From an uncultured Clostridium sp. (lineage in GTDB: Bacteria > Bacillota > Clostridia > Clostridiales > Clostridiaceae): DNA of 64,000 nucleotides. The stretch spans positions 62,001 to 126,000 of the forward strand of contig CAIFEX010000003.1 in assembly GCA_903789665.1 (NCBI GenBank). Reading direction: 5' to 3'. Made by a program: the position numbers and the translations under genes. Shown piece by piece: positions 1 through 64,000 of this stretch; the first letter of the stretch is position 1; each line of letters begins with the position of its first letter. The notes under the pieces were generated by a model. It was given only the letters and a program-made list of their open reading frames with translations. It ran no database searches and was not told where the DNA came from.

Positions 1-185
1 ACTTATCATATTGGTACAATCATACCTCAACGCTTTTAACGGACGTGCCCGCTGAAATCTACTTCAATTCAATTCAATTCAATCCAGTACTCCAAGATGC
101 AGTTCAATTGCCTCATGCCAAAGTTTCCTTACACCCACGGGAAACTCTCTCTTATGGCCCTCAGTAACCTACTCTTCTTATCATA
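1..185 (-). promoter_or_regulatory. T-box leader, partial (cut by left edge)
   Basis: Read on the minus strand this has T-box Stem I hallmarks: AAGAGTAG near 175, AGAGAG near 150, a GGGTGTAAGGAAAC segment near 130, and GGAGTA near 92. The conserved CCGTTA follows at 42-37. The antiterminator and the regulated gene lie left of position 1. In the specifier region (GAACTGCATC near 105) the best codon is UGC (Cys), because a purine follows it; CUG (Leu) is the alternative. An ATTGA pentamer is repeated about four times between Stem I and the CCGTTA element (62-82). The AT-rich stretch 186-371 shows nothing else. Confidence 0.75.
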
Positions 186-371
186 GTATTTCCTAGTATT
201 CTACTAAGAATTAAATTTACATTCTTATAATACAATATAAGTTTATTTTAATCAAGTATAATTTATAATTTTATTATATATATTACTATGTAAAATGTTC
301 CTAAAACTTTATACATGATCAATATTATTTTATAAAAAGTCACCACAGAATCATCGAATAAATAATAAAAG

Positions 372-536
372 TCAAATTGACATAACTGCTGATTCAGAAT
401 CATTAATTTTTCTATAATGGAGATAAATTAGCTTGTCCAATTGCTGGCTTACTTCTAATATCTCTCCATTATACAGAGATCCATTTTTGACAACCAATGA
501 ATTCAATTTTTCTCTTAATTGTTCTATCTGTTCCAT
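372..536 (-). CDS. Spo0E-like aspartyl-phosphate phosphatase (small)
   Basis: A 54-codon gene starting MEQIEQLREKLN and carrying the family motif SQQLDKLIYLHY near residues 30-41. Spo0E-type proteins are two-helix phosphatases that dephosphorylate Spo0A~P and so delay sporulation. Length and the S-x-x-L-D-x-L-I-x-x-Y pattern fit the family. The ribosome site is moderate (GGAAAG, 11 nt before ATG). It stands alone between the T-box region and adenosine deaminase and is transcribed away from add. The target is inferred from the family, and an orphan phosphatase role on another aspartyl-phosphate protein is possible. Confidence 0.75.
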   Translation of the reverse strand: MEQIEQLREKLNSLVVKNGSLYNGEILEVSQQLDKLIYLHYRKINDSESAVMSI

Positions 537-702
537 AAACTTACCATCTTTCCTATAATTCTAACAATTTTATTTATTGTATTACACAAACCTTTTATAA
601 TATACCAGAAAAATACAACAATATCAAGTGGTAATACATTAATATTTTAAAATATTGTATAATATAAATATATTCACGACAGCTCACAAGGAGGATAATA
701 TA

Positions 703-1731
703 ATGAATTTGGACAAAATGCTGGAACTTATCCCAAAGACGGAGCTTCACTGTCATTTAGACGGCAGCGTAAGACCCACAACAATCTTGGATATTGCAGG
801 CAGAGAAGATATAATCACTTCAGATACAAACCTAAATGTTCTCGAAAAGCAGGTAAAGGTTTTTGGAAAATGTAATTCTCTAAAAGAGTATCTTGATAAA
901 TTTAATTTACCTATAAAAATTATGCAGAAAGAAAAAAATATATACAGAGTAGCGGTTGAACTTCTAGAAGATGCATCCAAAGAAAATATAAGATATATAG
1001 AAATACGTTTTGCCCCTTTCAACCATCTATTGGACAATTTAAAGCCCGAGCAGGCTGTAGAAGCTGTACTTTCTGCCATGAACTACGGCAGGGATCACCT
1101 GGGAATCATGTCAAATTTAATTTTGTGCATTTTAAGACAGGAGCCGCCTTCCAGGGGAATAAAACTTGCTGAACTGGCCAGAAAATATTCATCCAAAGGC
1201 GTGGCTGCCATAGATCTTGCAGGGGATGAGGCAAATTTTCCACCTGAAATTCACACAGAAGCTTTTGAACTGGCAAAAAGCTATGGAATTCACCGCACAG
1301 TCCATGCCGGTGAAACCGGAATACCAGAAAACATACTAAAATCCATAAAAATTCTGCACGCAGAAAGGATAGGCCACGGTACCTGTGCATATAGAGACAA
1401 AAATACACTTGAATACCTGATAGCGCATAAAATTCCGCTTGAGGTATGTGTAACCAGCAATGTAAATACCTCTGCAGTAAATTCTTACAGAGAACATCCC
1501 ATAAAAAAATATTTAGATAAAAACATTGTGGTAACAGTAAATACAGACAACACAACTGTGTCAAATACAGATATAATCCAGGAATTCAAATATCTCGTAA
1601 AATATCAAGACTTTAATTTTGAGGATATAAAAAAAGTTATTCAAAATGGAGTAAATTATTCCTTCGCCTCACAGGAAGATAAAAATAATTTTAAAAACAG
1701 CTTCAATTCTTTTATGGACAGCATAAAATGA
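703..1731 (+). CDS. add: Adenosine deaminase
   Basis: Zinc-dependent hydrolase converting adenosine to inosine and ammonia in purine salvage, cytoplasmic, 342 residues. The N-terminal metal motif is [10 protein letters not shown] (His16, His18). Further motifs are [15 protein letters not shown] and VNTDN, the last carrying the zinc-ligand Asp. The Asn after this Asp instead of a second Asp is a common bacterial variant. I chose the ATG at 703 because AAGGAGG precedes it at good spacing; an in-frame ATG at 655 has no ribosome site. Monocistronic, followed by a shared terminator. Confidence 0.93.
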
Positions 1732-1738
1732 AAATACA

Positions 1739-1783
1739 AAAAAAATTCAAAGTACAGATTAAAACACCTGCACTTTGAATTTC
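1739..1783. terminator. Convergent terminator between add and suf operon
   Basis: Inverted repeat ATTCAAAGT (1745-1753) / ACTTTGAAT (1772-1780). On the minus strand a run of T follows the stem, so it most clearly ends the suf operon. For add the U-tract is weak. Confidence 0.6.
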
Positions 1784-1797
1784 AAGAACATTTGATT

Positions 1798-2250
1798 TTA
1801 TTTAGAGGAATTGGGTTTTTTCTTCTTTTTTATAGCTTCATCCAGCGTATGCCATGCAAGCACTGCACATTTTACCCTGGCAGGCATCATTGATATATTT
1901 TTAAGTGCTATGGCATCCTCCAGCTTTTCCAATTCCTTTTCATCCGTAATTTCCTTTTTTATCATGCCTATAAATGTCTTAATATAATCCAAAGCTTCCT
2001 CGACAGTCTTTCCCTTAACCAGATCTATCATCATGGAAGTTGAAGCCTGGGATATGGCACATCCACTTCCCTCATAGGCTATATCATCTATCACATCTCC
2101 CTTGAATTTCAGGGAGAGGGTTATATCATCTCCACAACTTGGATTATGACCTCTTTCCTTCAAGTCAGGATCCTTTATTTCTCTTTTATTGGTAGTATCC
2201 TGGTTATGTTCTGTTATTATCTGGGAATATATCATACTAAGATCGTCCAT
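1798..2250 (-). CDS. sufU: Fe-S cluster assembly protein SufU
   Basis: SufU/IscU-fold protein of 150 residues that accepts sulfur from SufS through zinc-ligand exchange and passes it to the SufBCD scaffold. The ligand set is visible: Cys39 in NPSCGDD with Asp41, Cys64 in GSGCAIS, and Cys128 in PARVKCAVLAW. The insertion between the second and third cysteines is typical of SufU rather than IscU. The C-terminus is a lysine-rich tail. It is the last gene of the suf operon and overlaps sufS by 14 nt, implying translational coupling. ATG start with an AAGGAAGTGG ribosome site. Confidence 0.92.
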   Translation of the reverse strand: MDDLSMIYSQIITEHNQDTTNKREIKDPDLKERGHNPSCGDDITLSLKFKGDVIDDIAYEGSGCAISQASTSMMIDLVKGKTVEEALDYIKTFIGMIKKEITDEKELEKLEDAIALKNISMMPARVKCAVLAWHTLDEAIKKKKKPNSSK

Positions 2251-3502
2251 ATCCCAACCACTTCCTTACATTTTTGAGTGCTTCTATAAATTTGTCTATT
2301 TCCTCAAAAGTATTGTAAAAATAGAAGCTAGCTCTGGAAGATGCCTGGATTCCCAGATGTTTCATAAGAGGCTGTGCACAATGATGTCCCGATCTAACTG
2401 CCACACCATAGCTGTTCAATATAGTAGCCACATCATGCGGATGAACATCTTTTACATTAAAGGAAATAATTCCACCTTTATCCTTGGCATTTTTAGGTCC
2501 ATACACTGTTACATAATCCAATTCCGAGATTTTCTTGAGAGCATACTCGGTAAGTTTCTGCTCATAAGCTTCTATCTTGTCAAGACCTATTGAATTCAAA
2601 TAATCAATAGCTGCTCCAAGAGAAACCGCACCTTCAACATTCTGAGTACCTGCTTCAAATTTAAAAGGCAGTTCTGCAAAAGTGGCACTTTGTTCTGTCA
2701 CATATTCTATCATGTCTCCTCCACCTAAAAAAGGCGGCATTTTGTTCAAAAGTTCCTCTTTCCCATAAAGTACTCCTATTCCCATGGAAGCCAGCATCTT
2801 ATGACCTGAAAACACAAAGAAGTCTGCATCAAGGTCAGACACATCGACTTTCATGTGCGGTGTGCTCTGTGCTCCATCCACTATGGCCACAGCTCCCTTT
2901 TCATGGGCATATTTCACAATATCCTTGACCGGATATTTTGTTCCAAGTACATTGGATACCTGGGCAATGGACACAATTTTCGTCTTGTCGGTAATTTTAT
3001 TTTTGTATTCTTCCTCAGTTATTTTTCCATCTTCATTGGTATACATATACTTAAGTACCGCACCTTTTACCCGTGCCACCATCTGCCATGGAAGTATATT
3101 GCTGTGGTGCTCTGAGATGGCAATTACTATTTCATCTCCCTTATTTACAAAATTCAATCCATAGCTGTAAGCTATCAGATTCAAAGATTCTGTGGTATTT
3201 CTTGTAAATATTATCTCAGAAGATTTCTTGGCTCCAATAAATGCCCTTACCTTTTCACGGGCCCCTTCATAAGCCTCGGTGGATGTAACCCCCAAATAAT
3301 GAGCTCCCCTGTGAGGGTTCCCATTCAAATTTTCATTATAATGCTCCACAGCCTTTATAACAGAAATTGGCTTTTGTGTAGTTGCACCATTGTCAAAATA
3401 TACTAAATCCTTTCCCTTTACTTTTATGGAAAGTATAGGAAAATCTTTTCTTATTTTATTTACATCCAATATATCCCTCTGCATTACATTCCCATTACTC
3501 AT
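2237..3502 (-). CDS. sufS: Cysteine desulfurase SufS
   Basis: PLP enzyme (class V aminotransferase fold, group II desulfurase) that removes sulfur from L-cysteine as an enzyme persulfide for Fe-S assembly. 421 residues. The PLP lysine is Lys235 in FSGHKMLASMG and the catalytic cysteine is Cys375 in RSGHHCAQPLM, the short loop typical of SufS. The start has a perfect AGGAGGAGG site. It overlaps both sufD (8 nt) and sufU (14 nt). This is the second of two desulfurases in the window; the other (12456-13592) is paired with thiI. Confidence 0.95.
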   Translation of the reverse strand: MSNGNVMQRDILDVNKIRKDFPILSIKVKGKDLVYFDNGATTQKPISVIKAVEHYNENLNGNPHRGAHYLGVTSTEAYEGAREKVRAFIGAKKSSEIIFTRNTTESLNLIAYSYGLNFVNKGDEIVIAISEHHSNILPWQMVARVKGAVLKYMYTNEDGKITEEEYKNKITDKTKIVSIAQVSNVLGTKYPVKDIVKYAHEKGAVAIVDGAQSTPHMKVDVSDLDADFFVFSGHKMLASMGIGVLYGKEELLNKMPPFLGGGDMIEYVTEQSATFAELPFKFEAGTQNVEGAVSLGAAIDYLNSIGLDKIEAYEQKLTEYALKKISELDYVTVYGPKNAKDKGGIISFNVKDVHPHDVATILNSYGVAVRSGHHCAQPLMKHLGIQASSRASFYFYNTFEEIDKFIEALKNVRKWLGYGRS

Positions 3503-4670
3503 TTACAATCCTCCTCCTAAGTTCTTCAGATAAAAACTTTCTTAAATCCTCTGCGGGAACTCTATCAAATATAGGGCTAAACCTGGCCTCTATAATCAAT
3601 TTTTCTGCTTCGCCATAATCAAATCCTCTGCTCATCAGGTAGAAAAGCTGATTTTCATCTATTTTTCCTACACTGGCTGCATGCTGCCCGTCTACATCTT
3701 CTTCCTGACAGAGAAGCATTGGAATGGTGTCAGTTTTCACTGTCGGATCTAGAAGAAGAACTTCTTCGGCTTGAGCTCCCTTGGATTTAGAGGATCCCAT
3801 CTTGAAATCTATATTTCCCTTGAAAACTTTTTTTGCCCTGTCTTTCAGCACTCCTTCTATAATCATGTTGCTTGTGCTCTCTTTGCCAAAATGGTTGGTA
3901 GTATAATAGAGATCCTGTTTTCTATCTCCGTCAACCAAATAAGCCGAATATATATCGGCGCTGCTGCGCTGACCTTTTAAATCCGAGTTATAATTTGTAA
4001 CATTTATCTTGCTTCCCATTTCTACTGTAACCCAATTTACCTTGGCTCCATCTTCCACCTCTGCCATATTGGAATCAAAATGGGATGCCCTGTTATTCAT
4101 TCTCTGGACCTTTACGACATTCACTTCGGATCCGCTTCCTGCAAAGACTTTAGTCAGGCCGTTGTGAAATACCTCCATGTCTCCATCTTCCGTGTAATAA
4201 TCCACCACCAGTGTAATTTTGCTGTTTGGTCCAGCTACAATTATATTTTGATCTATAACTGACGGATTTTGTGAATTCAAATTAAAATTAAGCCTTATAG
4301 GTGAATTTAAAATTTTATTCTCCGGAATTTTTAGAAATACACCTGAATTAAAGCCATTTTCCGCAAGCCTTACAAAATCCTTTGATACAGAAGTGGCATC
4401 TTTAAAACTGGAATAGCCTGTGAGACTTTTTCCATCGATTTCCCTTATGTCTTTCAAATACACATTTTTAAAATCTTCAGCTTTAAAATCCATATAATCT
4501 GCATTGTATTCATTTATTTCAGGAAAATTATAATCTTTAATATGAAAATTATTCAATCCAAGATGTTTCCAAGTAGGTACATAGGCTTCATTTAATCTGA
4601 AATCCTTCTTGTCTTTCAATTTGGAAATTATATTTTTTCTCTTACTCAAATTTTCCTTATTATCTATCAT
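3495..4670 (-). CDS. sufD: SufD-type Fe-S scaffold subunit
   Basis: SufB/SufD beta-helix family protein of 391 residues that partners SufB and the ATPase SufC in the SufBC2D scaffold. The C-terminal half carries the family blocks GVLKDRAKKVFKG, EVLLLDPTVKTDTIPML and a terminal SRGFDYGEAEKLIIEARF. It is shorter than SufB and lacks the SufB core, so SufD is the better name. AGGAGGT lies just before the ATG. It overlaps sufS by 8 nt and follows sufB by 10 nt. Confidence 0.9.
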   Translation of the reverse strand: MIDNKENLSKRKNIISKLKDKKDFRLNEAYVPTWKHLGLNNFHIKDYNFPEINEYNADYMDFKAEDFKNVYLKDIREIDGKSLTGYSSFKDATSVSKDFVRLAENGFNSGVFLKIPENKILNSPIRLNFNLNSQNPSVIDQNIIVAGPNSKITLVVDYYTEDGDMEVFHNGLTKVFAGSGSEVNVVKVQRMNNRASHFDSNMAEVEDGAKVNWVTVEMGSKINVTNYNSDLKGQRSSADIYSAYLVDGDRKQDLYYTTNHFGKESTSNMIIEGVLKDRAKKVFKGNIDFKMGSSKSKGAQAEEVLLLDPTVKTDTIPMLLCQEEDVDGQHAASVGKIDENQLFYLMSRGFDYGEAEKLIIEARFSPIFDRVPAEDLRKFLSEELRRRIVNE

Positions 4671-4680
4671 AAAGTACCTC

Positions 4681-6096
4681 CTATCCTATGGTTCCCTTTA
4701 ATTCCAATTTAATTAGATTGTTCATTTCCACTGCATATTCAAGTGGAAGTTCTTTTGCCACAGGTTCAACAAACCCTGTAACTATCATTTCTCTGGCTTC
4801 TTCTTCCGTAAGCCCCCTGCTCATCAGATAGAAAATGGCATCGTCACTTATTCTACCTATTTTGGCTTCATGTCCTATATCAACATTATTGTTGGCTGCA
4901 CTTACAATAGGTATTGTATCTGACCTGGACTTGCTGTCCAGCATCAACGACTCACAGGATACACTTGATTTTGCATTCACTGCATTTTTTGTAGAGCCTA
5001 AAAGGCCTCTATAAATGGAAACTCCGCCATCTTTGGAAATGGACTTGGAATTCACTACAGATGTGGTGTTCGGAGCTGCATGAACAACCTTGGAGCCTGT
5101 ATCCAGATACTGTCCGGCACCTGCGAAAGTTATTCCCGTAAAGTCACACCTTGCTCCTTCTCCTTTCAATATACTCATTGGGTATAACATGGATACCTTG
5201 GAGCCAAACGAACCGGTGACCCATTCTACATGGGCATTTTTATCCACCAGTGCTCTCTTGGTATTCAAATTATACATATTCCTGGACCAGTTTTCTATAG
5301 TACTGTATTTCAGAGAGGCCCCTTCTCTTATATAACATTCCACACAGCCTGCATGCAGGTTATTCACATAGTATTTAGGTGCAGAACAGCCCTCTATATA
5401 GTGAATACTTGCTCCCTTTTCCACCACTATTAAGGTGTGCTCAAACTGACCTGCTCCCGGTGCGTTTAATCTAAAATAGGATTGAATCGGTATTTTAACC
5501 TGGACTCCCTCCGGTACATATACAAAGGAACCTCCAGACCAAACTGCCCCATGAAGTGCTGCAAATTTATGATCAGTTGGAGGTACAAGTTTCATGAAAA
5601 GAGGTCTTACCAGATCTTCATGCTCCCTTATGGCCGTTTCCATATCCATATATAAGACGCCCTGTTTTTTCAACTCGTCACTCACATTATGATAGACTAT
5701 CTCCGAATCGTATTGAGCACCCACTCCTGCAAGAGACTCGTGTTCTGCCTTGGGTATTCCAAGCAAATCGAAAGTCTTTTTTATATCCTTTGGCACATCA
5801 TTCCAATCATGTTTCATGTTGGTATTGGGCCTCACATAAGTAACTATATTGTTCATATCCAAACCCGACAGATCAGGTCCCCAGCTCGGCATAGGCATCT
5901 TATTGTAAATTTCCAGGGATTTAAGCCTGAATTCCCTCATCCAATCGGGATCATTTTTTTCATCAGATATCTCTTCTATTATTTCTTTTGTAAGACCGGA
6001 ACTAGTTTTATAACTGGATTCATCCTTATTTTTCATATCGTAAATATTTCTTTTTATATCCTCTATACGAGTTTTTTCTTTTTCCAATAAAAACAC
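4681..6096 (-). CDS. sufB: Fe-S cluster scaffold SufB
   Basis: Core scaffold on which SufBCD builds the nascent cluster, 471 residues. SufB-specific blocks include FAALHGAVWSGGSFVYVPEGV, HYIEGCSAPKY and the C-terminal SRGLTEEEAREMIVTGF. The listed start is the GTG at 6096. An in-frame TTG at 6087 is as likely, because AGAGGTG then sits at normal spacing. It lies between sufC (20 nt) and sufD (10 nt) in the operon. Confidence 0.94.
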   Translation of the reverse strand: MFLLEKEKTRIEDIKRNIYDMKNKDESSYKTSSGLTKEIIEEISDEKNDPDWMREFRLKSLEIYNKMPMPSWGPDLSGLDMNNIVTYVRPNTNMKHDWNDVPKDIKKTFDLLGIPKAEHESLAGVGAQYDSEIVYHNVSDELKKQGVLYMDMETAIREHEDLVRPLFMKLVPPTDHKFAALHGAVWSGGSFVYVPEGVQVKIPIQSYFRLNAPGAGQFEHTLIVVEKGASIHYIEGCSAPKYYVNNLHAGCVECYIREGASLKYSTIENWSRNMYNLNTKRALVDKNAHVEWVTGSFGSKVSMLYPMSILKGEGARCDFTGITFAGAGQYLDTGSKVVHAAPNTTSVVNSKSISKDGGVSIYRGLLGSTKNAVNAKSSVSCESLMLDSKSRSDTIPIVSAANNNVDIGHEAKIGRISDDAIFYLMSRGLTEEEAREMIVTGFVEPVAKELPLEYAVEMNNLIKLELKGTIG

Positions 6097-6116
6097 CTCT
6101 CCTTTAAGACAATTAA

Positions 6117-6863
6117 TTAAGCCAGTGCCTTAAACTTATCGTATCCATTTTCCTCTATTTCTTCAGCCAAAGACGCATCGCCGGTTTTAACTATTTTTCC
6201 GTTTACAAGTATATGGACATAATCAGGTTTCAAATATTCCAAAATATTGTTGTGATGTGTGATTATAAGTACGGAATTATCCTCCGTCCTGAGTTTGCTT
6301 ACCCCTTCTGACACTATTCTAACTGCATCCACATCAAGTCCCGAGTCAGTTTCATCCAGCATGGCAAGTTTAGGCTCAAGCACCGCCATTTGAAGTATTT
6401 CATTTTTCTTTTTTTCTCCACCTGAGAATCCCACATTCAAATATCTCTTTGCATAGCTATCATCTATTTTCAAAAGTTTTAACTTCTCCTTCAATGCCCT
6501 TCTAAATGCCAGTATTCCACTTTTCTTGCCTGTAACAGCAGCTTTTGCGTTGCGTAAAAAATTTTCAACAGTTATTCCCTGTATTTCTTCAGGATATTGA
6601 AAGGACATAAATATTCCACGCCTTGCCCTTTCATCCACCTTCAAGTCATTTATCTTCTTTCCGTCAAATATTATATCCCCTGCTGATACAACATATTTGG
6701 GATGGCCCATTATAGTATTTACAAGGGTAGATTTCCCCGCTCCATTGGGACCCATTATAGCATGGATTTCACCTTTCCTAATTTCAAGATCAACTCCCTT
6801 TAATATTTCATTACCTTCAACTTCCGCCTTTAAATTATTTATTTCCAATAATTTTTTTCCCAT
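6117..6863 (-). CDS. sufC: Fe-S assembly ATPase SufC
   Basis: Soluble ABC-type ATPase of 248 residues that drives conformational change in SufBCD. Walker A is GPNGAGKST (38-46), the ABC signature is SGGEKKK (147-153), and Walker B is LAMLDE (166-171). The FSGGEKKKNE variant is diagnostic of SufC against transport ATPases. It is the first gene of the operon, with AAAGGAG before the ATG and a roughly 115-nt structured leader upstream. Confidence 0.96.
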   Translation of the reverse strand: MGKKLLEINNLKAEVEGNEILKGVDLEIRKGEIHAIMGPNGAGKSTLVNTIMGHPKYVVSAGDIIFDGKKINDLKVDERARRGIFMSFQYPEEIQGITVENFLRNAKAAVTGKKSGILAFRRALKEKLKLLKIDDSYAKRYLNVGFSGGEKKKNEILQMAVLEPKLAMLDETDSGLDVDAVRIVSEGVSKLRTEDNSVLIITHHNNILEYLKPDYVHILVNGKIVKTGDASLAEEIEENGYDKFKALA

Positions 6864-6989
6864 TATATCTCTCCTTTATATCAGAGTATTTAAGTCATAT
6901 TTGATTTTAAAAATCAACTACAATGTAAATGAGTATATAGCTGCGATAAAAATACCCGACTTAAATACTCAACATTGTATCTGATTATA
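6864..6989 (-). promoter_or_regulatory. suf operon promoter and switch-like leader
   Basis: A TATAAT -10 lies at 6989-6984; the -35 is poor. The predicted transcript begins near 6978, exactly at the first arm of two competing hairpins. Hairpin A pairs GAGTATTTAAGTC (minus strand, 6970-6958) with its perfect 13-nt complement at 6896-6884. Hairpin B pairs the same start (6978-6965, ACAATGT + GAGTAT) with 6936-6920. Both use 6970-6965, so only one can form. A further local stem (TTGATTT/AAATCAA, 6901-6917) lies between. The sufC ribosome site follows hairpin A by about 10 nt. The DNA-level inverted repeat could instead be a repressor site. Confidence 0.5.
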
Positions 6990-7096
6990 TTTTACTATTT
7001 ATTTATCGAATAATCAACAATGAAATACCATTTTATATTTTCCCTAAAAGTTTTTATTTTCTGATAATATCCCAGTTCCCTTCAAACCACGTAATT

Positions 7097-7258
7097 TTAT
7101 TTAAGCCTTATCTTTTCCTTTGTCTCTACCTGAATCACTATTCCATCCTGTATAACCAGCGTTATCGAGCCGTAATTTATACTTTTCAATGACTGTAATA
7201 TTTTTTTAATATGCTGCTCTGAGATCTGATTTTTCTTCTTTACAACTTTCTCTCCCAT
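7097..7258 (-). CDS. YezD family small protein (DUF2292)
   Basis: A 53-codon gene with the YezD/DUF2292 signature LKSINYGSITLVIQDGIVIQVETKEKIRL. The molecular function of this family is unknown. The ribosome site AAGGGGG precedes the ATG. Immediately upstream are a SAM-I riboswitch and a strong terminator, so expression should rise when S-adenosylmethionine is low, placing the gene in the sulfur-limitation response. Downstream, 234 nt separate it from sufC with no clear terminator, so read-through into the suf operon is possible. Confidence 0.75.
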   Translation of the reverse strand: MGEKVVKKKNQISEQHIKKILQSLKSINYGSITLVIQDGIVIQVETKEKIRLK

Positions 7259-7294
7259 TTTAATATTACCCCCTTTATATTAATTTATGAGCCA

Positions 7295-7330
7295 ATTAAA
7301 AAATCCTCTTCATAAAAGAAGAGGATTTAT
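7295..7330 (-). terminator. Expression-platform terminator of SAM-I riboswitch
   Basis: Perfect 11-bp stem AAATCCTCTTC / GAAGAGGATTT (7301-7311 with 7318-7328) followed on the minus strand by TTTTTTAA. Confidence 0.88.
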
Positions 7331-7369
7331 ATCAAATAAACGTAAAAGATTCAAATTAAGATTCTGCAC

Positions 7370-7492
7370 TCACCTCATCTTCCAGAACTGCATTCTGATG
7401 GACTTAGCACCTTACATGCATTGATATGTCTAGCTGCACGGGTTGCTGAAACTTCATCGGGCCATTCCCTAAGTTTCTCTTGATAAGGATCA
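7370..7492 (-). promoter_or_regulatory. SAM-I (S-box) riboswitch
   Basis: The minus strand reads CTTATCAAGAG (7487-7477), then GGCCCGATGAAG, CAGCAACC, GTGCTAA and GATGAGG (7379-7373). This is the S-box core in order, with a P1 pairing CCTTATC/GATGAGG. It ends before the terminator at 7295-7330 and the YezD-like gene. S-box RNAs terminate transcription when SAM is bound. Confidence 0.93.
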
Positions 7493-7512
7493 ATATTAAA
7501 TTATTAGTTTTA

Positions 7513-7541
7513 ATTATATATCATAAAATCAACGTGGTCAA
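7513..7541 (-). promoter_or_regulatory. Promoter of the SAM-I riboswitch transcript
   Basis: TTGACC (7541-7536), 17-nt spacer, TATAAT (7518-7513) on the minus strand: a near-consensus housekeeping promoter that starts transcription about 15 nt before the S-box. Confidence 0.85.
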
Positions 7542-7565
7542 CAAATTCTTAATTATTTTATTCAA

Positions 7566-8756
7566 TTAAATATAACCTTCCGCATTTTCAGTTTCCAAGC
7601 TGAGTCCGTCTATGGACATACCTTCCTTAAGCTCTATCAGCAGACATTTTTTCCCTCTTTTATCCACTATCTGCCTTACACTGCCCAGGTCTTGAGGCCT
7701 TATGGTTATACTTGCACTCTCGTTCTCAATTTTCACTGATTTACTTTTAAAATTGGGAACTACATTTCTCGCCTTAAACTCATGATCTCCGCCGCATACT
7801 TCTTGAAAGGCATTTTTTACGGACTTGACACCTTCCACACCGCTTTCCTTCAAAACCCTGGCAATCTCGTTCGTATCCAACACCGGCTCTTCATCCTCTT
7901 CATCTTCTCTTTCAAATTTTTCATTTATTCTCCCATATATACTTTCCATCACACCTGGTTTTATTTTGCCTCCTACCACCGTATTCAACACATTTTTGAA
8001 ATTTTCCCTTTCTTCAAGAGCAGTAGGTTTTACGGCACATTCCAATACCTTTTCCACAAAAGTGCTGTTAATTTGCTTCTTCTTAGAAGAGTAGTATACT
8101 ACCTTGTTTATATCCACACATCCGCAGGTAAAACTCGGAAACATAAAACCATCCAGTGGTGCATTTAAATTTATAATCATGTCCAATGCAGAATTGGGTT
8201 TAAATTTCATTTCACTATAATCAAATTTCAATACTTTCTTTGGAATTTCCACTTTGTTTACACTGCATAATATAAATTCCACAGACTGCATGTAATCTTC
8301 AGCATCGTCTTTTTTATGACCCCTGTTTTTATTACTGCTGTAATAATCTGCTTTCACGAAATTTATCACCACGTCCGTATCATATGTATAATTCTCAGAT
8401 ATCCTGTCAACTATCTTGTCTCCAAAAGCAGCTATGTTTTCCCTGGAACTTAAAGCGCTGTACAGTATATGCTGCGTACTTTCACCGTCATCTGAACCAG
8501 TATCTTCCCGCCCGTTCTTTTTCTCGAAATCAAGTTCAAATATTTTGGAATCCAGGGATCCTGTAAGCACCTTTCTAAAATTATTCAAATAGAGCTCCCT
8601 TTTTTCTATCTCCATTCTTTCAAAATACTCCAGGTCTCTCGTTATTATATTCCCGCCGTCTTTTTTTAGATACACACTATAAATTTCTTTAATAGGCAGC
8701 ATGCAGCTACCCAATTTAAATTCTCTTCTTATATTCGACAAATCTTTTTTATTCAT
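7566..8756 (-). CDS. DUF4317 family protein
   Basis: A 396-residue soluble protein beginning MNKKDLSNIRREFKLGS. It resembles the clostridial DUF4317 family in length and N-terminal pattern; no biochemical role is known to me. It has a central block VEFILCSVNKVEIPKKVLKF, an acidic EREDEEDEEP linker, and no signal peptide or membrane segment. I start at the ATG at 8756, which has GGAG 8 nt before it; the GTG two codons earlier is too close to that site. Monocistronic, divergent from the 8904 gene. Confidence 0.6.
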   Translation of the reverse strand: MNKKDLSNIRREFKLGSCMLPIKEIYSVYLKKDGGNIITRDLEYFERMEIEKRELYLNNFRKVLTGSLDSKIFELDFEKKNGREDTGSDDGESTQHILYSALSSRENIAAFGDKIVDRISENYTYDTDVVINFVKADYYSSNKNRGHKKDDAEDYMQSVEFILCSVNKVEIPKKVLKFDYSEMKFKPNSALDMIINLNAPLDGFMFPSFTCGCVDINKVVYYSSKKKQINSTFVEKVLECAVKPTALEERENFKNVLNTVVGGKIKPGVMESIYGRINEKFEREDEEDEEPVLDTNEIARVLKESGVEGVKSVKNAFQEVCGGDHEFKARNVVPNFKSKSVKIENESASITIRPQDLGSVRQIVDKRGKKCLLIELKEGMSIDGLSLETENAEGYI

Positions 8757-8903
8757 TTTCACATCTCCGCTCTACAAAATAAGTTATAAATTCACCTTAT
8801 ACATACTTATTTTAACAAAATATAATAACATTTGCCAAGAATATAGTATAAATCAAAAAAATTTGATACAATATAAACATAAAAATTTAAGGAGAATAAC
8901 GAA

Positions 8904-10145
8904 ATGTCTTGTAAAAAATCTGAAAATACAAATGAAAACACAATTAAAGTTTATAATATAAGACAAGCTCTTAAAGAAAATATAAGGGAAGATCAGCTAA
9001 ATGCCCTGGCTTTGGAAAAATCAACGGACAATAGGGCAAAAAACAGTACCAAGGCCAAAATTCATCACAGGGTACCCTTTTACAAAAACAAAAATATAAC
9101 ACTGCCGCTTCTGTCCGCAGTACTCGCTTTAAGTTTCACATGTGCATCCTATTTCTATGAAACCCATATTTCTAAATATGTCGAAAAAAATAGAATTGCC
9201 GCTGAAAACATGGCTCTTCAAGGAAATATATCAGGTGCTTGTTCTCTAGTAGATAGAGCTTCAAATTTACGTCCGAACAACAAAACTCTAAAAGCGGATA
9301 AAATATTTTTACAGGATGGCAAAACTGTGGATTTACATATAAATATTGCAGATAATTACATAAAAGATAAGAACTACAACATGGCTTCGAATGAATTGGA
9401 TGAAGCTGCAAATCTGATATCCGATAAAGCCGGAAACTTTTATTCACTATTAAATAAAAATATAGAAAATAAGAAAATGGATATAACTGTACTGCAGATA
9501 AAAAATGAAATGAACAATAAAAGCAGCATAGAGGATTTGGCTGAACTTTTAAACAAAATATCCAACTACAATGTGAAAGAAGCCAGCGAAACCGCTTTGG
9601 AACTTAGAAAGAGGATAAGTACCGTAGCTTATAACACAGCCAATGAATATTTGAAAAAAAATGATTTCACCTCTGCACTTCAAACTATAAACAAAGGTAT
9701 TGTCTATAATCCAGGAGATAAAAAGCTGATAAAATTTAAACAAGTTGTAATATCTGAAAAAAATTCTTTTGAAACCGCCGAAAAGACTAGAATTCAAAAT
9801 GCCATAGCTTCAGCTGCCCTTGAAGATAAAAACAACAAAACCAATGCAGTTCAAGTAATTTCATCTTCCACTGATATAGATAAATATGGAGATCTCACAA
9901 TCAATGGAACTGTCAAAAACATAGCTACAAAACCCGTAAGTTCCATACAAATATACTACACCATATACGACTGCAACAATGTTGAACTTGGAAACGATTC
10001 TACCTACGTTTATCCCAACCAGCTATCAGTGAATGAAACAGGCAAATTTGAAAATACAGAATATAAAATGCCAAAGGGACATCACTTCAAAATTACAAAA
10101 ATAACCTGGTCATTACCACAGGAGGACAGTCATGAAGATAAATAA
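8904..10145 (+). CDS. Membrane-anchored protein with FxLYD-like C-terminal domain
   Basis: 413 residues. An N-terminal cytoplasmic stretch of about 70 residues precedes a single membrane segment (ITLPLLSAVLALSFTCASYF, about 72-91). An extracellular helical region rich in tetratricopeptide-like pairs follows (about 95-290), then a beta domain (about 305-400) with ITINGTVKN-type and YTIYDCNNVELG motifs resembling FxLYD. Function unknown; the architecture suggests a cell-surface stress sensor or scaffold. It overlaps the protease gene by 14 nt and is probably coupled to it. GGAG precedes the ATG. Confidence 0.6.
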   Translation: MSCKKSENTNENTIKVYNIRQALKENIREDQLNALALEKSTDNRAKNSTKAKIHHRVPFYKNKNITLPLLSAVLALSFTCASYFYETHISKYVEKNRIAAENMALQGNISGACSLVDRASNLRPNNKTLKADKIFLQDGKTVDLHINIADNYIKDKNYNMASNELDEAANLISDKAGNFYSLLNKNIENKKMDITVLQIKNEMNNKSSIEDLAELLNKISNYNVKEASETALELRKRISTVAYNTANEYLKKNDFTSALQTINKGIVYNPGDKKLIKFKQVVISEKNSFETAEKTRIQNAIASAALEDKNNKTNAVQVISSSTDIDKYGDLTINGTVKNIATKPVSSIQIYYTIYDCNNVELGNDSTYVYPNQLSVNETGKFENTEYKMPKGHHFKITKITWSLPQEDSHEDK

Positions 10146-11268
10146 AATTTCTGTTATTATATCGGCAATACTGATAAGTGCCAGTACTGCCGCATGTTTT
10201 ACCATACATAAAAATATGAGGTCCAAACCTTCCGAAAATTTATCCAAGCTGGGAAATATAACTGAAGTAACGAGCACCTCTAAAACAAGGGATCTAAATT
10301 CAATAATCCACGAAAATCAAAAATCAGTGGTATCCTTAGAAGTAAAAAATGGCAGTAAAAGTACAACTGGTTCTGGTTTTATATACGATAAAAAAGGTGA
10401 TATAGTAACCAATGCACATTTGATAAAAGACAGACTTCCTATAATTATAAGAATGGCCGATACTAAAACATACAGGGGAAAACTCCTGGGTAAAAGCGAA
10501 ATTACAGATATAGCCTTAGTCCGGGTTGACGCCTTAAAGGGAAAAAATCCCATGAAAATTTCAAGAGATAAAAAAGCAGATATAGGAGATGAAATAATAG
10601 CGCTTGGAAGTCCGCTCGGCCCTCAAAATACAGCTGACATAGGTATAATAAGCGGATCAAACATAAACTTCAGTCTGGAAAATTATCAATACAAAAATGT
10701 CTACCAGATTTCTGTTCCCGTATCTTCTGGAAATAGCGGCGGTCCTCTTTTAGATAAAAATACAGGACAAGTTATAGGCATAATTTCCACAAAAGCGGAT
10801 AATAAATCAGTGGGTTTCAGTATACCAATAAACCAGGTTACTCCAATGCTGGACAGCTGGTCCTCAAATACAAATACCACCGAATTTTCAACTCAAAATA
10901 GGGATTCATATGAAAATCCAAAACCATCTACAAAAAATGCTGTCTATCTGGTTTCATATTTCTACAGCAGCTTAAATTCCAAAGACTATGTGACTGCTTA
11001 TTCCTTACTTGGATCAGGCTGGCAGGGAAAAATACCCTATGAAAACTTCCGGAAAAGTTACCTTCAAACCATATCTGTAAAGACGGACAATATGCTCTGT
11101 CACCAAATGGAAAATGGCAGCATTGAGGTTTCAGCATCAATCGAGGCATTGGAGGGAAATGAAACAAATTCAGGAACAAACACCTACAATGTAATTTACA
11201 CTATAGGTTATGAAAATAACAGTCTAAAAATTTTAAGCGGTAAAATCACACCCGCAAAACAGCAGTAA
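10132..11268 (+). CDS. HtrA/DegP-like trypsin-type serine protease, no PDZ domain
   Basis: 378 residues. Signal/anchor segment at 5-22, then a chymotrypsin-fold protease with a complete triad: His96 in VTNAHL, Asp126 in TDIALV and Ser202 in SGNSGGPL. HtrA proteins normally end in PDZ domains. Here the C-terminus (about 265-375) is instead an NTF2-like alpha+beta domain with TAYSLLGSGWQ and NVIYTIGYENNSLKIL. Likely extracytoplasmic protein quality control. An AGGAGGACAG site precedes the ATG inside the upstream gene. Confidence 0.82.
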   Translation: MKINKISVIISAILISASTAACFTIHKNMRSKPSENLSKLGNITEVTSTSKTRDLNSIIHENQKSVVSLEVKNGSKSTTGSGFIYDKKGDIVTNAHLIKDRLPIIIRMADTKTYRGKLLGKSEITDIALVRVDALKGKNPMKISRDKKADIGDEIIALGSPLGPQNTADIGIISGSNINFSLENYQYKNVYQISVPVSSGNSGGPLLDKNTGQVIGIISTKADNKSVGFSIPINQVTPMLDSWSSNTNTTEFSTQNRDSYENPKPSTKNAVYLVSYFYSSLNSKDYVTAYSLLGSGWQGKIPYENFRKSYLQTISVKTDNMLCHQMENGSIEVSASIEALEGNETNSGTNTYNVIYTIGYENNSLKILSGKITPAKQQ

Positions 11269-11312
11269 AAAATGAATGCCGCAAAACTGTTTTTTGCAGC
11301 ATTCATTTTTTT
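11267..11312. terminator. Bidirectional terminator between protease gene and thiI
   Basis: AAAAAATGAATG...GCAAAA pairs with TTTTTTGC...CATTCATTTTTT across 11267-11312. T-runs flank both sides, so it can end both convergent units. Confidence 0.85.
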
Positions 11313-11316
11313 AACT

Positions 11317-12459
11317 TCAATTAAAAAATTCGGTATTTTCTATAGCCTCTCCTACAAGAGCATCTATATCCAGAACACTTTCCGCCTTCTTTATCTCCTC
11401 AAGCCTCGGTTTAATTTTGGGATGCTTGGGTACAAAAATGGTACAGCAGTCTTCATAGGGAAGTATTGAAATTTCATAAGTACCAATTTTCCTCGCCACA
11501 TCCATTATATCCACTTTATCCATGGCTATGAGGGGCCTGAACACAGGTCTGTCCGCCGCATCATTGCTTACGACAAGGCTCTCCATGGTCTGGCTTGCAA
11601 CCTGACCTATACTTTCTCCTGTAGTCACGGAATCTATACCGTACCTGGCAGCCAAATCGCAGGCTATTCTCATCATAAATCTCCTCATTATTATAGTCAA
11701 TTCATCTTCCCTGCAATTTTCAATAATACCCATCTGTATTTTTGTGAAGGGAACCACATAGAGATTTACACTCCCCGTATATTTTTTCAATACGCCAGCC
11801 AATTCCTTGACTTTTTCCTTGGCCCTTTCGCTGGTATAAGGGTGGCTGTGAAAATATACATAATTCAAACGTACTCCCCTTCTCGCCATCATATAACCTG
11901 CCACCGGAGAATCTATGCCGCCTGAAAGCAAAAGCATGGTACTGCCGTTAGTACCATAGGGCATTCCCCCTATACCCTTGATTCTCCTTGAATATACATA
12001 GGTTTTATCTCTTATCTCTATATTTACAAAAAAATCAGGTTTTCTTACATCAACAGATAATCCATGTGTATTCTGAAGTATATAGGCTCCAACCTCCCTA
12101 CTTACATCCATGGAAGTTTGAGGAAATTTTTTATTTGCCCTTTTTGTCACAACTTTAAAAGTTTTACCTTCATTTTCCATGGAATTTTCAAGAGCCTGCG
12201 ACTCGATGCTTTCCATGTTGGAATCTACTTCATCCACTACACATATTTCTGATATCCCACATACGTTCTTAAGCCTTTTTATGCCTCTCTTCAAATCATC
12301 ACATTCTATAAACCATCTTCCCTGATCCACCACAAAAGAATAATCAGTGTCCTTAAAAACATTTTTTATATTATTTTTTAACTTTCTCTCAAATTTTCCT
12401 TTATTCAATCCTTTCAGGAATATTTCCGGAGCACATTTCACAAGCAGCAACTTTTTCAT
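11317..12459 (-). CDS. thiI: tRNA 4-thiouridine synthetase ThiI
   Basis: 380-residue enzyme that adenylates tRNA uridine 8 and inserts sulfur (s4U); it may also supply sulfur for thiamine thiazole. A THUMP domain (about 60-165) is followed by a PP-loop ATPase with LLSGGIDSPVAGYMMARRG. The C-terminal rhodanese domain of the E. coli enzyme is absent, as is normal in clostridia and bacilli, where the dedicated desulfurase transfers sulfur directly. Its start overlaps the desulfurase stop (ATGA), so the two are coupled. Confidence 0.94.
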   Translation of the reverse strand: MKKLLLVKCAPEIFLKGLNKGKFERKLKNNIKNVFKDTDYSFVVDQGRWFIECDDLKRGIKRLKNVCGISEICVVDEVDSNMESIESQALENSMENEGKTFKVVTKRANKKFPQTSMDVSREVGAYILQNTHGLSVDVRKPDFFVNIEIRDKTYVYSRRIKGIGGMPYGTNGSTMLLLSGGIDSPVAGYMMARRGVRLNYVYFHSHPYTSERAKEKVKELAGVLKKYTGSVNLYVVPFTKIQMGIIENCREDELTIIMRRFMMRIACDLAARYGIDSVTTGESIGQVASQTMESLVVSNDAADRPVFRPLIAMDKVDIMDVARKIGTYEISILPYEDCCTIFVPKHPKIKPRLEEIKKAESVLDIDALVGEAIENTEFFN

Positions 12460-13592
12460 TTACCTACTCTCCTTAAAAATTTTAAAGATTTGTCAAGCAC
12501 ATCCACAGTATAGTCCACTTCTTCTTTTGAATTATCTTCTCCAAAACTAAATCTTATAGTACCTTTTATATAGTCTTGGGGCAATCCAATAGCTTCCAGT
12601 ACGTGACTGTTTTTACTGCTCTTAGCAGAGCAAGCGGAACCCGTGGAAACATAAATACCTTTTTCTTCCATTATATGAAGCAGTACTTCTCCTCTGACAC
12701 CTATAAATGAAACACTCAGTACATAGGGTGAATACTCCGCTCCACTGCTGTTTATTTTAACCCCATCCATGCCAGCGAGTTTTTCCATGAAATATCTTTT
12801 TACCTCAGCTGTATGGTGAAAATTTTTCTCTCTATTTTCATATATTTTTTCAGCAGCTTTTGCAAGCCCCACAATGGCGGCTAAATTTTCCGTACCCGAT
12901 CTAAGGCCCTTCTCCTGTCCGCCTCCGTATATCAAAGGTCTTGGTTTTAGACCCTTTCTCACGTAGGCGATTCCGATTCCTCTAGGTCCGTGTATCTTAT
13001 GGCCGCTGACAGACAGCAGATCTATGTGCATTTTTTTAACGTCTATATCGTATTTTCCGTATGCCTGAACCGCATCTACATGAAATTTTATCCTACCGCT
13101 CTTTTCCTTTATGAGCTTTCCTATATCTTCAATATACTGGACTGTGCCAATTTCATTGTTCGTATGCATTATGCTGACCAGCTGGGTTTGTTTGTTTATA
13201 TTTTTTTCAAGCTGATCAATATCAATACGTCCGCTGCTGTCCACATCAAGATATGTAACCTTGACTCCGCACTTTTCCAGAGCCCTACAAGTATTCAAAA
13301 CGCTGGGATGCTCTATCTTGGTAGTTATAATTTCGTTCCCGGGCTTTGCAAAACCTCTTATCAAAAAATTATTGCTCTCACTTCCTCCAGATGTAAATAC
13401 TATCTCATCTCCATCACAATTTAAAGTATTTGCAATTGTATTTCTGCTATCATTCATTTTAAGTTCCGCTTTTAATCCAAGAGAATAAGCTGAAGAAGGA
13501 TTTCCATAATAGTTTTTCATAGTATCTGCCATTGAACTCACCACTTCAGCATATGGCCTTGTCGTAGCGCTATTGTCAAAATAAACTTCCAT
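12456..13592 (-). CDS. Cysteine desulfurase (NifS/IscS type) dedicated to ThiI
   Basis: 378-residue PLP enzyme. PLP lysine Lys199 is in SVSGHKIHGPRG; catalytic Cys321 is in STGSACSAKSSKNSH, the longer active loop of group I (IscS/NifS) enzymes and distinct from SufS. It overlaps thiI by 4 nt, matching the NifZ-ThiI pair of Bacillus, so its main acceptor is probably ThiI. ATG start; the upstream gene is divergent. Confidence 0.92.
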   Translation of the reverse strand: MEVYFDNSATTRPYAEVVSSMADTMKNYYGNPSSAYSLGLKAELKMNDSRNTIANTLNCDGDEIVFTSGGSESNNFLIRGFAKPGNEIITTKIEHPSVLNTCRALEKCGVKVTYLDVDSSGRIDIDQLEKNINKQTQLVSIMHTNNEIGTVQYIEDIGKLIKEKSGRIKFHVDAVQAYGKYDIDVKKMHIDLLSVSGHKIHGPRGIGIAYVRKGLKPRPLIYGGGQEKGLRSGTENLAAIVGLAKAAEKIYENREKNFHHTAEVKRYFMEKLAGMDGVKINSSGAEYSPYVLSVSFIGVRGEVLLHIMEEKGIYVSTGSACSAKSSKNSHVLEAIGLPQDYIKGTIRFSFGEDNSKEEVDYTVDVLDKSLKFLRRVGK

Positions 13593-13721
13593 TACTGTCC
13601 ACTCCTTACATATGTAAAATAATCAAAAAATAATAGAATTAACATAACAATATTATCATACTTATAAAAAAATAATAAGGGCATATACTAATCGAAGAAG
13701 TAAAACAAGGAGGATTTCAAA

Positions 13722-14486
13722 ATGAAAATAAGACACATTTTATCAATTGTGTTGTGTGCCATATATATAACACTAAGCTGCACAACTTATGCAGGATCTG
13801 CCGCAGTGGATTCACCTTCCGAAGGGAATATTCCGGATTCATCCTACAGGAATAAAATGATATACCTTACTTTTGACGACGGCCCCAGCACTGAAATCAC
13901 CAACAAAATACTCGACATACTAAAAGAAAAAAATGTTAAAGCCACATTCTTTGTAATAGGTTATAAAATAAGTGACAATGAAAAAACATTGAGGAGAATC
14001 TACAATGAAGGGCACAGCATAGGGCTGCATACCTATACCCACAGGTGCAGCAAAATATATTCAAATGAAGATTCATTTATAAATGAGATGAATAAAACCA
14101 GTGAAGAATTAAAAAGTGTCCTGGGATTCGCACCAAAAATAATAAGATTTCCAACTGGAAGCAAAGGGCATTTGAATGAAAATTTTCTGGAAAGATTACA
14201 TTCTCTCGGATACAGGGTATACGACTGGAACCTATGTTTATCAGACGGCATAGATTACAAAACACCTGTCGACAAGTTATACAGGGAAGGTACAGAAAAA
14301 TGTGTCAATCCCAATAAAATATTTCTTCTTGCCCACTGTGACAGCCGGAATAAAAACACCTGCGAGGTACTGCCCAAAATAATCAATTACTACAAAGACC
14401 TGGGATATGAATTCAAAGCCATCACAAAATATACTCCTGAGTACCATTTCAGGGTGTCAAAATCAAGTATTAATTTACGGGAATGA
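13722..14486 (+). CDS. Secreted polysaccharide deacetylase (NodB/CE4)
   Basis: 254 residues with an N-terminal signal (about 1-25). The CE4 motifs are MIYLTFDDGPS (Asp52, Asp53) and HTYTH (His103, His107), followed by IRFPTGS and LLAHCD. Family members remove N-acetyl groups from peptidoglycan or chitin-like polymers with a bound metal. Substrate is probably peptidoglycan. CAAGGAGGA is 7 nt before the ATG. The 3' end overlaps the convergent gene at 14470 by 17 nt. Confidence 0.87.
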   Translation: MKIRHILSIVLCAIYITLSCTTYAGSAAVDSPSEGNIPDSSYRNKMIYLTFDDGPSTEITNKILDILKEKNVKATFFVIGYKISDNEKTLRRIYNEGHSIGLHTYTHRCSKIYSNEDSFINEMNKTSEELKSVLGFAPKIIRFPTGSKGHLNENFLERLHSLGYRVYDWNLCLSDGIDYKTPVDKLYREGTEKCVNPNKIFLLAHCDSRNKNTCEVLPKIINYYKDLGYEFKAITKYTPEYHFRVSKSSINLRE

Positions 14487-14949
14487 GTCTATTCTGACCC
14501 AGGTCCAATTTATACGCCCTACCGTTTTTTTCGTTTATATAATACCAATCACTGGTGGCAGAATGATCTTCCATACTGTCAAAAACCTGTATAACATAAT
14601 AGGGCACATTATCTCTTACGTCTTCATGATCAAATACGAATCTAGTATTCTCATTCTTATTTTCATAACATTCTGCAGCCTTCTTCACTGCCTGCTCTGT
14701 CGTAATATTTTTTTGTGAAGTGCTGGAAATCCTATTTTTGTTTTTTACAGTGTTTCCATTATCAGTATAAGTACTTTTTCCATAACTTGTTTCCTGGCCT
14801 GTTTTTTTATCCGTTTTTGCCCTGTAAGCTGTATTCTCTCCACTGCTATTATGCCCAGCTATCTTGTATTCATAAACTCCAAAACATATTGCCGCAAGTA
14901 AAATTACCGAAATTATACCGCATACTTTTTTATATTTCCCGCTCTTCAA
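14470..14949 (-). CDS. Membrane-anchored protein of unknown function
   Basis: 159 residues: Lys-rich N-terminus and one membrane segment (about 9-26), a Ser/Thr/Asn-rich linker, then a folded region (about 82-158) with ITTEQAVKKAAECY and SDWYYINEKNGRAYKLDL. The last block resembles PepSY-like or extracellular modulatory domains of firmicutes, but this is weak. It lies 15 nt downstream of the HAD gene and converges on the deacetylase with an overlap of 17 nt. Confidence 0.6.
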   Translation of the reverse strand: MKSGKYKKVCGIISVILLAAICFGVYEYKIAGHNSSGENTAYRAKTDKKTGQETSYGKSTYTDNGNTVKNKNRISSTSQKNITTEQAVKKAAECYENKNENTRFVFDHEDVRDNVPYYVIQVFDSMEDHSATSDWYYINEKNGRAYKLDLGQNRLIPVN

Positions 14950-14964
14950 AATATCACCTCTCCA

Positions 14965-15633
14965 TTACTCACTTTTAACATTGGCAAACCATCTTAACGC
15001 ATAATCAAAAGAATCGACAATCAAATCTGCTTTCGTCAATTCTTGATTGCCGGAATTTAAATTCCTAAAAGCCGTGCAGTACATTCCTGCATTTTTTGAG
15101 GCCTCTACTCCATTTTTTGAATCCTCTACGACCATACAGCGGCTCGGTTTCACTTTCAAAAGTTCCGCAGCTTTTAAAAATATATCCGGTGAAGGTTTGC
15201 TGTTTTTAACGTCATCACCTGAAATAATCTTATAAAAATATTTTTCCAGTTCAAACTTTCCAATGACAATTTCTATAACATTTCTAGGAGAAGATGAAGC
15301 TATCGCCAATTTCAAATTTCTCTCGTAGAAAAATTTTATGAATTTATCCACTCCTTTTATAGGTTCTATATTCTTGTCTTTTTTCAAACTATCCAGGTAA
15401 AGCTTTCTATCTTTTTTTATCAATTCTTCCACAGGGACAGACAAATTATACTTTCTCTTGATTCTCTCCCACTTACAGCAGCTGGTAACACCTATAAAAC
15501 CAAGCTGTTCCTCTTTACTTACCTTTATACCATATTGAGACAGCAAGACATCGTCCAGTTTCCTGTGAAGCGGCTCACTGTCTATTATAACCCCATCCAT
15601 GTCAAAAATAACCGCCTCTATGTTCACATACAC
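14965..15633 (-). CDS. HAD-superfamily phosphatase, beta-phosphoglucomutase-like
   Basis: 222 residues. Motif I is FDMDGVIIDSEP (nucleophile Asp in DxD near residue 10), the cap region follows, motif II is IASSSP, the motif III lysine is near 145, and motif IV is MVVEDSKNGVEA. This matches sugar-phosphate phosphatases and mutases of the HAD IA subgroup. Substrate cannot be told from sequence. Confidence 0.85.
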   Translation of the reverse strand: MYVNIEAVIFDMDGVIIDSEPLHRKLDDVLLSQYGIKVSKEEQLGFIGVTSCCKWERIKRKYNLSVPVEELIKKDRKLYLDSLKKDKNIEPIKGVDKFIKFFYERNLKLAIASSSPRNVIEIVIGKFELEKYFYKIISGDDVKNSKPSPDIFLKAAELLKVKPSRCMVVEDSKNGVEASKNAGMYCTAFRNLNSGNQELTKADLIVDSFDYALRWFANVKSE

Positions 15634-15659
15634 CAGCTCCTTCTCTCAAATTAACATTA

Positions 15660-15694
15660 CAGAAAAAATCAGAGCAGATAACGGCCCTGATTTT
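15660..15694 (-). terminator. Terminator downstream of cfa
   Basis: AAAATCAG...GC / GC..CTGATTTT stem (15665-15672 with 15686-15694), followed on the minus strand by TTTTTTC. Confidence 0.75.
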
Positions 15695-15706
15695 ACACTG
15701 TTAAAT

Positions 15707-16891
15707 TCAATCTTTATATAAATAATCCCTTGTCATGGGAAGTTCATTATTAAGACCCTTGGTAAACAGGAATTGGTGTATATCCACCACTCCATAATGA
15801 AAAGATGCCGCGCAGGCATTTAGATAAAGTCTCCACATTCTAATAAATCTATCATCTTTAATTTTCTTTATCTCATCCAGGTTATTTTCAAAATTTTCAG
15901 CCCAGCATTTCAATGTCATGTAATAGTGAAGCCTAAGGCTCTCTGCATCTACCAGGTGAAGATCATTGTCCGCCATTAAACTTACTAACTCCCTTATAGA
16001 TGGAATGTATCCTCCTGGAAATATGTATTTCTTTATCCATTCGTTTGCCTCGCCTTCCTTTTGTGCAGTAATACAATGTAAAAGAGATACACCGCTTTCC
16101 TTCAACATGTCTCTAACATCCTTCATATAAACGGGCAAATTTTTTCTGCCTGAATGTTCAATCATTCCTACGCTAACTATTCTGTCAAACTTATCTGTTT
16201 TTCCTACAAGCTCCCTGTAATCCATCAATTTTATTTCAACTTTTCCCTCCAGATTATTTTCCCTGACCTTTTCAGAAGCTTTTTTGAACTGTTCTTTGCT
16301 TAAAGTTACTCCCAGTGCATTTACTCCATATTTTTTGGCAGCTTCAATTACAAGCTCTCCCCAACCGCATCCTATATCCAGAAGCCTCTGTCCCTCTTTT
16401 AAATTGAGCTTTTTCAATATGTAATTTACTTTGTTCACCTGGGCATCATATATAGAATCATTTTCATTTTTAAAATAAGCACAGGAATAGGTCATGGTTT
16501 TATCCAGCCAGAGACTGTAAAAATCATTTCCCAAATCATAATGATACTGCACGTCTTTTTTGCTTTTCTTTAAAGTATTTGGAAGAACCTTGTATATTTT
16601 TGAAAAGCTGTCCGCTTTATGTAAAAAGCTTTCTTTGTTCTTATATATAGATTCTATTATTTCTCTGACATTTCCATCAAAATCCAGCGTTTTATCCATA
16701 TAAGCTTCTCCCAAAGTGAGAAAGGGATCTCTTACGATGTCTTTATTAGGTATATCTTTATTTATATATATCTTGAATTTTTCCTGTCCTTCTCCATACT
16801 TTTCTTCTGTGCCGTCCCAATACCTCACTTTAAAAGTATCCGAAAACAAATTTTTTAAAAACTTTTCAAAAAACATTTTGTCTAAACTCAT
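15707..16891 (-). CDS. cfa: Cyclopropane-fatty-acyl-phospholipid synthase
   Basis: 394-residue SAM-dependent enzyme that methylenates cis double bonds of membrane phospholipid acyl chains, usually for acid or solvent tolerance. The SAM motif is LLDIGCGWGELVIEAAKKYG. Other family blocks are HYDLGNDFYSLWLD, MTYSCAYF, and SVGMIEHSG. AAGGGGT precedes the ATG. Monocistronic and ended by the terminator at 15660-15694. Confidence 0.94.
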   Translation of the reverse strand: MSLDKMFFEKFLKNLFSDTFKVRYWDGTEEKYGEGQEKFKIYINKDIPNKDIVRDPFLTLGEAYMDKTLDFDGNVREIIESIYKNKESFLHKADSFSKIYKVLPNTLKKSKKDVQYHYDLGNDFYSLWLDKTMTYSCAYFKNENDSIYDAQVNKVNYILKKLNLKEGQRLLDIGCGWGELVIEAAKKYGVNALGVTLSKEQFKKASEKVRENNLEGKVEIKLMDYRELVGKTDKFDRIVSVGMIEHSGRKNLPVYMKDVRDMLKESGVSLLHCITAQKEGEANEWIKKYIFPGGYIPSIRELVSLMADNDLHLVDAESLRLHYYMTLKCWAENFENNLDEIKKIKDDRFIRMWRLYLNACAASFHYGVVDIHQFLFTKGLNNELPMTRDYLYKD

Positions 16892-16976
16892 ATTATTACC
16901 CCTTTTTTATATATTCTGTATACCAATAGGCAGAGATACCCTTATTTAAAGAGCCCTCCGCCTAACTTTCCAAAAG

Positions 16977-18329
16977 TCAATTCGATTCTTCTATCTTCTT
17001 CGGGCAATTTTGAGAACTTATTTTTTTGGGAATATATATTTTCAAATTTTCTATTCTCTTTTCATCTACTTTTTCTACTTTAAAAGTGACATCTCCATAT
17101 TCTACAGTATTATCTTCCCCCTCTTTAGGAATACTTCCCAAGAGTTCTACTACAAACCCACCTATCGTATCTGAGTTCTCCGATTTTAAGTTGAGATTCA
17201 AAAATTCATTTACTTCATCTATAGACAACAGCCCGCTTACCAGATAAGTGTTCTGATCAATCTTATTTATATACTGATCATTGTCATCATATTCATCAAA
17301 TATATTTCCCATCACTTCTTCAATTAAATCCTCTATTGTTACAATTCCTGAAAATCCGCCATATTCATCGATCAAAATTGCCATATGATTTTTCGTGCTC
17401 TGAAGCTCTTTAAAAAGTACATCTATATTTTTGTTTTCCGGCACGAAATAAGGAGCTCTCAACATTGATTCTATATCAATATCTTCCACAGGAGTTTTCA
17501 TCAATTTGGCAAATAAATCCTTAATATAAAGTATTCCCACTATATTGTCTATTTCATCCTTATATACGGGTATTCTGGAATATTTTTCCTGAACAATGCT
17601 TTCTACCGTACCGGCACTCAAATCGTCTATGTCTATGACAAATACTTCCGTTCTGGGAGTCATTACCTCTTTGGCCAGTTTATCGTCAAATTTAAAGACT
17701 CCCTCTATCATTTCTTTCTCGGATTGATTAAACACGCCTGTTTCCTGACCCTCTTCGAGCATAGATCTAATCTCCTCTTCAGATACCTTATTTTCGATAT
17801 CTTCTGTACTTATATTAAACAGCTTCATTAGAATGGTTGTGGATCCAGATAACAATTTCACAAAGGGCAGCATCAATTTACTTATGAATAAAATGGGTTT
17901 TATAAATGTCATAGACATTTTTTCTGAATTCTGAAGTGCAATTCTCTTTGGGAGTAATTCTCCAAATACAAGAGTGACATATGACAACAACAGCGTAATC
18001 ACAATAACAGATATCTTATCACTATAGGGGATACTAAACTTATCCAAAAAAGATGCAAACCTCGTGGACAATGTAGTGGCTGCAAATGCACTGGCAAAAA
18101 AACCAGCAAGAGTTATTCCCACCTGTATAGTAGCCAAAAAATTATTAGGTTCTTTTAATAGATTCAGTATTATCTTTGCCTTTTTATCCCCCTGTTCTGC
18201 TAAATAATTTATCCTGCTTCTATTCAAAGCAACCACAGCCATCTCTATGGCCGAAAAAAATGCATTAATCACCGTGAGTATTAATATCAGCATTACCTCG
18301 AATATTATACCCTGCCAGGTAACTTCCAT
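16977..18329 (-). CDS. CNNM/CorC family membrane protein (HlyC/CorC type)
   Basis: 450 residues: an N-terminal DUF21 domain with about four membrane segments (1-190), a pair of CBS domains (about 205-325, with MTPRTEVF and GILYIKDL), and a C-terminal CorC_HlyC domain. Members are linked to Mg2+ or Co2+ efflux and divalent cation homeostasis; the older label 'hemolysin' has little support. The gene follows a hairpin (18371-18397) and a tRNA remnant on the same strand. Confidence 0.88.
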   Translation of the reverse strand: MEVTWQGIIFEVMLILILTVINAFFSAIEMAVVALNRSRINYLAEQGDKKAKIILNLLKEPNNFLATIQVGITLAGFFASAFAATTLSTRFASFLDKFSIPYSDKISVIVITLLLSYVTLVFGELLPKRIALQNSEKMSMTFIKPILFISKLMLPFVKLLSGSTTILMKLFNISTEDIENKVSEEEIRSMLEEGQETGVFNQSEKEMIEGVFKFDDKLAKEVMTPRTEVFVIDIDDLSAGTVESIVQEKYSRIPVYKDEIDNIVGILYIKDLFAKLMKTPVEDIDIESMLRAPYFVPENKNIDVLFKELQSTKNHMAILIDEYGGFSGIVTIEDLIEEVMGNIFDEYDDNDQYINKIDQNTYLVSGLLSIDEVNEFLNLNLKSENSDTIGGFVVELLGSIPKEGEDNTVEYGDVTFKVEKVDEKRIENLKIYIPKKISSQNCPKKIEESN

Positions 18330-18370
18330 GCTAAATCAAACGTCCTTTCATTTACTTTTTAAAAATAAAT

Positions 18371-18397
18371 AGGAATTAGATGATAAGTCTAATTCCT
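18371..18397 (-). terminator. Hairpin between tRNA remnant and CNNM gene
   Basis: Perfect 10-bp stem AGGAATTAGA / TCTAATTCCT with a 7-nt loop, followed on the minus strand by ATTTATTTTTAAA. It lies 41 nt before the CNNM start codon and may end upstream transcripts or act in the leader. Confidence 0.5.
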
Positions 18398-18523
18398 GCA
18401 ATAAAATTCTTTATTTATATTAATATCTTATGATCCATATAAATCATTCTTATCATTTAAAATGCAGTTAAATAGTGGTTTACCAAAGTTCATAGTTCAT
18501 ATAAGACAAAGTTAACAAAACTC

Positions 18524-18572
18524 TGGCTGGGATGGGTCAAAATCCACTGCCTTACCACTTGGCCACACCCCA
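18524..18572 (-). pseudogene. tRNA-Gln(UUG) remnant lacking the T-arm
   Basis: The minus strand gives acceptor 5' strand TGGGGTG, a normal D-arm (GCCAAGTGGTAAGGC) and the anticodon loop TTTTGAC (UUG). It then jumps straight to acceptor 3' strand CATCCCA, discriminator G and CCA. All seven acceptor pairs can still form, one as G-U. About 26 nt (3' anticodon stem, variable loop, T-arm) are missing, so it cannot be a normal tRNA. The rest of the gap 18330-18684 shows only the hairpin at 18371-18397. Confidence 0.75.
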
Positions 18573-18684
18573 ATAATTTAAACTTATATTTATAATAGAA
18601 TTTTTTGTAATTGTAAGTTACATTATAAAGCACAATTTTTGGAATGTCAATAGCTTTTCCAGGGCAATAACCGCGTGAATTAGT

Positions 18685-20526
18685 CTAATTATCCAATTTG
18701 ATTTTTTTCTCTTCTAAAAGCATATTTATACATTCTGAAGGCATAGGTTTTCCAAAATAATATCCCTGGATTTTATTGCAGTTTTTCTCTTTTAAATAAC
18801 TGATCTGCTCTTCCATTTCCACACCCTCAGCTACAACTTCCAGTTCCATTTTATGGGCAAGTTCTATTATTTCTCCAGTTATAATATTTTCATAGGACCC
18901 TTTACATATACCGTCTATAAAAGTTTTGTCAATTTTAAGAGTATTGATTGGAATGCTTTTTAAATAATTTAAAGAAGAATATCCGCTTCCAAAATCATCC
19001 AGTGCCACTTTTATCCCCATATCCTTAAGTTCAGTTATCACCTGTAAACTCCAGTCAAAGGATTCCATCATAACACTTTCAGTTATTTCCACTTCCAGAC
19101 ATTCAGGCTTCAAACCCGTTTCTTTCAAAGTGTCCCTAACCGTATCTATAAAATTATTATCTTTAAGCTGCACCGTAGAGACATTTACGGATATGAAATC
19201 ATAAGAATAACCTTTGTTTTTCCACAATTTATTTTGCATACAGGCAGTTTTGAGGACCCAGTCACCTATGGGAACTATGAGACCTGTTTCCTCGGCAAGA
19301 CTTATAAACTTCTGTGGCATAACCCAGCCTAATTTCGGGCTATCCCATCTAATCAAAGCTTCAAAGCCGACTATGTCCCGGGTCTTGATATCAACCTGGG
19401 GCTGATAATACAAAATAAATTCATTGTTTTTTAAAGCTTTTCTCAATTCCCTTTCCAATTCCGTCTTTTCCAAGATTTCATCGTACATGTACTTTTCAAA
19501 TATTACATATGAATTTTTGCTTGTCAACTTAGCTCTATTCAATGCTACATCCACATTTCTTAGCAGCTTTGCAACTTTTCTTCCGTCTTTAGGAAAAACT
19601 GTTATTCCTATGTTAACTGAAACCAGAACTTCATTTCCGCTAAAAACCCACAGACCACTTATGTCGTCGATTATATGTTGAGCTAAATTCTCCAATTCTA
19701 TTCTGCCATTTATTTCTCGTTTTAAAAGTAAAAAACCATCTCCGCCAGTTCTCGAAACCATTCCGATCTTCATTTTTCTCAAAGTATTCCCTATTTTCTT
19801 TAACAGCTTGTCACCATACTCGTATCCAAAAATGTCATTTATACTTTTAAAATTATTTAACTCAATTTGAAATATTGAAAAGTTGTCCTCGGGATACATT
19901 TCAATTTGTTTTTCAATTTTTTCCGTAAAATAATTGAAATTATACAGTTTTGTCAGTTTGTCATAATAAGCTATTTTCTTCATTTCATTATAGTGAAGCT
20001 TAAAATTACAATATACCTTATACAACTCGTTGTACATACCGTAAAACTTCTTATAATCTCTGCCTAAAATATTATTTCTATATTCAAGTTCAGCCAATAT
20101 GGTAAATTCATTGTAAAAAAAGTTTATGATTTCATTTATATTTTTTTTTGAAACAACAGGTATTCTAATATTTCCCCTAAAACATCTAAAATTTTTATTT
20201 TTATGATTCCCTTCAAGAAATATCGGATTCAGAAAAACTGTTGCAGCACGTTTTCCATTTACAACTATAGGTATACCTATATAAACCAGGCCGTTTTTAT
20301 CCCTATAAACACCTAATTCATTTCCCCTATTAATCTGGGAAAGTATCTGTTTTTCATGAATTTCAAATTTTAAACAGGATACATTGTATATATATCCATC
20401 GGCATATTTCACCAAACAGGATACACCTGTCATGTGAAAAAAATTTTCCATTAAATCTTCAAAATTATGCCCGCTAATTATATCAGGTAACCTATACCTA
20501 TATCCCACATTAACACCAACTTTCAT
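18685..20526 (-). CDS. PocR-GGDEF-EAL protein, probable c-di-GMP phosphodiesterase
   Basis: 613 residues. A PocR-like sensory domain (about 10-150), a linker, a GGDEF-like domain (about 183-345) and an EAL domain (about 355-605). The GGDEF active site is degenerate: GGDGF at 261-265, and the first metal Asp is replaced by Glu222 in IELNNFKSIND. The EAL domain keeps EAL (389-391), ITESVMM, LDDFGSGYSSL (509-519) and KIDKTFI. So it probably hydrolyses c-di-GMP, with the GGDEF part as a regulatory GTP site. PocR domains bind small molecules such as hydrocarbon derivatives. No membrane segment. Confidence 0.86.
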   Translation of the reverse strand: MKVGVNVGYRYRLPDIISGHNFEDLMENFFHMTGVSCLVKYADGYIYNVSCLKFEIHEKQILSQINRGNELGVYRDKNGLVYIGIPIVVNGKRAATVFLNPIFLEGNHKNKNFRCFRGNIRIPVVSKKNINEIINFFYNEFTILAELEYRNNILGRDYKKFYGMYNELYKVYCNFKLHYNEMKKIAYYDKLTKLYNFNYFTEKIEKQIEMYPEDNFSIFQIELNNFKSINDIFGYEYGDKLLKKIGNTLRKMKIGMVSRTGGDGFLLLKREINGRIELENLAQHIIDDISGLWVFSGNEVLVSVNIGITVFPKDGRKVAKLLRNVDVALNRAKLTSKNSYVIFEKYMYDEILEKTELERELRKALKNNEFILYYQPQVDIKTRDIVGFEALIRWDSPKLGWVMPQKFISLAEETGLIVPIGDWVLKTACMQNKLWKNKGYSYDFISVNVSTVQLKDNNFIDTVRDTLKETGLKPECLEVEITESVMMESFDWSLQVITELKDMGIKVALDDFGSGYSSLNYLKSIPINTLKIDKTFIDGICKGSYENIITGEIIELAHKMELEVVAEGVEMEEQISYLKEKNCNKIQGYYFGKPMPSECINMLLEEKKIKLDN

Positions 20527-20637
20527 ACATTACATCTTTTTTCTGTTCACAACCTTGCTCTGACAAATACTGCAACTATGTTTACACTAATATCAAACTG
20601 CCATAGGACATAGTTAATTATATCTGGGTATTTTTCC

Positions 20638-21816
20638 TTAATCGAACTTCATATTTTTAAATTTATCCTTAAACAAATCTCCCAGAGTAACCCCGCTATC
20701 GGAATTGTCTGAATATCCCTTAAAGTTTCCCTTAGAATTGTCTGAGGCATCTTTTATGCTGAGAGACATTCTATTGGCTTTTGCATTTATATTGAGTATT
20801 TTTACCTTTACCACATCACCTACATTTAAAACATCTGAAGGCTTTGCAATATGATCCTGGGATATTTCAGATATATGCACAAATCCCTCCAGTCCGTCTT
20901 CAATCTCTACAAAAGCACCTATATTTATGACTTTAGTTACAGTTCCCTGAACTACATCATTCACCTTATACTTCTCATCAACATCATTCCACGGATTATC
21001 CTCTTCACGTTTCATAGAAAGTGAAATTCTATTCTTCCCCCTATCTGCATCTATTACGGAAACTTTAACATGATCTCCTTCGGACACTACCTCTGAAGGA
21101 TTTTTTATTCTCTTCCATGAGAGCTGGGATATATGCACTAGACCCTCTACACCGCCTAAATCAACAAATGCTCCAAATCCTGTGACTCTGCTGACAGTTC
21201 CCTCCATCTCATCACCTTTTTTTATATTGTTCCACAGCTGTTCCGCTTTCTTTTCAGCCTCCAATTGTTCAACTTCTTTTCTTGACAGCACAATATTATG
21301 TCTATTTTTATCCAGTTCAATCACCTTTACAGTCAGTGTCTTATCTAAAAAGTCGCTTAGATTTTTTACATATCTTATTGAAAGTTGAGATGCCGGTATA
21401 AAAGCTTTAAAATTATAAAGATCCGCCAGTACCCCTCCCTTTACCACTTCTTTTACAGTCACGTCAAAAGTCTCACCATTTTTAAAGGAGTTTTCAATCT
21501 TATTCCAGCCTCTTATTTCATCGGCCTTTATCTTTGAAAGCATCAATTTATCTTCGCCTTTGTTAAGTTCCACTATATATACGTATATTTCATCTCCGGC
21601 TTTTAAAAGACCTTCCATGTTTGCATTTTCATCACTACATGTTTCACTCTTAGGCAGCACTCCATCCACCATATATCCGATATCCACTACAGCTTCTTTA
21701 TCATTTACGGAAATTACCTTTCCCTTTACTATCTCTCCATTTTTTACATTTCCCATAGTTGAATCAATTTGATCAATAACTTCATTCATTGAATTTACTT
21801 CTTTATCACTAGCCAT
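20638..21816 (-). CDS. S1 RNA-binding domain protein (ribosomal protein S1 homologue)
   Basis: 392 residues with four S1 domains at about 26-98, 112-181, 198-271 and 284-357, plus a glycine/serine-rich tail. The third and fourth carry the canonical GFGAFVDLGGVEGLVHISQLS pattern. Such firmicute proteins bind mRNA and may assist translation or RNA turnover. The start at 21816 (MASDKEV) has AAGGGAGAG 8 nt upstream; the in-frame ATG at 21837 overlaps that site and is unlikely. Confidence 0.85.
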   Translation of the reverse strand: MASDKEVNSMNEVIDQIDSTMGNVKNGEIVKGKVISVNDKEAVVDIGYMVDGVLPKSETCSDENANMEGLLKAGDEIYVYIVELNKGEDKLMLSKIKADEIRGWNKIENSFKNGETFDVTVKEVVKGGVLADLYNFKAFIPASQLSIRYVKNLSDFLDKTLTVKVIELDKNRHNIVLSRKEVEQLEAEKKAEQLWNNIKKGDEMEGTVSRVTGFGAFVDLGGVEGLVHISQLSWKRIKNPSEVVSEGDHVKVSVIDADRGKNRISLSMKREEDNPWNDVDEKYKVNDVVQGTVTKVINIGAFVEIEDGLEGFVHISEISQDHIAKPSDVLNVGDVVKVKILNINAKANRMSLSIKDASDNSKGNFKGYSDNSDSGVTLGDLFKDKFKNMKFD

Positions 21817-21953
21817 TAAAATATCTCTCCCTTTCATTCATACTCACATTATTATACATAGTCAACAGTTATATTTTAACACATAATAGCTGTAAAACTA
21901 AACTTTAACTGCAATTTTCGATAATTATCACATATTTTTGACCTGATTAAAAT

Positions 21954-22922
21954 TCATGCAGTCCAAATATCTTTATAACTTCTGTATCCCAAAACCGAAT
22001 CCGCATTTTTTATTGCTCTTACAATGGCCCTTTCCACAACCTTGGCAGCCAAAAATCCGGCTACACTCAAATCCGACTTTACTTTTCCGGTAGCCATGGT
22101 AAATATAGTATCTCCATCAAACATAGAGTGGGCGGGTCTAATAGCTCTTCCATATCCATCCTGGGCCATGGACGCCATTTTATTCATCTCGGATTTTGTA
22201 AAATCACCATTGGTAACAACTACTCCAATAGTAGTATTCCCGCTAAACATATTTTTTTTCTCCGAGTACATATTTAACATTACCTTTTCTGTATTCACAA
22301 AGGACTTTTTATCTTTCCCCAAAGCACCTGCTATTATACTTCCGCTTCCACTGTCTATTATATCTCCAAGACAATTTACTGCAACTACTGCACCAATTTT
22401 AAGATCTCCTATTTGAAGAGCGAAAGAACCAAGTCCTCCCTTCATGGCATATTCATCTCCGAGTATCTTACCCACAGTTGCCCCCGTTCCTGCACCTACA
22501 CTGCCATTTTTGCATAAATTCAATTCGGAATTTATACACGCTTCATATCCCATGGACTTATCAGGCCTTATCCTATAATCGCCTATATTCAAATCAAACA
22601 GTACAGCTCCACAAACTATGGGAACCTTTGTAACACTCACATCAAATCCTATGCTTCTTTCCTCCAAATACTGCATCACACCACCTGCCGCATCCAGTCC
22701 AAAAGCACTGCCACCCGTAAGAACTACAGCATGTATTTTATCCACCAAATTAACAGGATTCAATAGATCCGTTTCACGTGTACCTGGAGAACCACCTCTA
22801 ACATCCACTCCCGCAGATGCACCTTTTTCACATATAACTACGGTACAGCCTGTAGGTCCTTTTAATTTTTCTGCATTTCCTATTTTTATCCCACCTATAT
22901 CATTCAGCAAAATTTCCCTCAT
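21954..22922 (-). CDS. P1 family (DmpA-like) peptidase
   Basis: 322 residues of the DmpA/L-aminopeptidase (S58) family, an Ntn-like fold that self-cleaves to expose its N-terminal nucleophile. Family blocks are GCTVVICEKGASAGVDVRGG, VVLTGGSAFGLDAAGGVM, VGAGTGATVGK and GAVVAVNCLGDIID. The cysteine in VNCLG near the processing region, where many members have Ser or Thr, is worth checking. The ATG at 22922 has GGAGGT upstream; the longer form has no ribosome site. A short gap separates it from the S1 gene. Confidence 0.82.
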   Translation of the reverse strand: MREILLNDIGGIKIGNAEKLKGPTGCTVVICEKGASAGVDVRGGSPGTRETDLLNPVNLVDKIHAVVLTGGSAFGLDAAGGVMQYLEERSIGFDVSVTKVPIVCGAVLFDLNIGDYRIRPDKSMGYEACINSELNLCKNGSVGAGTGATVGKILGDEYAMKGGLGSFALQIGDLKIGAVVAVNCLGDIIDSGSGSIIAGALGKDKKSFVNTEKVMLNMYSEKKNMFSGNTTIGVVVTNGDFTKSEMNKMASMAQDGYGRAIRPAHSMFDGDTIFTMATGKVKSDLSVAGFLAAKVVERAIVRAIKNADSVLGYRSYKDIWTA

Positions 22923-22949
22923 TTTTAACCTGCACCTCCATATTATATT

Positions 22950-22982
22950 ATAAAACCCCAAGCTGGTAAAAGCTCAGGGTTG
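22950..22982 (-). terminator. Terminator after ECF S component gene
   Basis: AACCC..AGCT / AGCT..GGGTT stem on the minus strand followed by TTTATAATA, 31 nt after the stop at 23013. Confidence 0.6.
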
Positions 22983-23012
22983 ATTTTACACTTGATTTAA
23001 TTAAAAACAAGT

Positions 23013-23603
23013 CTACTTATGTCTTATTTTAAAAACGGCAGTAACAACAGATGCCGTAATAAGCACGGATAAAATCATTTCTGGTATTCCATTTGTAAAG
23101 GCCACTGCCAATATACCCTTTTTAGCCGCACTCAAGCTTATATTCAATGCTTTTGAATAAGGCTCCAGATATATAAGATATATCATTCCCAGTACACCAA
23201 CCGTATTTATCAATGAACCGGCTGCAGCAGCTATACCTACAGAAAAAACCCTTCTCTTTATTTTTATAGCTTTAAATACATAATAGCTTCCTATTCCTAT
23301 AAGCACTCTCGGTAAAACCGATACCAGAGGGTTCATAAATACAAAAGAAACAGGTGAAGGTGTAGTTATAGACTGAATCACACTGAATATACCAAAAATA
23401 AGCCCCACCATGGAACCTACCAACGGTCCCTCCAAAATAGCACCTATTATAACTGGAATATGCATTATAGTAGCTTTTACCGGTGGAATAGGTATAAAAC
23501 CAAGTCCTGTTACGCCAAGTACGACAGAAATTGCAGATAACATGCCGATTATAGTAATCTTTCTAACGGTCAGCTTTGACCATTCATTAACTTGTCTTTC
23601 CAT
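23013..23603 (-). CDS. ECF transporter S component (PF12822-like), substrate unknown
   Basis: 196-residue membrane protein with about six hydrophobic segments. The N-terminal block KLTVRKITIIGMLSAISVVL and the re-entrant IMHIPVIIGAILEGPLVG are typical of substrate-specific subunits that dock on an EcfAA'T module. The cbiQ/cbiO pair nearby serves cobalt and has its own CbiM. The ligand (pantothenate or another vitamin are possibilities) cannot be set from sequence. GGAGG lies before the ATG, and an unusual six-codon reading frame precedes it (23619-23639). Confidence 0.78.
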   Translation of the reverse strand: MERQVNEWSKLTVRKITIIGMLSAISVVLGVTGLGFIPIPPVKATIMHIPVIIGAILEGPLVGSMVGLIFGIFSVIQSITTPSPVSFVFMNPLVSVLPRVLIGIGSYYVFKAIKIKRRVFSVGIAAAAGSLINTVGVLGMIYLIYLEPYSKALNISLSAAKKGILAVAFTNGIPEMILSVLITASVVTAVFKIRHK

Positions 23604-23752
23604 AATTTTCCTCCGTTGTTATTCATTACGATATAACACGGAAACCTCCTTCAAAAAAATTTTAGTTCAGTTTTTTTATAAATACCGACGATTTTATTCT
23701 ATCACTTTTATCAAAAAGTTCAATAAATCAGTTAAAAAAAACACAATATCTT

Positions 23753-25270
23753 TTAACCCCTGCGTATTGGGAATCCCCCATTAAAATATTCCTCGGGATA
23801 CAATAAATCTATAACTTTACTTCTGCTGCACTTTCCTTTCTCCATAAATACATCAGGTATCCCGCTCAAATTTACCCTTATATTCTCCAGTGGAAATATA
23901 TCACATATATTATCTATACACTCTGCCGCAGAATTATTTCTTGATTTTTTTATATATTCCAATATGTTCTTCCCCTTTAGCCAACCCGAGTTTTCATATT
24001 CTTTGTCATAATTCAATATGGTGCATTTCAGTTTATGTTTATCGCTGCCGGATATAGAGGACATAAAAAAAGTTTTAACCATAATATCGTCTATAGGCAG
24101 ACTATACCCCGCAAAAATTATATGTTTTGCATTTTTCATAAGAAGTCCCATTTCAGTCTTAAGTTCTTCTAAAATAGGGGCATTTCTCTTCTTTGAAAGG
24201 CTCTGTATTATGAGATTCATATCATATGGATAAGTTATCTGGCCGCAGTAGGGACATTCTATGGCACCTCTCTCATACAACTTCTCCTTCTCAGTGGTGT
24301 ATTTCCAATTTTTCTGAAGAGGTTTTAAAATGGACGGTCCAAAAATTTCGGTAGACAGCCTATCCCATTTTTCTGCAAAGCTTATTATCGATTTGCCGCA
24401 TTCAGGACAAATCCTAGTTCCAAACATACCGTGTGGAAATAGTATTTTCCCTATTCTTATTATCCTAGAAGGATAATTATAATCATTTATGCTCTTACAT
24501 TGAGGCTCATCTGTAACATAACATATACCTGACTCACCATCATCCAGCTGGGTAGAAGATATCTGGGTTCCAAAATCATCGTAAAGCTGTAATTTTAAGC
24601 CATCTTTCAATTTAATCGGATTCTGGTTTCTCTCCTTGTGTACATTAAATAGATTCCAGAGAATTACAGGATCCCAGTTAAAAGATATTATGGCATAGGA
24701 AAAAAGATAAAAACGTCTTGTATTTCTCTTATAATTTCTGTTTTCAAATGCCTGTGCTTCTTCTATCATGAGATCAGTAAGCACTTTTGCAAACTCATAA
24801 TAAGGTTCCATTTTTTCTCTATCCGTGTAACCTGGAACATTTTGAATGCTAAATCTCTCCAATTCTTCAATAATCAAAATAAGGCATCTCCTAGCTGCCT
24901 TGACCCTCTCTGCCCTCAAAAATTGTGTTCTTCCATTTACAAAAGCATTGAATCCCATATTGTTGTCAATAAGTTGATCAAGCAGGGTGAAAAGTTCATG
25001 CATATTGATCTTGTTATTTGTATTTACTATGGCTTCAAGGGCCCTTAAATCATATATCTCTGATATTTTTGAATCTTCAATCAGATCCTCAACAATCAAT
25101 TTTTTAAAGGCACCGGCCAGTTTTTCGTTTTTCCCTTTCAAAAAAGAAAAATCGCCTCTACTAATTTTTGAAATAAGCTGCATCAACTCCTTGGTTGCAT
25201 GGAGCCCCAGGCTTTTAGTTGCACCGGCTCCCCAGAGTATAACGGTTTCAGGCCAATATTTCTCAGACAT
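23753..25270 (-). CDS. SIR2-like protein with zinc-ribbon insertion
   Basis: 505 residues. The N-terminus VILWGAGATKSLGL (GAGAT at 14-18) is a Rossmann NAD-binding entry like that of SIR2-type proteins. It is followed by ISFNWDPVI (195-203, in the place of the TTNYD motif), LFPHG with His280, and GYSLPIDD (388-395), the C-terminal SIR2-like signature. Two CxxC pairs (Cys288/291 and Cys339/342) form a zinc ribbon. SIR2-like proteins of this size often act as NAD+ hydrolases in anti-phage systems, but no defence partner is adjacent. Possibly its own promoter lies in 25280-25320; a cobalamin riboswitch lies upstream behind two terminators. Confidence 0.7.
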   Translation of the reverse strand: MSEKYWPETVILWGAGATKSLGLHATKELMQLISKISRGDFSFLKGKNEKLAGAFKKLIVEDLIEDSKISEIYDLRALEAIVNTNNKINMHELFTLLDQLIDNNMGFNAFVNGRTQFLRAERVKAARRCLILIIEELERFSIQNVPGYTDREKMEPYYEFAKVLTDLMIEEAQAFENRNYKRNTRRFYLFSYAIISFNWDPVILWNLFNVHKERNQNPIKLKDGLKLQLYDDFGTQISSTQLDDGESGICYVTDEPQCKSINDYNYPSRIIRIGKILFPHGMFGTRICPECGKSIISFAEKWDRLSTEIFGPSILKPLQKNWKYTTEKEKLYERGAIECPYCGQITYPYDMNLIIQSLSKKRNAPILEELKTEMGLLMKNAKHIIFAGYSLPIDDIMVKTFFMSSISGSDKHKLKCTILNYDKEYENSGWLKGKNILEYIKKSRNNSAAECIDNICDIFPLENIRVNLSGIPDVFMEKGKCSRSKVIDLLYPEEYFNGGFPIRRG

Positions 25271-25337
25271 GATCTTATCCTTCCTTTCAGAAACACTTGA
25301 TATTATTATAAACCAATGTTACAATATTTAAAATATA

Positions 25338-25379
25338 AAAAATGCACCTATTTATCCATGACAAACAAGTGCATTTTTA
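25338..25379 (-). terminator. Second terminator between cobalamin riboswitch and SIR2-like gene
   Basis: AAAAATGCAC / GTGCATTTTT arms flank a 20-nt loop, with T-rich sequence following on the minus strand. Confidence 0.65.
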
Positions 25380-25413
25380 AAGGGATTAGATATGTTTAAG
25401 TTAACACCAACAT

Positions 25414-25446
25414 ATATAAAAAGGGACTTCTTTTGGAAGTCCCTAA
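25414..25446 (-). terminator. Expression-platform terminator of cobalamin riboswitch 1
   Basis: Perfect 9-bp stem AGGGACTTC / GAAGTCCCT (25422-25430 with 25436-25444), then TTTTTATATA on the minus strand. Confidence 0.82.
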
Positions 25447-25527
25447 TTACCACACTACAAAACTCTGTCACTAAAAATAACAGCAGTATTACAATTGATA
25501 AATCCTTCCCTCCGAAAGATTACTACA

Positions 25528-25690
25528 TACCTAGACACAGGCAGGTCTCCTGACTATCGGTTCATCCTTTTTTCCCTTCCCAGAAACTTTCCAGTGGAAT
25601 CCAAAATCGTCACCTTATACAGTAGCGGGGGCTGTAAGGGTATCTCACCCTATTCCCTTTTAATTATCAACTAAACCTTATGCCTTTTTA
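25528..25690 (-). promoter_or_regulatory. Cobalamin riboswitch 1 (apparently orphan)
   Basis: The minus strand contains GGGTGAGATACCCTTACAGCC, GCTACTGTA, CCACTGG, GGGAAGGG and GTCAGGAGACCTGCCTGTG, the B12-box core in order. A TTGACG-N17-TATAAT promoter starts it (25735-25707) and two terminators follow. The next gene is the SIR2-like protein 150 nt further on; no cobalamin-related gene is directly downstream. Confidence 0.92.
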
Positions 25691-25706
25691 TTAAGTTATA
25701 TTCTAT

Positions 25707-25735
25707 ATTATATACTTACTGTCCATATTCGTCAA
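25707..25735 (-). promoter_or_regulatory. Promoter of cobalamin riboswitch 1
   Basis: TTGACG (25735-25730), 17-nt spacer, TATAAT (25712-25707); transcription start expected near 25700, just before the aptamer. Confidence 0.82.
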
Positions 25736-25762
25736 GTGAAATTTTTTTTACATTCACGTTTT

Positions 25763-25960
25763 TTACTTAAGTCCCTCTTCATAGGACTGTATCATTTTCT
25801 TTACCATCTGTCCTCCGATGGATCCTGCTTCTCTAGATGTAATATCTCCATTATATCCATTTTTCAAACTTACTCCTACTTCTCTAGCTGCCTCCATTTT
25901 AAATCTATCAAGAGCTTCTTTTGCGTCTGGAACTAAAGATTTTCTTCCATTGCTTGCCAT
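25763..25960 (-). CDS. Small acid-soluble spore protein, alpha/beta type
   Basis: 65-residue spore-core DNA-binding protein that protects DNA and is degraded at germination. The germination-protease site is visible as KMEAAREVGV, and the C-terminal block NGYNGDITSREAGSIGGQMVKKMI is the family signature. The ATG at 25960 has AAAGGAGGA 7 nt upstream; an ATG eight codons earlier lacks a site. Monocistronic; probably under forespore sigma factor G, though I could not identify its promoter with confidence. Confidence 0.95.
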   Translation of the reverse strand: MASNGRKSLVPDAKEALDRFKMEAAREVGVSLKNGYNGDITSREAGSIGGQMVKKMIQSYEEGLK

Positions 25961-26069
25961 ATTAATTCCTCCTTTTATCCACATAGATTTTTTATTGAAG
26001 TATTTTATTAATTGTGTATTTAGAGTTTATGCATTTCGTAATTTTATAAACTATTAAATTAATAGCAAA

Positions 26070-26110
26070 TATGAAAAAATCACTGAAATCTTGTTAAAAA
26101 TTCCAGTGAC
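26070..26110 (-). terminator. Terminator of cbiMNQO operon
   Basis: TCACTG..AA / TT..CAGTGA stem on the minus strand followed by TTTTTTC. Confidence 0.7.
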
Positions 26111-26116
26111 AGTACA

Positions 26117-26944
26117 TCATTTTTTATTTTCTAAAACATTCTTAGCTTGTCCAATAGTAAGAGGAAGGGTATCAACTTTTAATACTCCATCTTTCTCCAG
26201 TATTTCAACAAGATGGGCTACTCTTGGAAGCCTTAAATTAATTTTCCGAATAAGCTCCTTCTGATTAAATACTTCCTTGGTAGTGCCTCCCATCACAATA
26301 CTTCCCTTATCCAAAAGATACACTGTATCAGCTAAAAGGGGAACTGTATCTACATCATGTGTTGCAAAGATCAGGGTAATTCCAAGTTTTTCATTTATTG
26401 AATCCAAAAGCTTAATTAATTTATATACCCCTCTTGGATCAAGAGCTGCGGTAGGTTCGTCCAATACCATAACTTGAGGTTTCATCGCAAGAACACTTGC
26501 GAGAGCAATCCTCTTTTTCTGTCCTCCGCTTAAATTATGCGGGCTCTTATCATCATATCCTGTCATTCCAACCACTTTTAATGCCCATGCTATGGTATCC
26601 TCCAGCTTTTTTCCCTTCATTCCCATATTTAAAAGTCCATAGGCTATTTCCTGACGAACTGTGGAATTAAAAAGTTGATCATCGGAATCCTGAAATACCA
26701 TACCTACCATCTGCCTTATTTTGGCCAAGTTTTTTTTGCATACCTGCAGTCCGTCTATTGTAATAGTACCTGATTTAGGTTTTGAAATTCCATTAAACAG
26801 GTGAAAAAGTGTCGACTTGCCTGCACCATTTGGTCCTAGTATTGCCACTTTCTCACCTTTTTCTATCTTCATATTAACATTTCTAAGTGCCATGCTGCCG
26901 TCACCATAGGCATAGCTGACATCATCCACTTCAATAAGTGACAT
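26117..26944 (-). CDS. cbiO: Cobalt ECF transporter ATPase CbiO
   Basis: 275-residue ABC ATPase that powers cobalt import. Walker A GPNGAGKST (37-45), signature LSGGQKKRIALA, Walker B VMVLDEPTAALDP, His switch in FATHD. It is the last gene of cbiM-N-Q-O, 13 nt after cbiQ, behind an AAAGGAGAA site. A C-terminal extension follows the ATPase core, as usual for CbiO. Confidence 0.93.
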   Translation of the reverse strand: MSLIEVDDVSYAYGDGSMALRNVNMKIEKGEKVAILGPNGAGKSTLFHLFNGISKPKSGTITIDGLQVCKKNLAKIRQMVGMVFQDSDDQLFNSTVRQEIAYGLLNMGMKGKKLEDTIAWALKVVGMTGYDDKSPHNLSGGQKKRIALASVLAMKPQVMVLDEPTAALDPRGVYKLIKLLDSINEKLGITLIFATHDVDTVPLLADTVYLLDKGSIVMGGTTKEVFNQKELIRKINLRLPRVAHLVEILEKDGVLKVDTLPLTIGQAKNVLENKK

Positions 26945-26957
26945 AAATTATTCTCCT

Positions 26958-27737
26958 TTAAATAAATATATTTACAAGAATTAAAACCAACAATAAAACC
27001 GCTATTAAAATTCCAAAGCGAAAATCTTTAACCGGAACAGGATAAGTAAAAAACTTGGCTTGTTTACTATCTTCGTTATATCCCCTCGAAAGCATGGCAT
27101 TATAGACTCTCACACTTCTATCCAGGGATTCTATCATGACATACACCGCTATTTTTCCTGTATCTTCTATGCGCCTCAGCCAGCTGGATCTATCTCCCAT
27201 ACGGCTCAGTTGGGCGTGTCTCATATTTTTTCCCGTATCCTCAATTATGAATATATACCTGTACATCATATCAGCCAAATCTATTATAATTGAGGGAACT
27301 TTAAGTATCCTGAGTGTCTCAAGTATTTCAATCATAGGAGTGCAAAAGGAAAGTATACATGCCAAGCTAACTGCTGCCATTATTCTGAGCATCAACAAAA
27401 TTCCAAGTGATAGTCCCTCGCTGTATATGTTCAAATGATAGGCTCCAATGGGAATATAGGTCAAAACAGTTTCCCCATTTGTAAAAAGTACACTTACAAA
27501 TACAAGCCATGCTATACTAAATGGTATTAAAAGCCTTTTTATAAGCCTCTTCCAGGGAATACCCAAAGTATAATATCCAATTATAGACAGTACCCACAAA
27601 AACACTATGAGGTACCATTTGGAAAGAAAAGTTGTTATTACAATTGCACTTAGAAACAATACGGTCTTTACCCTTCCGTCCAAACGATGTAAAAAACTTT
27701 TATTTTTAGATATCCTTCCAAATGAAGATAGTTCCAT
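26958..27737 (-). CDS. cbiQ: Cobalt ECF transporter T component CbiQ
   Basis: 259-residue membrane protein with about five to six hydrophobic segments. The cytoplasmic coupling helices carry the ARG-like signatures RHAQLSRMGD and YNAMLSRGYN that contact the ATPase. It follows cbiN and precedes cbiO in the cobalamin-riboswitch operon. Confidence 0.92.
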   Translation of the reverse strand: MELSSFGRISKNKSFLHRLDGRVKTVLFLSAIVITTFLSKWYLIVFLWVLSIIGYYTLGIPWKRLIKRLLIPFSIAWLVFVSVLFTNGETVLTYIPIGAYHLNIYSEGLSLGILLMLRIMAAVSLACILSFCTPMIEILETLRILKVPSIIIDLADMMYRYIFIIEDTGKNMRHAQLSRMGDRSSWLRRIEDTGKIAVYVMIESLDRSVRVYNAMLSRGYNEDSKQAKFFTYPVPVKDFRFGILIAVLLLVLILVNIFI

Positions 27738-27755
27738 AATTCATTCTTCCTCTAA

Positions 27756-28085
27756 TTAATTTTTATCTTTGCTGGATTCGCCAAACAATTTTTCCCAATG
27801 ATGTCCTACTATCATACCCGCAAAAAAATTTGCCACGGAAAAAGCTCCCACCTGTGCATCTCCAGGAAGTTCGATAAAAGGCTTGTGCTTACTAGAAGCC
27901 ATGGTATTTACCTTGTCATCTGTACCTCCACCTTCCATCTTATGATTTACCATATATTTCGACGCTCCAAATATGAAGACAAATAAAATTATCATAACTA
28001 TTAACATAACACGGGTAAAGCCATCAAAAAATTTAATACTTTTTCCCTTATTATTTCCATTTTTTGTATTACCATTTGATTCCAT
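27756..28085 (-). CDS. cbiN: CbiN-like small membrane subunit of the cobalt transporter
   Basis: 109 residues: a basic N-terminus, one membrane helix (VMLIVMIILFVFIFGASKYM), an extracytoplasmic loop containing GGTDDKVNTM that resembles the CbiN GADDKAEE motif, and a second helix. CbiN helps CbiM load cobalt. I start at 28085, where AAAGGAGG precedes the ATG, 2 nt after the cbiM stop. A longer in-frame reading from 28343 is only a shadow of cbiM. PDGLE-type proteins are the alternative family. Confidence 0.8.
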   Translation of the reverse strand: MESNGNTKNGNNKGKSIKFFDGFTRVMLIVMIILFVFIFGASKYMVNHKMEGGGTDDKVNTMASSKHKPFIELPGDAQVGAFSVANFFAGMIVGHHWEKLFGESSKDKN

Positions 28086-28087
28086 AA

Positions 28088-28756
28088 TTACTTTGCCTCC
28101 TTTTCTCTGAGCACTCCCGGCAACAAATCTGGACGTCTCTTTACCATGGCCTCGAGAACTAAGGCTGTAAATATAGCTTCCGCAATGGCTAAAGGTATTT
28201 GTGTAGGTCCATACCCTAAAAAGAATATCATCCACTGTTTCATCAAAGGAACATGTCCATGTAAACTTATTGCCAATTCCAAGGCAGCCACCAGATAAGT
28301 AACTATATCTCCCACAAAACCTGCTACACCTGCTGCAAGCCAAATGGGGCTCTTAAAATGCCGCAAAATTTTCCAGCACAGATATCCCAAAATACCCGCC
28401 GATATACCCATTGAAAAAGTGTTTGCACCAATAGTGGTTATACCTCCATGTCCTAAAAATATAGCTTGAAAGAACAATACAATAGCTGAAATCACACCTG
28501 TAGCCCAGGGCCCAACAACAATAGCAGCTAAAGCTGTGCCACAGGGATGAGAACAGGAACCTGTTACGGGAACGGGAATATGCATACATGATATAACAAA
28601 TACAGCTACTCCCATCATTGCTAAAAATGGTTTATAATACAAATTTTCCTTAGCTCTTCTTTTTATTTCTTTAATACCAGGCACCATAAACACGGCACTT
28701 ATCGCATACCATGTTCCCCATGCCTGCGGTGATAAAATACCATCTTCAATATGCAT
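28088..28756 (-). CDS. cbiM: Cobalt ECF transporter S component CbiM
   Basis: 222 residues. The mature N-terminus MHIEDGIL supplies the metal ligands (amino group, His2), and a conserved loop HIPVPVTGSCSHPCGTAL supplies the inner His. About six to seven membrane helices. It is the first gene after cobalamin riboswitch 2, consistent with repression of cobalt uptake when B12 is plentiful. Confidence 0.95.
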   Translation of the reverse strand: MHIEDGILSPQAWGTWYAISAVFMVPGIKEIKRRAKENLYYKPFLAMMGVAVFVISCMHIPVPVTGSCSHPCGTALAAIVVGPWATGVISAIVLFFQAIFLGHGGITTIGANTFSMGISAGILGYLCWKILRHFKSPIWLAAGVAGFVGDIVTYLVAALELAISLHGHVPLMKQWMIFFLGYGPTQIPLAIAEAIFTALVLEAMVKRRPDLLPGVLREKEAK

Positions 28757-28799
28757 TTTTAAAATACCTCCAGTTTAATTGTAAGATTTTTAACAAAAA

Positions 28800-28848
28800 G
28801 CCAAATAAATCATAACCCCTCAGCAAATGCTAAGGGGTTATGATTTAT
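28800..28848 (-). terminator. Expression-platform hairpin of cobalamin riboswitch 2
   Basis: Perfect 14-bp stem AAATCATAACCCCT / AGGGGTTATGATTT (28807-28820 with 28833-28846). The following T-tract is weak at first (ATTTATTTGGCTTTTTG), but position between aptamer and cbiM fits transcriptional control. Confidence 0.75.
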
Positions 28849-28917
28849 CTGAAGAATCATAAAATTTCATCACCTAAGTCACCTCCCTATCACTCGTAGA
28901 GTCAAATGGTCACTAAC

Positions 28918-29065
28918 ATATAGGCAGGTCTTCTGACTTGGATTCATCACCCTTACAGCCTTCCCAGTTTCCCAGTGGCATATATTGCAAGGATTCCTCT
29001 TTTACAGCGGCGGGACCGTGCAGACTTTTCATCTTGCTTCCCTTTTAAGCAAAAGCACCTATATA
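28918..29065 (-). promoter_or_regulatory. Cobalamin riboswitch 2 controlling cbiMNQO
   Basis: The minus strand has GCCGCTGTAAAAGAGG, CCACTGGGAAACTGGGAAGG, CTGTAAGGGTGATGA and GTCAGAAGACCTGCCTA: the B12-box core, shorter than copy 1. It is followed by a strong hairpin and cbiM. Confidence 0.92.
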
Positions 29066-29164
29066 TTCATATTATATTTTAAAATAAAATTAAAATTATC
29101 ATTCAATCAATAACTAAAATAAGTTTCTCACAAACTTATAAAACTGTCAAGTTAAATTTACCAT

Positions 29165-29680
29165 CTAAGCATGGCTTATCTTTCCCCTCTTTACTGCTAT
29201 ACTTATTATATTGAATAAAATAATACCTACTACGGTATTTATAGCAGCTGCAGGTAAGACTACACTTAAAAACAATACCTTGAAGCCGGTGCTGAGTCCT
29301 ACTGTAAACAAAACCACCGATAAAAATGTAGTTCCACTCACTACTGTACCAACTGCCGTGGCCAGTATTATATTTATTTGGCTGCTTATTCTATCTCTAA
29401 GGGGTTTTATCAGAAAAAACATTACATTTATAGTCACCAGCCTGTCAATTATATTGGCAAATTGTCCTCCTGGAAAGGCAGAAGTCGCCGCCGCCAAAAT
29501 TCCAGCCACGGCACCAGAGCAAACACATATTTTATAATCTCTATTGAATATAAGTATTACAAAAAGCATGGCCAGAGATATATCCGGTTTCATGCCGAAC
29601 AAAACTGGAGGCACCACTTGATGCAGAACCGCACCTACTGCAAGTAATATTGAATTTATAATCATTTTTTTCAAATCCAT
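29165..29680 (-). CDS. trpP: Tryptophan transporter TrpP
   Basis: 171-residue membrane protein of the TrpP family: hydrophobic throughout, N-terminal block ILLAVGAVLHQVVPPVLFGMKPDISLAMLF, and FPGGQFANIIDRLV. In Bacillus the homologue imports tryptophan. The Trp-specific T-box upstream supports the substrate strongly. AGGAGTG precedes the ATG. Confidence 0.88.
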   Translation of the reverse strand: MDLKKMIINSILLAVGAVLHQVVPPVLFGMKPDISLAMLFVILIFNRDYKICVCSGAVAGILAAATSAFPGGQFANIIDRLVTINVMFFLIKPLRDRISSQINIILATAVGTVVSGTTFLSVVLFTVGLSTGFKVLFLSVVLPAAAINTVVGIILFNIISIAVKRGKISHA

Positions 29681-29760
29681 AATTTACACACTCCTAAAAA
29701 TTAAAATCATAATTTTAAATATTAAACTCTAAGACAACACTCCAAATTTATACATATATC

Positions 29761-29814
29761 TTAAATATTTCTCTCATAACATAATAAACACCACCAATTT
29801 TCACATTTTCCCAT
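29761..29814 (-). CDS. Possible 17-residue leader peptide with tandem Trp codons
   Basis: ATG start at 29814 encodes MGKCENWWCLLCYERNI, ending TAA. It lies in the 230-nt stretch between the Trp T-box terminator and trpP. Two adjacent Trp codons in such a short frame suggest a leader peptide. No convincing ribosome site precedes it, so this is tentative. Downstream, an A/T-only hairpin (TTAAAAT/ATTTTAA) with five T lies just before the trpP ribosome site. Confidence 0.3.
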   Translation of the reverse strand: MGKCENWWCLLCYERNI

Positions 29815-29910
29815 CAAGTGATTCTTAGGTCCAGGTGGAGTTTACTTATAAGGAATACTTTTCTCAACCTGAAACTTAGAAGAACTTATCCAGACGTGCA
29901 GCATTTAGAT

Positions 29911-30175
29911 AAAAAAAAACTCCATCCTGAAAACAGGACGGAGATTTCCGCGGTACCACCTAAATTGTGCTTTAAAAAAGCACCTCTTTTTTCGGATACA
30001 AACATATCCTATCCATTATAACGTATGGCCAACGTTAACCACTACTTTCTACACCGGGTAGATTTCAATTTACTCCTCTTAGGTCCATTCACTACATATT
30101 TGGTGCCGGGATCCCACCTTCTCCGGCTCTCTTCAACTTGAGTACATAGTTACTCTTCCTCGTCAAAGGATTTAA
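29911..30175 (-). promoter_or_regulatory. Tryptophan-specific T-box riboswitch with terminator
   Basis: On the minus strand: AAGAGTAAC, AGAGAGCCGG, GGTGGGATCCCGG, the specifier segment GTGAATGGACC (UGG = Trp, with purine following), GGAGTAAA, ACGTTATAATGG, and the antiterminator core TAGGTGGTACCGCGG (29967-29953). The terminator CTCCGTCCTG/CAGGATGGAG with an eight-T tail lies at 29945-29911. Uncharged tRNA-Trp binding should allow read-through to trpP. Confidence 0.95.
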
Positions 30176-30183
30176 TATTTGAA

Positions 30184-30615
30184 TTATACAATGTCAATTA
30201 CATTATTCTTTTTATTAAACAATTGTCTATAACAATAATTTATTATGTCACTTCTCTTTATTATGCCTATAAACACGTTCTTGTCATCTATCACAGGTAC
30301 AAAATTCTGATTTACCGCCAGTGATATCAGATCTTTCATATCCGAATTGATCCTCACTGATTTATTATTCATGCGGGTTGGAATTTCCCTTAAAAGCACC
30401 CCATCGGTATTTTTGAAATTCAAATCAGGAGTATTTTTAAGCTTCCAAAGCAGATCACCTTCAGTAAGAGTTCCCACATACCTGCCTTTATTATCAATAA
30501 GTGGAATAGCCGTATATCTGTACTTCTCCATTTTTTCCAATGCTTGCTTCATAGTAGAATTTGGTGTTTCATAGACCACCTCTGCCTTAGGTGTAAGAAA
30601 AAATGCTACATTCAT
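30184..30615 (-). CDS. CBS-domain pair protein
   Basis: 143 residues consisting only of two CBS motifs (about 1-60 and 75-135), with YTAIPLIDNKGRYVGTLTEGDL and FVPVIDDKNVFIGIIKRSDII. Such stand-alone pairs bind adenine nucleotides; the closest known type by eye is the c-di-AMP-binding CbpB/YkuL group. It ends 9 nt before the Trp T-box on the same strand. Its leader contains the hairpin at 30713-30744. Confidence 0.8.
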   Translation of the reverse strand: MNVAFFLTPKAEVVYETPNSTMKQALEKMEKYRYTAIPLIDNKGRYVGTLTEGDLLWKLKNTPDLNFKNTDGVLLREIPTRMNNKSVRINSDMKDLISLAVNQNFVPVIDDKNVFIGIIKRSDIINYCYRQLFNKKNNVIDIV

Positions 30616-30712
30616 ACCTTTTTACCCCTCAATAACTTTATTTATACAATATAGTAATTCAATTAGATAACTGGAAAAACTGTTCATCAAAATTTAAGCT
30701 CTGTCACCTCAT

Positions 30713-30744
30713 GCCGGTAGGCCAATGTAAATTGGCCCAACAGC
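30713..30744. other. Strong GC-rich hairpin in CBS gene leader
   Basis: GCCGGTAGGCCAAT / ATTGGCCCAACAGC: a 7-bp perfect inner stem plus an imperfect outer stem, GC-rich against its surroundings and without a T-run on either strand. It lies between the 59-residue gene (30763-30942) and the CBS gene. Possibly a structured leader RNA of unknown class. Confidence 0.4.
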
Positions 30745-30762
30745 ACAGGCTTTTAACAAATA

Positions 30763-30942
30763 TTACTTTGAACACTCAGCTTCTACTTGAAGTAATTTTC
30801 TAAGTACATCCTCTATATTATCCGCCAATTTTTCATCAATCTTCATATTGTTTTCATTTACAGCATCAATCGCAATTTTCAAACCTTTAGTTATATTACT
30901 TATTTCCTCCAGTGTTAATAACATAAGTATATTCTCTTTCAT
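30763..30942 (-). CDS. Small acidic helical protein of unknown function
   Basis: 59 residues (MKENILMLLTLEEISNITKG...), ending EAECSK, predicted helical and acidic, with AAGGGGG before the ATG. No recognisable family. It lies upstream of the CBS gene on the same strand with a hairpin in between. Confidence 0.6.
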   Translation of the reverse strand: MKENILMLLTLEEISNITKGLKIAIDAVNENNMKIDEKLADNIEDVLRKLLQVEAECSK

Positions 30943-31132
30943 GTCAATAACCCCCTTATCTAACTTAATTTTTTAGAAAGCGACTATTATCTATTATCCC
31001 TTTTTTATTTTGTAAAATTTAAGTTAACATAAAGTGTTTATTTAGAGATAATCTATAAATTAGTGTTTTTGTAAATATTTTTTATAGTAAACAGCAAATT
31101 TATAATTAATTTGCCGTTTATTTTTAATTTTA

Positions 31133-31528
31133 TTAGAAGTTCGCTATAAAATCATAATATTCTTCCATCATAGATTCCGTGTATATCTTTCTGCCCATAA
31201 GTCTGTATATCACATCAAAACTTTTATATCCTTCTTTGTACAATTTACAATCTTTTAAAAGTTTTTTCAACATACCCTTATTTATTTGAAGAAGAGTAAT
31301 CAATTCATCCAATGTATAGAACTTTTTATAAAGCAATTTCTCAAGTTTATGCTGCATTTCCAGCTTATATTTCAAATCCAATTTTCTATTCTTGTGAGGT
31401 CCATATTCTCCCCTGTGATGTTCAGGACACAAATATTTAAAATTCAAGGGGAAATCCACACCTCCCTGACTTTTATAAACTATATGATGTCTCTCCGCTG
31501 GCTTACCGCATATTTGGCATCTTAGCAA
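31133..31528 (-). CDS. HNH-type nuclease domain protein
   Basis: 131 residues. CQICG near the start, ERHHIVYKSQGG and YLCPEHH form the zinc-binding HNH core of about 45 residues. The rest (about 55-131) is a helical, basic region with a helix-turn-helix-like segment (DELITLLQINKGMLKKLLKD). Probably a DNA-binding or nicking protein. It has no phage neighbours here. ATG start behind AGGAGGGA. Confidence 0.75.
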   Translation of the reverse strand: MLRCQICGKPAERHHIVYKSQGGVDFPLNFKYLCPEHHRGEYGPHKNRKLDLKYKLEMQHKLEKLLYKKFYTLDELITLLQINKGMLKKLLKDCKLYKEGYKSFDVIYRLMGRKIYTESMMEEYYDFIANF

Positions 31529-31631
31529 TTTATTCCCTCCTAGTTTTCTCTAATGGATATTATAATTTATATTAACATTATAACACAGGTTGTACTGTAT
31601 TACACTTACAAAAATTTATGAATTAACTAAA

Positions 31632-31745
31632 TTATTTTTTATTGTTTTTTATTGTTTTAATAAAAACCACTAGAAGGAAAATAAATAATGCTACAAAAAT
31701 AGGTACAGCCGAATAATATATTATTTTATCAAAATCAAAATTCAT
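31632..31745 (-). CDS. Small membrane protein (37 residues)
   Basis: MNFDFDKIIYYSAVPIFVAL..., a single membrane helix (about 12-29) followed by a lysine-rich tail. AAGGGG lies 8 nt before the ATG, which supports expression. Family unknown. It is upstream of the HNH gene. Confidence 0.55.
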   Translation of the reverse strand: MNFDFDKIIYYSAVPIFVALFIFLLVVFIKTIKNNKK

Positions 31746-31834
31746 CAACCCAGCCCCTTCTTTACATACCCTGATATTTATAGAACTTCTACATCAAGAA
31801 CAAAATTCCTTTAAAAATTATAACTTAAATTTAA

Positions 31835-31870
31835 CTGCCCCGTCAAAATATTCAAATTTTGACGGGGCAG
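31835..31870 (-). terminator. Terminator of fbp
   Basis: Perfect 15-bp stem CTGCCCCGTCAAAAT / ATTTTGACGGGGCAG with a 6-nt loop directly after the fbp stop codon. The following minus-strand sequence is TTAAATTTAAG. Confidence 0.85.
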
Positions 31871-31882
31871 CCATTTGATGAT

Positions 31883-33886
31883 TTATTCTACGTCATTATT
31901 GTTATATTCCTTGATAAGTCCCTTTCTATAGGCTATCAGAAGCTTTTCCAGATCAGCTATCTGTTTTTTAAGTTCCTTCCCTATATCCGTATCCGCTACT
32001 CTTTTTCTCTTTGCAGCATGTTCTAGAATTATAGTAGAGGATATGATATCTTTATCCTGCTCTACAGCATTTTTTATAGCTGAAAAAGGTTTATGGGAGG
32101 TAAGCAGCAGTCCATAGGAATTATATATGAGTGTGTACCCTGCAATTCCGGTCTCAGGCTGATAAGCCTTGCAAAAGCCGCCATCTATTACAAGAAGCTT
32201 TCCATTTGCCTTTATAGGACTCTCGCCTTCTTTAGTCTTTACCGGAATATGTCCATTTATAATGTGTGAGTTATCTGGATTCAAATTAAATTCTGACAAT
32301 ATATTCCTGCACACTTGTTCATTATCTCTATACTGATAGTAATAAGTCTTGGGCTCATAGTGGGATTCTTCGTCATCAATAAAGTACCTTTCAAAGGTGG
32401 TCATCCTGGTTTTCCCAAACATGGGTGAATCCTCTCCACACCACATGTACCAAACCATATCCATTGCATAATTTTTTGCAGCACTGTCGGGTTTCAAAAA
32501 ATATGCATCCCTTGCTATCCTATCATATCTGTCCATAAGCTTTTTCCCGCTGTAGCTTATTTTACCTATCTTAACTTCCTTGAGACTTCCGTCCTTATTC
32601 AGGGGAATACAGCCGTGATACAGAAGGTTGGAATTATATACGAGATACATGCTTCCCTTTCCATATAAAAACTTAATATGTCTTTGAAGCTTCTCACTGT
32701 TTACAAAGGAATCAGTCAACTTTTCAATAATTTCCTCTTCCCTGCCTGTCAGCTTATAAGGATCATTCCAATCCATCGTGGGAAAACTGGTATCATTTAA
32801 TTTATAGGTATGTCCATATACAGTTATCTCCCACTTTTTGCTATCTATTTTATCTAACAGAAGTCTGTCATCCATTTTAAACTCAGGGTGTCTTTTTATT
32901 ATCTGTCCTTCTATCTTAAATTGCATTATGGCAATGGCCTTATGCATTTTTGCCAGAAGCTGCAGTTCATTTTTATTTACCTTTTTGTCCAGAGTTCTGG
33001 GAGTAAAGCTCCTGCAGGGATCATCACGATAAAATTCCAGAGCAAAAGTTGCAAGTGGAAGTAAATTTATTCCATAACCATCTTCTACAGTCTTTAGATT
33101 GGCATACCTGAGAGATATTCTAAGTACATTTGCCACACAGGCCTCACAGCCGGAGGCTGCTCCCATCCAGAGCATATCATGGTTCCCCCACTGAACATCC
33201 ACAGAATGATGATCCATAAGGGCATCCATTATTATTTCAGCTCCAGGCCCCCTGTCATATATGTCCCCTATAATGTGAAGCCTGTCCACCACCAGTCTCT
33301 GTATTACGTTGGATATTGCTATAATAAATTCAGGAGCACGGTCAATGTCTATAATAGTCTTTATTATGCCGTTGTAATAAGCTTGCTTATCTACTCTGTC
33401 TTCCTGTTCATTAAGAAGTTCATCTATTATATATGAAAAATCCTCGGGCAAAGCTTTCCTGACTTTAGAACGGGTATATTTTGAAGATACATTTTTACAC
33501 AGCTCGATTAATTGGTACAGTGTAACCCTGTACCAATCTGTAAGATCCGTTTCCTTTTCTTTAATGAGTTCCAATTTTTTTTCCGGATAGTATACTACTG
33601 TAGCTAAAGCTGCTTTTTGGTCCTCACTCAACGAATTTCCAAATACATCATCTATCTTCCTCTTAATAACTCCGGACGCATTTCTAAGCATATGGGTGAA
33701 AGACTCGTACTCACCGTGAATATCGCTTATAAAATGTTCTGTAGCTTTCGGTAAATTCAATATAGCTTGAAGATTTATAATTTCCGTACTCGCGCTGGAT
33801 ATAGTAGGATATTCCTTAGATAATAATTGAAGGTACCTCAAATCCTTTTCTATTACATCCAAATTGTTATCATCATAGAAAATCAT
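31883..33886 (-). CDS. fbp: Fructose-1,6-bisphosphatase, class III
   Basis: 667-residue gluconeogenic phosphatase of the firmicute-specific class III, which has a calcineurin-type metallophosphatase core. Metal motifs are SDIHGEYES (54-62), GDIYDRGPG (207-215) and WGNHDMLW (233-240), followed by NGHIPVK and LVIDGGF. Length matches the class. Monocistronic, between two terminators. Confidence 0.96.
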
Positions 33887-33914
33887 TCTTGCTTTCTCCT
33901 TCTCAAATATTATA

Positions 33915-33962
33915 AAAATAAAAAATGATATACTATTAATATATTATAGTATATCATTTTTA
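33915..33962 (-). terminator. Terminator of phosphohexomutase gene
   Basis: AAAAATGATATACTA / TAGTATATCATTTTT inverted repeat (33921-33935 with 33947-33961), followed on the minus strand by TATTTTTATAA. Confidence 0.75.
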
Positions 33963-34004
33963 ACATGTATAGTACAAATTAAGGTATCTAGCATAGCACA
34001 TATC

Positions 34005-35522
34005 CTATAAATTAAAGCTATTAATATCCAAATCCCTATATTTTGTGAAAAATGTTCTTAACCTTCTCATAATTATCTCTGGACCTGTTTCAGTATCCGA
34101 TTCGATATTTAAACACATTACCGGTTCATGAAGGGAAAGCCTCAATAAAAACCATCCGTCTCCATTTTTCCTGTCACACTCAACTCTTATTCCTTCATAA
34201 TCATTATTTGCTTCTTTCCATCCATTGACTTTCTCTGTATACTCTTTTAATTCTTCTATTATTCTGGAACCATATTCTCCAGGATTTTCTTTCAAAATGG
34301 AAAATCTAAATTCCAGGCTCTTAAGCGGTATTTTCAAATTCACTATTAAATCCTTTATATTTTTTCCCAGTTCTTTAAGTTTAGCCATCTTTACAAGTAT
34401 CTTAGCTATCAAATAGGCACCGTCATCCAGAAAGTAATTTTCCCTCAAAGCTGCATGGCCCGAAGTTTCAATGGCCAAAAAACACTGCTGTCCCTCATTA
34501 TTCAGTTTTATCCCCTGATCTATAACGTTTCTGTAACCTCTTTTAAATCTAAAATGTTTTCCACCTAGATTTTGGATAAATTCGCCCAATCCCCTGGAAG
34601 TCACAGAATCAGTAACTACAGTAGTACCCGGATGTTCCTCCAAAACTATGGAAGATATCAAGGCTATAAGTGCATTCCTATTTATACTTCTTCCTGAATC
34701 ATCTACAATAGCTGCCCTGTCTACATCTGCATCGAAAACTATGCCCATGTCAGCCTTATTTTTAATAACTGCATTTTTCATGGAATCCATGGCTTCTTTA
34801 GCTTCCGGATTTGGAATGTGATTCGGAAAATTTCCATCCGGATCTATAAATTGGCTTCCATCGGTCTTTGCACCTAAAGGCTCCAGAACCTTGTCTGTGA
34901 AAAATCCGCCTGCTCCATTGCCTGCATCTACTATGATTTTAAATCTACTCAACGGTTTTTCATAATCTACTTTGGAATTTATTCCTTCCCTTATTTCTTT
35001 GACAAGTAATTCAGAATACTTATCTATAAAATCCACCTTTAAAACTCTACCATTACATGAAATTGCTTCACCGTTATCCCGCAAAGCTTCTGTCAATATA
35101 TACTCTATATCTTCATTTTCACAGCCTCCCTCATCTGTAAAAAATTTTAACCCGTTATAATAATAGGGAAGGTGGCTTGCGGTTATCATAATGGAACCAT
35201 GGCATCTACAAGTTGGATATACAGTTGTCATAAACATGGCTGGTGTGGTGCAAAGTTTGCAATCATATACGGTACATCCCAATTTTGAAAGCTCGCGGGA
35301 TATAGTATCCTTAATTTGAGGTCCCGACAACCTTGAATCCATTCCCACAGCAACTTTTAATTTTCCTCTCTCAACATCTTTTTTATTCTCAAGCCATGCT
35401 ACAAATCCTCTTGTTATCATTTTCACTCTCTCTAAATTTAAATTTACATCTCTCTTACCATTTTCAATGGCAACTCCCCTTATATCCGTTCCATTTTGAA
35501 GTTCATATAATTTTCCTCTCAT
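34005..35522 (-). CDS. Phosphomannomutase/phosphoglucomutase
   Basis: 505-residue alpha-D-phosphohexomutase. The phosphoserine loop is ITASHLPYYYNGLK (Ser116), the metal loop is DADVDR (264-269), and the sugar loop is in ETSGHAALRENYF. Ser116 is followed by His-Leu-Pro where many members have His-Asn-Pro. It lies 51 nt after the heavy-metal ATPase and may be partly cotranscribed. Whether glucose-1-P or mannose-1-P is preferred is not decidable. Confidence 0.88.
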   Translation of the reverse strand: MRGKLYELQNGTDIRGVAIENGKRDVNLNLERVKMITRGFVAWLENKKDVERGKLKVAVGMDSRLSGPQIKDTISRELSKLGCTVYDCKLCTTPAMFMTTVYPTCRCHGSIMITASHLPYYYNGLKFFTDEGGCENEDIEYILTEALRDNGEAISCNGRVLKVDFIDKYSELLVKEIREGINSKVDYEKPLSRFKIIVDAGNGAGGFFTDKVLEPLGAKTDGSQFIDPDGNFPNHIPNPEAKEAMDSMKNAVIKNKADMGIVFDADVDRAAIVDDSGRSINRNALIALISSIVLEEHPGTTVVTDSVTSRGLGEFIQNLGGKHFRFKRGYRNVIDQGIKLNNEGQQCFLAIETSGHAALRENYFLDDGAYLIAKILVKMAKLKELGKNIKDLIVNLKIPLKSLEFRFSILKENPGEYGSRIIEELKEYTEKVNGWKEANNDYEGIRVECDRKNGDGWFLLRLSLHEPVMCLNIESDTETGPEIIMRRLRTFFTKYRDLDINSFNL

Positions 35523-35573
35523 ATTTGTCCTCCACTTTTTAATTCTTAATGTATATTAACATTATACAACAAA

Positions 35574-37745
35574 TTAAAATCTCAAGGTTCTCATAGAGTT
35601 TAATACTGCTATAATGGCAACTCCAACATCCGCAAATACCGCTTCCCACATATTGGCCATTCCCAAAGCTCCCAAAATCAAAATCACCAATTTTACTCCC
35701 AGCGCAAACACTATATTCTGTGTAACTATCTTTTTAGTTTTCCTCGCTATTTTAATTGCCACAGGTATTTTCGAAGGTTCATCCGTCATTATAACTACAT
35801 CTGCAGCTTCTATGGCGGCATCTGAACCAATTCCTCCCATAGCCACCCCTACATCTGATCTTGCAAGTACCGGGGCATCGTTGATTCCATCTCCCACAAA
35901 TGCAAGTTTATTTTTTCCATGATTCCTGTCATATATTTCTTCCAATTTTTTTACCTTATCATCTGGAAGAAGTTCTGCATACACTTCATCCACTCCTATA
36001 TTTTCCGCCGCTTTTTCACCTGCTGAATAACTGTCTCCGGTTAACATCACTACTTTTTCTATTCCCATTCTTTTTAAATTTTCTACTGTTTCTCTGGAAT
36101 CTTTTTTTATTTCATCAGATATAACTATATATCCTGCATACTCGTGACCTACAGCAACATGTACCACAGTTCCCATTTGCTGAACTTCTTTTACCGGAAT
36201 TCCCTTATCCAGCATGAGGTTTCTACTTCCAACCGATACCTGTACGCCGTCTACAACAGCTTCCACACCCTTACCCGGGACCTCATTGCAGTTTTTTATC
36301 AAATCCCTTTTTATTTTTCCACTATAAGCTTTCAATATTGAAGTTGAAATAGGATGGTTTGAATAGGATTCAGCATAAGATGCATACTTCAAGACCTCTC
36401 CCTTTCCGAAATCCCCAAAAGCTTTTATATCCGTAACCTCAAACACTCCCTTAGTCAAGGTGCCGGTCTTGTCAAACACCACCGTATTCACATTATTCAA
36501 TGCTTCCAGATAATTTCCTCCCTTTACAAGAATTCCATTTCTGGAGGCACTTCCTATTCCACCGAAAAATCCCAGAGGTATTGATATAACAAGTGCACAG
36601 GGGCAGGAAACTACCAGAAATATCAATGCCCTGTAGAGCCAGGTGGAAAAAATCTCTCCGCTGATGAAAACCGGGGGCAGCACGGCCAATACAATAGCCA
36701 GTATAACTATTATAGGAGTATAATATCTTGCAAATTTGGTTATAAAATTTTCAGTAGGAGCTTTTTTACTCCCGGCATTTTGAACCAGATCCAATATTCT
36801 AGCTGCAGTGGATTGTCCAAATTCTTTAGTCACTTTTACAGACAGCACACCATTTTTATTTATAAATCCACTCAATATTTCATCGTCTGAAGATACCGAC
36901 CTAGGAACTGATTCACCTGTAAGAGCTGAAGTATCCACCATTGAACTTCCCTCTACTATTCTTCCGTCCAATGGTACTTTTTCTCCCGGCTTAATCAGTA
37001 TCATATCTCCAACATTTATTTTTTCCGGAACAACTTTTATCATTTCACCATTTATTTTCACATTTGCGAAATCCGGTTTTATATTCATCAGATCCGATAT
37101 GGACCTTCTGGAATGATCTACAGCTTTATCTTCAAAATATTCACCGATTTTATAAAATAACATTACTGCTACAGCTTCTGGAAATTGTCTAATGGAAAGA
37201 GCACCTATAGTCGCAACACACATAAGAAAATTTTCATCAAATACATGTCCTTTAATTATATTTTTAAACGCTTTCAAAAGTACTTCTTTCCCAATTATGA
37301 AATAGCTTATCAAATACAGTGCTATTTCTACTTTTAACTGGAAATTAAAAATTATAGCAATTGCATAGAGTAAAACACCAATTCCCAAAACTATATTTTC
37401 AGCTCTTCTGTTTCCCAATTCACGACTATCCTCATTTTTTTCAAGTTCATTGATTTCTCCGCCGTATAGAACCTTTACTTCAGGTTCTATGGTACTTACT
37501 ATATCTTTTATCTTATTCACTACACAATCCAGTTTCTCTTCATCTTTCAGCTGTACAACAAGTTTCTTGGACAGGAAATCCAAATAAGCTGTTTTTATTT
37601 CAGGAATACCTTTTACCTGATTTTCAATTTTACCGGCACAATTGGCACAGCACAGATTTTGAAGTAAAAATTCTCTTCTTTGGGAATTGCCCCTGGCATC
37701 TGTATTCTCGCTTTCCTGTGACATTCCTCCTGCGGTCATGTTCAT
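35574..37745 (-). CDS. cadA: Heavy-metal P1B-type ATPase (Cd/Zn/Pb exporter type)
   Basis: 723 residues. One N-terminal HMA domain with LCCANCAGKIE (Cys33, Cys36), eight predicted membrane helices, SCPCAL in the transport helix, FDKTGTLTKG phosphorylation site, SNHPIS and [23 protein letters not shown] with the C-terminal ADVGVAIIAVLNSMR block (Asp in the last helix) points to Zn2+/Cd2+ specificity rather than Cu. GGAGGG precedes the ATG. An ArsR/SmtB-like operator lies at its promoter. No regulator gene is adjacent. Confidence 0.9.
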   Translation of the reverse strand: MNMTAGGMSQESENTDARGNSQRREFLLQNLCCANCAGKIENQVKGIPEIKTAYLDFLSKKLVVQLKDEEKLDCVVNKIKDIVSTIEPEVKVLYGGEINELEKNEDSRELGNRRAENIVLGIGVLLYAIAIIFNFQLKVEIALYLISYFIIGKEVLLKAFKNIIKGHVFDENFLMCVATIGALSIRQFPEAVAVMLFYKIGEYFEDKAVDHSRRSISDLMNIKPDFANVKINGEMIKVVPEKINVGDMILIKPGEKVPLDGRIVEGSSMVDTSALTGESVPRSVSSDDEILSGFINKNGVLSVKVTKEFGQSTAARILDLVQNAGSKKAPTENFITKFARYYTPIIVILAIVLAVLPPVFISGEIFSTWLYRALIFLVVSCPCALVISIPLGFFGGIGSASRNGILVKGGNYLEALNNVNTVVFDKTGTLTKGVFEVTDIKAFGDFGKGEVLKYASYAESYSNHPISTSILKAYSGKIKRDLIKNCNEVPGKGVEAVVDGVQVSVGSRNLMLDKGIPVKEVQQMGTVVHVAVGHEYAGYIVISDEIKKDSRETVENLKRMGIEKVVMLTGDSYSAGEKAAENIGVDEVYAELLPDDKVKKLEEIYDRNHGKNKLAFVGDGINDAPVLARSDVGVAMGGIGSDAAIEAADVVIMTDEPSKIPVAIKIARKTKKIVTQNIVFALGVKLVILILGALGMANMWEAVFADVGVAIIAVLNSMRTLRF

Positions 37746-37798
37746 TTAAGCTCCCTCCATTTCCATTTTATCCAGGTACCTGATATTTTAATATTTAT

Positions 37799-37867
37799 AT
37801 ATGAATATATGATTATTTGTTCATATGTTTATACTATTAGTATATTTATATAATGTGAAAATGTCAA
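37799..37867 (-). promoter_or_regulatory. Promoter and ArsR/SmtB-like operator of the heavy-metal ATPase gene
   Basis: TTGACA (37867-37862), 17-nt spacer, TATACT (37844-37839). Immediately downstream lies an imperfect inverted repeat ATATGAA...TTCATAT (37799-37826, minus strand ATATGAACAAATAATC...), the kind bound by CadC/SmtB metal-sensing repressors. Confidence 0.75.
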
Positions 37868-37874
37868 TACCATA

Positions 37875-37918
37875 TAAAAAAATGTTGGGTAAATAATTTT
37901 ACCATTTACCCAACATTT
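37875..37918 (-). terminator. Terminator of the copper operon
   Basis: AATGTTGGGTAAAT / ATTTACCCAACATT perfect 14-bp stem (37881-37894 with 37904-37917), followed on the minus strand by TTTTTTATATGG. Confidence 0.88.
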
Positions 37919-37939
37919 CAAGATCACATTATTTATATT

Positions 37940-38167
37940 TTACTCAATACTTTTTACCTCATAGCCTGCATCCTTGATGGCCTTTTCTATGTCTGAGTTG
38001 TCAATCTCAGAAGACGACTTTATAACTGCAGTCTTACTGTTTAAATCCACTTTAGCACTTGAAACTCCCTTTATTGATTCCAAAGCGGATTTAACATGCT
38101 GCACGCAATGCTGACAGCTCATTCCCTCCACATGTACTGTTTTTTTTATTTTTCCTTTAAAAAACAT
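37940..38167 (-). CDS. copZ: Copper chaperone CopZ
   Basis: 75-residue HMA protein with GMSCQHCVQHVKSAL. Binds Cu(I) through its CxxC and hands it to CopA. It is the last gene of csoR-copA-copZ, followed by a strong terminator. Confidence 0.92.
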   Translation of the reverse strand: MFFKGKIKKTVHVEGMSCQHCVQHVKSALESIKGVSSAKVDLNSKTAVIKSSSEIDNSDIEKAIKDAGYEVKSIE

Positions 38168-38256
38168 TTTTACACCTCTCTATTTTACATTTTATATTTA
38201 TTTTTAAACTGGCAGCTTTAATTCAAAGTCCCAATTTAAATCACAAGTTAAATCTT

Positions 38257-40473
38257 TTAACTGTATGCAGGTTTGAATCTCTTGAGCCTAAGCGCATTTA
38301 AAAGCACCGAAACCGAACTGAAGCTCATAGCTAATGCCGCTATCATGGGATTCAAAAGTGGTCCCCCAAATATGAAAAGCACCCCCATGGCAACCGGTAT
38401 GCCAAGAGAATTGTATCCAAAGGCCCAAAACAGATTTTCCTTTATATTCTTTATAGTTTTTTTGCTTAAATCTATAGCCGTAACAACATCCATCAGATCA
38501 CTTTTCATAAGCACTATATCTGCCGACTCCATAGCCACATCCGTACCGGAGCCTATAGCTATTCCCACATCTGCCTGGGCCAAAGCTGGGGCGTCATTTA
38601 TTCCATCACCCACCATAGCTACCTTCTTGTTTTCACCCTGCAGCTTCTTCACCTCACTAGCTTTATCTTTGGGAAGGACTTCAGCAAACACTCTATCTAT
38701 ACCGACCTGTCTCGATATGGCCTGAGCTGTATTTTTATTATCCCCGGTTATCATAACTACTTCTATCCCGAGTGAGTGAAGCTTTTTCACAGCTTTTCTG
38801 CTATTTTCCTTGACCACATCTGCCACGGCTATTATTCCCATCAATTTACCATTTATAGCTATATACATAGGCGTCTTACCTTCGCTGGAAAGTTGCTGCC
38901 ACTCTGTTTCAATGTTCTTTTGAGAAATTTTTCTGCTGGAAATAAGTTTTATGTTTCCCAGAAGCACCTCATTGTCATCTATGGAAACTTCAATACCACA
39001 ACCTGGTATGGCAGCAAAGGATTTTGCATCTTCCAGCGGGATATTTCTGTTCTTAGCTTCTTTGACTATAGCCTCTCCAAGAGGGTGCTCCGATGCACTT
39101 TCGGCAGATGCAGCAATTTGAAGCAAATAATCTTCTTTTGCAGTGCCAAGCGGTATTATATCTGTAACTTTAGGCTTTCCTTCAGTTATAGTCCCTGTCT
39201 TGTCAAATACGACAGTCTGTATTTTATGGGCAACTTCCAAGGCTTCACCGCTTTTTATAAGTACACCGTACTCTGCTCCCTTGCCAGTTCCAACCATTAT
39301 AGCCGTCGGAGTAGCCAATCCCAAGGCACATGGACAAGCTATTACAAGTACAGATATGAATATAGTTATTGCAAAGACAGCGGATTGCCCGGATATATAC
39401 CACCCTATAGAAGCCAATATTCCCAATGCCAATACCACAGGTACAAAATAACCGGCTATTACATCCGCAAGTTTTGCAATAGGTGCTTTCGAACCCTGGG
39501 CTTCTTCCACCAATTTTATTATCTGGGAAAGTGCAGTATCTTTTCCAACTCTAGTTGCCCTGTATTTTACAGATCCATTCTTATTTATACTGGCACCTAT
39601 AATCTTACTTCCCGGAGTCTTTTCAACCGGTATGCTCTCCCCGGTAAGCATCGACTCATCTACAGAAGTCATCCCTTCAATAACCTCGCCATCTACTGGG
39701 ATCTTCTCTCCAGGTCTCACTACAAGTACATCCGAAACTTTTACCTCGTCAATCGGTATCCTAATTTCCCTTTCATTTTTTATTACATTTGCAGTTTTCG
39801 GGGCCAGCCCCATTAATTTTTTAATTGATTCGGAAGTTCTGCCCTTTGCCAGGTTTTCAAAATATTTTCCAAGAGTTATAAGGGTAAGTATAACTCCTGC
39901 AGATTCAAAATACATATGTCGATAGATACCGCTCTGCAATATTTTAAATACAGAAAATAAGCTGTATAGAAATGCTGCCGAAGTACCTATTGCTATAAGG
40001 GAATCCATATTGGGACTTCTTTTAAATAGGGATCTAAATCCACCTATAAAATATTTTCTTCCAACCACCATTACCGGAAGAACCAATAAAAGTTGAATCA
40101 CTGCAAATTCCCGGGGATGCATCATGGGATCAATGGCACTGGTTATCATAGGGCCCATGGCCACGACAAGAAGAGGGACCGTGAACACCGCAGATATAAT
40201 AAATCTTCTTTTTAATCCTCTGATTTCATTTTCTTTCTTCTTTTCCTTTTCGCCAATACTCTCTTCTTCGAGAATTTTATACCCCGCCCTTTCAATATCT
40301 TTCTTTAGGTGGTTTATTTTCATCTTGGAAGGATCAAAAGATACAGTCAGTTTTTCAGTAGCAAAATTTACATTGGCCTCTTTTACTCCTTCCACTTTCC
40401 TGCTTACCTTTTCTATTGTCCTAGCACAAGCCGCACAGCTCATTCCCTCTACCTGAAAAGTCCTGTTTTCCAT
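38257..40473 (-). CDS. copA: Copper-exporting P1B-type ATPase CopA
   Basis: 738 residues. One HMA domain with [12 protein letters not shown] (Cys13, Cys16), [11 protein letters not shown] in the transport helix, [40 protein letters not shown]. These fit Cu(I) export. I use the ATG at 40473, preceded by GAAAGAAGG; the in-frame TTG at 40494 overlaps the csoR stop codon and is an alternative. Operon with csoR and copZ. Confidence 0.94.
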
Positions 40474-40490
40474 TTCTAAAAAACCTTCTT

Positions 40491-40760
40491 TCAATTTTTA
40501 TCCAGCAGTTTACTCAATAAATCCATTATTTCATCTACCTTTTCCTCTCCTGAATTGTGAAGAAAGGCATCTTTTACACAATGATTCAAATGCTGCTTCA
40601 ATATAAGCAAATTTGCTTTTTTCAACAGAGCCTGAGCTGCTATTATCTGATTTGATATATCGATGCAGTACCTTCCATCCTCTATCATCTTCATTATTCC
40701 TTCAATTTGTCCCTTTGAGGTCTTCAATGCTCGAAAAGCTTTCTTTTTTTCCTCATTCAC
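40491..40760 (-). CDS. csoR: Copper-sensing transcriptional repressor CsoR
   Basis: 89-residue all-helical repressor. The Cu(I) ligands Cys32, His57 and Cys61 (QHLNHC) are present, distinguishing it from RcnR/FrmR. Cu(I) binding releases it from DNA. It is first in csoR-copA-copZ and a matching operator lies just upstream, so the operon is autoregulated. Confidence 0.95.
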
Positions 40761-40773
40761 TTTTGCCTCCTCC

Positions 40774-40798
40774 CCACCCCTGCGGGGTGGTAATTATA
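40774..40798 (-). promoter_or_regulatory. CsoR operator and -10 region
   Basis: CCACCCC-TGC-GGGGTGG (40774-40790), a perfect G/C inverted repeat of the CsoR class, sits between the -10 (TATAAT, 40798-40793) and the csoR ribosome site. Confidence 0.82.
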
Positions 40799-40806
40799 AA
40801 AAATAT

Positions 40807-40836
40807 AAAATTTAAACAAGTACTTGTTTAAATTTT
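40807..40836. promoter_or_regulatory. 30-bp perfect palindrome upstream of csoR
   Basis: Arms of 15 nt with no loop, core AAACAAGT|ACTTGTTT, overlapping the expected -35 region of the csoR promoter. It could be an operator for a second regulator (TetR-like symmetry). Confidence 0.65.
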
Positions 40837-40910
40837 ATTATTGATTGATAATCATTCTAAATACATTATAACTCATATTTTAATTTTGTACATACCTTAC
40901 ACATATATTT

Positions 40911-41669
40911 TTATCTACAAAATCCCCGAGGTACATCAAGCAAATTAACTTTTTCAATATCCCCTGTACCCGGATTTATCAGTGCAACAGCTTTTTCCCT
41001 GCTCAGGGTCACCATAATATTGCCGTTGACCTTATTCAGAGATATGTCCGTAGGATATCTTCCGACCCTCATCTTCTCCGTATTCTTAAAATTTTCCGTA
41101 TTTACCACAGTTATGGTGTCCTCTCCTGTATTTGCCACATAGCAGTATTTACCATCAGCAGACAAACAAAGACCTATGGGTCTCCTTCCGGAGGATATAG
41201 GCTGCAGTAAAGTATAATTTTCAGCATCAATCAAAGAAATATTGTTGTCCTTGGTATTAGTAACCATTATATAATTTTTATTGCCGACAAAGGATATTCT
41301 TGAGGGATGTTTCCCGACCTCTAATTTTTTTATGAGTTTATTGTCCTTGATATTATAAAATAATATGAATCCATTCTTATCCTCGTCATCTGCATTTAAT
41401 ACTACTACTGCCAAAGTCTTCCCATCTGGAGAAATCTTCACATCTTCCGGAATACCTTCTACATTGATTCTGGAAACAATTTGATTTGTAACGGAATCAA
41501 TCTTACATATAGTTTTTTTCCCCGTGATTACAAAATAGCAGTTTTTGGAATTCTGTGCCTCTTTTGCCAGGGATTTTGCCCTATATCCCATAGTTGCAAA
41601 AACAACAGTTAAAAATACTGTAAGTAAGCTCAAAACCAATATGATACTATTCCTTTTGTATTTAACCAT
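40911..41669 (-). CDS. Membrane-anchored YncE-like beta-propeller protein
   Basis: 252 residues. One N-terminal membrane segment (about 8-28), then YVTN-type propeller repeats such as ISPDGKTLAVVVL, YIMVTNTKDNNISLID, KYCYVANTGEDTITVVNTEN. Only four to five blades are seen, fewer than the usual seven, so it may assemble with a partner. The extracellular role is unknown. AAGGGGT precedes the ATG. Confidence 0.75.
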   Translation of the reverse strand: MVKYKRNSIILVLSLLTVFLTVVFATMGYRAKSLAKEAQNSKNCYFVITGKKTICKIDSVTNQIVSRINVEGIPEDVKISPDGKTLAVVVLNADDEDKNGFILFYNIKDNKLIKKLEVGKHPSRISFVGNKNYIMVTNTKDNNISLIDAENYTLLQPISSGRRPIGLCLSADGKYCYVANTGEDTITVVNTENFKNTEKMRVGRYPTDISLNKVNGNIMVTLSREKAVALINPGTGDIEKVNLLDVPRGFCR

Positions 41670-41755
41670 GCCAAAAGCACCCCTTATTGTTACACATATT
41701 TGATATTTTATTTTGTGCTTTTTTTATCCTATATATTCCCCCAGAATAATATTTT

Positions 41756-42409
41756 TCATTTATATATCTCAACGGGAGTTTTAAAGGGTGCATAATTTTT
41801 CAATATGTTCATGTCGCCGTCAGATAAAGTTATACAGCCATAAGTCCAATCATATTTGGATCCACCTCCATGTATACCTATGGCCCCTCCAAGAGGAGTG
41901 TTCCATGGAGGCTGTCTTTTATTTTCAATTGCACGCTTTATTTTTTCATATTGAGCACTGCTTATGATATTTTTGTCCAGTCCCCGCTGTGCATCTTCTA
42001 TATTAGGGTAACTTATTCCCAAAAAATATGTATATTTTGTTTGGGAATTTACATAGCATATATAATAACTTCCCTCCGGCGTCTTTTTATCTCCCTCCAA
42101 TTCTTTTTTACCCTGTGGAGTTTTACCAAGACCGATTTTAAACCTTCCCATCAATCTTCCATCTCCATAAAGTTCCATTATTCTCTTGCTTTTATATATT
42201 TTTATAGAGATATCATCGGGAAATTTTTCAGGCTTTTTAAAAAATATCTTTCCATATTCATTGTCTTTAAGTTGTGTACTTTCATAAGAGGTCTCTTTAT
42301 TTAAATTTGCCTTAACATAACTGCTTATGGATACTGAAGAAACAAGTCCCACTAAGATCAGTCCGCATACCAAGAATAAAATGGGAAAACTTGCGCCCTT
42401 ATTTTTCAT
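41756..42409 (-). CDS. L,D-transpeptidase (YkuD family)
   Basis: 217 residues. An N-terminal membrane anchor (about 8-28) and a YkuD catalytic domain ending in IGIHGGGSKYDWTYGCITL, with His180 and catalytic Cys192. Makes 3-3 peptidoglycan cross-links or related bonds outside the membrane. The usual SxGC is TYGC here, a tolerated change. It follows a coiled-coil membrane protein by 25 nt. Confidence 0.88.
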   Translation of the reverse strand: MKNKGASFPILFLVCGLILVGLVSSVSISSYVKANLNKETSYESTQLKDNEYGKIFFKKPEKFPDDISIKIYKSKRIMELYGDGRLMGRFKIGLGKTPQGKKELEGDKKTPEGSYYICYVNSQTKYTYFLGISYPNIEDAQRGLDKNIISSAQYEKIKRAIENKRQPPWNTPLGGAIGIHGGGSKYDWTYGCITLSDGDMNILKNYAPFKTPVEIYK

Positions 42410-42434
42410 TTATCTCCTCTCCTGTCTCAGCTCA

Positions 42435-42866
42435 TCAATTTATTCCTATTATAGTTTTAATCCACTGTATTATATTCTCATTTTTCTTTTTCATATTTTC
42501 ATACTGCTGGTATTTTGTATTATAATCCTTTATATCTTTATTATATTCATTTACATGAGAATTATATTCTGACAATTTGCTGTTATATGCCACTACCACG
42601 TCATTCCACTTGTGATTATATTCCCGCTTGCCGGTATTCATATCATTTTTCAGTTTCTGCAGCTCCGTGCTCTCCTTCTGCACAGTATCCCCCAAAGTAT
42701 CTATTGACTTTTTATACTGCTGGAGGGTAATCTGCATATCATTTACCATTTTCGAGGTTTGGGAGGATTCTCTGGATTTTATATCCACCAAAGATGCCAT
42801 AAATATAATCAATAATATTACAAGCACAACTGCAATTTCAGTTAAAATGGATTTAAATTTTTCCAT
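42435..42866 (-). CDS. Coiled-coil membrane protein of unknown function
   Basis: 143 residues: one N-terminal membrane helix (about 9-25), then a continuous predicted coiled coil (about 35-140) rich in Lys, Asn and Tyr. No known domain. Its position before the L,D-transpeptidase gene suggests an envelope role. Confidence 0.6.
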   Translation of the reverse strand: MEKFKSILTEIAVVLVILLIIFMASLVDIKSRESSQTSKMVNDMQITLQQYKKSIDTLGDTVQKESTELQKLKNDMNTGKREYNHKWNDVVVAYNSKLSEYNSHVNEYNKDIKDYNTKYQQYENMKKKNENIIQWIKTIIGIN

Positions 42867-42956
42867 AAGTATCCTCCTAGTTCAAAATTTAAGCCTTTAA
42901 AAAACTTGATTTATCTATATATATTATATAATACTATCATTATGATGAAAAATATG

Positions 42957-42991
42957 ATAAAAAACCGGCAACTTCTCATCATATGAAGCCG
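42957..42991 (-). terminator. Terminator of the aromatic operon
   Basis: CGGCTTC..GAAGTTGCCGG stem with TTTTTT following on the minus strand, overlapping the end of aroK. Confidence 0.65.
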
Positions 42992-43497
42992 TAGATTGAC
43001 GTTATCAATTCAATTATATTTCCAACTACATTTTCAATAGTATCTACATTTTTAACAGAAAAATCACAACAGTCCCTATAAACAGGATACCTGTATTCAA
43101 ATATTTTCTCAATCTCTCCAGCATTATTTTTTAAAAGAGGCCTGCAATTTATATCTAAATCACCAATTATATTTTCAAGAGGTCTGTCTATAAAAATTAT
43201 CAACCCTTTTTTACTGAGATTAAGTATGTTTTTTTTGTTCTTTATCACTCCACCACCTGTAGATATCACAATATCTTCCCTTTTGCTCACCTGTGCTACA
43301 GCTCTTGATTCCAAATCTCTAAAAAATTCCTCACCACTTTTAAAAATCTCCGAAATAGTGCACTCCTGTTGTTTTTCTATATATTCATCTATATCTATAA
43401 AACTCTTATCCAATTCGCCGGCCAGTATTTTCCCCAAAGTAGTCTTTCCAGAACCCGGCATGCCTATCAGAACTACATTCTTATACACTCTTTTCAT
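42979..43497 (-). CDS. aroK: Shikimate kinase
   Basis: 172 residues. Walker A GMPGSGKTT (12-20), DIDEYIE with the shikimate-binding Asp, FRDLESRAV, STGGGV and RPLL. Phosphorylates shikimate at O3 using ATP. Last gene of the aromatic operon, 4 nt after aroE. Confidence 0.95.
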   Translation of the reverse strand: MKRVYKNVVLIGMPGSGKTTLGKILAGELDKSFIDIDEYIEKQQECTISEIFKSGEEFFRDLESRAVAQVSKREDIVISTGGGVIKNKKNILNLSKKGLIIFIDRPLENIIGDLDINCRPLLKNNAGEIEKIFEYRYPVYRDCCDFSVKNVDTIENVVGNIIELITSIYGFI

Positions 43498-43501
43498 AAA
43501 A

Positions 43502-44326
43502 TTACATATTCCCTTTATCTTTATGAATATTTAAAAATTCATCATATAACTCATCTACAGCTTTCAAAGATATTTTCTCTCTCTGCCAGATCTGCTGGGA
43601 TGCTGCAGCTTGGGCTATCAGCATATACAATCCACTGACAGTATAAAGCCCCAATTCATCTGCCAATCTCAAAAACAAGGTATTCCGGGGATTGTATATT
43701 AAATCTACCGCCGTGTCAAATTTGTCCAGAATTTTTTTATCTACAGGAGAGCTGTCGACATCGGGATACATTCCACAGGGCGTACAATTTATTATAATAT
43801 CTTTTTTCTTCATCCGGCATAGATCATCATATCCTATAACTTTAAATTTATTTCCGCGGAACTTTCCCGGATCTCTGCTCACATATGTCATACTGCCGGC
43901 TCCCCTGTCCAGGACATATCTGGCTGCAGCTTTGGAAACACCTCCTGTACCCAACAGCACTATACTCTTATTGTGCACCTCTATGCCGTACCTTTTCAGA
44001 GTCAGTCCGAAGCCATAATAATCCGTATTGTGGCCTATAAGCTTATCTCCTGAAAATTCCACAGTATTTACGGCCCCTATATTCCCTGCCTCACAGGATA
44101 TATCATCTATGTATTTCATAATTTCAACCTTATAAGGTATAGTTACATTGACACCCCGACACCCAAGTATTTTTAAACTCTCCAAGCACCTGTCCAAATT
44201 TTTTTCTTTTATTTCAAAGAGATTATATTCTCCGCTCTTCCCCATAGACTTAAAAATAAGATGGTGTATTGTGGGAGAAAAGCTATGTGCCAGGGTCTTT
44301 CCTATAAGTCCATAAAAATTACTCAA
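43502..44326 (-). CDS. aroE: Shikimate dehydrogenase
   Basis: 274 residues. The substrate domain has LAHSFSPTIHH and VNVTIPYK with the catalytic Lys; the NADP domain has LLGTGGVSKAA; GLYMLIAQAAASQQ is C-terminal. Reduces 3-dehydroshikimate to shikimate. It follows pheA after an 80-nt gap holding an inverted repeat. No 3-dehydroquinate dehydratase gene is in the operon, so that step must be encoded elsewhere. Confidence 0.94.
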   Translation of the reverse strand: MSNFYGLIGKTLAHSFSPTIHHLIFKSMGKSGEYNLFEIKEKNLDRCLESLKILGCRGVNVTIPYKVEIMKYIDDISCEAGNIGAVNTVEFSGDKLIGHNTDYYGFGLTLKRYGIEVHNKSIVLLGTGGVSKAAARYVLDRGAGSMTYVSRDPGKFRGNKFKVIGYDDLCRMKKKDIIINCTPCGMYPDVDSSPVDKKILDKFDTAVDLIYNPRNTLFLRLADELGLYTVSGLYMLIAQAAASQQIWQREKISLKAVDELYDEFLNIHKDKGNM

Positions 44327-44351
44327 TTAAATCAACTCCCTTAGACAATTA

Positions 44352-44401
44352 ACAATTTATAATTTACAATTGTCAATTGTCAATCGTAAATTATAAATTG
44401 T
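44352..44401. repeat. 16-bp inverted repeat between pheA and aroE
   Basis: Perfect arms ACAATTTATAATTTAC (44352-44367) and its complement (44386-44401) flank a loop with tandem AATTGTC units. Elements of this look recur between genes in clostridia. Here it lies inside an operon, so it is transcribed as a stable hairpin. Confidence 0.8.
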
Positions 44402-44406
44402 AAAAA

Positions 44407-45543
44407 CTAATCCTCCTTATAACTCCCCAATAATTTAAAATATGAGCTTTCTGTCCTTATGCCCTGAAGTGCGTATTTAGTTTCAGACTTCGTCATATTG
44501 CCCTGAAAATCAATGTAAAAAAAATATTGCCAGGGTTTATTTATTATAGGTCTTGAATCTATTTTAGTCATATTCAAGTTATTTTTCCAGAAAAATTTAA
44601 GTATATTGTACAAACTTCCGACTCTATGCGGTAGAGCAACAAGAATGCTGATTTTGTCAGAGTTTTTATCGCATATCATATTTCTCCCTATTATTATGAA
44701 TCTAGTATAATTATTGTTATTGTAATTTATATTTTCTTTCAATACGTGCAATCCATAAAATTCTGCAGCCTCCTTACTTGCAATGGAAGCTTTGTGCTTA
44801 TTATTTTCTCTGCTCACATATTCAGCACTCTTGGCAGTATTAAAATAAGGTATAAGCTTCCACCGGCTGTGTTTCTTTAAAAACTCCCTGCTCTGCAGGA
44901 AAGCCTGACTGTGAGAATATACTTCTTCTATATCGTCAATTGAAGAGTCATAAATACCCAGTAGATTTTGAGTTACCTCAATACATTTTTCCCCGACTAT
45001 ATAGAAATCATATCTTTCAAGCAGATCATACACTTGAGAAATCCCGCCGGTAGAAGAATTTTCAACAGGAAGTATTCCATAATCTATATTCCCATTCCTC
45101 AGCGATTCAAAAACATCTTCAAAATCGTCAAAACCAACTGCCCTGACTTTATCCCCAAAATAGCCAACCAGGGCTTCATGACTAAAAGATGCCGGCACAC
45201 CCTGAAATCCAACTTTACAGGAGCTGTCATACTTCACTGGTTCCAGTTCACCACCATATCCGCAAAATTTCTCTATTCTCTTCTTTTGAAAATTCTTACT
45301 TATGTCCATAATGTCTTTCAAAAAAATTTCCACTTCATCCACATCTGCCATAGAATATTTTTTTAAATTTGTCAGATGGATTTTTATAACTTCTTTTTCC
45401 CTATTTTCATCCAGTATATCCATACCATTCATTCTTTTATAATCGGCCACACTGGAAACCACACTCATTCTCTCCTGAAAAAGCTCAATCATCTTCTCAT
45501 CTATGCTGTTTATTCTCTCTCTAAGTTCCTCTAAACTTTTCAA
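44407..45543 (-). CDS. pheA: Bifunctional chorismate mutase / prephenate dehydratase
   Basis: 378 residues. An AroQ-type mutase domain (about 1-90), a dehydratase domain (about 110-285, with GILPVENSSTGGISQVYDLL and NNYTRFIIIG), and a C-terminal ACT domain with HRVGSLYNIL and ESRP-like DSRPI for phenylalanine feedback. Converts chorismate to phenylpyruvate. The operon also makes its product's leader-peptide codons limiting. Confidence 0.94.
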   Translation of the reverse strand: MKSLEELRERINSIDEKMIELFQERMSVVSSVADYKRMNGMDILDENREKEVIKIHLTNLKKYSMADVDEVEIFLKDIMDISKNFQKKRIEKFCGYGGELEPVKYDSSCKVGFQGVPASFSHEALVGYFGDKVRAVGFDDFEDVFESLRNGNIDYGILPVENSSTGGISQVYDLLERYDFYIVGEKCIEVTQNLLGIYDSSIDDIEEVYSHSQAFLQSREFLKKHSRWKLIPYFNTAKSAEYVSRENNKHKASIASKEAAEFYGLHVLKENINYNNNNYTRFIIIGRNMICDKNSDKISILVALPHRVGSLYNILKFFWKNNLNMTKIDSRPIINKPWQYFFYIDFQGNMTKSETKYALQGIRTESSYFKLLGSYKED

Positions 45544-45566
45544 AATATCACCTCGCCAATTATTTC

Positions 45567-46643
45567 TTACATCAAATTCAATATACCTATGACAGCAGCG
45601 GCTTCTATCACCGGAACAGCCCTCGGTACAATACAGGGATCATGCCTGCCTTTTATTCTCAAAATCGCGTCCTCACCGCTTTCAATATTTACGGTCCTCT
45701 GGGCTTTTGCTATAGAAGGAGTCGGCTTCACGGCTGTCTTGAATATAAGCGGCATTCCATTGGTAATTCCTCCCAAAATTCCCCCGTTATTGTTGGTATA
45801 GGTCTTTATCTCATGATTTTCCGACATATAGTATTCATCATTGGCTTCTGAGCCTTTCATTGCAGCTATGTTGAAACCTTCTCCAAATTCCACTCCTTTA
45901 ACTGCAGGAATAGAAAATAAAAGCTGGGAAAGTGTACTTTCCACTGAATTAAAAAATGGATTCCCCACACCTGCCGGCAGGTTCAAAACCATCGTTTCCA
46001 CAACTCCTCCAAGAGAATCTCCCTCTTTTCTGGCCCTCAATATACTGTCTTTCATCTTTTCGCCACAGCCTTTATCCAATACAGGAAATATATCTTTTGA
46101 AAGTTTTTCAAGCGTGTTCTTATCAGTGGAAACAGCATCGAAGGAATACTTATCTTCCACGCGGCCTATACTCTTTACATGGCTCCCTATCACTATACCT
46201 CTTTCCTCAAGTACTTTTCTGCACAGTGAACCGGCAAAAACCAGAGGTGCTGTAAGTCTTCCGGAAAAATGTCCCCCTCCCCTGTAATCGTTAAAGCCCT
46301 TATATTTAACTCTGCCGGTAAAATCCGCATGACCCGGTCTCGGCATATTTGAAATTTCTTCATAATCTTCTGAATTGACATCGCCGTTCAATATCACGGC
46401 ACAAAGTGGAGTCCCCGTAGATCTGCCTCTGAAACATCCACTCAGTATATGGAACTCATCATTTTCTTTTCTTGCAGTAGACAAGCTTGTATTTCCAGGG
46501 GCCCTCCTTTTCATCTGTTCTCTTATGTATCCAAGATCAATTTCAATACCAGGTTTCAAGCCGTCTAAAACTATACCGACAGCTTTTCCGTGGGATTCTC
46601 CAAAAATGGATATTTTTATTTTATTCCCCCATATTCCGCTCAT
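45567..46643 (-). CDS. aroC: Chorismate synthase
   Basis: 358 residues. FMN-dependent 1,4-elimination of EPSP. Signature blocks [26 protein letters not shown] and [24 protein letters not shown] overlap with aroA. Confidence 0.96.
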
Positions 46644-47905
46644 AATATATTACCTCCCAAAATCATAAAATCTTTCCAAAATCCCGGATATGATTTTTTG
46701 ACACATTCAGCCCCTTTTATTGTCATAGGGTTCAAACATCTTGAAGACACCGACGCCAGGGACATGGCTATTCTATGATCATCCCAGCTGTCTACCTCAC
46801 CGCCAGCCAGCCTTTCCCTTCCTCTTATAAGAAGTCCATCTTCTTTTTCCAAAACATGTCCGCCAATTTTATTTAATTCAGATGATATGGCTTTAAGTCT
46901 ATCTGATTCTTTAATTCTAAGTCTTCCTGCATTTTTAATTTCAGTAGTACCGCAGCTTACAGAAGCCAAAGCTGCAAGTACGGGTACAAGATCGGGGCAT
47001 TGTGAAGCATCAATGGTACTGCCATAAATTCTATCGGAAGGCATGGCAATCAAACTGTTTCCCGTCCATTTAACTTTTACACCCATTTTTTTCAGTATAT
47101 CCACTATCATCCTGTCACCTTGAAGGGAATCTTTTTTTAGTCCGCAGCATACAATGCCATTTCCAAGTGCTCCCATAACAAGCCAAAAAGCAGCCTGCGA
47201 AAAATCCCCTTCCACTCTATAGTCACTGCTTTCATATTTTTGTCTTCCCCTGACTACATATCTTTTAAGCCCGTCTTCACATACTTTTATTCCAAATTTT
47301 TTTAATACATCCAGTGTAATATCAACATAAGGTCTGGACTCCAATGCAGTAGTTAAATTTACCGAAGAATCTCCGTCCAATATAGGAAGGACAAATAAGA
47401 GCCCTGTTATAAACTGGGAACTTATATCCCCTCTCACTTCATAATCTCCTGGTTTTAATTTTCCCTTTAAAATCAGGGGCAGTTTCCCGTTAAAATTTTT
47501 ATAATATATTTTTTGATTATCGAATATGTCGTAATAGACGTCAAGAGGTCTGTCTATAAGCTTCCCACCGCCCGTGAAAATAATTTTCTCATCAATTGCG
47601 GCTGCTATAGGTACTAGAAATCTCAGGGTGGAACCTGACTGGCCGCAATTTATATACGGATTTTTCACAGTCAGCCGGGGATTTCCTTTTACAGTTAAAT
47701 TAGATTTCCCTCTATATATTTTCACGCCCAGATTTTCCACAGCATTACAGGTAGCATATATGTCTCTGGAAAAACTGATATTTTCCAAATTGCTTACACC
47801 ATCACCCAATGAAGCACATATTATCGCCCTATGGCATATACTCTTAGAACTAGGTACATTTATCTTGCCATTTAATTTTGCCGGATTTATATGTACATAT
47901 TCCAA
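46640..47905 (-). CDS. aroA: EPSP synthase (3-phosphoshikimate 1-carboxyvinyltransferase)
   Basis: 421 residues. [28 protein letters not shown] (a loop with Gly-x-Ser where many enzymes have GNAGT, as in class II-like variants), [11 protein letters not shown] and [10 protein letters not shown]. Joins shikimate-3-phosphate and PEP. Short overlap with aroC. Confidence 0.95.
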
Positions 47906-47935
47906 TATTGTCCTCCTCCTTTCATCTTATCTTAT

Positions 47936-49003
47936 CTAAAACAGGAAGTTCTCTACTTCGGGCATTTTCACTTTCATTATCACTGCTTTCCCGGTTTCTT
48001 TTAAAACTATGAGATTTAGAATATTACCACTTAAAGACTTTTTATCCAATGCTATGGAATTCATGACAGATTGTTTATCCAAATTAGGCATGCAGGTAGG
48101 GAGTCCATATTTGTCCAATGTGAATTTCATATAATCATATGTACCGCTTTTGGTTATACCCATTTTCTCAGTTTTTCCCGTTATTGCAGTCATGCCAATA
48201 GCTATGGCTTCACCATGGCTGTACCTATCATAATTATAATATCTCTCTATAGCATGACCTAAAGTATGGCCAAAATTCAATATCATCCTGCTTCCCAAAT
48301 CCATCTCGTCTATTTCTACCACCTGTTTTTTTATGCTGCAGCATTTATATATTATATCTTCAATATTAGCCAGGACATCTTCCCTGCTGGAATAGGAGTC
48401 AAGTGCCTTCAGAATGCTTTTGTCACGTATAAATCCATATTTTATAACTTCCGACATCCCATCACTAAAAAATCTGCGTTTCAAGGACGAAAGCACGTCA
48501 GGATCTATAAAAACTGCATCCGGATGATAAAAATTTCCCACCAGATTTTTGCCCCAGGGCAAATCCACGGCCACTTTCCCACCTATGCTGCTGTCTACCT
48601 GTGCCAAAATTGAAGTTGGAACCTGAATGTACTTTATGCCTCTTAAATAGGTAGCTGCGGCAAAGCCGCCCAGATCACCTACAACTCCCCCTCCAAACGA
48701 TATTATAATATCATTTCTCCTTATATTAAATTTACATAAATCCCTATATACATTTTTGAGTACATCTAGGGTCTTACTCTTTTCACCGGGTTCTATGGAT
48801 ATTACATTTACTTCAAATCCACTATCCAAAAGTGATTTTTTTAACACGTTCAAGTACAATTTCTCCACATTATAGTCAGTAATCACGACAACATTTTTCC
48901 CTTTATAAATATCTTCCAATTTTTCCCCTATACAATTTAAAATTCCTCTTTTTATATATATCCTATAGGATTTTTCTTTAAGATTGATATCAACAACATT
49001 CAT
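47936..49003 (-). CDS. aroB: 3-dehydroquinate synthase
   Basis: 355 residues, NAD+ and divalent-metal enzyme that cyclises DAHP. Blocks SFGGGVVGDLGGFAAATYLRG, VPTSILAQVDSSIGGKVAV, NFGHTLGHAIE (zinc ligand His). I start at the ATG at 49003, with AGGTGAGGA upstream and 13 nt after tyrA. The longer in-frame ATG at 49054 lies inside tyrA. Confidence 0.94.
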   Translation of the reverse strand: MNVVDINLKEKSYRIYIKRGILNCIGEKLEDIYKGKNVVVITDYNVEKLYLNVLKKSLLDSGFEVNVISIEPGEKSKTLDVLKNVYRDLCKFNIRRNDIIISFGGGVVGDLGGFAAATYLRGIKYIQVPTSILAQVDSSIGGKVAVDLPWGKNLVGNFYHPDAVFIDPDVLSSLKRRFFSDGMSEVIKYGFIRDKSILKALDSYSSREDVLANIEDIIYKCCSIKKQVVEIDEMDLGSRMILNFGHTLGHAIERYYNYDRYSHGEAIAIGMTAITGKTEKMGITKSGTYDYMKFTLDKYGLPTCMPNLDKQSVMNSIALDKKSLSGNILNLIVLKETGKAVIMKVKMPEVENFLF

Positions 49004-49016
49004 AAAATCACTGTCC

Positions 49017-49886
49017 TCACCTTTTAATAAGAGATTTCCTTCTGCATGCTGCATTTTCGAAAATATCCTTCAGCATGTCAGTATCTTTGCCCTTTAAAGC
49101 TGTCTTCAATCTGTCCATACTTCTTTGAAATATTTCTATTTCATCTATAAGTTTATCTGAATTCATCATAAATAACTCACTCCACAATTCAGAATTAATC
49201 TGTGCAACTCTCGTGATATCTTTAAAACTTCCCCCTATGAAGGATGACATAGAATTTATAAAATTTTCCCCGTGGGAATTTATAATTGAAACTGCTGCAG
49301 CATGTGGAAGCTGACTGGTAAACGCAATTATATCATCATGCTTTTCAGGGCTCACATAAACCACACTGCCGCATCCTATTCTTCTGGCCATTTCATCTAT
49401 GATTTTAAGTCCTCTGGCCGTATTTTTATTGCTCGGGGTTATTATATAATTTGCATTTGTAAAAATATCCGCCGAAGCAAACTCTATTCCCCTGGATTCT
49501 CTGCCCGTCATGGGATGTCCTGCAACAAATTCAATGTGCCCAGGCAAAAACGAATTTATATCTCTTACCACATCTCTCTTTACACTTGAAGTATCTGTTA
49601 TAATTCCTCCATTCTTAAAATTCTGCAAATTGTCTCTCACAAACTTCACCGTATCTCCAGGATAAAGAGCTGCTATAACCAAATCCACATCTTTTAAAAA
49701 TTTCCCTCCACTTTCATATACCTCATCTACAATGCCCCTGTGCAGAGCATTCTTTAAAACTTTCCCATCTCTGTCTATTCCAATTATACTTCTGGGTTTT
49801 AAAGCCCTGAGAGCCATAGCATAAGATCCGCCTATAAGCCCTATCCCAACAACAGCTATGTTTATATCAAAGTCATAATCTTTCAC
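49017..49886 (-). CDS. tyrA: Prephenate dehydrogenase
   Basis: 289 residues. NAD-binding GIGLIGGSYAMAL (14-), GHPMTGRESRGIEFA and a C-terminal helical dimer domain ending near QRSMDRLKTAL. Makes 4-hydroxyphenylpyruvate for tyrosine. No ACT domain, so direct tyrosine control is less likely. GTG start behind GGGAGAG. Confidence 0.92.
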   Translation of the reverse strand: MKDYDFDINIAVVGIGLIGGSYAMALRALKPRSIIGIDRDGKVLKNALHRGIVDEVYESGGKFLKDVDLVIAALYPGDTVKFVRDNLQNFKNGGIITDTSSVKRDVVRDINSFLPGHIEFVAGHPMTGRESRGIEFASADIFTNANYIITPSNKNTARGLKIIDEMARRIGCGSVVYVSPEKHDDIIAFTSQLPHAAAVSIINSHGENFINSMSSFIGGSFKDITRVAQINSELWSELFMMNSDKLIDEIEIFQRSMDRLKTALKGKDTDMLKDIFENAACRRKSLIKR

Positions 49887-49916
49887 TTTTACTCTCCCTT
49901 CAATTATATATGCCTT

Positions 49917-50951
49917 TCATACATTCAAGGCATTATATTTCCTGCAGGACATTGCATCCTCCATTCTGTTTATATCCTTCATAAGTTCCTGAAATACTTT
50001 TGGCTTTATGGACTGCTGTCCATCACATTTTGCATTGGCGGGATCATTGTGAACTTCTATCATAAGTCCATCTGCACCTACGGCTACTGCCGCCTTGGCA
50101 AGAGGCTCCACCATCCACCAAATTCCAGCTGCATGGCTTGGATCTACTATTACCGGAAGGTGGCTCAATTTTTTTATAACCGGCACAGCACTTAAATCCA
50201 GTGTATTCCTCGTATAGGTCTCAAAAGTCCTTATTCCCCTCTCACAGAGTATTACATTTTCATTTCCACCTGACATTATATATTCAGCAGACATAAGCAA
50301 TTCCTCAATAGTAGCTGAAATTCCCCTTTTCAATAAAATGGGCTTTTTAGTCTTCCCAAGCTGCCTCAAGAGATCAAAATTCTGCATATTTCTTGCACCA
50401 ACCTGTATTATATCTACATCTTCCACAAATTTATCTATCAGATCTGTAGACATAATTTCCGTAACAATTGGAAGTCCCGTCTCCTTTCTGGCTATTTTTA
50501 AAAGTTCAAGTCCTCTTTCCTTGAGACCTTGAAAACTGTAAGGTGAAGTCCTGGGCTTAAAAGCACCTCCTCTTAAAAATTTGGCTCCGCTTCTCTTCAC
50601 ATCTTTTGCAATGCCTACAATCTGCTCCTCGCTTTCAACGGAACAGGGGCCTGCTATTACAGCCAATCTGCCTCCTCCTATGGAATTTTCCCCCACTTTC
50701 ACAACAGTATCATCAGGGTGAAACATCCTGTTGGAAAGCTTATACGGCTGCTGTACTTTTTTTACATCCTCCACAAACTCATCTGCCCTGATCTTGCCTG
50801 CGTCAACCCCTGTTGTATCACCTATAAGACCCAGCACACAATATTCCTTCCCCTGTATTACATTTACAGATACGTTATTTTCTCTTTCGATTTTTTGCTT
50901 CAGCCTCATTATTTCATTCAACGGCGACTTTGGCTTCATAATTACTATCAT
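49917..50951 (-). CDS. aroF: DAHP synthase (3-deoxy-7-phosphoheptulonate synthase, class I-beta)
   Basis: 344 residues. A short N-terminal ferredoxin-like/ACT-like regulatory domain (about 1-75) then the TIM barrel with VIAGPCSVESEEQ, LRGGAFKPRTSPYSFQG, LKRG and VDPSHAAG. Commits PEP and erythrose-4-phosphate to aromatics. I start at 50951 behind AAGGAGGG; the longer reading runs into the terminator hairpin. It is the first enzyme gene of the operon, directly after the attenuator. Confidence 0.95.
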   Translation of the reverse strand: MIVIMKPKSPLNEIMRLKQKIERENNVSVNVIQGKEYCVLGLIGDTTGVDAGKIRADEFVEDVKKVQQPYKLSNRMFHPDDTVVKVGENSIGGGRLAVIAGPCSVESEEQIVGIAKDVKRSGAKFLRGGAFKPRTSPYSFQGLKERGLELLKIARKETGLPIVTEIMSTDLIDKFVEDVDIIQVGARNMQNFDLLRQLGKTKKPILLKRGISATIEELLMSAEYIMSGGNENVILCERGIRTFETYTRNTLDLSAVPVIKKLSHLPVIVDPSHAAGIWWMVEPLAKAAVAVGADGLMIEVHNDPANAKCDGQQSIKPKVFQELMKDINRMEDAMSCRKYNALNV

Positions 50952-50973
50952 ATATAAAATCCCTCCTTGAAAT

Positions 50974-51005
50974 AAAAAAGCAAGGCTCCTTAATGAGCCT
51001 TGCCT
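50974..51005 (-). terminator. Attenuator terminator of the aromatic operon
   Basis: GCAAGGCTC / GAGCCTTGC stem (51003-50995 with 50988-50980 on the minus strand), loop ATTAAG, then TTTTTT. It lies between the leader peptide and aroF. Its loop and flanks (CTCATTAAGGA, 50997-50987) are complementary to the leader stop-codon region (TCCTAATGAG, 51087-51078). Confidence 0.9.
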
Positions 51006-51081
51006 AAAATTAACCAATTGCATTTTATTCTAGCATGAAGTATGTAAAACTTCCATCACCACATACAACTATATCCACTCA

Positions 51082-51210
51082 TTAGGAAAGATCTAAATAT
51101 TTTTGAAAGCAAAAATAACCAGCGCTAAAATAAAAATAGCCCCAGCTAAAGGTAAAGTAAAAGTAATTTTTATTTTCTGCTTTCATTTCTTTCCCAATGA
51201 CATCTTTCAT
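51082..51210 (-). CDS. Aromatic-amino-acid leader peptide of the aro operon
   Basis: 42 codons from the ATG at 51210, with GGAGGT 9 nt upstream, ending TAA at 51082. Residues 16-38 contain 7 Phe, 6 Tyr and 1 Trp, including YFYFTFSWGYFYF. Such density is the mark of a ribosome-mediated attenuation leader like pheL, extended to all three aromatic acids. The N-terminal 15 residues are ordinary and charged. The stop-codon region can pair with the terminator loop, giving a mechanism. I find no other product-like feature, so the peptide itself is probably not the functional product. Confidence 0.88.
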   Translation of the reverse strand: MKDVIGKEMKAENKNYFYFTFSWGYFYFSAGYFCFQKYLDLS

Positions 51211-51262
51211 TTCAACTTTACCTCCACATAAAATAAATTATAATCTAAATCTATTGTTTCTA

Positions 51263-51290
51263 ATTATAGCAGGTTCTCTCTTTATGTCAA
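51263..51290 (-). promoter_or_regulatory. Promoter of the aromatic operon
   Basis: TTGACA (51290-51285), 16-nt spacer, TATAAT (51268-51263). Expected start near 51256, giving a leader of about 305 nt before aroF. Confidence 0.88.
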
Positions 51291-51429
51291 CAAGGAATTT
51301 TAAATTTATGGAATTATATGGAATTATGCCGAAATATATAGTATAATTAACCTAAATTATTTCCAATTCTCTACGATAATATATTGATTTGAAATTTCAG
51401 GTTAATCTATAACCTCAGGAGGACACAGT

Positions 51430-52635
51430 ATGAACAGGTACAAGAAACTAGTCTTTGCTTTTTTTGTCTCTGCAGCTCTTATGAACAGTAGAAATATGAT
51501 AAATACCGTACACGCAGATAGTATTTTACCAAATATTCAAAGCAGTGCCTACACTGCAGTTGGAAACATATTTGCCAAATGCGGATACAGGGGACAGTGC
51601 ACTTGGTTTACATACGGTAGAGTTCTTGAAAAGCTCGGAATTGCACTACCTTCAGAATTCTACGGAAATGCAGTGGAATGGTGGTATGCCAATGCAAGAG
51701 ACAATGTATACCCCTACGGTTATGAGCCCAGGGCAAATTCTATAGTAGTGTGGGGCGGCGGACCTATCGGCTACGGACATGTAGGTTTCGTAGAAAAAGT
51801 AGAAGGCGATACCGTATATTTTAATGAAGGTAATTTCAGCATAAGAGGAAATTACGATGGAAACGTGAAAACCCTTTCAAAAGAGGCCATAAAAAACCGC
51901 GGCAATTTATATCTAAAGGGGTACATATACGTTGGAAATGGGAGACAGTCAGTCCCTGCTTCTTCCCCGGGCAGCGGCCCTGATGAAGATACAGATACCC
52001 ACAAAACTGGATTTGTAAATATTTCCAGTAATAATTCCTGTTTGAACATAAGAAATGGTGCAGGTACATCTTTTGGAATACTGGGGAGTCTAAAAAAAGG
52101 ACAATCTATTGAAATAGTCGGTTCCGTCGGAAGCTGGTATAAGATAAAGTTGAATTCATCATATGGTTATGTAGCTTCCACCTACATAAGTACAGATGAA
52201 AACAGCAGTACTCCAACCTCCAACTCGAAAACGGGTTATATCAAACTTCAAAACAGCTCTTCCTATTTGAATTTAAGATCAGCACCCCAAGGCCCCATAA
52301 TAGGATCCCTGTCAAACGGAACACAGGTAACCGTTCTGGGAAGTTCAGGAAGCTGGTGCAAGATCACTGCAGGAAATAAAACCGGTTATATCTATTCCAG
52401 CTATATGAGCTTTTCACAGCCAGCACCTGTACCGGCAAATTCCAAAACCGGTACTGTAATTTTGAAAAATAGATCTTCTGTATTGAATTTAAGAAATAAT
52501 CCATGGACAGGGCGTGTACTCGCAGCTCTTCCCTATGGGAGTAAAGTTACGATTTTAAGTACTGACGGGCGCTGGTACAAAGTACAGGCTGGATCTGTAA
52601 CAGGTTATGTACATTCTGACTATATAAGGGTGTAA
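51430..52635 (+). CDS. Secreted CHAP amidase/endopeptidase with three SH3 domains
   Basis: 401 residues. Signal peptide (1-29), CHAP domain (about 45-165) with catalytic Cys57 in GQCTWFTYGR and His117 in YGHVGFVE, then three bacterial SH3 domains (about 195-255, 269-327, 341-399), each with a LNxRSxP-like core and GYVxSxYI end. Likely cleaves peptidoglycan during growth, division or lysis. AGGAGG 7 nt before the ATG; a small hairpin (AGGTTA/TAACCT, 51399-51415) sits just upstream of it. Confidence 0.9.
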   Translation: MNRYKKLVFAFFVSAALMNSRNMINTVHADSILPNIQSSAYTAVGNIFAKCGYRGQCTWFTYGRVLEKLGIALPSEFYGNAVEWWYANARDNVYPYGYEPRANSIVVWGGGPIGYGHVGFVEKVEGDTVYFNEGNFSIRGNYDGNVKTLSKEAIKNRGNLYLKGYIYVGNGRQSVPASSPGSGPDEDTDTHKTGFVNISSNNSCLNIRNGAGTSFGILGSLKKGQSIEIVGSVGSWYKIKLNSSYGYVASTYISTDENSSTPTSNSKTGYIKLQNSSSYLNLRSAPQGPIIGSLSNGTQVTVLGSSGSWCKITAGNKTGYIYSSYMSFSQPAPVPANSKTGTVILKNRSSVLNLRNNPWTGRVLAALPYGSKVTILSTDGRWYKVQAGSVTGYVHSDYIRV

Positions 52636-52650
52636 AATTCAAATATCAAA

Positions 52651-52682
52651 AAAGCCAGCCTGGAAAATACAGACTGGCTTAG
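52651..52682. terminator. Convergent terminator after the CHAP gene
   Basis: AAGCCAG-c-CTG / CAG-a-CTGGCTT stem. The T-run is on the minus-strand side (TTTTTTGATATTTG), so it chiefly serves the 52688-53023 gene. Confidence 0.7.
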
Positions 52683-52687
52683 ACTAG

Positions 52688-53023
52688 TTAGTATTGAATA
52701 CCTTTAATATCCTCCAAATTTTTCACTTCCAGATTGTCTATTAATTCATAAGGTGAATTCTGACCCAACAAACTGGAAACATTGCAGAACCATTCAAGTG
52801 GTTTAATATACTTTACATCTCTGGATACCAAAAAATAAAAATCCGGATGGGTATTGGATCTGGTCTTATTACTCATAAATAAATTATGTTTCTGTATACC
52901 TGTAAGAAAAGGTTCTATTTTAGACTTAGTTTCATATAAAGTACATTTTATGACAAAAGCATCCACTGTTTTATCATAATTCTCAAAATATTTGCAATCC
53001 TTCCAGACTGCTATAACTTCCAT
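52688..53023 (-). CDS. Hypothetical protein
   Basis: 111 residues (MEVIAVWKDCKYFENYDKTV...), soluble, mixed alpha/beta pattern with CKYF and WFCNVSSLLG. No family recognised. It may share a transcript with the SdpI-like gene 29 nt upstream. Confidence 0.6.
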   Translation of the reverse strand: MEVIAVWKDCKYFENYDKTVDAFVIKCTLYETKSKIEPFLTGIQKHNLFMSNKTRSNTHPDFYFLVSRDVKYIKPLEWFCNVSSLLGQNSPYELIDNLEVKNLEDIKGIQY

Positions 53024-53052
53024 GATTATCCCCCTTTTAAATCACATACTTG

Positions 53053-53427
53053 TCAATCATCTGCATTATTTCGTTTCAGATTATTAGTTCTATGAATTCT
53101 TTTACCGTTTTCATCAAAGATCTTTTTCATATGTTTCTCTGTAGTAAATACCGTACACATCAGAACAGGTATAAAACCTATCAATGGTACTAAATAACCC
53201 TTGCCGTGCAGAAAATAATGACCTATTTCGCCTAAAATAAGAAGAATAATTCCTGCCAACACGTACTGATTAGTAGAATATCTGTTTGCTTCATTCCATG
53301 TATCCTGATTTTTCATAGAAATATCAGTGCGATATCCATACCATGAATTGATTTTTTTAGGTCTAACCATTTTGGGTATAACGCCAAAAGCCAAGGTTAC
53401 CAGGCCAAATACCAGTGAATATATCAT
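53053..53427 (-). CDS. SdpI family membrane protein
   Basis: 124 residues with three to four hydrophobic segments. It has the family signature INSWYGYRTDISMKNQDTWNEANR. SdpI of Bacillus gives immunity to the SdpC killing peptide, but many homologues stand alone with unknown roles. No sdpABC genes are near. Confidence 0.8.
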   Translation of the reverse strand: MIYSLVFGLVTLAFGVIPKMVRPKKINSWYGYRTDISMKNQDTWNEANRYSTNQYVLAGIILLILGEIGHYFLHGKGYLVPLIGFIPVLMCTVFTTEKHMKKIFDENGKRIHRTNNLKRNNADD

Positions 53428-53496
53428 ATACTCAGCTCCCCTTAAAACTTAATATCCATTACTTTAATAATAAAACAATTCTTTTAAAAAGCCAAC

Positions 53497-54333
53497 CTAT
53501 TTCCCATTTAATTTGTCTTTCATATTAGATGTAAGTTTATCCAGCAGCTGAGGTTTATCCTTTCCATCATCAGGGAAAACCACATAACTGCATTCAAGGT
53601 GATATTCACTGTATTTTTCATCCACAGATCTTATTCTATTATATATTTCATTTATCTTATTCATGATAAAACGCACTCTTCCCCTCTGACATCGGGGTAA
53701 TACACCTACCAGTGTAGAAAACCCATATTTTTCAAACAAATCCGGTGTTTTAAAAAGAACTCTTAATTTTTCATAGAGAGAGTCCACTAATATCAGATAA
53801 TTATCTTTTACTTCTATTTTTTCGTCCATTTCCGTAAAATATTTTTTTATCAAGCTGATCATTATAATTGAAAGTTTCGTATGTTCAGCTTTAGCTTTCA
53901 CAATCTGTCTTGTTATATACTGCTGGAAGTTCAAATATATTATTTCACCTTGTTCATCCTTATTTTTACTGGATTTTATAAGCTTATTAACCCTTTCAAT
54001 CAGCATTTTATTATTAAAAGGTTTTAATATATATTCTGATGTTCCCTCTTTTATACATTTTATGAATGCATTTCTCGTATTCATTTTTGTAAGTATCATT
54101 ATTGGAATATTTAGATTTCTAGCTTTTATCTTTCTAATTACTTCAAAACCATCTTCATTGCTAAGTCCAACTTCCAATATTATTAAATTTATTTCATCTT
54201 TATTGTCATGAAGTTTATTAAAAAAATCAAAAGAAGTGCCTGCCTCATATACGCCAATTCCCTTTCTCTCCAGAATCTCCTTTACTCTATATCTCATATA
54301 AGCCATATCATCCAATACAATAACTTTATCCAT
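53497..54333 (-). CDS. Receiver-domain protein with Glu at the phosphorylation site and a GGDEF-like remnant
   Basis: 278 residues. The receiver domain (about 3-118) keeps the acidic pair Asp8-Asp9 and the KPF loop, but the phospho-acceptor position is Glu54 (LIILEVGLS) instead of Asp, so it may mimic the phosphorylated state. The C-terminal region (about 140-270) has a GGDEF-like fold pattern ending in CSYVVFPDDGKDKPQLLDKL but no GGDEF motif. The start at 54333 is preferred over 54354 because a weak AGGAT site precedes it. Confidence 0.7.
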   Translation of the reverse strand: MDKVIVLDDMAYMRYRVKEILERKGIGVYEAGTSFDFFNKLHDNKDEINLIILEVGLSNEDGFEVIRKIKARNLNIPIMILTKMNTRNAFIKCIKEGTSEYILKPFNNKMLIERVNKLIKSSKNKDEQGEIIYLNFQQYITRQIVKAKAEHTKLSIIMISLIKKYFTEMDEKIEVKDNYLILVDSLYEKLRVLFKTPDLFEKYGFSTLVGVLPRCQRGRVRFIMNKINEIYNRIRSVDEKYSEYHLECSYVVFPDDGKDKPQLLDKLTSNMKDKLNGK

Positions 54334-54477
54334 AATTATCATCCTATTTTCCATAGTAATATTTTAGACTATTCCTTTCCGCATTTGAAAAATGAAATTT
54401 TCAATGTCATATATTTTGTTATCGTCCAATTTAAGACTTACTTTAAAAAAATATACAGTTGAAAACCATGTTTTTTG

Positions 54478-55221
54478 CTAGGACATCCCACCATCTACAG
54501 TTATAATCTGACTTGTCATGTAAGAAGAAGAACCTCCTGCCAAAAAACATACTACTTTTGCAACTTCATCACTATTTCCAAACTTGCCCATGGGAATTTC
54601 TTCTTTTAAAATTTCTCTATCTTCAGCTTTTAAACAGGCATTCATCTGTGTATCTATTACACCTGGCGCTACGGCATTTACTCTGATATTAGAAGGTGCC
54701 ATCTCCTTTCCAAGAGATCTGGTAAAAATATTTATGGCACCTTTTGTGGCAGAATAAATTGATTCACAGGAAGCACCGACATTTCCCCACATGGATGAAA
54801 TATTTATTATAGATCCGCTTTTTCTTGAAATCATATGCTTTAACACACAATGTGTACAATTCAACATTCCTTTAAAATTGACATCTATTATGGAATCCCA
54901 CTGTTTTTGCTGCATATCTACAAACAGACCTATATGACATATACCTGCATTATTTACCAGTACATCTATTTTGCCCATTTTGCCTATGGCATCTCTCACT
55001 ATTTTCTCCGCATCCTCATACAAGCTAACGTCGCCCTGAACTACAATTCCAGTAGAACCAGCTTCTCTTACCATTTCCAGAGTTTTATATGCCCCTTTTT
55101 CATCTCTATTATAATTTATTACCACAGCGGCACCACATTTTGCAATATTTACAGCAATACTTCTCCCTATACCTCTGGATGCACCAGTAATTACAACAAT
55201 TTTTCCTCCCAAATCTTCCAT
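54478..55221 (-). CDS. SDR family oxidoreductase (FabG-like)
   Basis: 247 residues. NAD(P)-binding TGASRGIG (12-19), NNAG (90-93), catalytic Ser143, Tyr156 and Lys160 (YSATK). The closest class is 3-oxoacyl-ACP reductase, but a lone gene outside a fatty acid cluster could serve another carbonyl substrate. AGGAGG precedes the ATG. Confidence 0.86.
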   Translation of the reverse strand: MEDLGGKIVVITGASRGIGRSIAVNIAKCGAAVVINYNRDEKGAYKTLEMVREAGSTGIVVQGDVSLYEDAEKIVRDAIGKMGKIDVLVNNAGICHIGLFVDMQQKQWDSIIDVNFKGMLNCTHCVLKHMISRKSGSIINISSMWGNVGASCESIYSATKGAINIFTRSLGKEMAPSNIRVNAVAPGVIDTQMNACLKAEDREILKEEIPMGKFGNSDEVAKVVCFLAGGSSSYMTSQIITVDGGMS

Positions 55222-55313
55222 ATAAATTTCCTCCTTTTAGAATCAAACCTGCATTACTTCAAGAAACATTATACATTAACTCTACATAATGGCAAAATAA
55301 AATTATAGTAAAT

Positions 55314-55353
55314 TTGCATATTCTGCACATTTATGCTATTATAATTATAATAA
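55314..55353 (+). promoter_or_regulatory. tpx promoter with PerR-like box
   Basis: TTGCAT (55314-55319), 17-nt spacer, TATTAT (55337-55342). Overlapping the -10 is TTATAAT-T-ATAATAA (55339-55353), 14 of 15 matches to the PerR box TTATAATnATTATAA. The local AT-richness lowers the weight of this match. Confidence 0.6.
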
Positions 55354-55395
55354 ATAATAATTCTCAATTAATATAATTTATTTGGAGGGATATAT

Positions 55396-55890
55396 ATGAA
55401 TTTAACATTTCAGGGAAAAAGCGTAAGACTCTCTGGCAGTCCTCTTAAAGTTGGCGATGCTGTGCCAAATTTTACTGTTATAAACAATGCAATGGATACA
55501 GTTTCTTTAAAAGACACAAACGGTGTTAGAATATTTTTAACAGTACCTTCTATAGACACACCGGTTTGTGATCTGGAGACCAGAACTTTTAACGAAAAAA
55601 CATCAGAAATTCCAGGCGTGACTGTATATACAGTATCCATGGATCTGCCCTTCGCCCAGAGCCGCTGGTGTGCAGCTAATGGAATAAAAAATGTAATTAC
55701 AGTATCGGATTTTAAAGATAGGACATTTGGTAAAAATTTTGGAACATACATGGAGGATTTAGGTCTGTTGGCCAGAACTGCCTTTGTAGTTAACAGCACA
55801 AACAAAATCACCTATGTAGAATATGTACCTGAAGTTACAAATCAGCCAAACTTCGATGCCATATTAAATGCCGCTAAAAAAGCAAAATAA
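55396..55890 (+). CDS. tpx: Thiol peroxidase (atypical 2-Cys peroxiredoxin)
   Basis: 164 residues. Peroxidatic Cys58 in PSIDTPVCDLET and resolving Cys92 in SRWCAANG, both in normal Tpx positions. Reduces hydroperoxides using thioredoxin. GGAGGG before the ATG; monocistronic with its own promoter and terminator. Confidence 0.95.
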   Translation: MNLTFQGKSVRLSGSPLKVGDAVPNFTVINNAMDTVSLKDTNGVRIFLTVPSIDTPVCDLETRTFNEKTSEIPGVTVYTVSMDLPFAQSRWCAANGIKNVITVSDFKDRTFGKNFGTYMEDLGLLARTAFVVNSTNKITYVEYVPEVTNQPNFDAILNAAKKAK

Positions 55891-55906
55891 AGTGAATATA
55901 CAGTAC

Positions 55907-55947
55907 AAAAGATTCCTGGATCCCAAAGGTTCAAGAATCTTTTTTTT
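55907..55947 (+). terminator. Terminator of tpx
   Basis: AAAGATTCcTgGA / TTCaAGAATCTTT stem followed by TTTTTTTT. It also lies just beyond the stop of the convergent AEC gene. Confidence 0.82.
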
Positions 55948-55960
55948 AACTTAATCTGAA

Positions 55961-56905
55961 CTATATAAATATCATGAATATTGGAATAACAACTATACAA
56001 GCAAGTGTAGTGATAACAGTCACAATGCTGGCATATTTGTAATCTGCACCATAACCTTTTGCTACAATACTTGTATTGGTCATTGCAGGCATAATGGATT
56101 GGATAATAAATACTTTCCCCATCAGCGGCGGTACATGGATAAAATGAAGCAGCAGCATAACCAAAACAGGTGAAAGAGCAAATCGGGCAGCAAGCAAAAT
56201 CAACAGTTCCCTATCAAATTTCAGTTCGGAAAATTTAACCGAACTCAGTACCAATCCAATGAAGATTAAAGCAAAAGGTGTCGTTGGAAATCCCAGATAG
56301 TTTAAAGTATCCATTACAAAATTCGGCAGATTTATTTTTAGGATGATTAGCAGAATCCCAACCATAAACCCCAGCAATGCAGGTGTTAGGATTTTTTTGG
56401 CTGTCGCTTTTGAAAAAAAAGAAACATTCTTGGCTAAATTTCCATCACGACTGATTTCATAATTTCCGATTGTCCAAAAATATGTTGTATTAACTATATA
56501 ATAAATCAATACATAGGGTACACTTTTTTGTCCAAACAATTCCAAGTTAATTGGAAGTCCAACAAAAAATGTATTAGAGCAAAAAAATATAGATCTAAAG
56601 ATTCCTTTATGTCTCCTTGGAACTTTGAGCAAATTGCTGATTAAAACAGACAGTATATACATGCTTCCCATGGAGATAAGTGGAACTAAAATTCCACTTA
56701 TCAGAGAAAAAAACTTACTGCGGTCAAAATTGCCAACTAGATTCCAAATCATATAACAGGGAAGTGCAATATTCAGCAAATATTTAGTTATCGCACTTCC
56801 AAATTTATCATCTATCCACTTTGCACGTGACATAAAATAACCAACCATTATCATTACAATGATCGGAATGATGCTTTCTAAAGATGTAAAAAAAGTAAGT
56901 AGCAT
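55961..56905 (-). CDS. AEC family transporter
   Basis: 314 residues, about ten membrane helices, auxin-efflux-carrier (AEC) fold. N-terminal LESIIPIIVMIMVGYFM and C-terminal SIMPAMTNTSIVAKGYGADYKYAS are typical. Members carry organic acids such as malate or malonate, but the substrate is unknown. Divergent from the glycine riboswitch unit. Confidence 0.88.
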   Translation of the reverse strand: MLLTFFTSLESIIPIIVMIMVGYFMSRAKWIDDKFGSAITKYLLNIALPCYMIWNLVGNFDRSKFFSLISGILVPLISMGSMYILSVLISNLLKVPRRHKGIFRSIFFCSNTFFVGLPINLELFGQKSVPYVLIYYIVNTTYFWTIGNYEISRDGNLAKNVSFFSKATAKKILTPALLGFMVGILLIILKINLPNFVMDTLNYLGFPTTPFALIFIGLVLSSVKFSELKFDRELLILLAARFALSPVLVMLLLHFIHVPPLMGKVFIIQSIMPAMTNTSIVAKGYGADYKYASIVTVITTLACIVVIPIFMIFI

Positions 56906-57030
56906 ATTATAAACTCCAGATTCTCAAAATAATTTTATATTAAAATATCAACGTCTATTTTACTCTAAATACACACAACATTCAATTTATAATAAAGTTA
57001 ATCTTAAGGTAAAATTATCACAACATCAAT

Positions 57031-57059
57031 TTGAATTATAATAAAAAACATGTTATAAT
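57031..57059 (+). promoter_or_regulatory. Promoter of the glycine riboswitch unit
   Basis: TTGAAT (57031-57036), 17-nt spacer, TATAAT (57054-57059). Confidence 0.82.
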
Positions 57060-57125
57060 CACTTTAATAATTTAACAGGCTGGATGAAGCTGGCGGAATA
57101 TATCCATAGACCGTTAGCTGACAAG

Positions 57126-57202
57126 CCTCTGGAGAGACTCGTAAAGAGCGCCGAAGGGGAAAACTGTCTACAGTGAAACTCTCAGGTAAAGAGGACAGAG
57201 GA
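57126..57202 (+). promoter_or_regulatory. Glycine riboswitch (single aptamer)
   Basis: CCTCTGGAGAGACTC, AGAGCGCCGAAGGGG, GAAACTCTCAGGTAAAGAGGACAGAGG: the gcvT-type glycine aptamer in full. The preceding 57076-57125 may be a degenerate partner. A terminator follows at 57258-57288. Glycine binding normally prevents termination. Confidence 0.92.
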
Positions 57203-57257
57203 TTTTATCCAAAATAGTAAATTTCTAATTATTTGCTGTTTTAATTCCTTGTTTACC

Positions 57258-57288
57258 AGAGATTAAATTTAATTTAATCTCTTTTTTG
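57258..57288 (+). terminator. Expression-platform terminator of the glycine riboswitch
   Basis: AGAGATTAAA / TTTAATCTCT stem (57258-57267 with 57273-57282) followed by TTTTTTG. Confidence 0.82.
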
Positions 57289-57332
57289 TTTCTTAAATAA
57301 TTATCAATATTGAAGGGAGATGAATTCAACAG

Positions 57333-57602
57333 ATGAAGGCATTCATAACTGTAATCGGAAAAGACAAAGTTGGTATTATCTACAAAATAACTTCTGTGTT
57401 GTTTGAAAACAATATAAATATTCTAGACATCAATCAAACTCTGATAGAAAATTATTTTACCATGATAATGCTGGTAGATTTAAGCAAAATGAAAACAGAT
57501 TTTACAAGCATAAAAAATATACTTGAAAATAAGGCAAGAGAAATGGGTGTTGATATCAAGATTCAAAGAGAAGACATATTTACTTCTATGCAAGAAATCT
57601 AA
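57333..57602 (+). CDS. ACT domain protein (UPF0237 type)
   Basis: 89 residues, a single ACT fold ([36 protein letters not shown]). Stand-alone ACT proteins bind amino acids and regulate partners. It precedes the UPF0210 gene by 17 nt, a widely conserved pair. GGGAGATG before the ATG. Because the pair is under a glycine riboswitch, glycine or a glycine-derived compound is the likely ligand. Confidence 0.9.
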
Positions 57603-57619
57603 ACTGGAGTGTGAACAAT

Positions 57620-58978
57620 ATGATAAATACCAAAAACATAATGGAAACAATAAATATGATAGATAAGGAAAATCTCGATATAAGGACAATCACAATGGGC
57701 ATATCCCTCATGGATTGTATAGACAGCGACGGGAAGAAAGCCAGAATAAAAATATACGACAAAATAACCAGATGTGCTGAAAACCTGGTTAAAACTGCGG
57801 AACAAATCGAAACGGAATATGGAATACCAATAATACATAAAAGAGTATCCGTATCCCCCATTTCACTTGTGGCTCAATCAACCTCCGACAAAGACTATGT
57901 AAAATTTGCACAGACTCTAGACAAAACTACAAAAACCCTCGGTATAGATTTTATCGGAGGATTCACAACACTTGTCCATAAGGGTTATTCAAAGGGAGAT
58001 AGAATACTCATAGAATCCATACCTGAAGCACTGGCATCCACCAATAAGGTCTGCTCTTCGGTGAATGTTGCAACTACAAAAGCCGGAATAAATATGGATG
58101 CAGTAAAGGATATGGGGAGGATAGTGAAAAAAACTGCTTATCTCACCAGAGAAGACGACAGCATAGGATGCGCCAAATTGGTGGTATTTTCAAATGCTGT
58201 AGAAGACAATCCTTTTATGGCTGGGGCATTTCATGGAATTGGAGAAGCTGATACCATAATAAATGTAGGCGTAAGTGGTCCCGGCGTGGTAAAATCTGCA
58301 TTGGAGAAAGTAAAGGGGGAAAATTTCGGCACAGTAACTGAAACTATAAAAAAAACTGCTTTTAAAATAACCAGAATGGGACAATTAGTGGCTGATGAGG
58401 CTTCAAAAAGATTGAAAGTACCCTTTGGAATAGTTGACCTGTCATTGGCACCTACACCTGCAGTAGGAGACAGTGTAGCGAGAATTCTCGAAGAAATGGG
58501 ATTGGAAAGCTGTGGATGTCCAGGTACAACGGCAGCACTTGCACTTTTAAACGACTCAGTTAAAAAAGGTGGTATAATGGCTGCATCACAAGTTGGAGGT
58601 CTAAGCGGTGCTTTCATACCGGTAAGTGAAGATGAGGGAATGATAAATGCAGTAAATGCAGGTTCTCTCAATTTGGAAAAGCTGGAGGCCATGACATGTG
58701 TATGTTCCGTTGGACTTGACATGATAGGCATACCGGGAAATACACCGGAATCAACCATATCTGCCATAATTGCAGATGAAGCTGCCATAGGAATGATAAA
58801 CTGTAAAACAACTGCAACAAGGTTAATACCAGTTTATAATAAATCCGTAGGAGAAGAGGCAAATTTTGGTGGTCTCCTTGGAAAAGCTCCCATAATGCCT
58901 GTAAGCAAATTTTCCAGTAAACTTTTTATAAATAGGGGCGGCAGAATTCCGGCACCAATTCACAGCTTTAAAAACTAA
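57620..58978 (+). CDS. UPF0210/PFL family protein (DUF711)
   Basis: 452 residues. Conserved blocks [62 protein letters not shown] and [15 protein letters not shown]-like. Structures of the family show a glycyl-radical-enzyme-like barrel, but no activity is established. I use the ATG at 57620 (GGAG 10 nt upstream); the GTG at 57611 is too close to that site. Coupled with the ACT gene under a glycine riboswitch. Confidence 0.9.
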
Positions 58979-59082
58979 AATGCCTAATTTGGCCTCAAAC
59001 ATATTTAGAATTATAAAATTAATACGATAAATTGTTATATTACTATATATTTCTAAATCAACAATATATGAGGTGAAACAAT

Positions 59083-60141
59083 ATGGCATGGGAAAAGAAA
59101 CTTATTCCAGTTACCGAACTAAAGCCTGGAATGATGTCTTCAGAAGATGTAATTTTTGAAGATAAAATGTTATTGTCAAAAAATAATATCGTTACAAAAC
59201 CTACTATAGATAAATTGAAACAAAATTACCTTGTGGATAAAATAGAAGTTTATGTAAAAAATGATTCTGATAGTCCATTAATTATTAAAACAAATACAAT
59301 ACAAAAAATAGAAAATGATTTTAACGAATTTTCTCTAAGTTTAAAACGTATATTCAACAACATATCTAAATTAAAAGTTCCTGAAATGAATGAAATAAGG
59401 ATTTTTTCAAAAAAAATACAGGAGGAATTTAAGTCCACGGGAATAGTTATCAGAAATATTGTGTTTTACGGCAGTGGAAATGACACCATATACAGACACA
59501 GTATAAATGTATCTGCTATAAGTTTCATATTGGGAAAATGGTTGAATTTCAGCCAGCGAGAATTAAATTTATTGACCTATTCAGCAATATTGCATGACTT
59601 TGGCAAAACCAAAATCAGCAAAGATATAATAAACAAAACCGGTGCTCTCACTCCAAAAGAATATAAAATTTTTAAAAATCACCCTATTATAGGTTATAAA
59701 TTCATAAAAAGCATTCCATACTTAGATCCCTCTGTAGGCTACGGGGTACTGATGCACCACGAGAAAATCGATGGATCTGGATATCCATTAGGTATAACTG
59801 GAGATAAAATACATGCATTTGCTAAAATAATAGCCATTGCAGATTTATTTGATGCTGTGAACTCTTCAAAATATCATAAAAAAGTAAGGGGTCCTTTTGA
59901 AGCCCTGAGGATAATTCAGGAACAGAGCTTGGAAAAACTTGATTGTAAATACTGCAGTGTATTTTTAAATCACATAATAAATTATTTCATGGGAGAAAAT
60001 GTGCTATTAAACAACGGGAAAAAATGCAAGGTAATTCAAGTCCAGATAAATGATCTTACAAATCCGCTGCTCCTAAGCGAAGATAATTTCCTGGATTTAA
60101 GAAAAGAAAAAGATCTGTATGTGGAAAAGTTGATCATATGA
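59083..60141 (+). CDS. HD-GYP domain c-di-GMP phosphodiesterase
   Basis: 352 residues. An N-terminal regulatory region (about 1-120) and an HD-GYP domain with His139, HD at 171-172 (LHDFGKTK), and HHEKIDGSGYP at 225-235, so metal and GYP motifs are intact. Cleaves c-di-GMP. GAGGTGA precedes the ATG. The terminator overlaps the stop codon. Confidence 0.9.
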   Translation: MAWEKKLIPVTELKPGMMSSEDVIFEDKMLLSKNNIVTKPTIDKLKQNYLVDKIEVYVKNDSDSPLIIKTNTIQKIENDFNEFSLSLKRIFNNISKLKVPEMNEIRIFSKKIQEEFKSTGIVIRNIVFYGSGNDTIYRHSINVSAISFILGKWLNFSQRELNLLTYSAILHDFGKTKISKDIINKTGALTPKEYKIFKNHPIIGYKFIKSIPYLDPSVGYGVLMHHEKIDGSGYPLGITGDKIHAFAKIIAIADLFDAVNSSKYHKKVRGPFEALRIIQEQSLEKLDCKYCSVFLNHIINYFMGENVLLNNGKKCKVIQVQINDLTNPLLLSEDNFLDLRKEKDLYVEKLII

Positions 60142-60160
60142 TCAACTTTTCCCCTTTTTT
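60123..60160. terminator. Bidirectional terminator between HD-GYP and chemoreceptor genes
   Basis: GGAAAAGTTGATC / GATCAACTTTTCC 13-bp stem (60123-60152) followed by CCTTTTTTAAA; the stop codon of the HD-GYP gene is inside the stem. Confidence 0.88.
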
Positions 60161-60164
60161 AAAG

Positions 60165-62144
60165 TCAAATCTTAAATTTTTGAATGATTACATTGAGCTT
60201 TTGAGCTGAATCCGACTGCTCTCTAGCAGTTTTATCAACTTGTATCATTTCCTGTGCGGCATCACTTATAATATCCTGAATTTGGTTGGTGCTTTCAGAA
60301 GACTTCTGTGCAATACCGGCCATGCCGCTTACCGCTTTAGTAACTTCATTTGTTGTGTTTTTAATATCTTCCGTCATAGAGGTCAGATGACTTAGAGAAT
60401 CGGATGTAAATTGGGAATCCTTGTAATATCTTTCTCCTGTACTCATATAATTATCAAGCTGCAAATTCACATTTTCATCAATAAATCTTAAAGTCTGATG
60501 ACTGGCGTCAGAGAGATTTTTAAAAGCTTCTTGAACTTTTTCCACTACATCTTGAATAGTAGAAACAGTTTCTGAAGACTGTTCGGCCAACTTCCTAACT
60601 TCTTCCGCAACCACTGCAAATCCCTTTCCATGCTCTCCTGCTCTCGCAGCTTCAATGGCCGCATTTAACGCCAAAAGATTGGTCTGTTCTGCAATATTCG
60701 CTATTATATCTGCCATTTCCTTTATCTTTGAAACTACTTTTCCATCCTCTATGGCTTTAAGTATATTCTTCTCTTCATCTTTATAAATGGATTTGCATTC
60801 TTCTATAGCCTCTTGGGCACTTTTTTGGACAGAAAGGGCATTTTCTTTGGAATTGTTTGCATTTTCATTCACATTCATAGCTTGATTGGATAACTGATTT
60901 ATATTCGAATCTATCTCTTCCACTGATGCAGTGACTTCCTGGGCTGAGGCCGTTGTTTCCTGCGAACCGTTTACTATGTCGCTTATGGATTCATTTATAT
61001 TCTGAAATTTGGATGTCATTTCCTGAACTGTAGCAGAGAGCTCCTGACTGGAAGCACTCATATTTTCAGAATTTTCAACTATGGTTTTAACTAGAGACTT
61101 TACATTCTTCTGGGCTGTATTGAGGGAAAGAGCTGTATCTGCAAATTCATCCCTTCTCTTCATATTTATAGGAGTACTAAAATCACATTTAGACAACCTT
61201 CTGGCAAACTGTTGTATCTGTGCCAGAGGTCCTGTAGCATATTTCGCAACAGCTATACCGCATATAACAGCTACTGCTATCATAACCAGCAAAACAATGA
61301 CAGCTGTAGTCAAATTATAATTTAATGCCTGGGCATAATCGCTTTTAGGGCTGACGGCCACAACTGTCCACCCTGTTTCCTTCGATCTATTAAATCCAGC
61401 TATTTTCGATTCCTTTCCCCGTCCGTACTTTATATTGCCCTGTTTTTCACCTAAGACGGACTGTCCGGAAGGAATTTCTGATTTTATATTTTTCATTATC
61501 TTGCTCCTGTCAGAATCTGCAATGATTGTACCTTCCCGTGAAATCAAAATGGCGTACCCGCTTTTCCCCACCTTAGTGGCAGTCAATCTATTCCTCAATG
61601 TGGACAAATCAACATCAAAAGCCACGGCACCCTTTCTTCCGTCATCAAGGTGTACTGCTTTGGCAAGAGTTATTACGATTTTACCTGTAAGAGCATCTTT
61701 ATATGGTCCGCTGACATATATGCCGCCATTGGAAGCCAAAGCCTTCTTGTACCATTCTCTTGATGTCGGATCAAAATTTTCAGGTATTTTTACAGATTCG
61801 GGATACACTGTCATCTGCTTTGATTCATCACCCAGATAAGATTGTAATATGTCATTATTGCTTCGTGTTATACTTCCCAATGCATTCAATAGACTTTCCC
61901 TGTTCTGGGAAAGTACATCTCTATTGAATGATAACGATTCCAAATCATGTTTCAAAGAAAGGTTATGCAAATCTATGTAGGAAACTTTTTCATTTGCAAC
62001 CTGGCGAGTCAATTCCCCTGCATTATCATTTATGATCTTAGATGCTATGGAAAAGGAAAAAACCGATACTATGACTACTGGTACTACAACTAGCAATATC
62101 AACAGTCCAATTAATTTATGATGTAGTGACATTTTATTTATCAA
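60165..62144 (-). CDS. Methyl-accepting chemotaxis protein with dCache ligand domain
   Basis: 659 residues. Membrane helices at about 10-32 and 278-301, a periplasmic-side dCache domain whose [11 protein letters not shown] and GPYKDALTG blocks match the amino-acid-binding dCache signature, HAMP (about 303-355), and a cytoplasmic signalling domain with [22 protein letters not shown]. Likely senses amino acids. The start is a TTG at 62144 with a run of seven G as its ribosome site; the ATG at 62132 is the alternative. Confidence 0.92.
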
Positions 62145-62187
62145 AATTTTACCCCCCCGCAGTTTATTTAATTATATACTAGCATAT

Positions 62188-62823
62188 TTACTCTAATCTT
62201 GCCATTAGAAACATTATTTTTATGCCAAGTCCAACAAATTTTTCCTCATATTCTGTCATTATATTTTCATGAAAATCACTGTTGTGAAGATCATAAGTCA
62301 AATATTCTATTTTATAACCGCTTTCTGCAAAATAATCCTGGGATTCTTTAAAAAGATCGATGTCATCCGTTTTAAACCATATCAGGCTTCCCGTCTTTAA
62401 GAAATTCCTGTATTTATTTAAAAATACAGTATGGGTCAATCTCCTCTTTTTCTGTCTTCTCTTAGGCCAGGGATTGCAAAAATTTATATATATCCTATCA
62501 ATTTCCCCATTATCGAAAATTTCTTCGATTTTCATTATATTCATGGGTATTATCCGCACATTTTCCATTTCATTTTCCTTTACTTTTCTCAACGCATATA
62601 CCAGGACTTCATCCTTCAAATCAATCCCTATATAATTTATATCTATATTGTCAGCTGCATGAGTGCATAGAAACTTTCCCCTTCCGCACCCCAGCTCCAA
62701 ATATATTTTATTATTATTTCCGAATTCATTCTTCCACTTTCCCCTGTATTTTTGGGGTTCTGTTATAACAATAGGGCTAGCTTCGAGTTCAGGTCTGGCC
62801 CACCATTTTTTTCTAAGTCTCAT
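62188..62823 (-). CDS. trmB: tRNA (guanine-N7-)-methyltransferase
   Basis: 211 residues. [11 protein letters not shown] at the N-terminus, SAM motif [28 protein letters not shown] and the C-terminal TEYEEKF block. Makes m7G46 in tRNA. The start at 62823 has GAAGGG upstream. Confidence 0.94.
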
Positions 62824-62967
62824 ATTGTAAGATTCCCTTCCCATATCTGCAGTTCACACATTCGTACACAAAATACGAAATTTTTTTACAAAATACGATA
62901 ATTTTAGATAAATTAATTATATAATAGAATTAAAAACAGCCTGTATTAAAATTCAAGGTGGTAAATC

Positions 62968-63600
62968 ATGAAATATTTAAAGCGTTTAAAGTTACCAAAA
63001 AAAATTACAGCAATTATAATAATTGCCATTTTAGTTATCGGCATGCCGATTCATTTTGTATTAAAATCATATTTTAATACAAGTTTGTTTTCACAGGCAG
63101 GAAAATTAATAGACAAGATAACTTTAGAAATCTATAAAAAAAATTCTCCAAACGTGTACCTGCCGGAATATTTAAAATACCAGAATATAGACAAGAATAA
63201 ATTAAAAGCCTACTTAGCTACAAAGAATTCGCTGTTATGCAGGGATCCCTATTTCTCTACAATAATCAAAACCTCAAAGAAATTCAACTTAAATCCAGTT
63301 TTGATGTTTGCCATAACAGGACAAGAACAAAATTTCGTACCTGCAGACACACAAGATGCACCTAAAATAGCCAATAACCCCTTCAATGTACACCACAGCT
63401 GGAGGGAATACAATACAAACATAAAAGATTCCTCGAGGATAGCTGCCAAAACCATTATAAATTTATCTGCAAACAGACCTAAAGAAAACAATCCTTTTAT
63501 CTGGATAGGCAGCAAATATGCCGAAGACAAAAACTGGGGAAATGGTGTTCAATCCATATTTGAAGAAATAAATAATTACTACAGAACCCACAGCAATTGA
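62968..63600 (+). CDS. Membrane-anchored glucosaminidase-like wall hydrolase
   Basis: 210 residues. One N-terminal membrane segment (about 12-33) and a lysozyme-like region with PVLMFAITGQEQNFVP (candidate catalytic Glu), NNPFNVHHSW and YAEDKNWGNGVQSIFEEINNYY. This resembles glucosaminidase or SLT-type enzymes, in which NNxFxI and an ending YAxDxxYxxxV are typical. No wall-binding domain. GGTGG lies before the ATG. Confidence 0.6.
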   Translation: MKYLKRLKLPKKITAIIIIAILVIGMPIHFVLKSYFNTSLFSQAGKLIDKITLEIYKKNSPNVYLPEYLKYQNIDKNKLKAYLATKNSLLCRDPYFSTIIKTSKKFNLNPVLMFAITGQEQNFVPADTQDAPKIANNPFNVHHSWREYNTNIKDSSRIAAKTIINLSANRPKENNPFIWIGSKYAEDKNWGNGVQSIFEEINNYYRTHSN

Positions 63601-63608
63601 CATTCATT

Positions 63609-64000
63609 TTATATAATGCCGCTGGCTATTTTAATAAAGGCCTTATATATGGCGAATGATGGGATACCCACTACATATTTGGCTACCGGAGTAGCCACAA
63701 ACAACAGCAATATTATAATTTGATATCTGTATATACTATCCGATATCCTGTAAAATAAAGACGGAAAAATATCCCTCAGTATATGAAATCCGTCTAAACC
63801 CGGTATTGGTATCAGGTTAAATACAAATAACATACAATTTATATTTACAATATATAGTATAATTTTAATCACCAAATTAAAAATTGAAGAAGACTCTGTA
63901 ATCATACCGCCCCATTTATATACCAGTACTACCAGCACGGCAGCAGCAAATGCCACTGCCAAATTTGCCAATGGACCTGCAGCAGATACCTTTAGATCAT
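63609..64000 (-). CDS. Site-2 protease family protein (M50), 5' end outside the window
   Basis: At least 130 C-terminal residues, hydrophobic, with GPLANLAVAF (63999-63940 region) and NLIPIPGLDGFHIL, the second metal-binding motif of M50 rhomboid-unrelated intramembrane proteases. The HExxH motif must lie to the right of the window. The frame stays open to 64000. Confidence 0.85.
   Translation of the reverse strand, partial: DLKVSAAGPLANLAVAFAAAVLVVLVYKWGGMITESSSIFNLVIKIILYIVNINCMLFVFNLIPIPGLDGFHILRDIFPSLFYRISDSIYRYQIIILLLFVATPVAKYVVGIPSFAIYKAFIKIASGII

Follow-up and report, generated by a model that had tools for sequence, protein, structure and literature searches.

The eight-gene aromatic operon of this uncultured Clostridium is very probably controlled as a whole by a ribosome-mediated transcription attenuator of the trp/phe type, as judged from comparison of sequences. 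The earlier note had proposed this from the DNA alone, and the comparison across relatives supports it. One check that it named, an alignment of the leaders ahead of aroF in related genomes, was carried out, and both the leader peptide and the pairing between 51078-51087 and 50987-50997 are conserved; neither of the two sequence-level outcomes that would have spoken against the reading, a peptide that is not conserved or a pairing that is not conserved, was found. All of the elements that the note listed are present. It had missed two others, a protector helix and a hairpin within the aromatic codons.

The leader and its operon

The operon lies on the reverse strand of the window (the whole 64-kb stretch that was analysed), and its eight closely spaced genes are in the order aroF-tyrA-aroB-aroA-aroC-pheA-aroE-aroK. 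The genes assigned above a model cut-off are aroF, the first structural gene (49917..50951, DAHP synthase, PRK08673 and TIGR01361), aroB (47936..49054, 3-dehydroquinate synthase, TIGR01357), aroA (46640..47905, EPSP synthase, TIGR01356), aroC (45567..46643, chorismate synthase, NF003793), and aroE (43502..44326, shikimate dehydrogenase, TIGR00507). Matches below curated cut-offs identify tyrA (49017..49886, prephenate dehydrogenase-like, best E 5e-55), pheA (44407..45543, chorismate mutase/prephenate dehydratase-like, best E 1.7e-65), and aroK (42979..43497, shikimate kinase-like, best E 3e-36). Together the genes cover the common aromatic pathway plus the branches to Tyr and to Phe, as would suit a leader that reads these two amino acids.

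Upstream of aroF, also on the reverse strand, is a sigma-A type promoter (51263..51290) that reads TTGACA-16-TATAAT with a TG preceding the -10; it matches the consensus, as the note had claimed, and does so at 12/12 positions. Between this promoter and aroF is a short ORF with its own ribosome-binding site, a Shine-Dalgarno GGAGG at 51221..51225 that was recognized in the sequence. This leader ORF (51082..51210, MKDVIGKEMKAENKNYFYFTFSWGYFYFSAGYFCFQKYLDLS) has 42 codons, in agreement with the leader first described. When we recounted residues 16-38, we again obtained 14 aromatic codons in 23, namely 7 Phe, 6 Tyr, and 1 Trp, and this richness in codons for the amino acid products of the operon is conserved as such. 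An intrinsic terminator (50978..51005, reverse strand), with 11 pairs followed by a U tract and an energy of -18.4 kcal/mol, is located ahead of the first gene, again where the note had it. The complementary segments TCCTAATGAG (51087-51078) and CTCATTAAGGA (50997-50987) are also as it described, and they form a duplex with one bulged base at -13.4 kcal/mol. The folding of the leader RNA beats 200/200 dinucleotide shuffles (z -3.44).

The divergent neighboring gene at 51430..52635 on the forward strand resembles an SH3-type cell-wall protein. Against wall-binding EntFM-like models it scores 86.7 bits with a cut-off of 720, so far under the cut-off that such a name is unwarranted. Given the opposite orientation of this gene, the terminator at 51005..50978 does not belong to it.

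Distribution of the leader

For 114 aroF matches in our first loci, the upstream regions supplied the leaders on which a profile was built and refined. At E < 0.01, a leader is present upstream of 65/114 of these matches, which include duplicates, with the present leader counted twice (L004 is the same as L105). By record title, the carriers include Clostridium, Pelosinus, Sporomusa, Phascolarctobacterium, and Epulopiscium. A profile search of 194 sampled genomes of the order found the leader in at least 126 of them, which is a lower bound because the leader in locus L170 (genome G184), a clear one with an E of 1.1e-5, was missed by this genome-wide search. A possible leader in L171 (G137, E 0.68) was also missed. 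For 16 aroF copies without a leader match in the order-wide search (L170 included), we examined the upstream region, and none of the 16 has an Rfam match either.

The order sample gave 130 leader matches, of which 119 are before aroF, 7 before aroB, and 1 before a shikimate-kinase-like ORF, with 2 at a contig edge and 1 that is chance-like. At a distance of no more than 700 nt upstream of aroF, among the 150 aroF matches listed, are 107 of the 130; for the other 23, the next gene is aroF in 12, aroB in 7, and the shikimate-kinase-like ORF in 1, while 2 are at a contig end and 1 is the chance-like match. The aroB genes downstream of the 7 leaders are all over the TIGR01357 cut-off (7/7), and no NCBIfam model matched the shikimate-kinase-like ORF at 1e-20. 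In Pelosinus fermentans, a second aromatic leader with its own terminator (L021:5944-6081, reverse strand) is found before a shikimate kinase gene. Since leaders precede aroF, aroB, or shikimate kinase, the unit tracks the pathway and sits before the leading gene of the cluster. Matches that we took as chance are one in G008 (E 9.6e-4, L146), where the listed ORFs include no aromatic gene, and a second leader-like match in the present genome (C18, E 0.047). In the phylum sample, the leader was found in 13/398 genomes; 9 of these 13 matches came as new loci, and aroF is downstream in all of them (9/9).

Divergent aromatic-rich ORFs occur before aroF in records labelled Oscillibacter, Ruminococcus, and Christensenellaceae, among others. 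ORFs were picked by hand in 24 such regions, and a terminator-like hairpin, as judged by eye, follows the ORF in 23/24. We also noted that in L058, L064, L066, L070, and L072, some of which carry the label Oscillibacter or Dysosmobacter, a very strong terminator is preceded by a leader of another kind (e.g. NIARSAEYRYFSFTYFYGKAYFGLAE), and these are perhaps a second, independent family of aromatic attenuators. Two loci labelled Fusobacteria, L062 and L076, have aromatic-rich ORFs and terminators before aroF; when their genomes were searched whole with the A1 leader profile, there was no match at E 0.01. A further group of related leaders, in L028, L014, L029, and L108 upstream of aroF and also in L144, L145, and L149, is followed by two tandem terminator-like hairpins with the loops CTCATTAT and CCATTATA.

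Competing RNA structures

Folding and aligned pair counts define a protector arm, region 1 (51188..51200), which spans leader codons 4-8 and pairs with region 2. Region 2 (51077..51091, UCUUUCCUAAUGAGU) is also the 5' arm of an antiterminator, according to aligned pair counts, and it overlaps the leader stop codon. Its antiterminator partner, region 3 (50987..50998), for which the evidence is likewise aligned pair counts, consists of the upper 5' stem of the terminator, the loop, and the first 3' bases; regions 3 and 4 form the terminator hairpin. All of these are on the reverse strand. The duplex of region 1 (51200-51188) with region 2 (51091-51079) has an energy of -18.1 kcal/mol, and that of region 2 with region 3 (50998-50987) has an energy of -13.4 kcal/mol. 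The antiterminator is conserved and exclusive with the terminator. The protector helix is exclusive with the antiterminator and is stronger than shuffles at p <=0.02 in 41/70 leaders; in several leaders (e.g. L006, L018, L027, L080, and L101) it is no better than shuffles.

The note had made the overlap of the stop codon with the antiterminator arm a central feature. This turned out to be a local detail, because the position of the stop codon in relatives ranges from 38 nt upstream to 65 nt downstream of the region 2 arm, and in many of them it is well beyond region 2. A ribosome at the stop codon that covers the arm cannot, therefore, be the general off-state, and the protector helix between codons 4-8 and region 2 can serve as one. 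What is constant is the position of the arm: an RTGAG (RUGAG) arm is found 42-49 nt past the SAG codons in 71/74 leaders, and its reading-frame phases among the 74 are 34/33/7. An arm at a set distance that is nevertheless read in all three frames points to selection on the RNA.

We tested the protector helix, the terminator, and the hairpin within the aromatic codons jointly in 30 leaders chosen by hand. In this set, 88.9% of cells are paired and 14/32 pairs have two-sided changes, values that none of 500 shuffles equaled on either measure and that also exceed all slid versions. Of the two-sided pairs, 8 belong to the terminator and 5 to the protector helix; the internal hairpin contributes 1, from a single sequence. 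Further pair types in the joint test number 44, a count reached by 13/500 shuffles.

For the antiterminator in 30 clostridial leaders, 95.3% of cells are paired, compared with 18-70% when the arms are slid. There is no covariation of the antiterminator beyond that of shuffles in these 30 leaders, since its arms are nearly invariant in them. A wider set of 65 distinct rows, out of 72 kept of 84, has 609/779 cells paired against a shuffle mean of 585 and 35 two-sided changes against a shuffle mean of 19, with both values above those of 500/500 shuffles. We take this excess as support rather than as a probability, given that kinship alone may exceed shuffles without structure. Matched variants of the two arms include GAUGAG with CUCAUC in L096, CAAGUGAG with CUCCUUG in L024, and CAGAG with CUCUUUG in L038 and L153. 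The energy of the duplex between regions 2 and 3 beats that of shuffled partners (p<0.05) in only 28/84 leaders, and region 3 from another species often pairs equally well with region 2, as is expected if the arms hardly change. Duplex energy alone is a weak test, and aligned pair counts were used instead.

Aromatic codons and the internal hairpin

Within the aromatic codons is a hairpin (51116..51148, reverse strand; arms 51148-51137 and 51127-51116, one mismatch) with an energy of -12.4 kcal/mol. It is built from the codons for (S/F)WG and SAG, and across the leaders its mean z is -2.7, with z < -1.5 in 68/84. The Ser of the SAG core is AGC in 72/74 leaders, compared with a fraction of 0.21 in aroF, and the Ala is GCU in 57/60, compared with 0.26 in aroF; the leaders are related, and these counts are not independent. 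The internal hairpin explains these fixed codons, and it replaces the idea, which we considered, that the SAGY core is under selection as a peptide. In L007, both arms of the hairpin have changed with the pairing kept, the sole two-sided change in that hairpin among the 30 leaders, and the peptide has SYG in place of SAG. The conserved feature thus appears to be the RNA more than the peptide. A search by eye for a pause motif after the hairpin found none at a fixed distance. The leader, the class of its aromatic codons, the competing helices, and this hairpin are shown at the level of aligned sequence.

A solitary copy of the internal hairpin sequence is found in Pelosinus at approximately 1220-1262 of L183, with no evident start codon or terminator and flanked by ORFs that we named by eye as transporter-like and CoA-transferase-like. 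It is perhaps a decayed attenuator.

Phe and Tyr interchange at the aromatic positions of the 84 leaders, as the reading of codons predicts. Counting from the Ser of SAG, position -2 is Tyr in 70 and Phe in 14, position -1 is Phe in 71 and Tyr in 11, and position -11 is Phe in 35 and Tyr in 33. The earlier note had envisaged a single sensor of Phe, Tyr, and Trp in Clostridium. The comparison supports Phe and Tyr well as sensed amino acids; Trp is only weakly supported and is the weakest part of the proposal, because its single codon overlaps the internal hairpin. The family extends beyond Clostridium.

A refinement of the attenuator model, rather than an exclusive rival to it, is that the leader senses only Phe and Tyr, that the Trp codon is kept because UGG-GGC is an arm of the internal hairpin, and that Trp is sensed by a T-box at the trp operon. 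Exactly one Trp codon is present in 70/84 leaders and none in 12, compared with means of 6.0 Phe and 4.5 Tyr, and this codon is located in the 5' arm of the hairpin. In the same genome, the trpE match has a T-box that ends 219 nt upstream of it and that, at 92.4 bits, falls slightly short of the gathering score of 93 bits, so Trp probably has its own sensor. However, the Trp codon is retained in most leaders, a lone slow codon partway through the aromatic run might still contribute to stalling, and the operon also supplies chorismate, the precursor of Trp. We consider this refinement a close call that falls just short of being probable.

The present genome has 31 T-box matches, 25 of them over the cut-off, and none of the 31 is at aroF. 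In L182, at approximately 1048-1400, we noted a T-box upstream of trpE that is followed by a second motif, GGGTGGCACCGCGG, which we take to be T-box-like, and a T-run, as if the two were in tandem. Other regulators of the window, as identified with Rfam, are at 29931-30175, 28906-29077, 25524-25695, and 7372-7489 on the reverse strand and at 57119-57208 on the forward strand; these five comprise a T-box, two cobalamin riboswitches, a SAM riboswitch, and a glycine riboswitch.

Alternative explanations

The conservation of the peptide core across genera could also be expected if the peptide itself (WGYFYFSAGYFFCKK) stalled ribosomes upon sensing a free small molecule, for instance Phe or Tyr, by nascent-peptide arrest of the TnaC or Erm-leader type. 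This is very unlikely. The core is fixed at the level of codons (AGC 72/74, GCU 57/60), as an RNA element would be, and the hairpin accounts for that fixation; Phe and Tyr are interchangeable; SYG replaces SAG in L007 with the hairpin kept; and the arm downstream of the core falls in differing reading frames. Conservation of the peptide independent of its codons, which an arrest peptide of the TnaC type would have, is not what we see, and we rejected this candidate.

It is still less probable that a T-box or metabolite riboswitch is hidden in the leader, although the genome has the many T-boxes noted above and a candidate aromatic riboswitch has been placed before the aroF operon of Enterococcus faecium (PMC4448216, in the part drawn on here). 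Coding sequence makes up about half of the transcribed leader, and its aromatic codons are conserved. At the leader site, none of the Rfam families scores over its threshold, and the only over-threshold T-box (RF00230) of the window is the one at 29931-30175.

The run of aromatic codons in residues 16-38 is the single top score among 47,594 stop-free 23-residue frames in the six frames of the 64-kb window, and the next-best such frame elsewhere in it has 13 aromatics. In 80 loci, there are 525 frames with at least 11 aromatics, 270 of which are not before aroF, and a frame on the opposite strand in L003 has 17/23. Aromatic-rich frames evidently arise elsewhere in AT-rich DNA, so the argument rests on conservation and not on density. 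A start codon and an SD-like stretch were located by rule in 59/64 leaders. That an AT-rich ORF, by chance full of UUU and UAU codons, happens to lie beside an ordinary terminator is a notion that such frames elsewhere might encourage, but we give it practically no credence and rejected it on conservation, given that the arrangement is kept over many genera, a consensus promoter stands in front, and the upstream neighbor (51430..52635) runs the opposite way, leaving it without a claim to the terminator.

Proposed mechanism

The order of events, the role of pausing, and the response to starvation that we infer for a ribosome-mediated attenuator at this site are as follows. RNA polymerase would transcribe the leader with a ribosome translating closely behind. 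When charged tRNA-Phe or tRNA-Tyr, and perhaps tRNA-Trp, is scarce, the ribosome would stall in the aromatic codons with its front edge short of region 2, the arm of which starts about 45 nt past the SAG codons; the ribosome is assumed here to extend about 14 nt beyond the first base of the A-site codon. Region 1 would be kept unpaired by the stalled ribosome or by those following it, and region 2 could then capture region 3 before region 4 is synthesized, allowing transcription to continue into aroF. When aromatic amino acids are ample, either the ribosome would cover region 2 or region 1 would retake region 2 behind the ribosome; with region 2 unavailable, regions 3 and 4 would pair and transcription would end. 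The internal hairpin may pause RNA polymerase and let the ribosome catch up.

When the full-length leader is folded at equilibrium, the probability of pairing between regions 2 and 3, P(2:3), is 0.00 in each of the 18 settings listed, which include one with no ribosome. Because the full-length equilibrium is always the terminator, the switch would have to be kinetic. Known attenuators are likewise kinetic switches. On shortened transcripts, a ribosome on the stop codon gives a P(2:3) of 0.00 at 4/4 RNA 3' ends. When a ribosome is placed at codon 18, 26, 33, or 38 and the part of the leader upstream of it is also covered, P(2:3) is 0.78-0.99 at the 3' end 50986 and 0.01-0.91 at the other three 3' ends; if region 1 is left free behind the stalled ribosome, it is 0.00-0.99 across the 3' ends. 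Without a ribosome, the shortened transcripts give 0.95 at one 3' end and 0.01-0.22 at the other three. We regard these modeled foldings of shortened transcripts as partly informative.

A broader and more tentative proposal, which we think somewhat less probable than not when taken as a whole, is that this is an old and widespread family of multi-aromatic attenuators with a putative age that predates the split between Clostridia and Negativicutes. In such a family, one leader would respond jointly to the charging states of tRNA-Phe, tRNA-Tyr, and tRNA-Trp, the decision would be timed by a pause hairpin made of the control codons, and the unit would act as a portable cassette before whichever shikimate gene (aroF, aroB, or aroK) heads the transcript.

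Relation to known systems

The idea of attenuation by an aroF leader has prior art in uORFC-13-1 (PMC8632094, 2021). In the part of that paper drawn on here, uORFC-13-1 consists of 24 sequences upstream of aroF from Acholeplasma and environmental DNA, and attenuation via the incorporation of Phe is suggested, with a hypothesis for E. coli aroF cited. Features in common with the present leader, as far as that part goes, are that aroF only is downstream, that a uORF with one or more Phe codons lies by an intrinsic terminator, that there is a further base-paired part, and that the mechanism is alike; its own description speaks of "at least one" Phe codon, and the likeness to the present leader is by description only. 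One of the loci that we compared, L015, is a metagenome bin labelled Acholeplasmataceae. In the literature searched, this source, of which a part was drawn on, is the only proposal of an aroF leader peptide outside E. coli that we noticed. Nowhere in that same search, the scope of which left out most subscription papers, did we come across the clostridial family, its protector helix, its internal hairpin, or a mixed reading of Phe and Tyr.

A candidate riboswitch, gbs2033, is located before aroFBC-tyrA in Enterococcus faecium, with aromatic amino acids or their precursors suggested as the signal (PMC4448216, in the part drawn on here). It differs in being proposed as a riboswitch and in belonging to Lactobacillales, a comparison that is again by description only. 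According to the portion of PMC2965389 (2010) used here, no leader attenuator had been shown before outside of Proteobacteria and Actinobacteria besides an atypical ermC leader, and a His leader is reported in bacilli. These His leader peptides share with the present one that a leader-peptide attenuator in Firmicutes replaces a T-box, and they differ in their genes (hisS/hisZ), their His codons, and their hosts, which are Bacilli (PMC2965389, same portion).

The present genome is rich in T-boxes, one of them before trpE, and for the shared aromatic pathway it apparently relies on a classical attenuator. Attenuation by leader peptides is commonly presented as proteobacterial, with T-boxes doing the task in Firmicutes. 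The leaders collected here are a comparative set for the question of why a pathway reads codons while its branch uses tRNA binding, and they are a case of RNA structure and control codons sharing the same bases. They also lead to a prediction of how aromatic synthesis would respond in clostridia that are used for fermentation.

The ilv and thr leaders are multi-amino-acid attenuators, and as in the present case, a number of related amino acids that belong to a common pathway are read by a single leader; the amino acids and the host groups are different. The enterobacterial trp and pheA leaders are the classical attenuators. With these, the present leader has in common a promoter, a short translated leader with codons for the product, protector, antiterminator, and terminator helices, and a terminator before the first gene. 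In contrast to them, it has mixed Phe and Tyr codons with one Trp, its protector arm lies where the leader ORF begins and so precedes the control codons, it has an extra hairpin within the control codons, and its hosts are Clostridia and Negativicutes.
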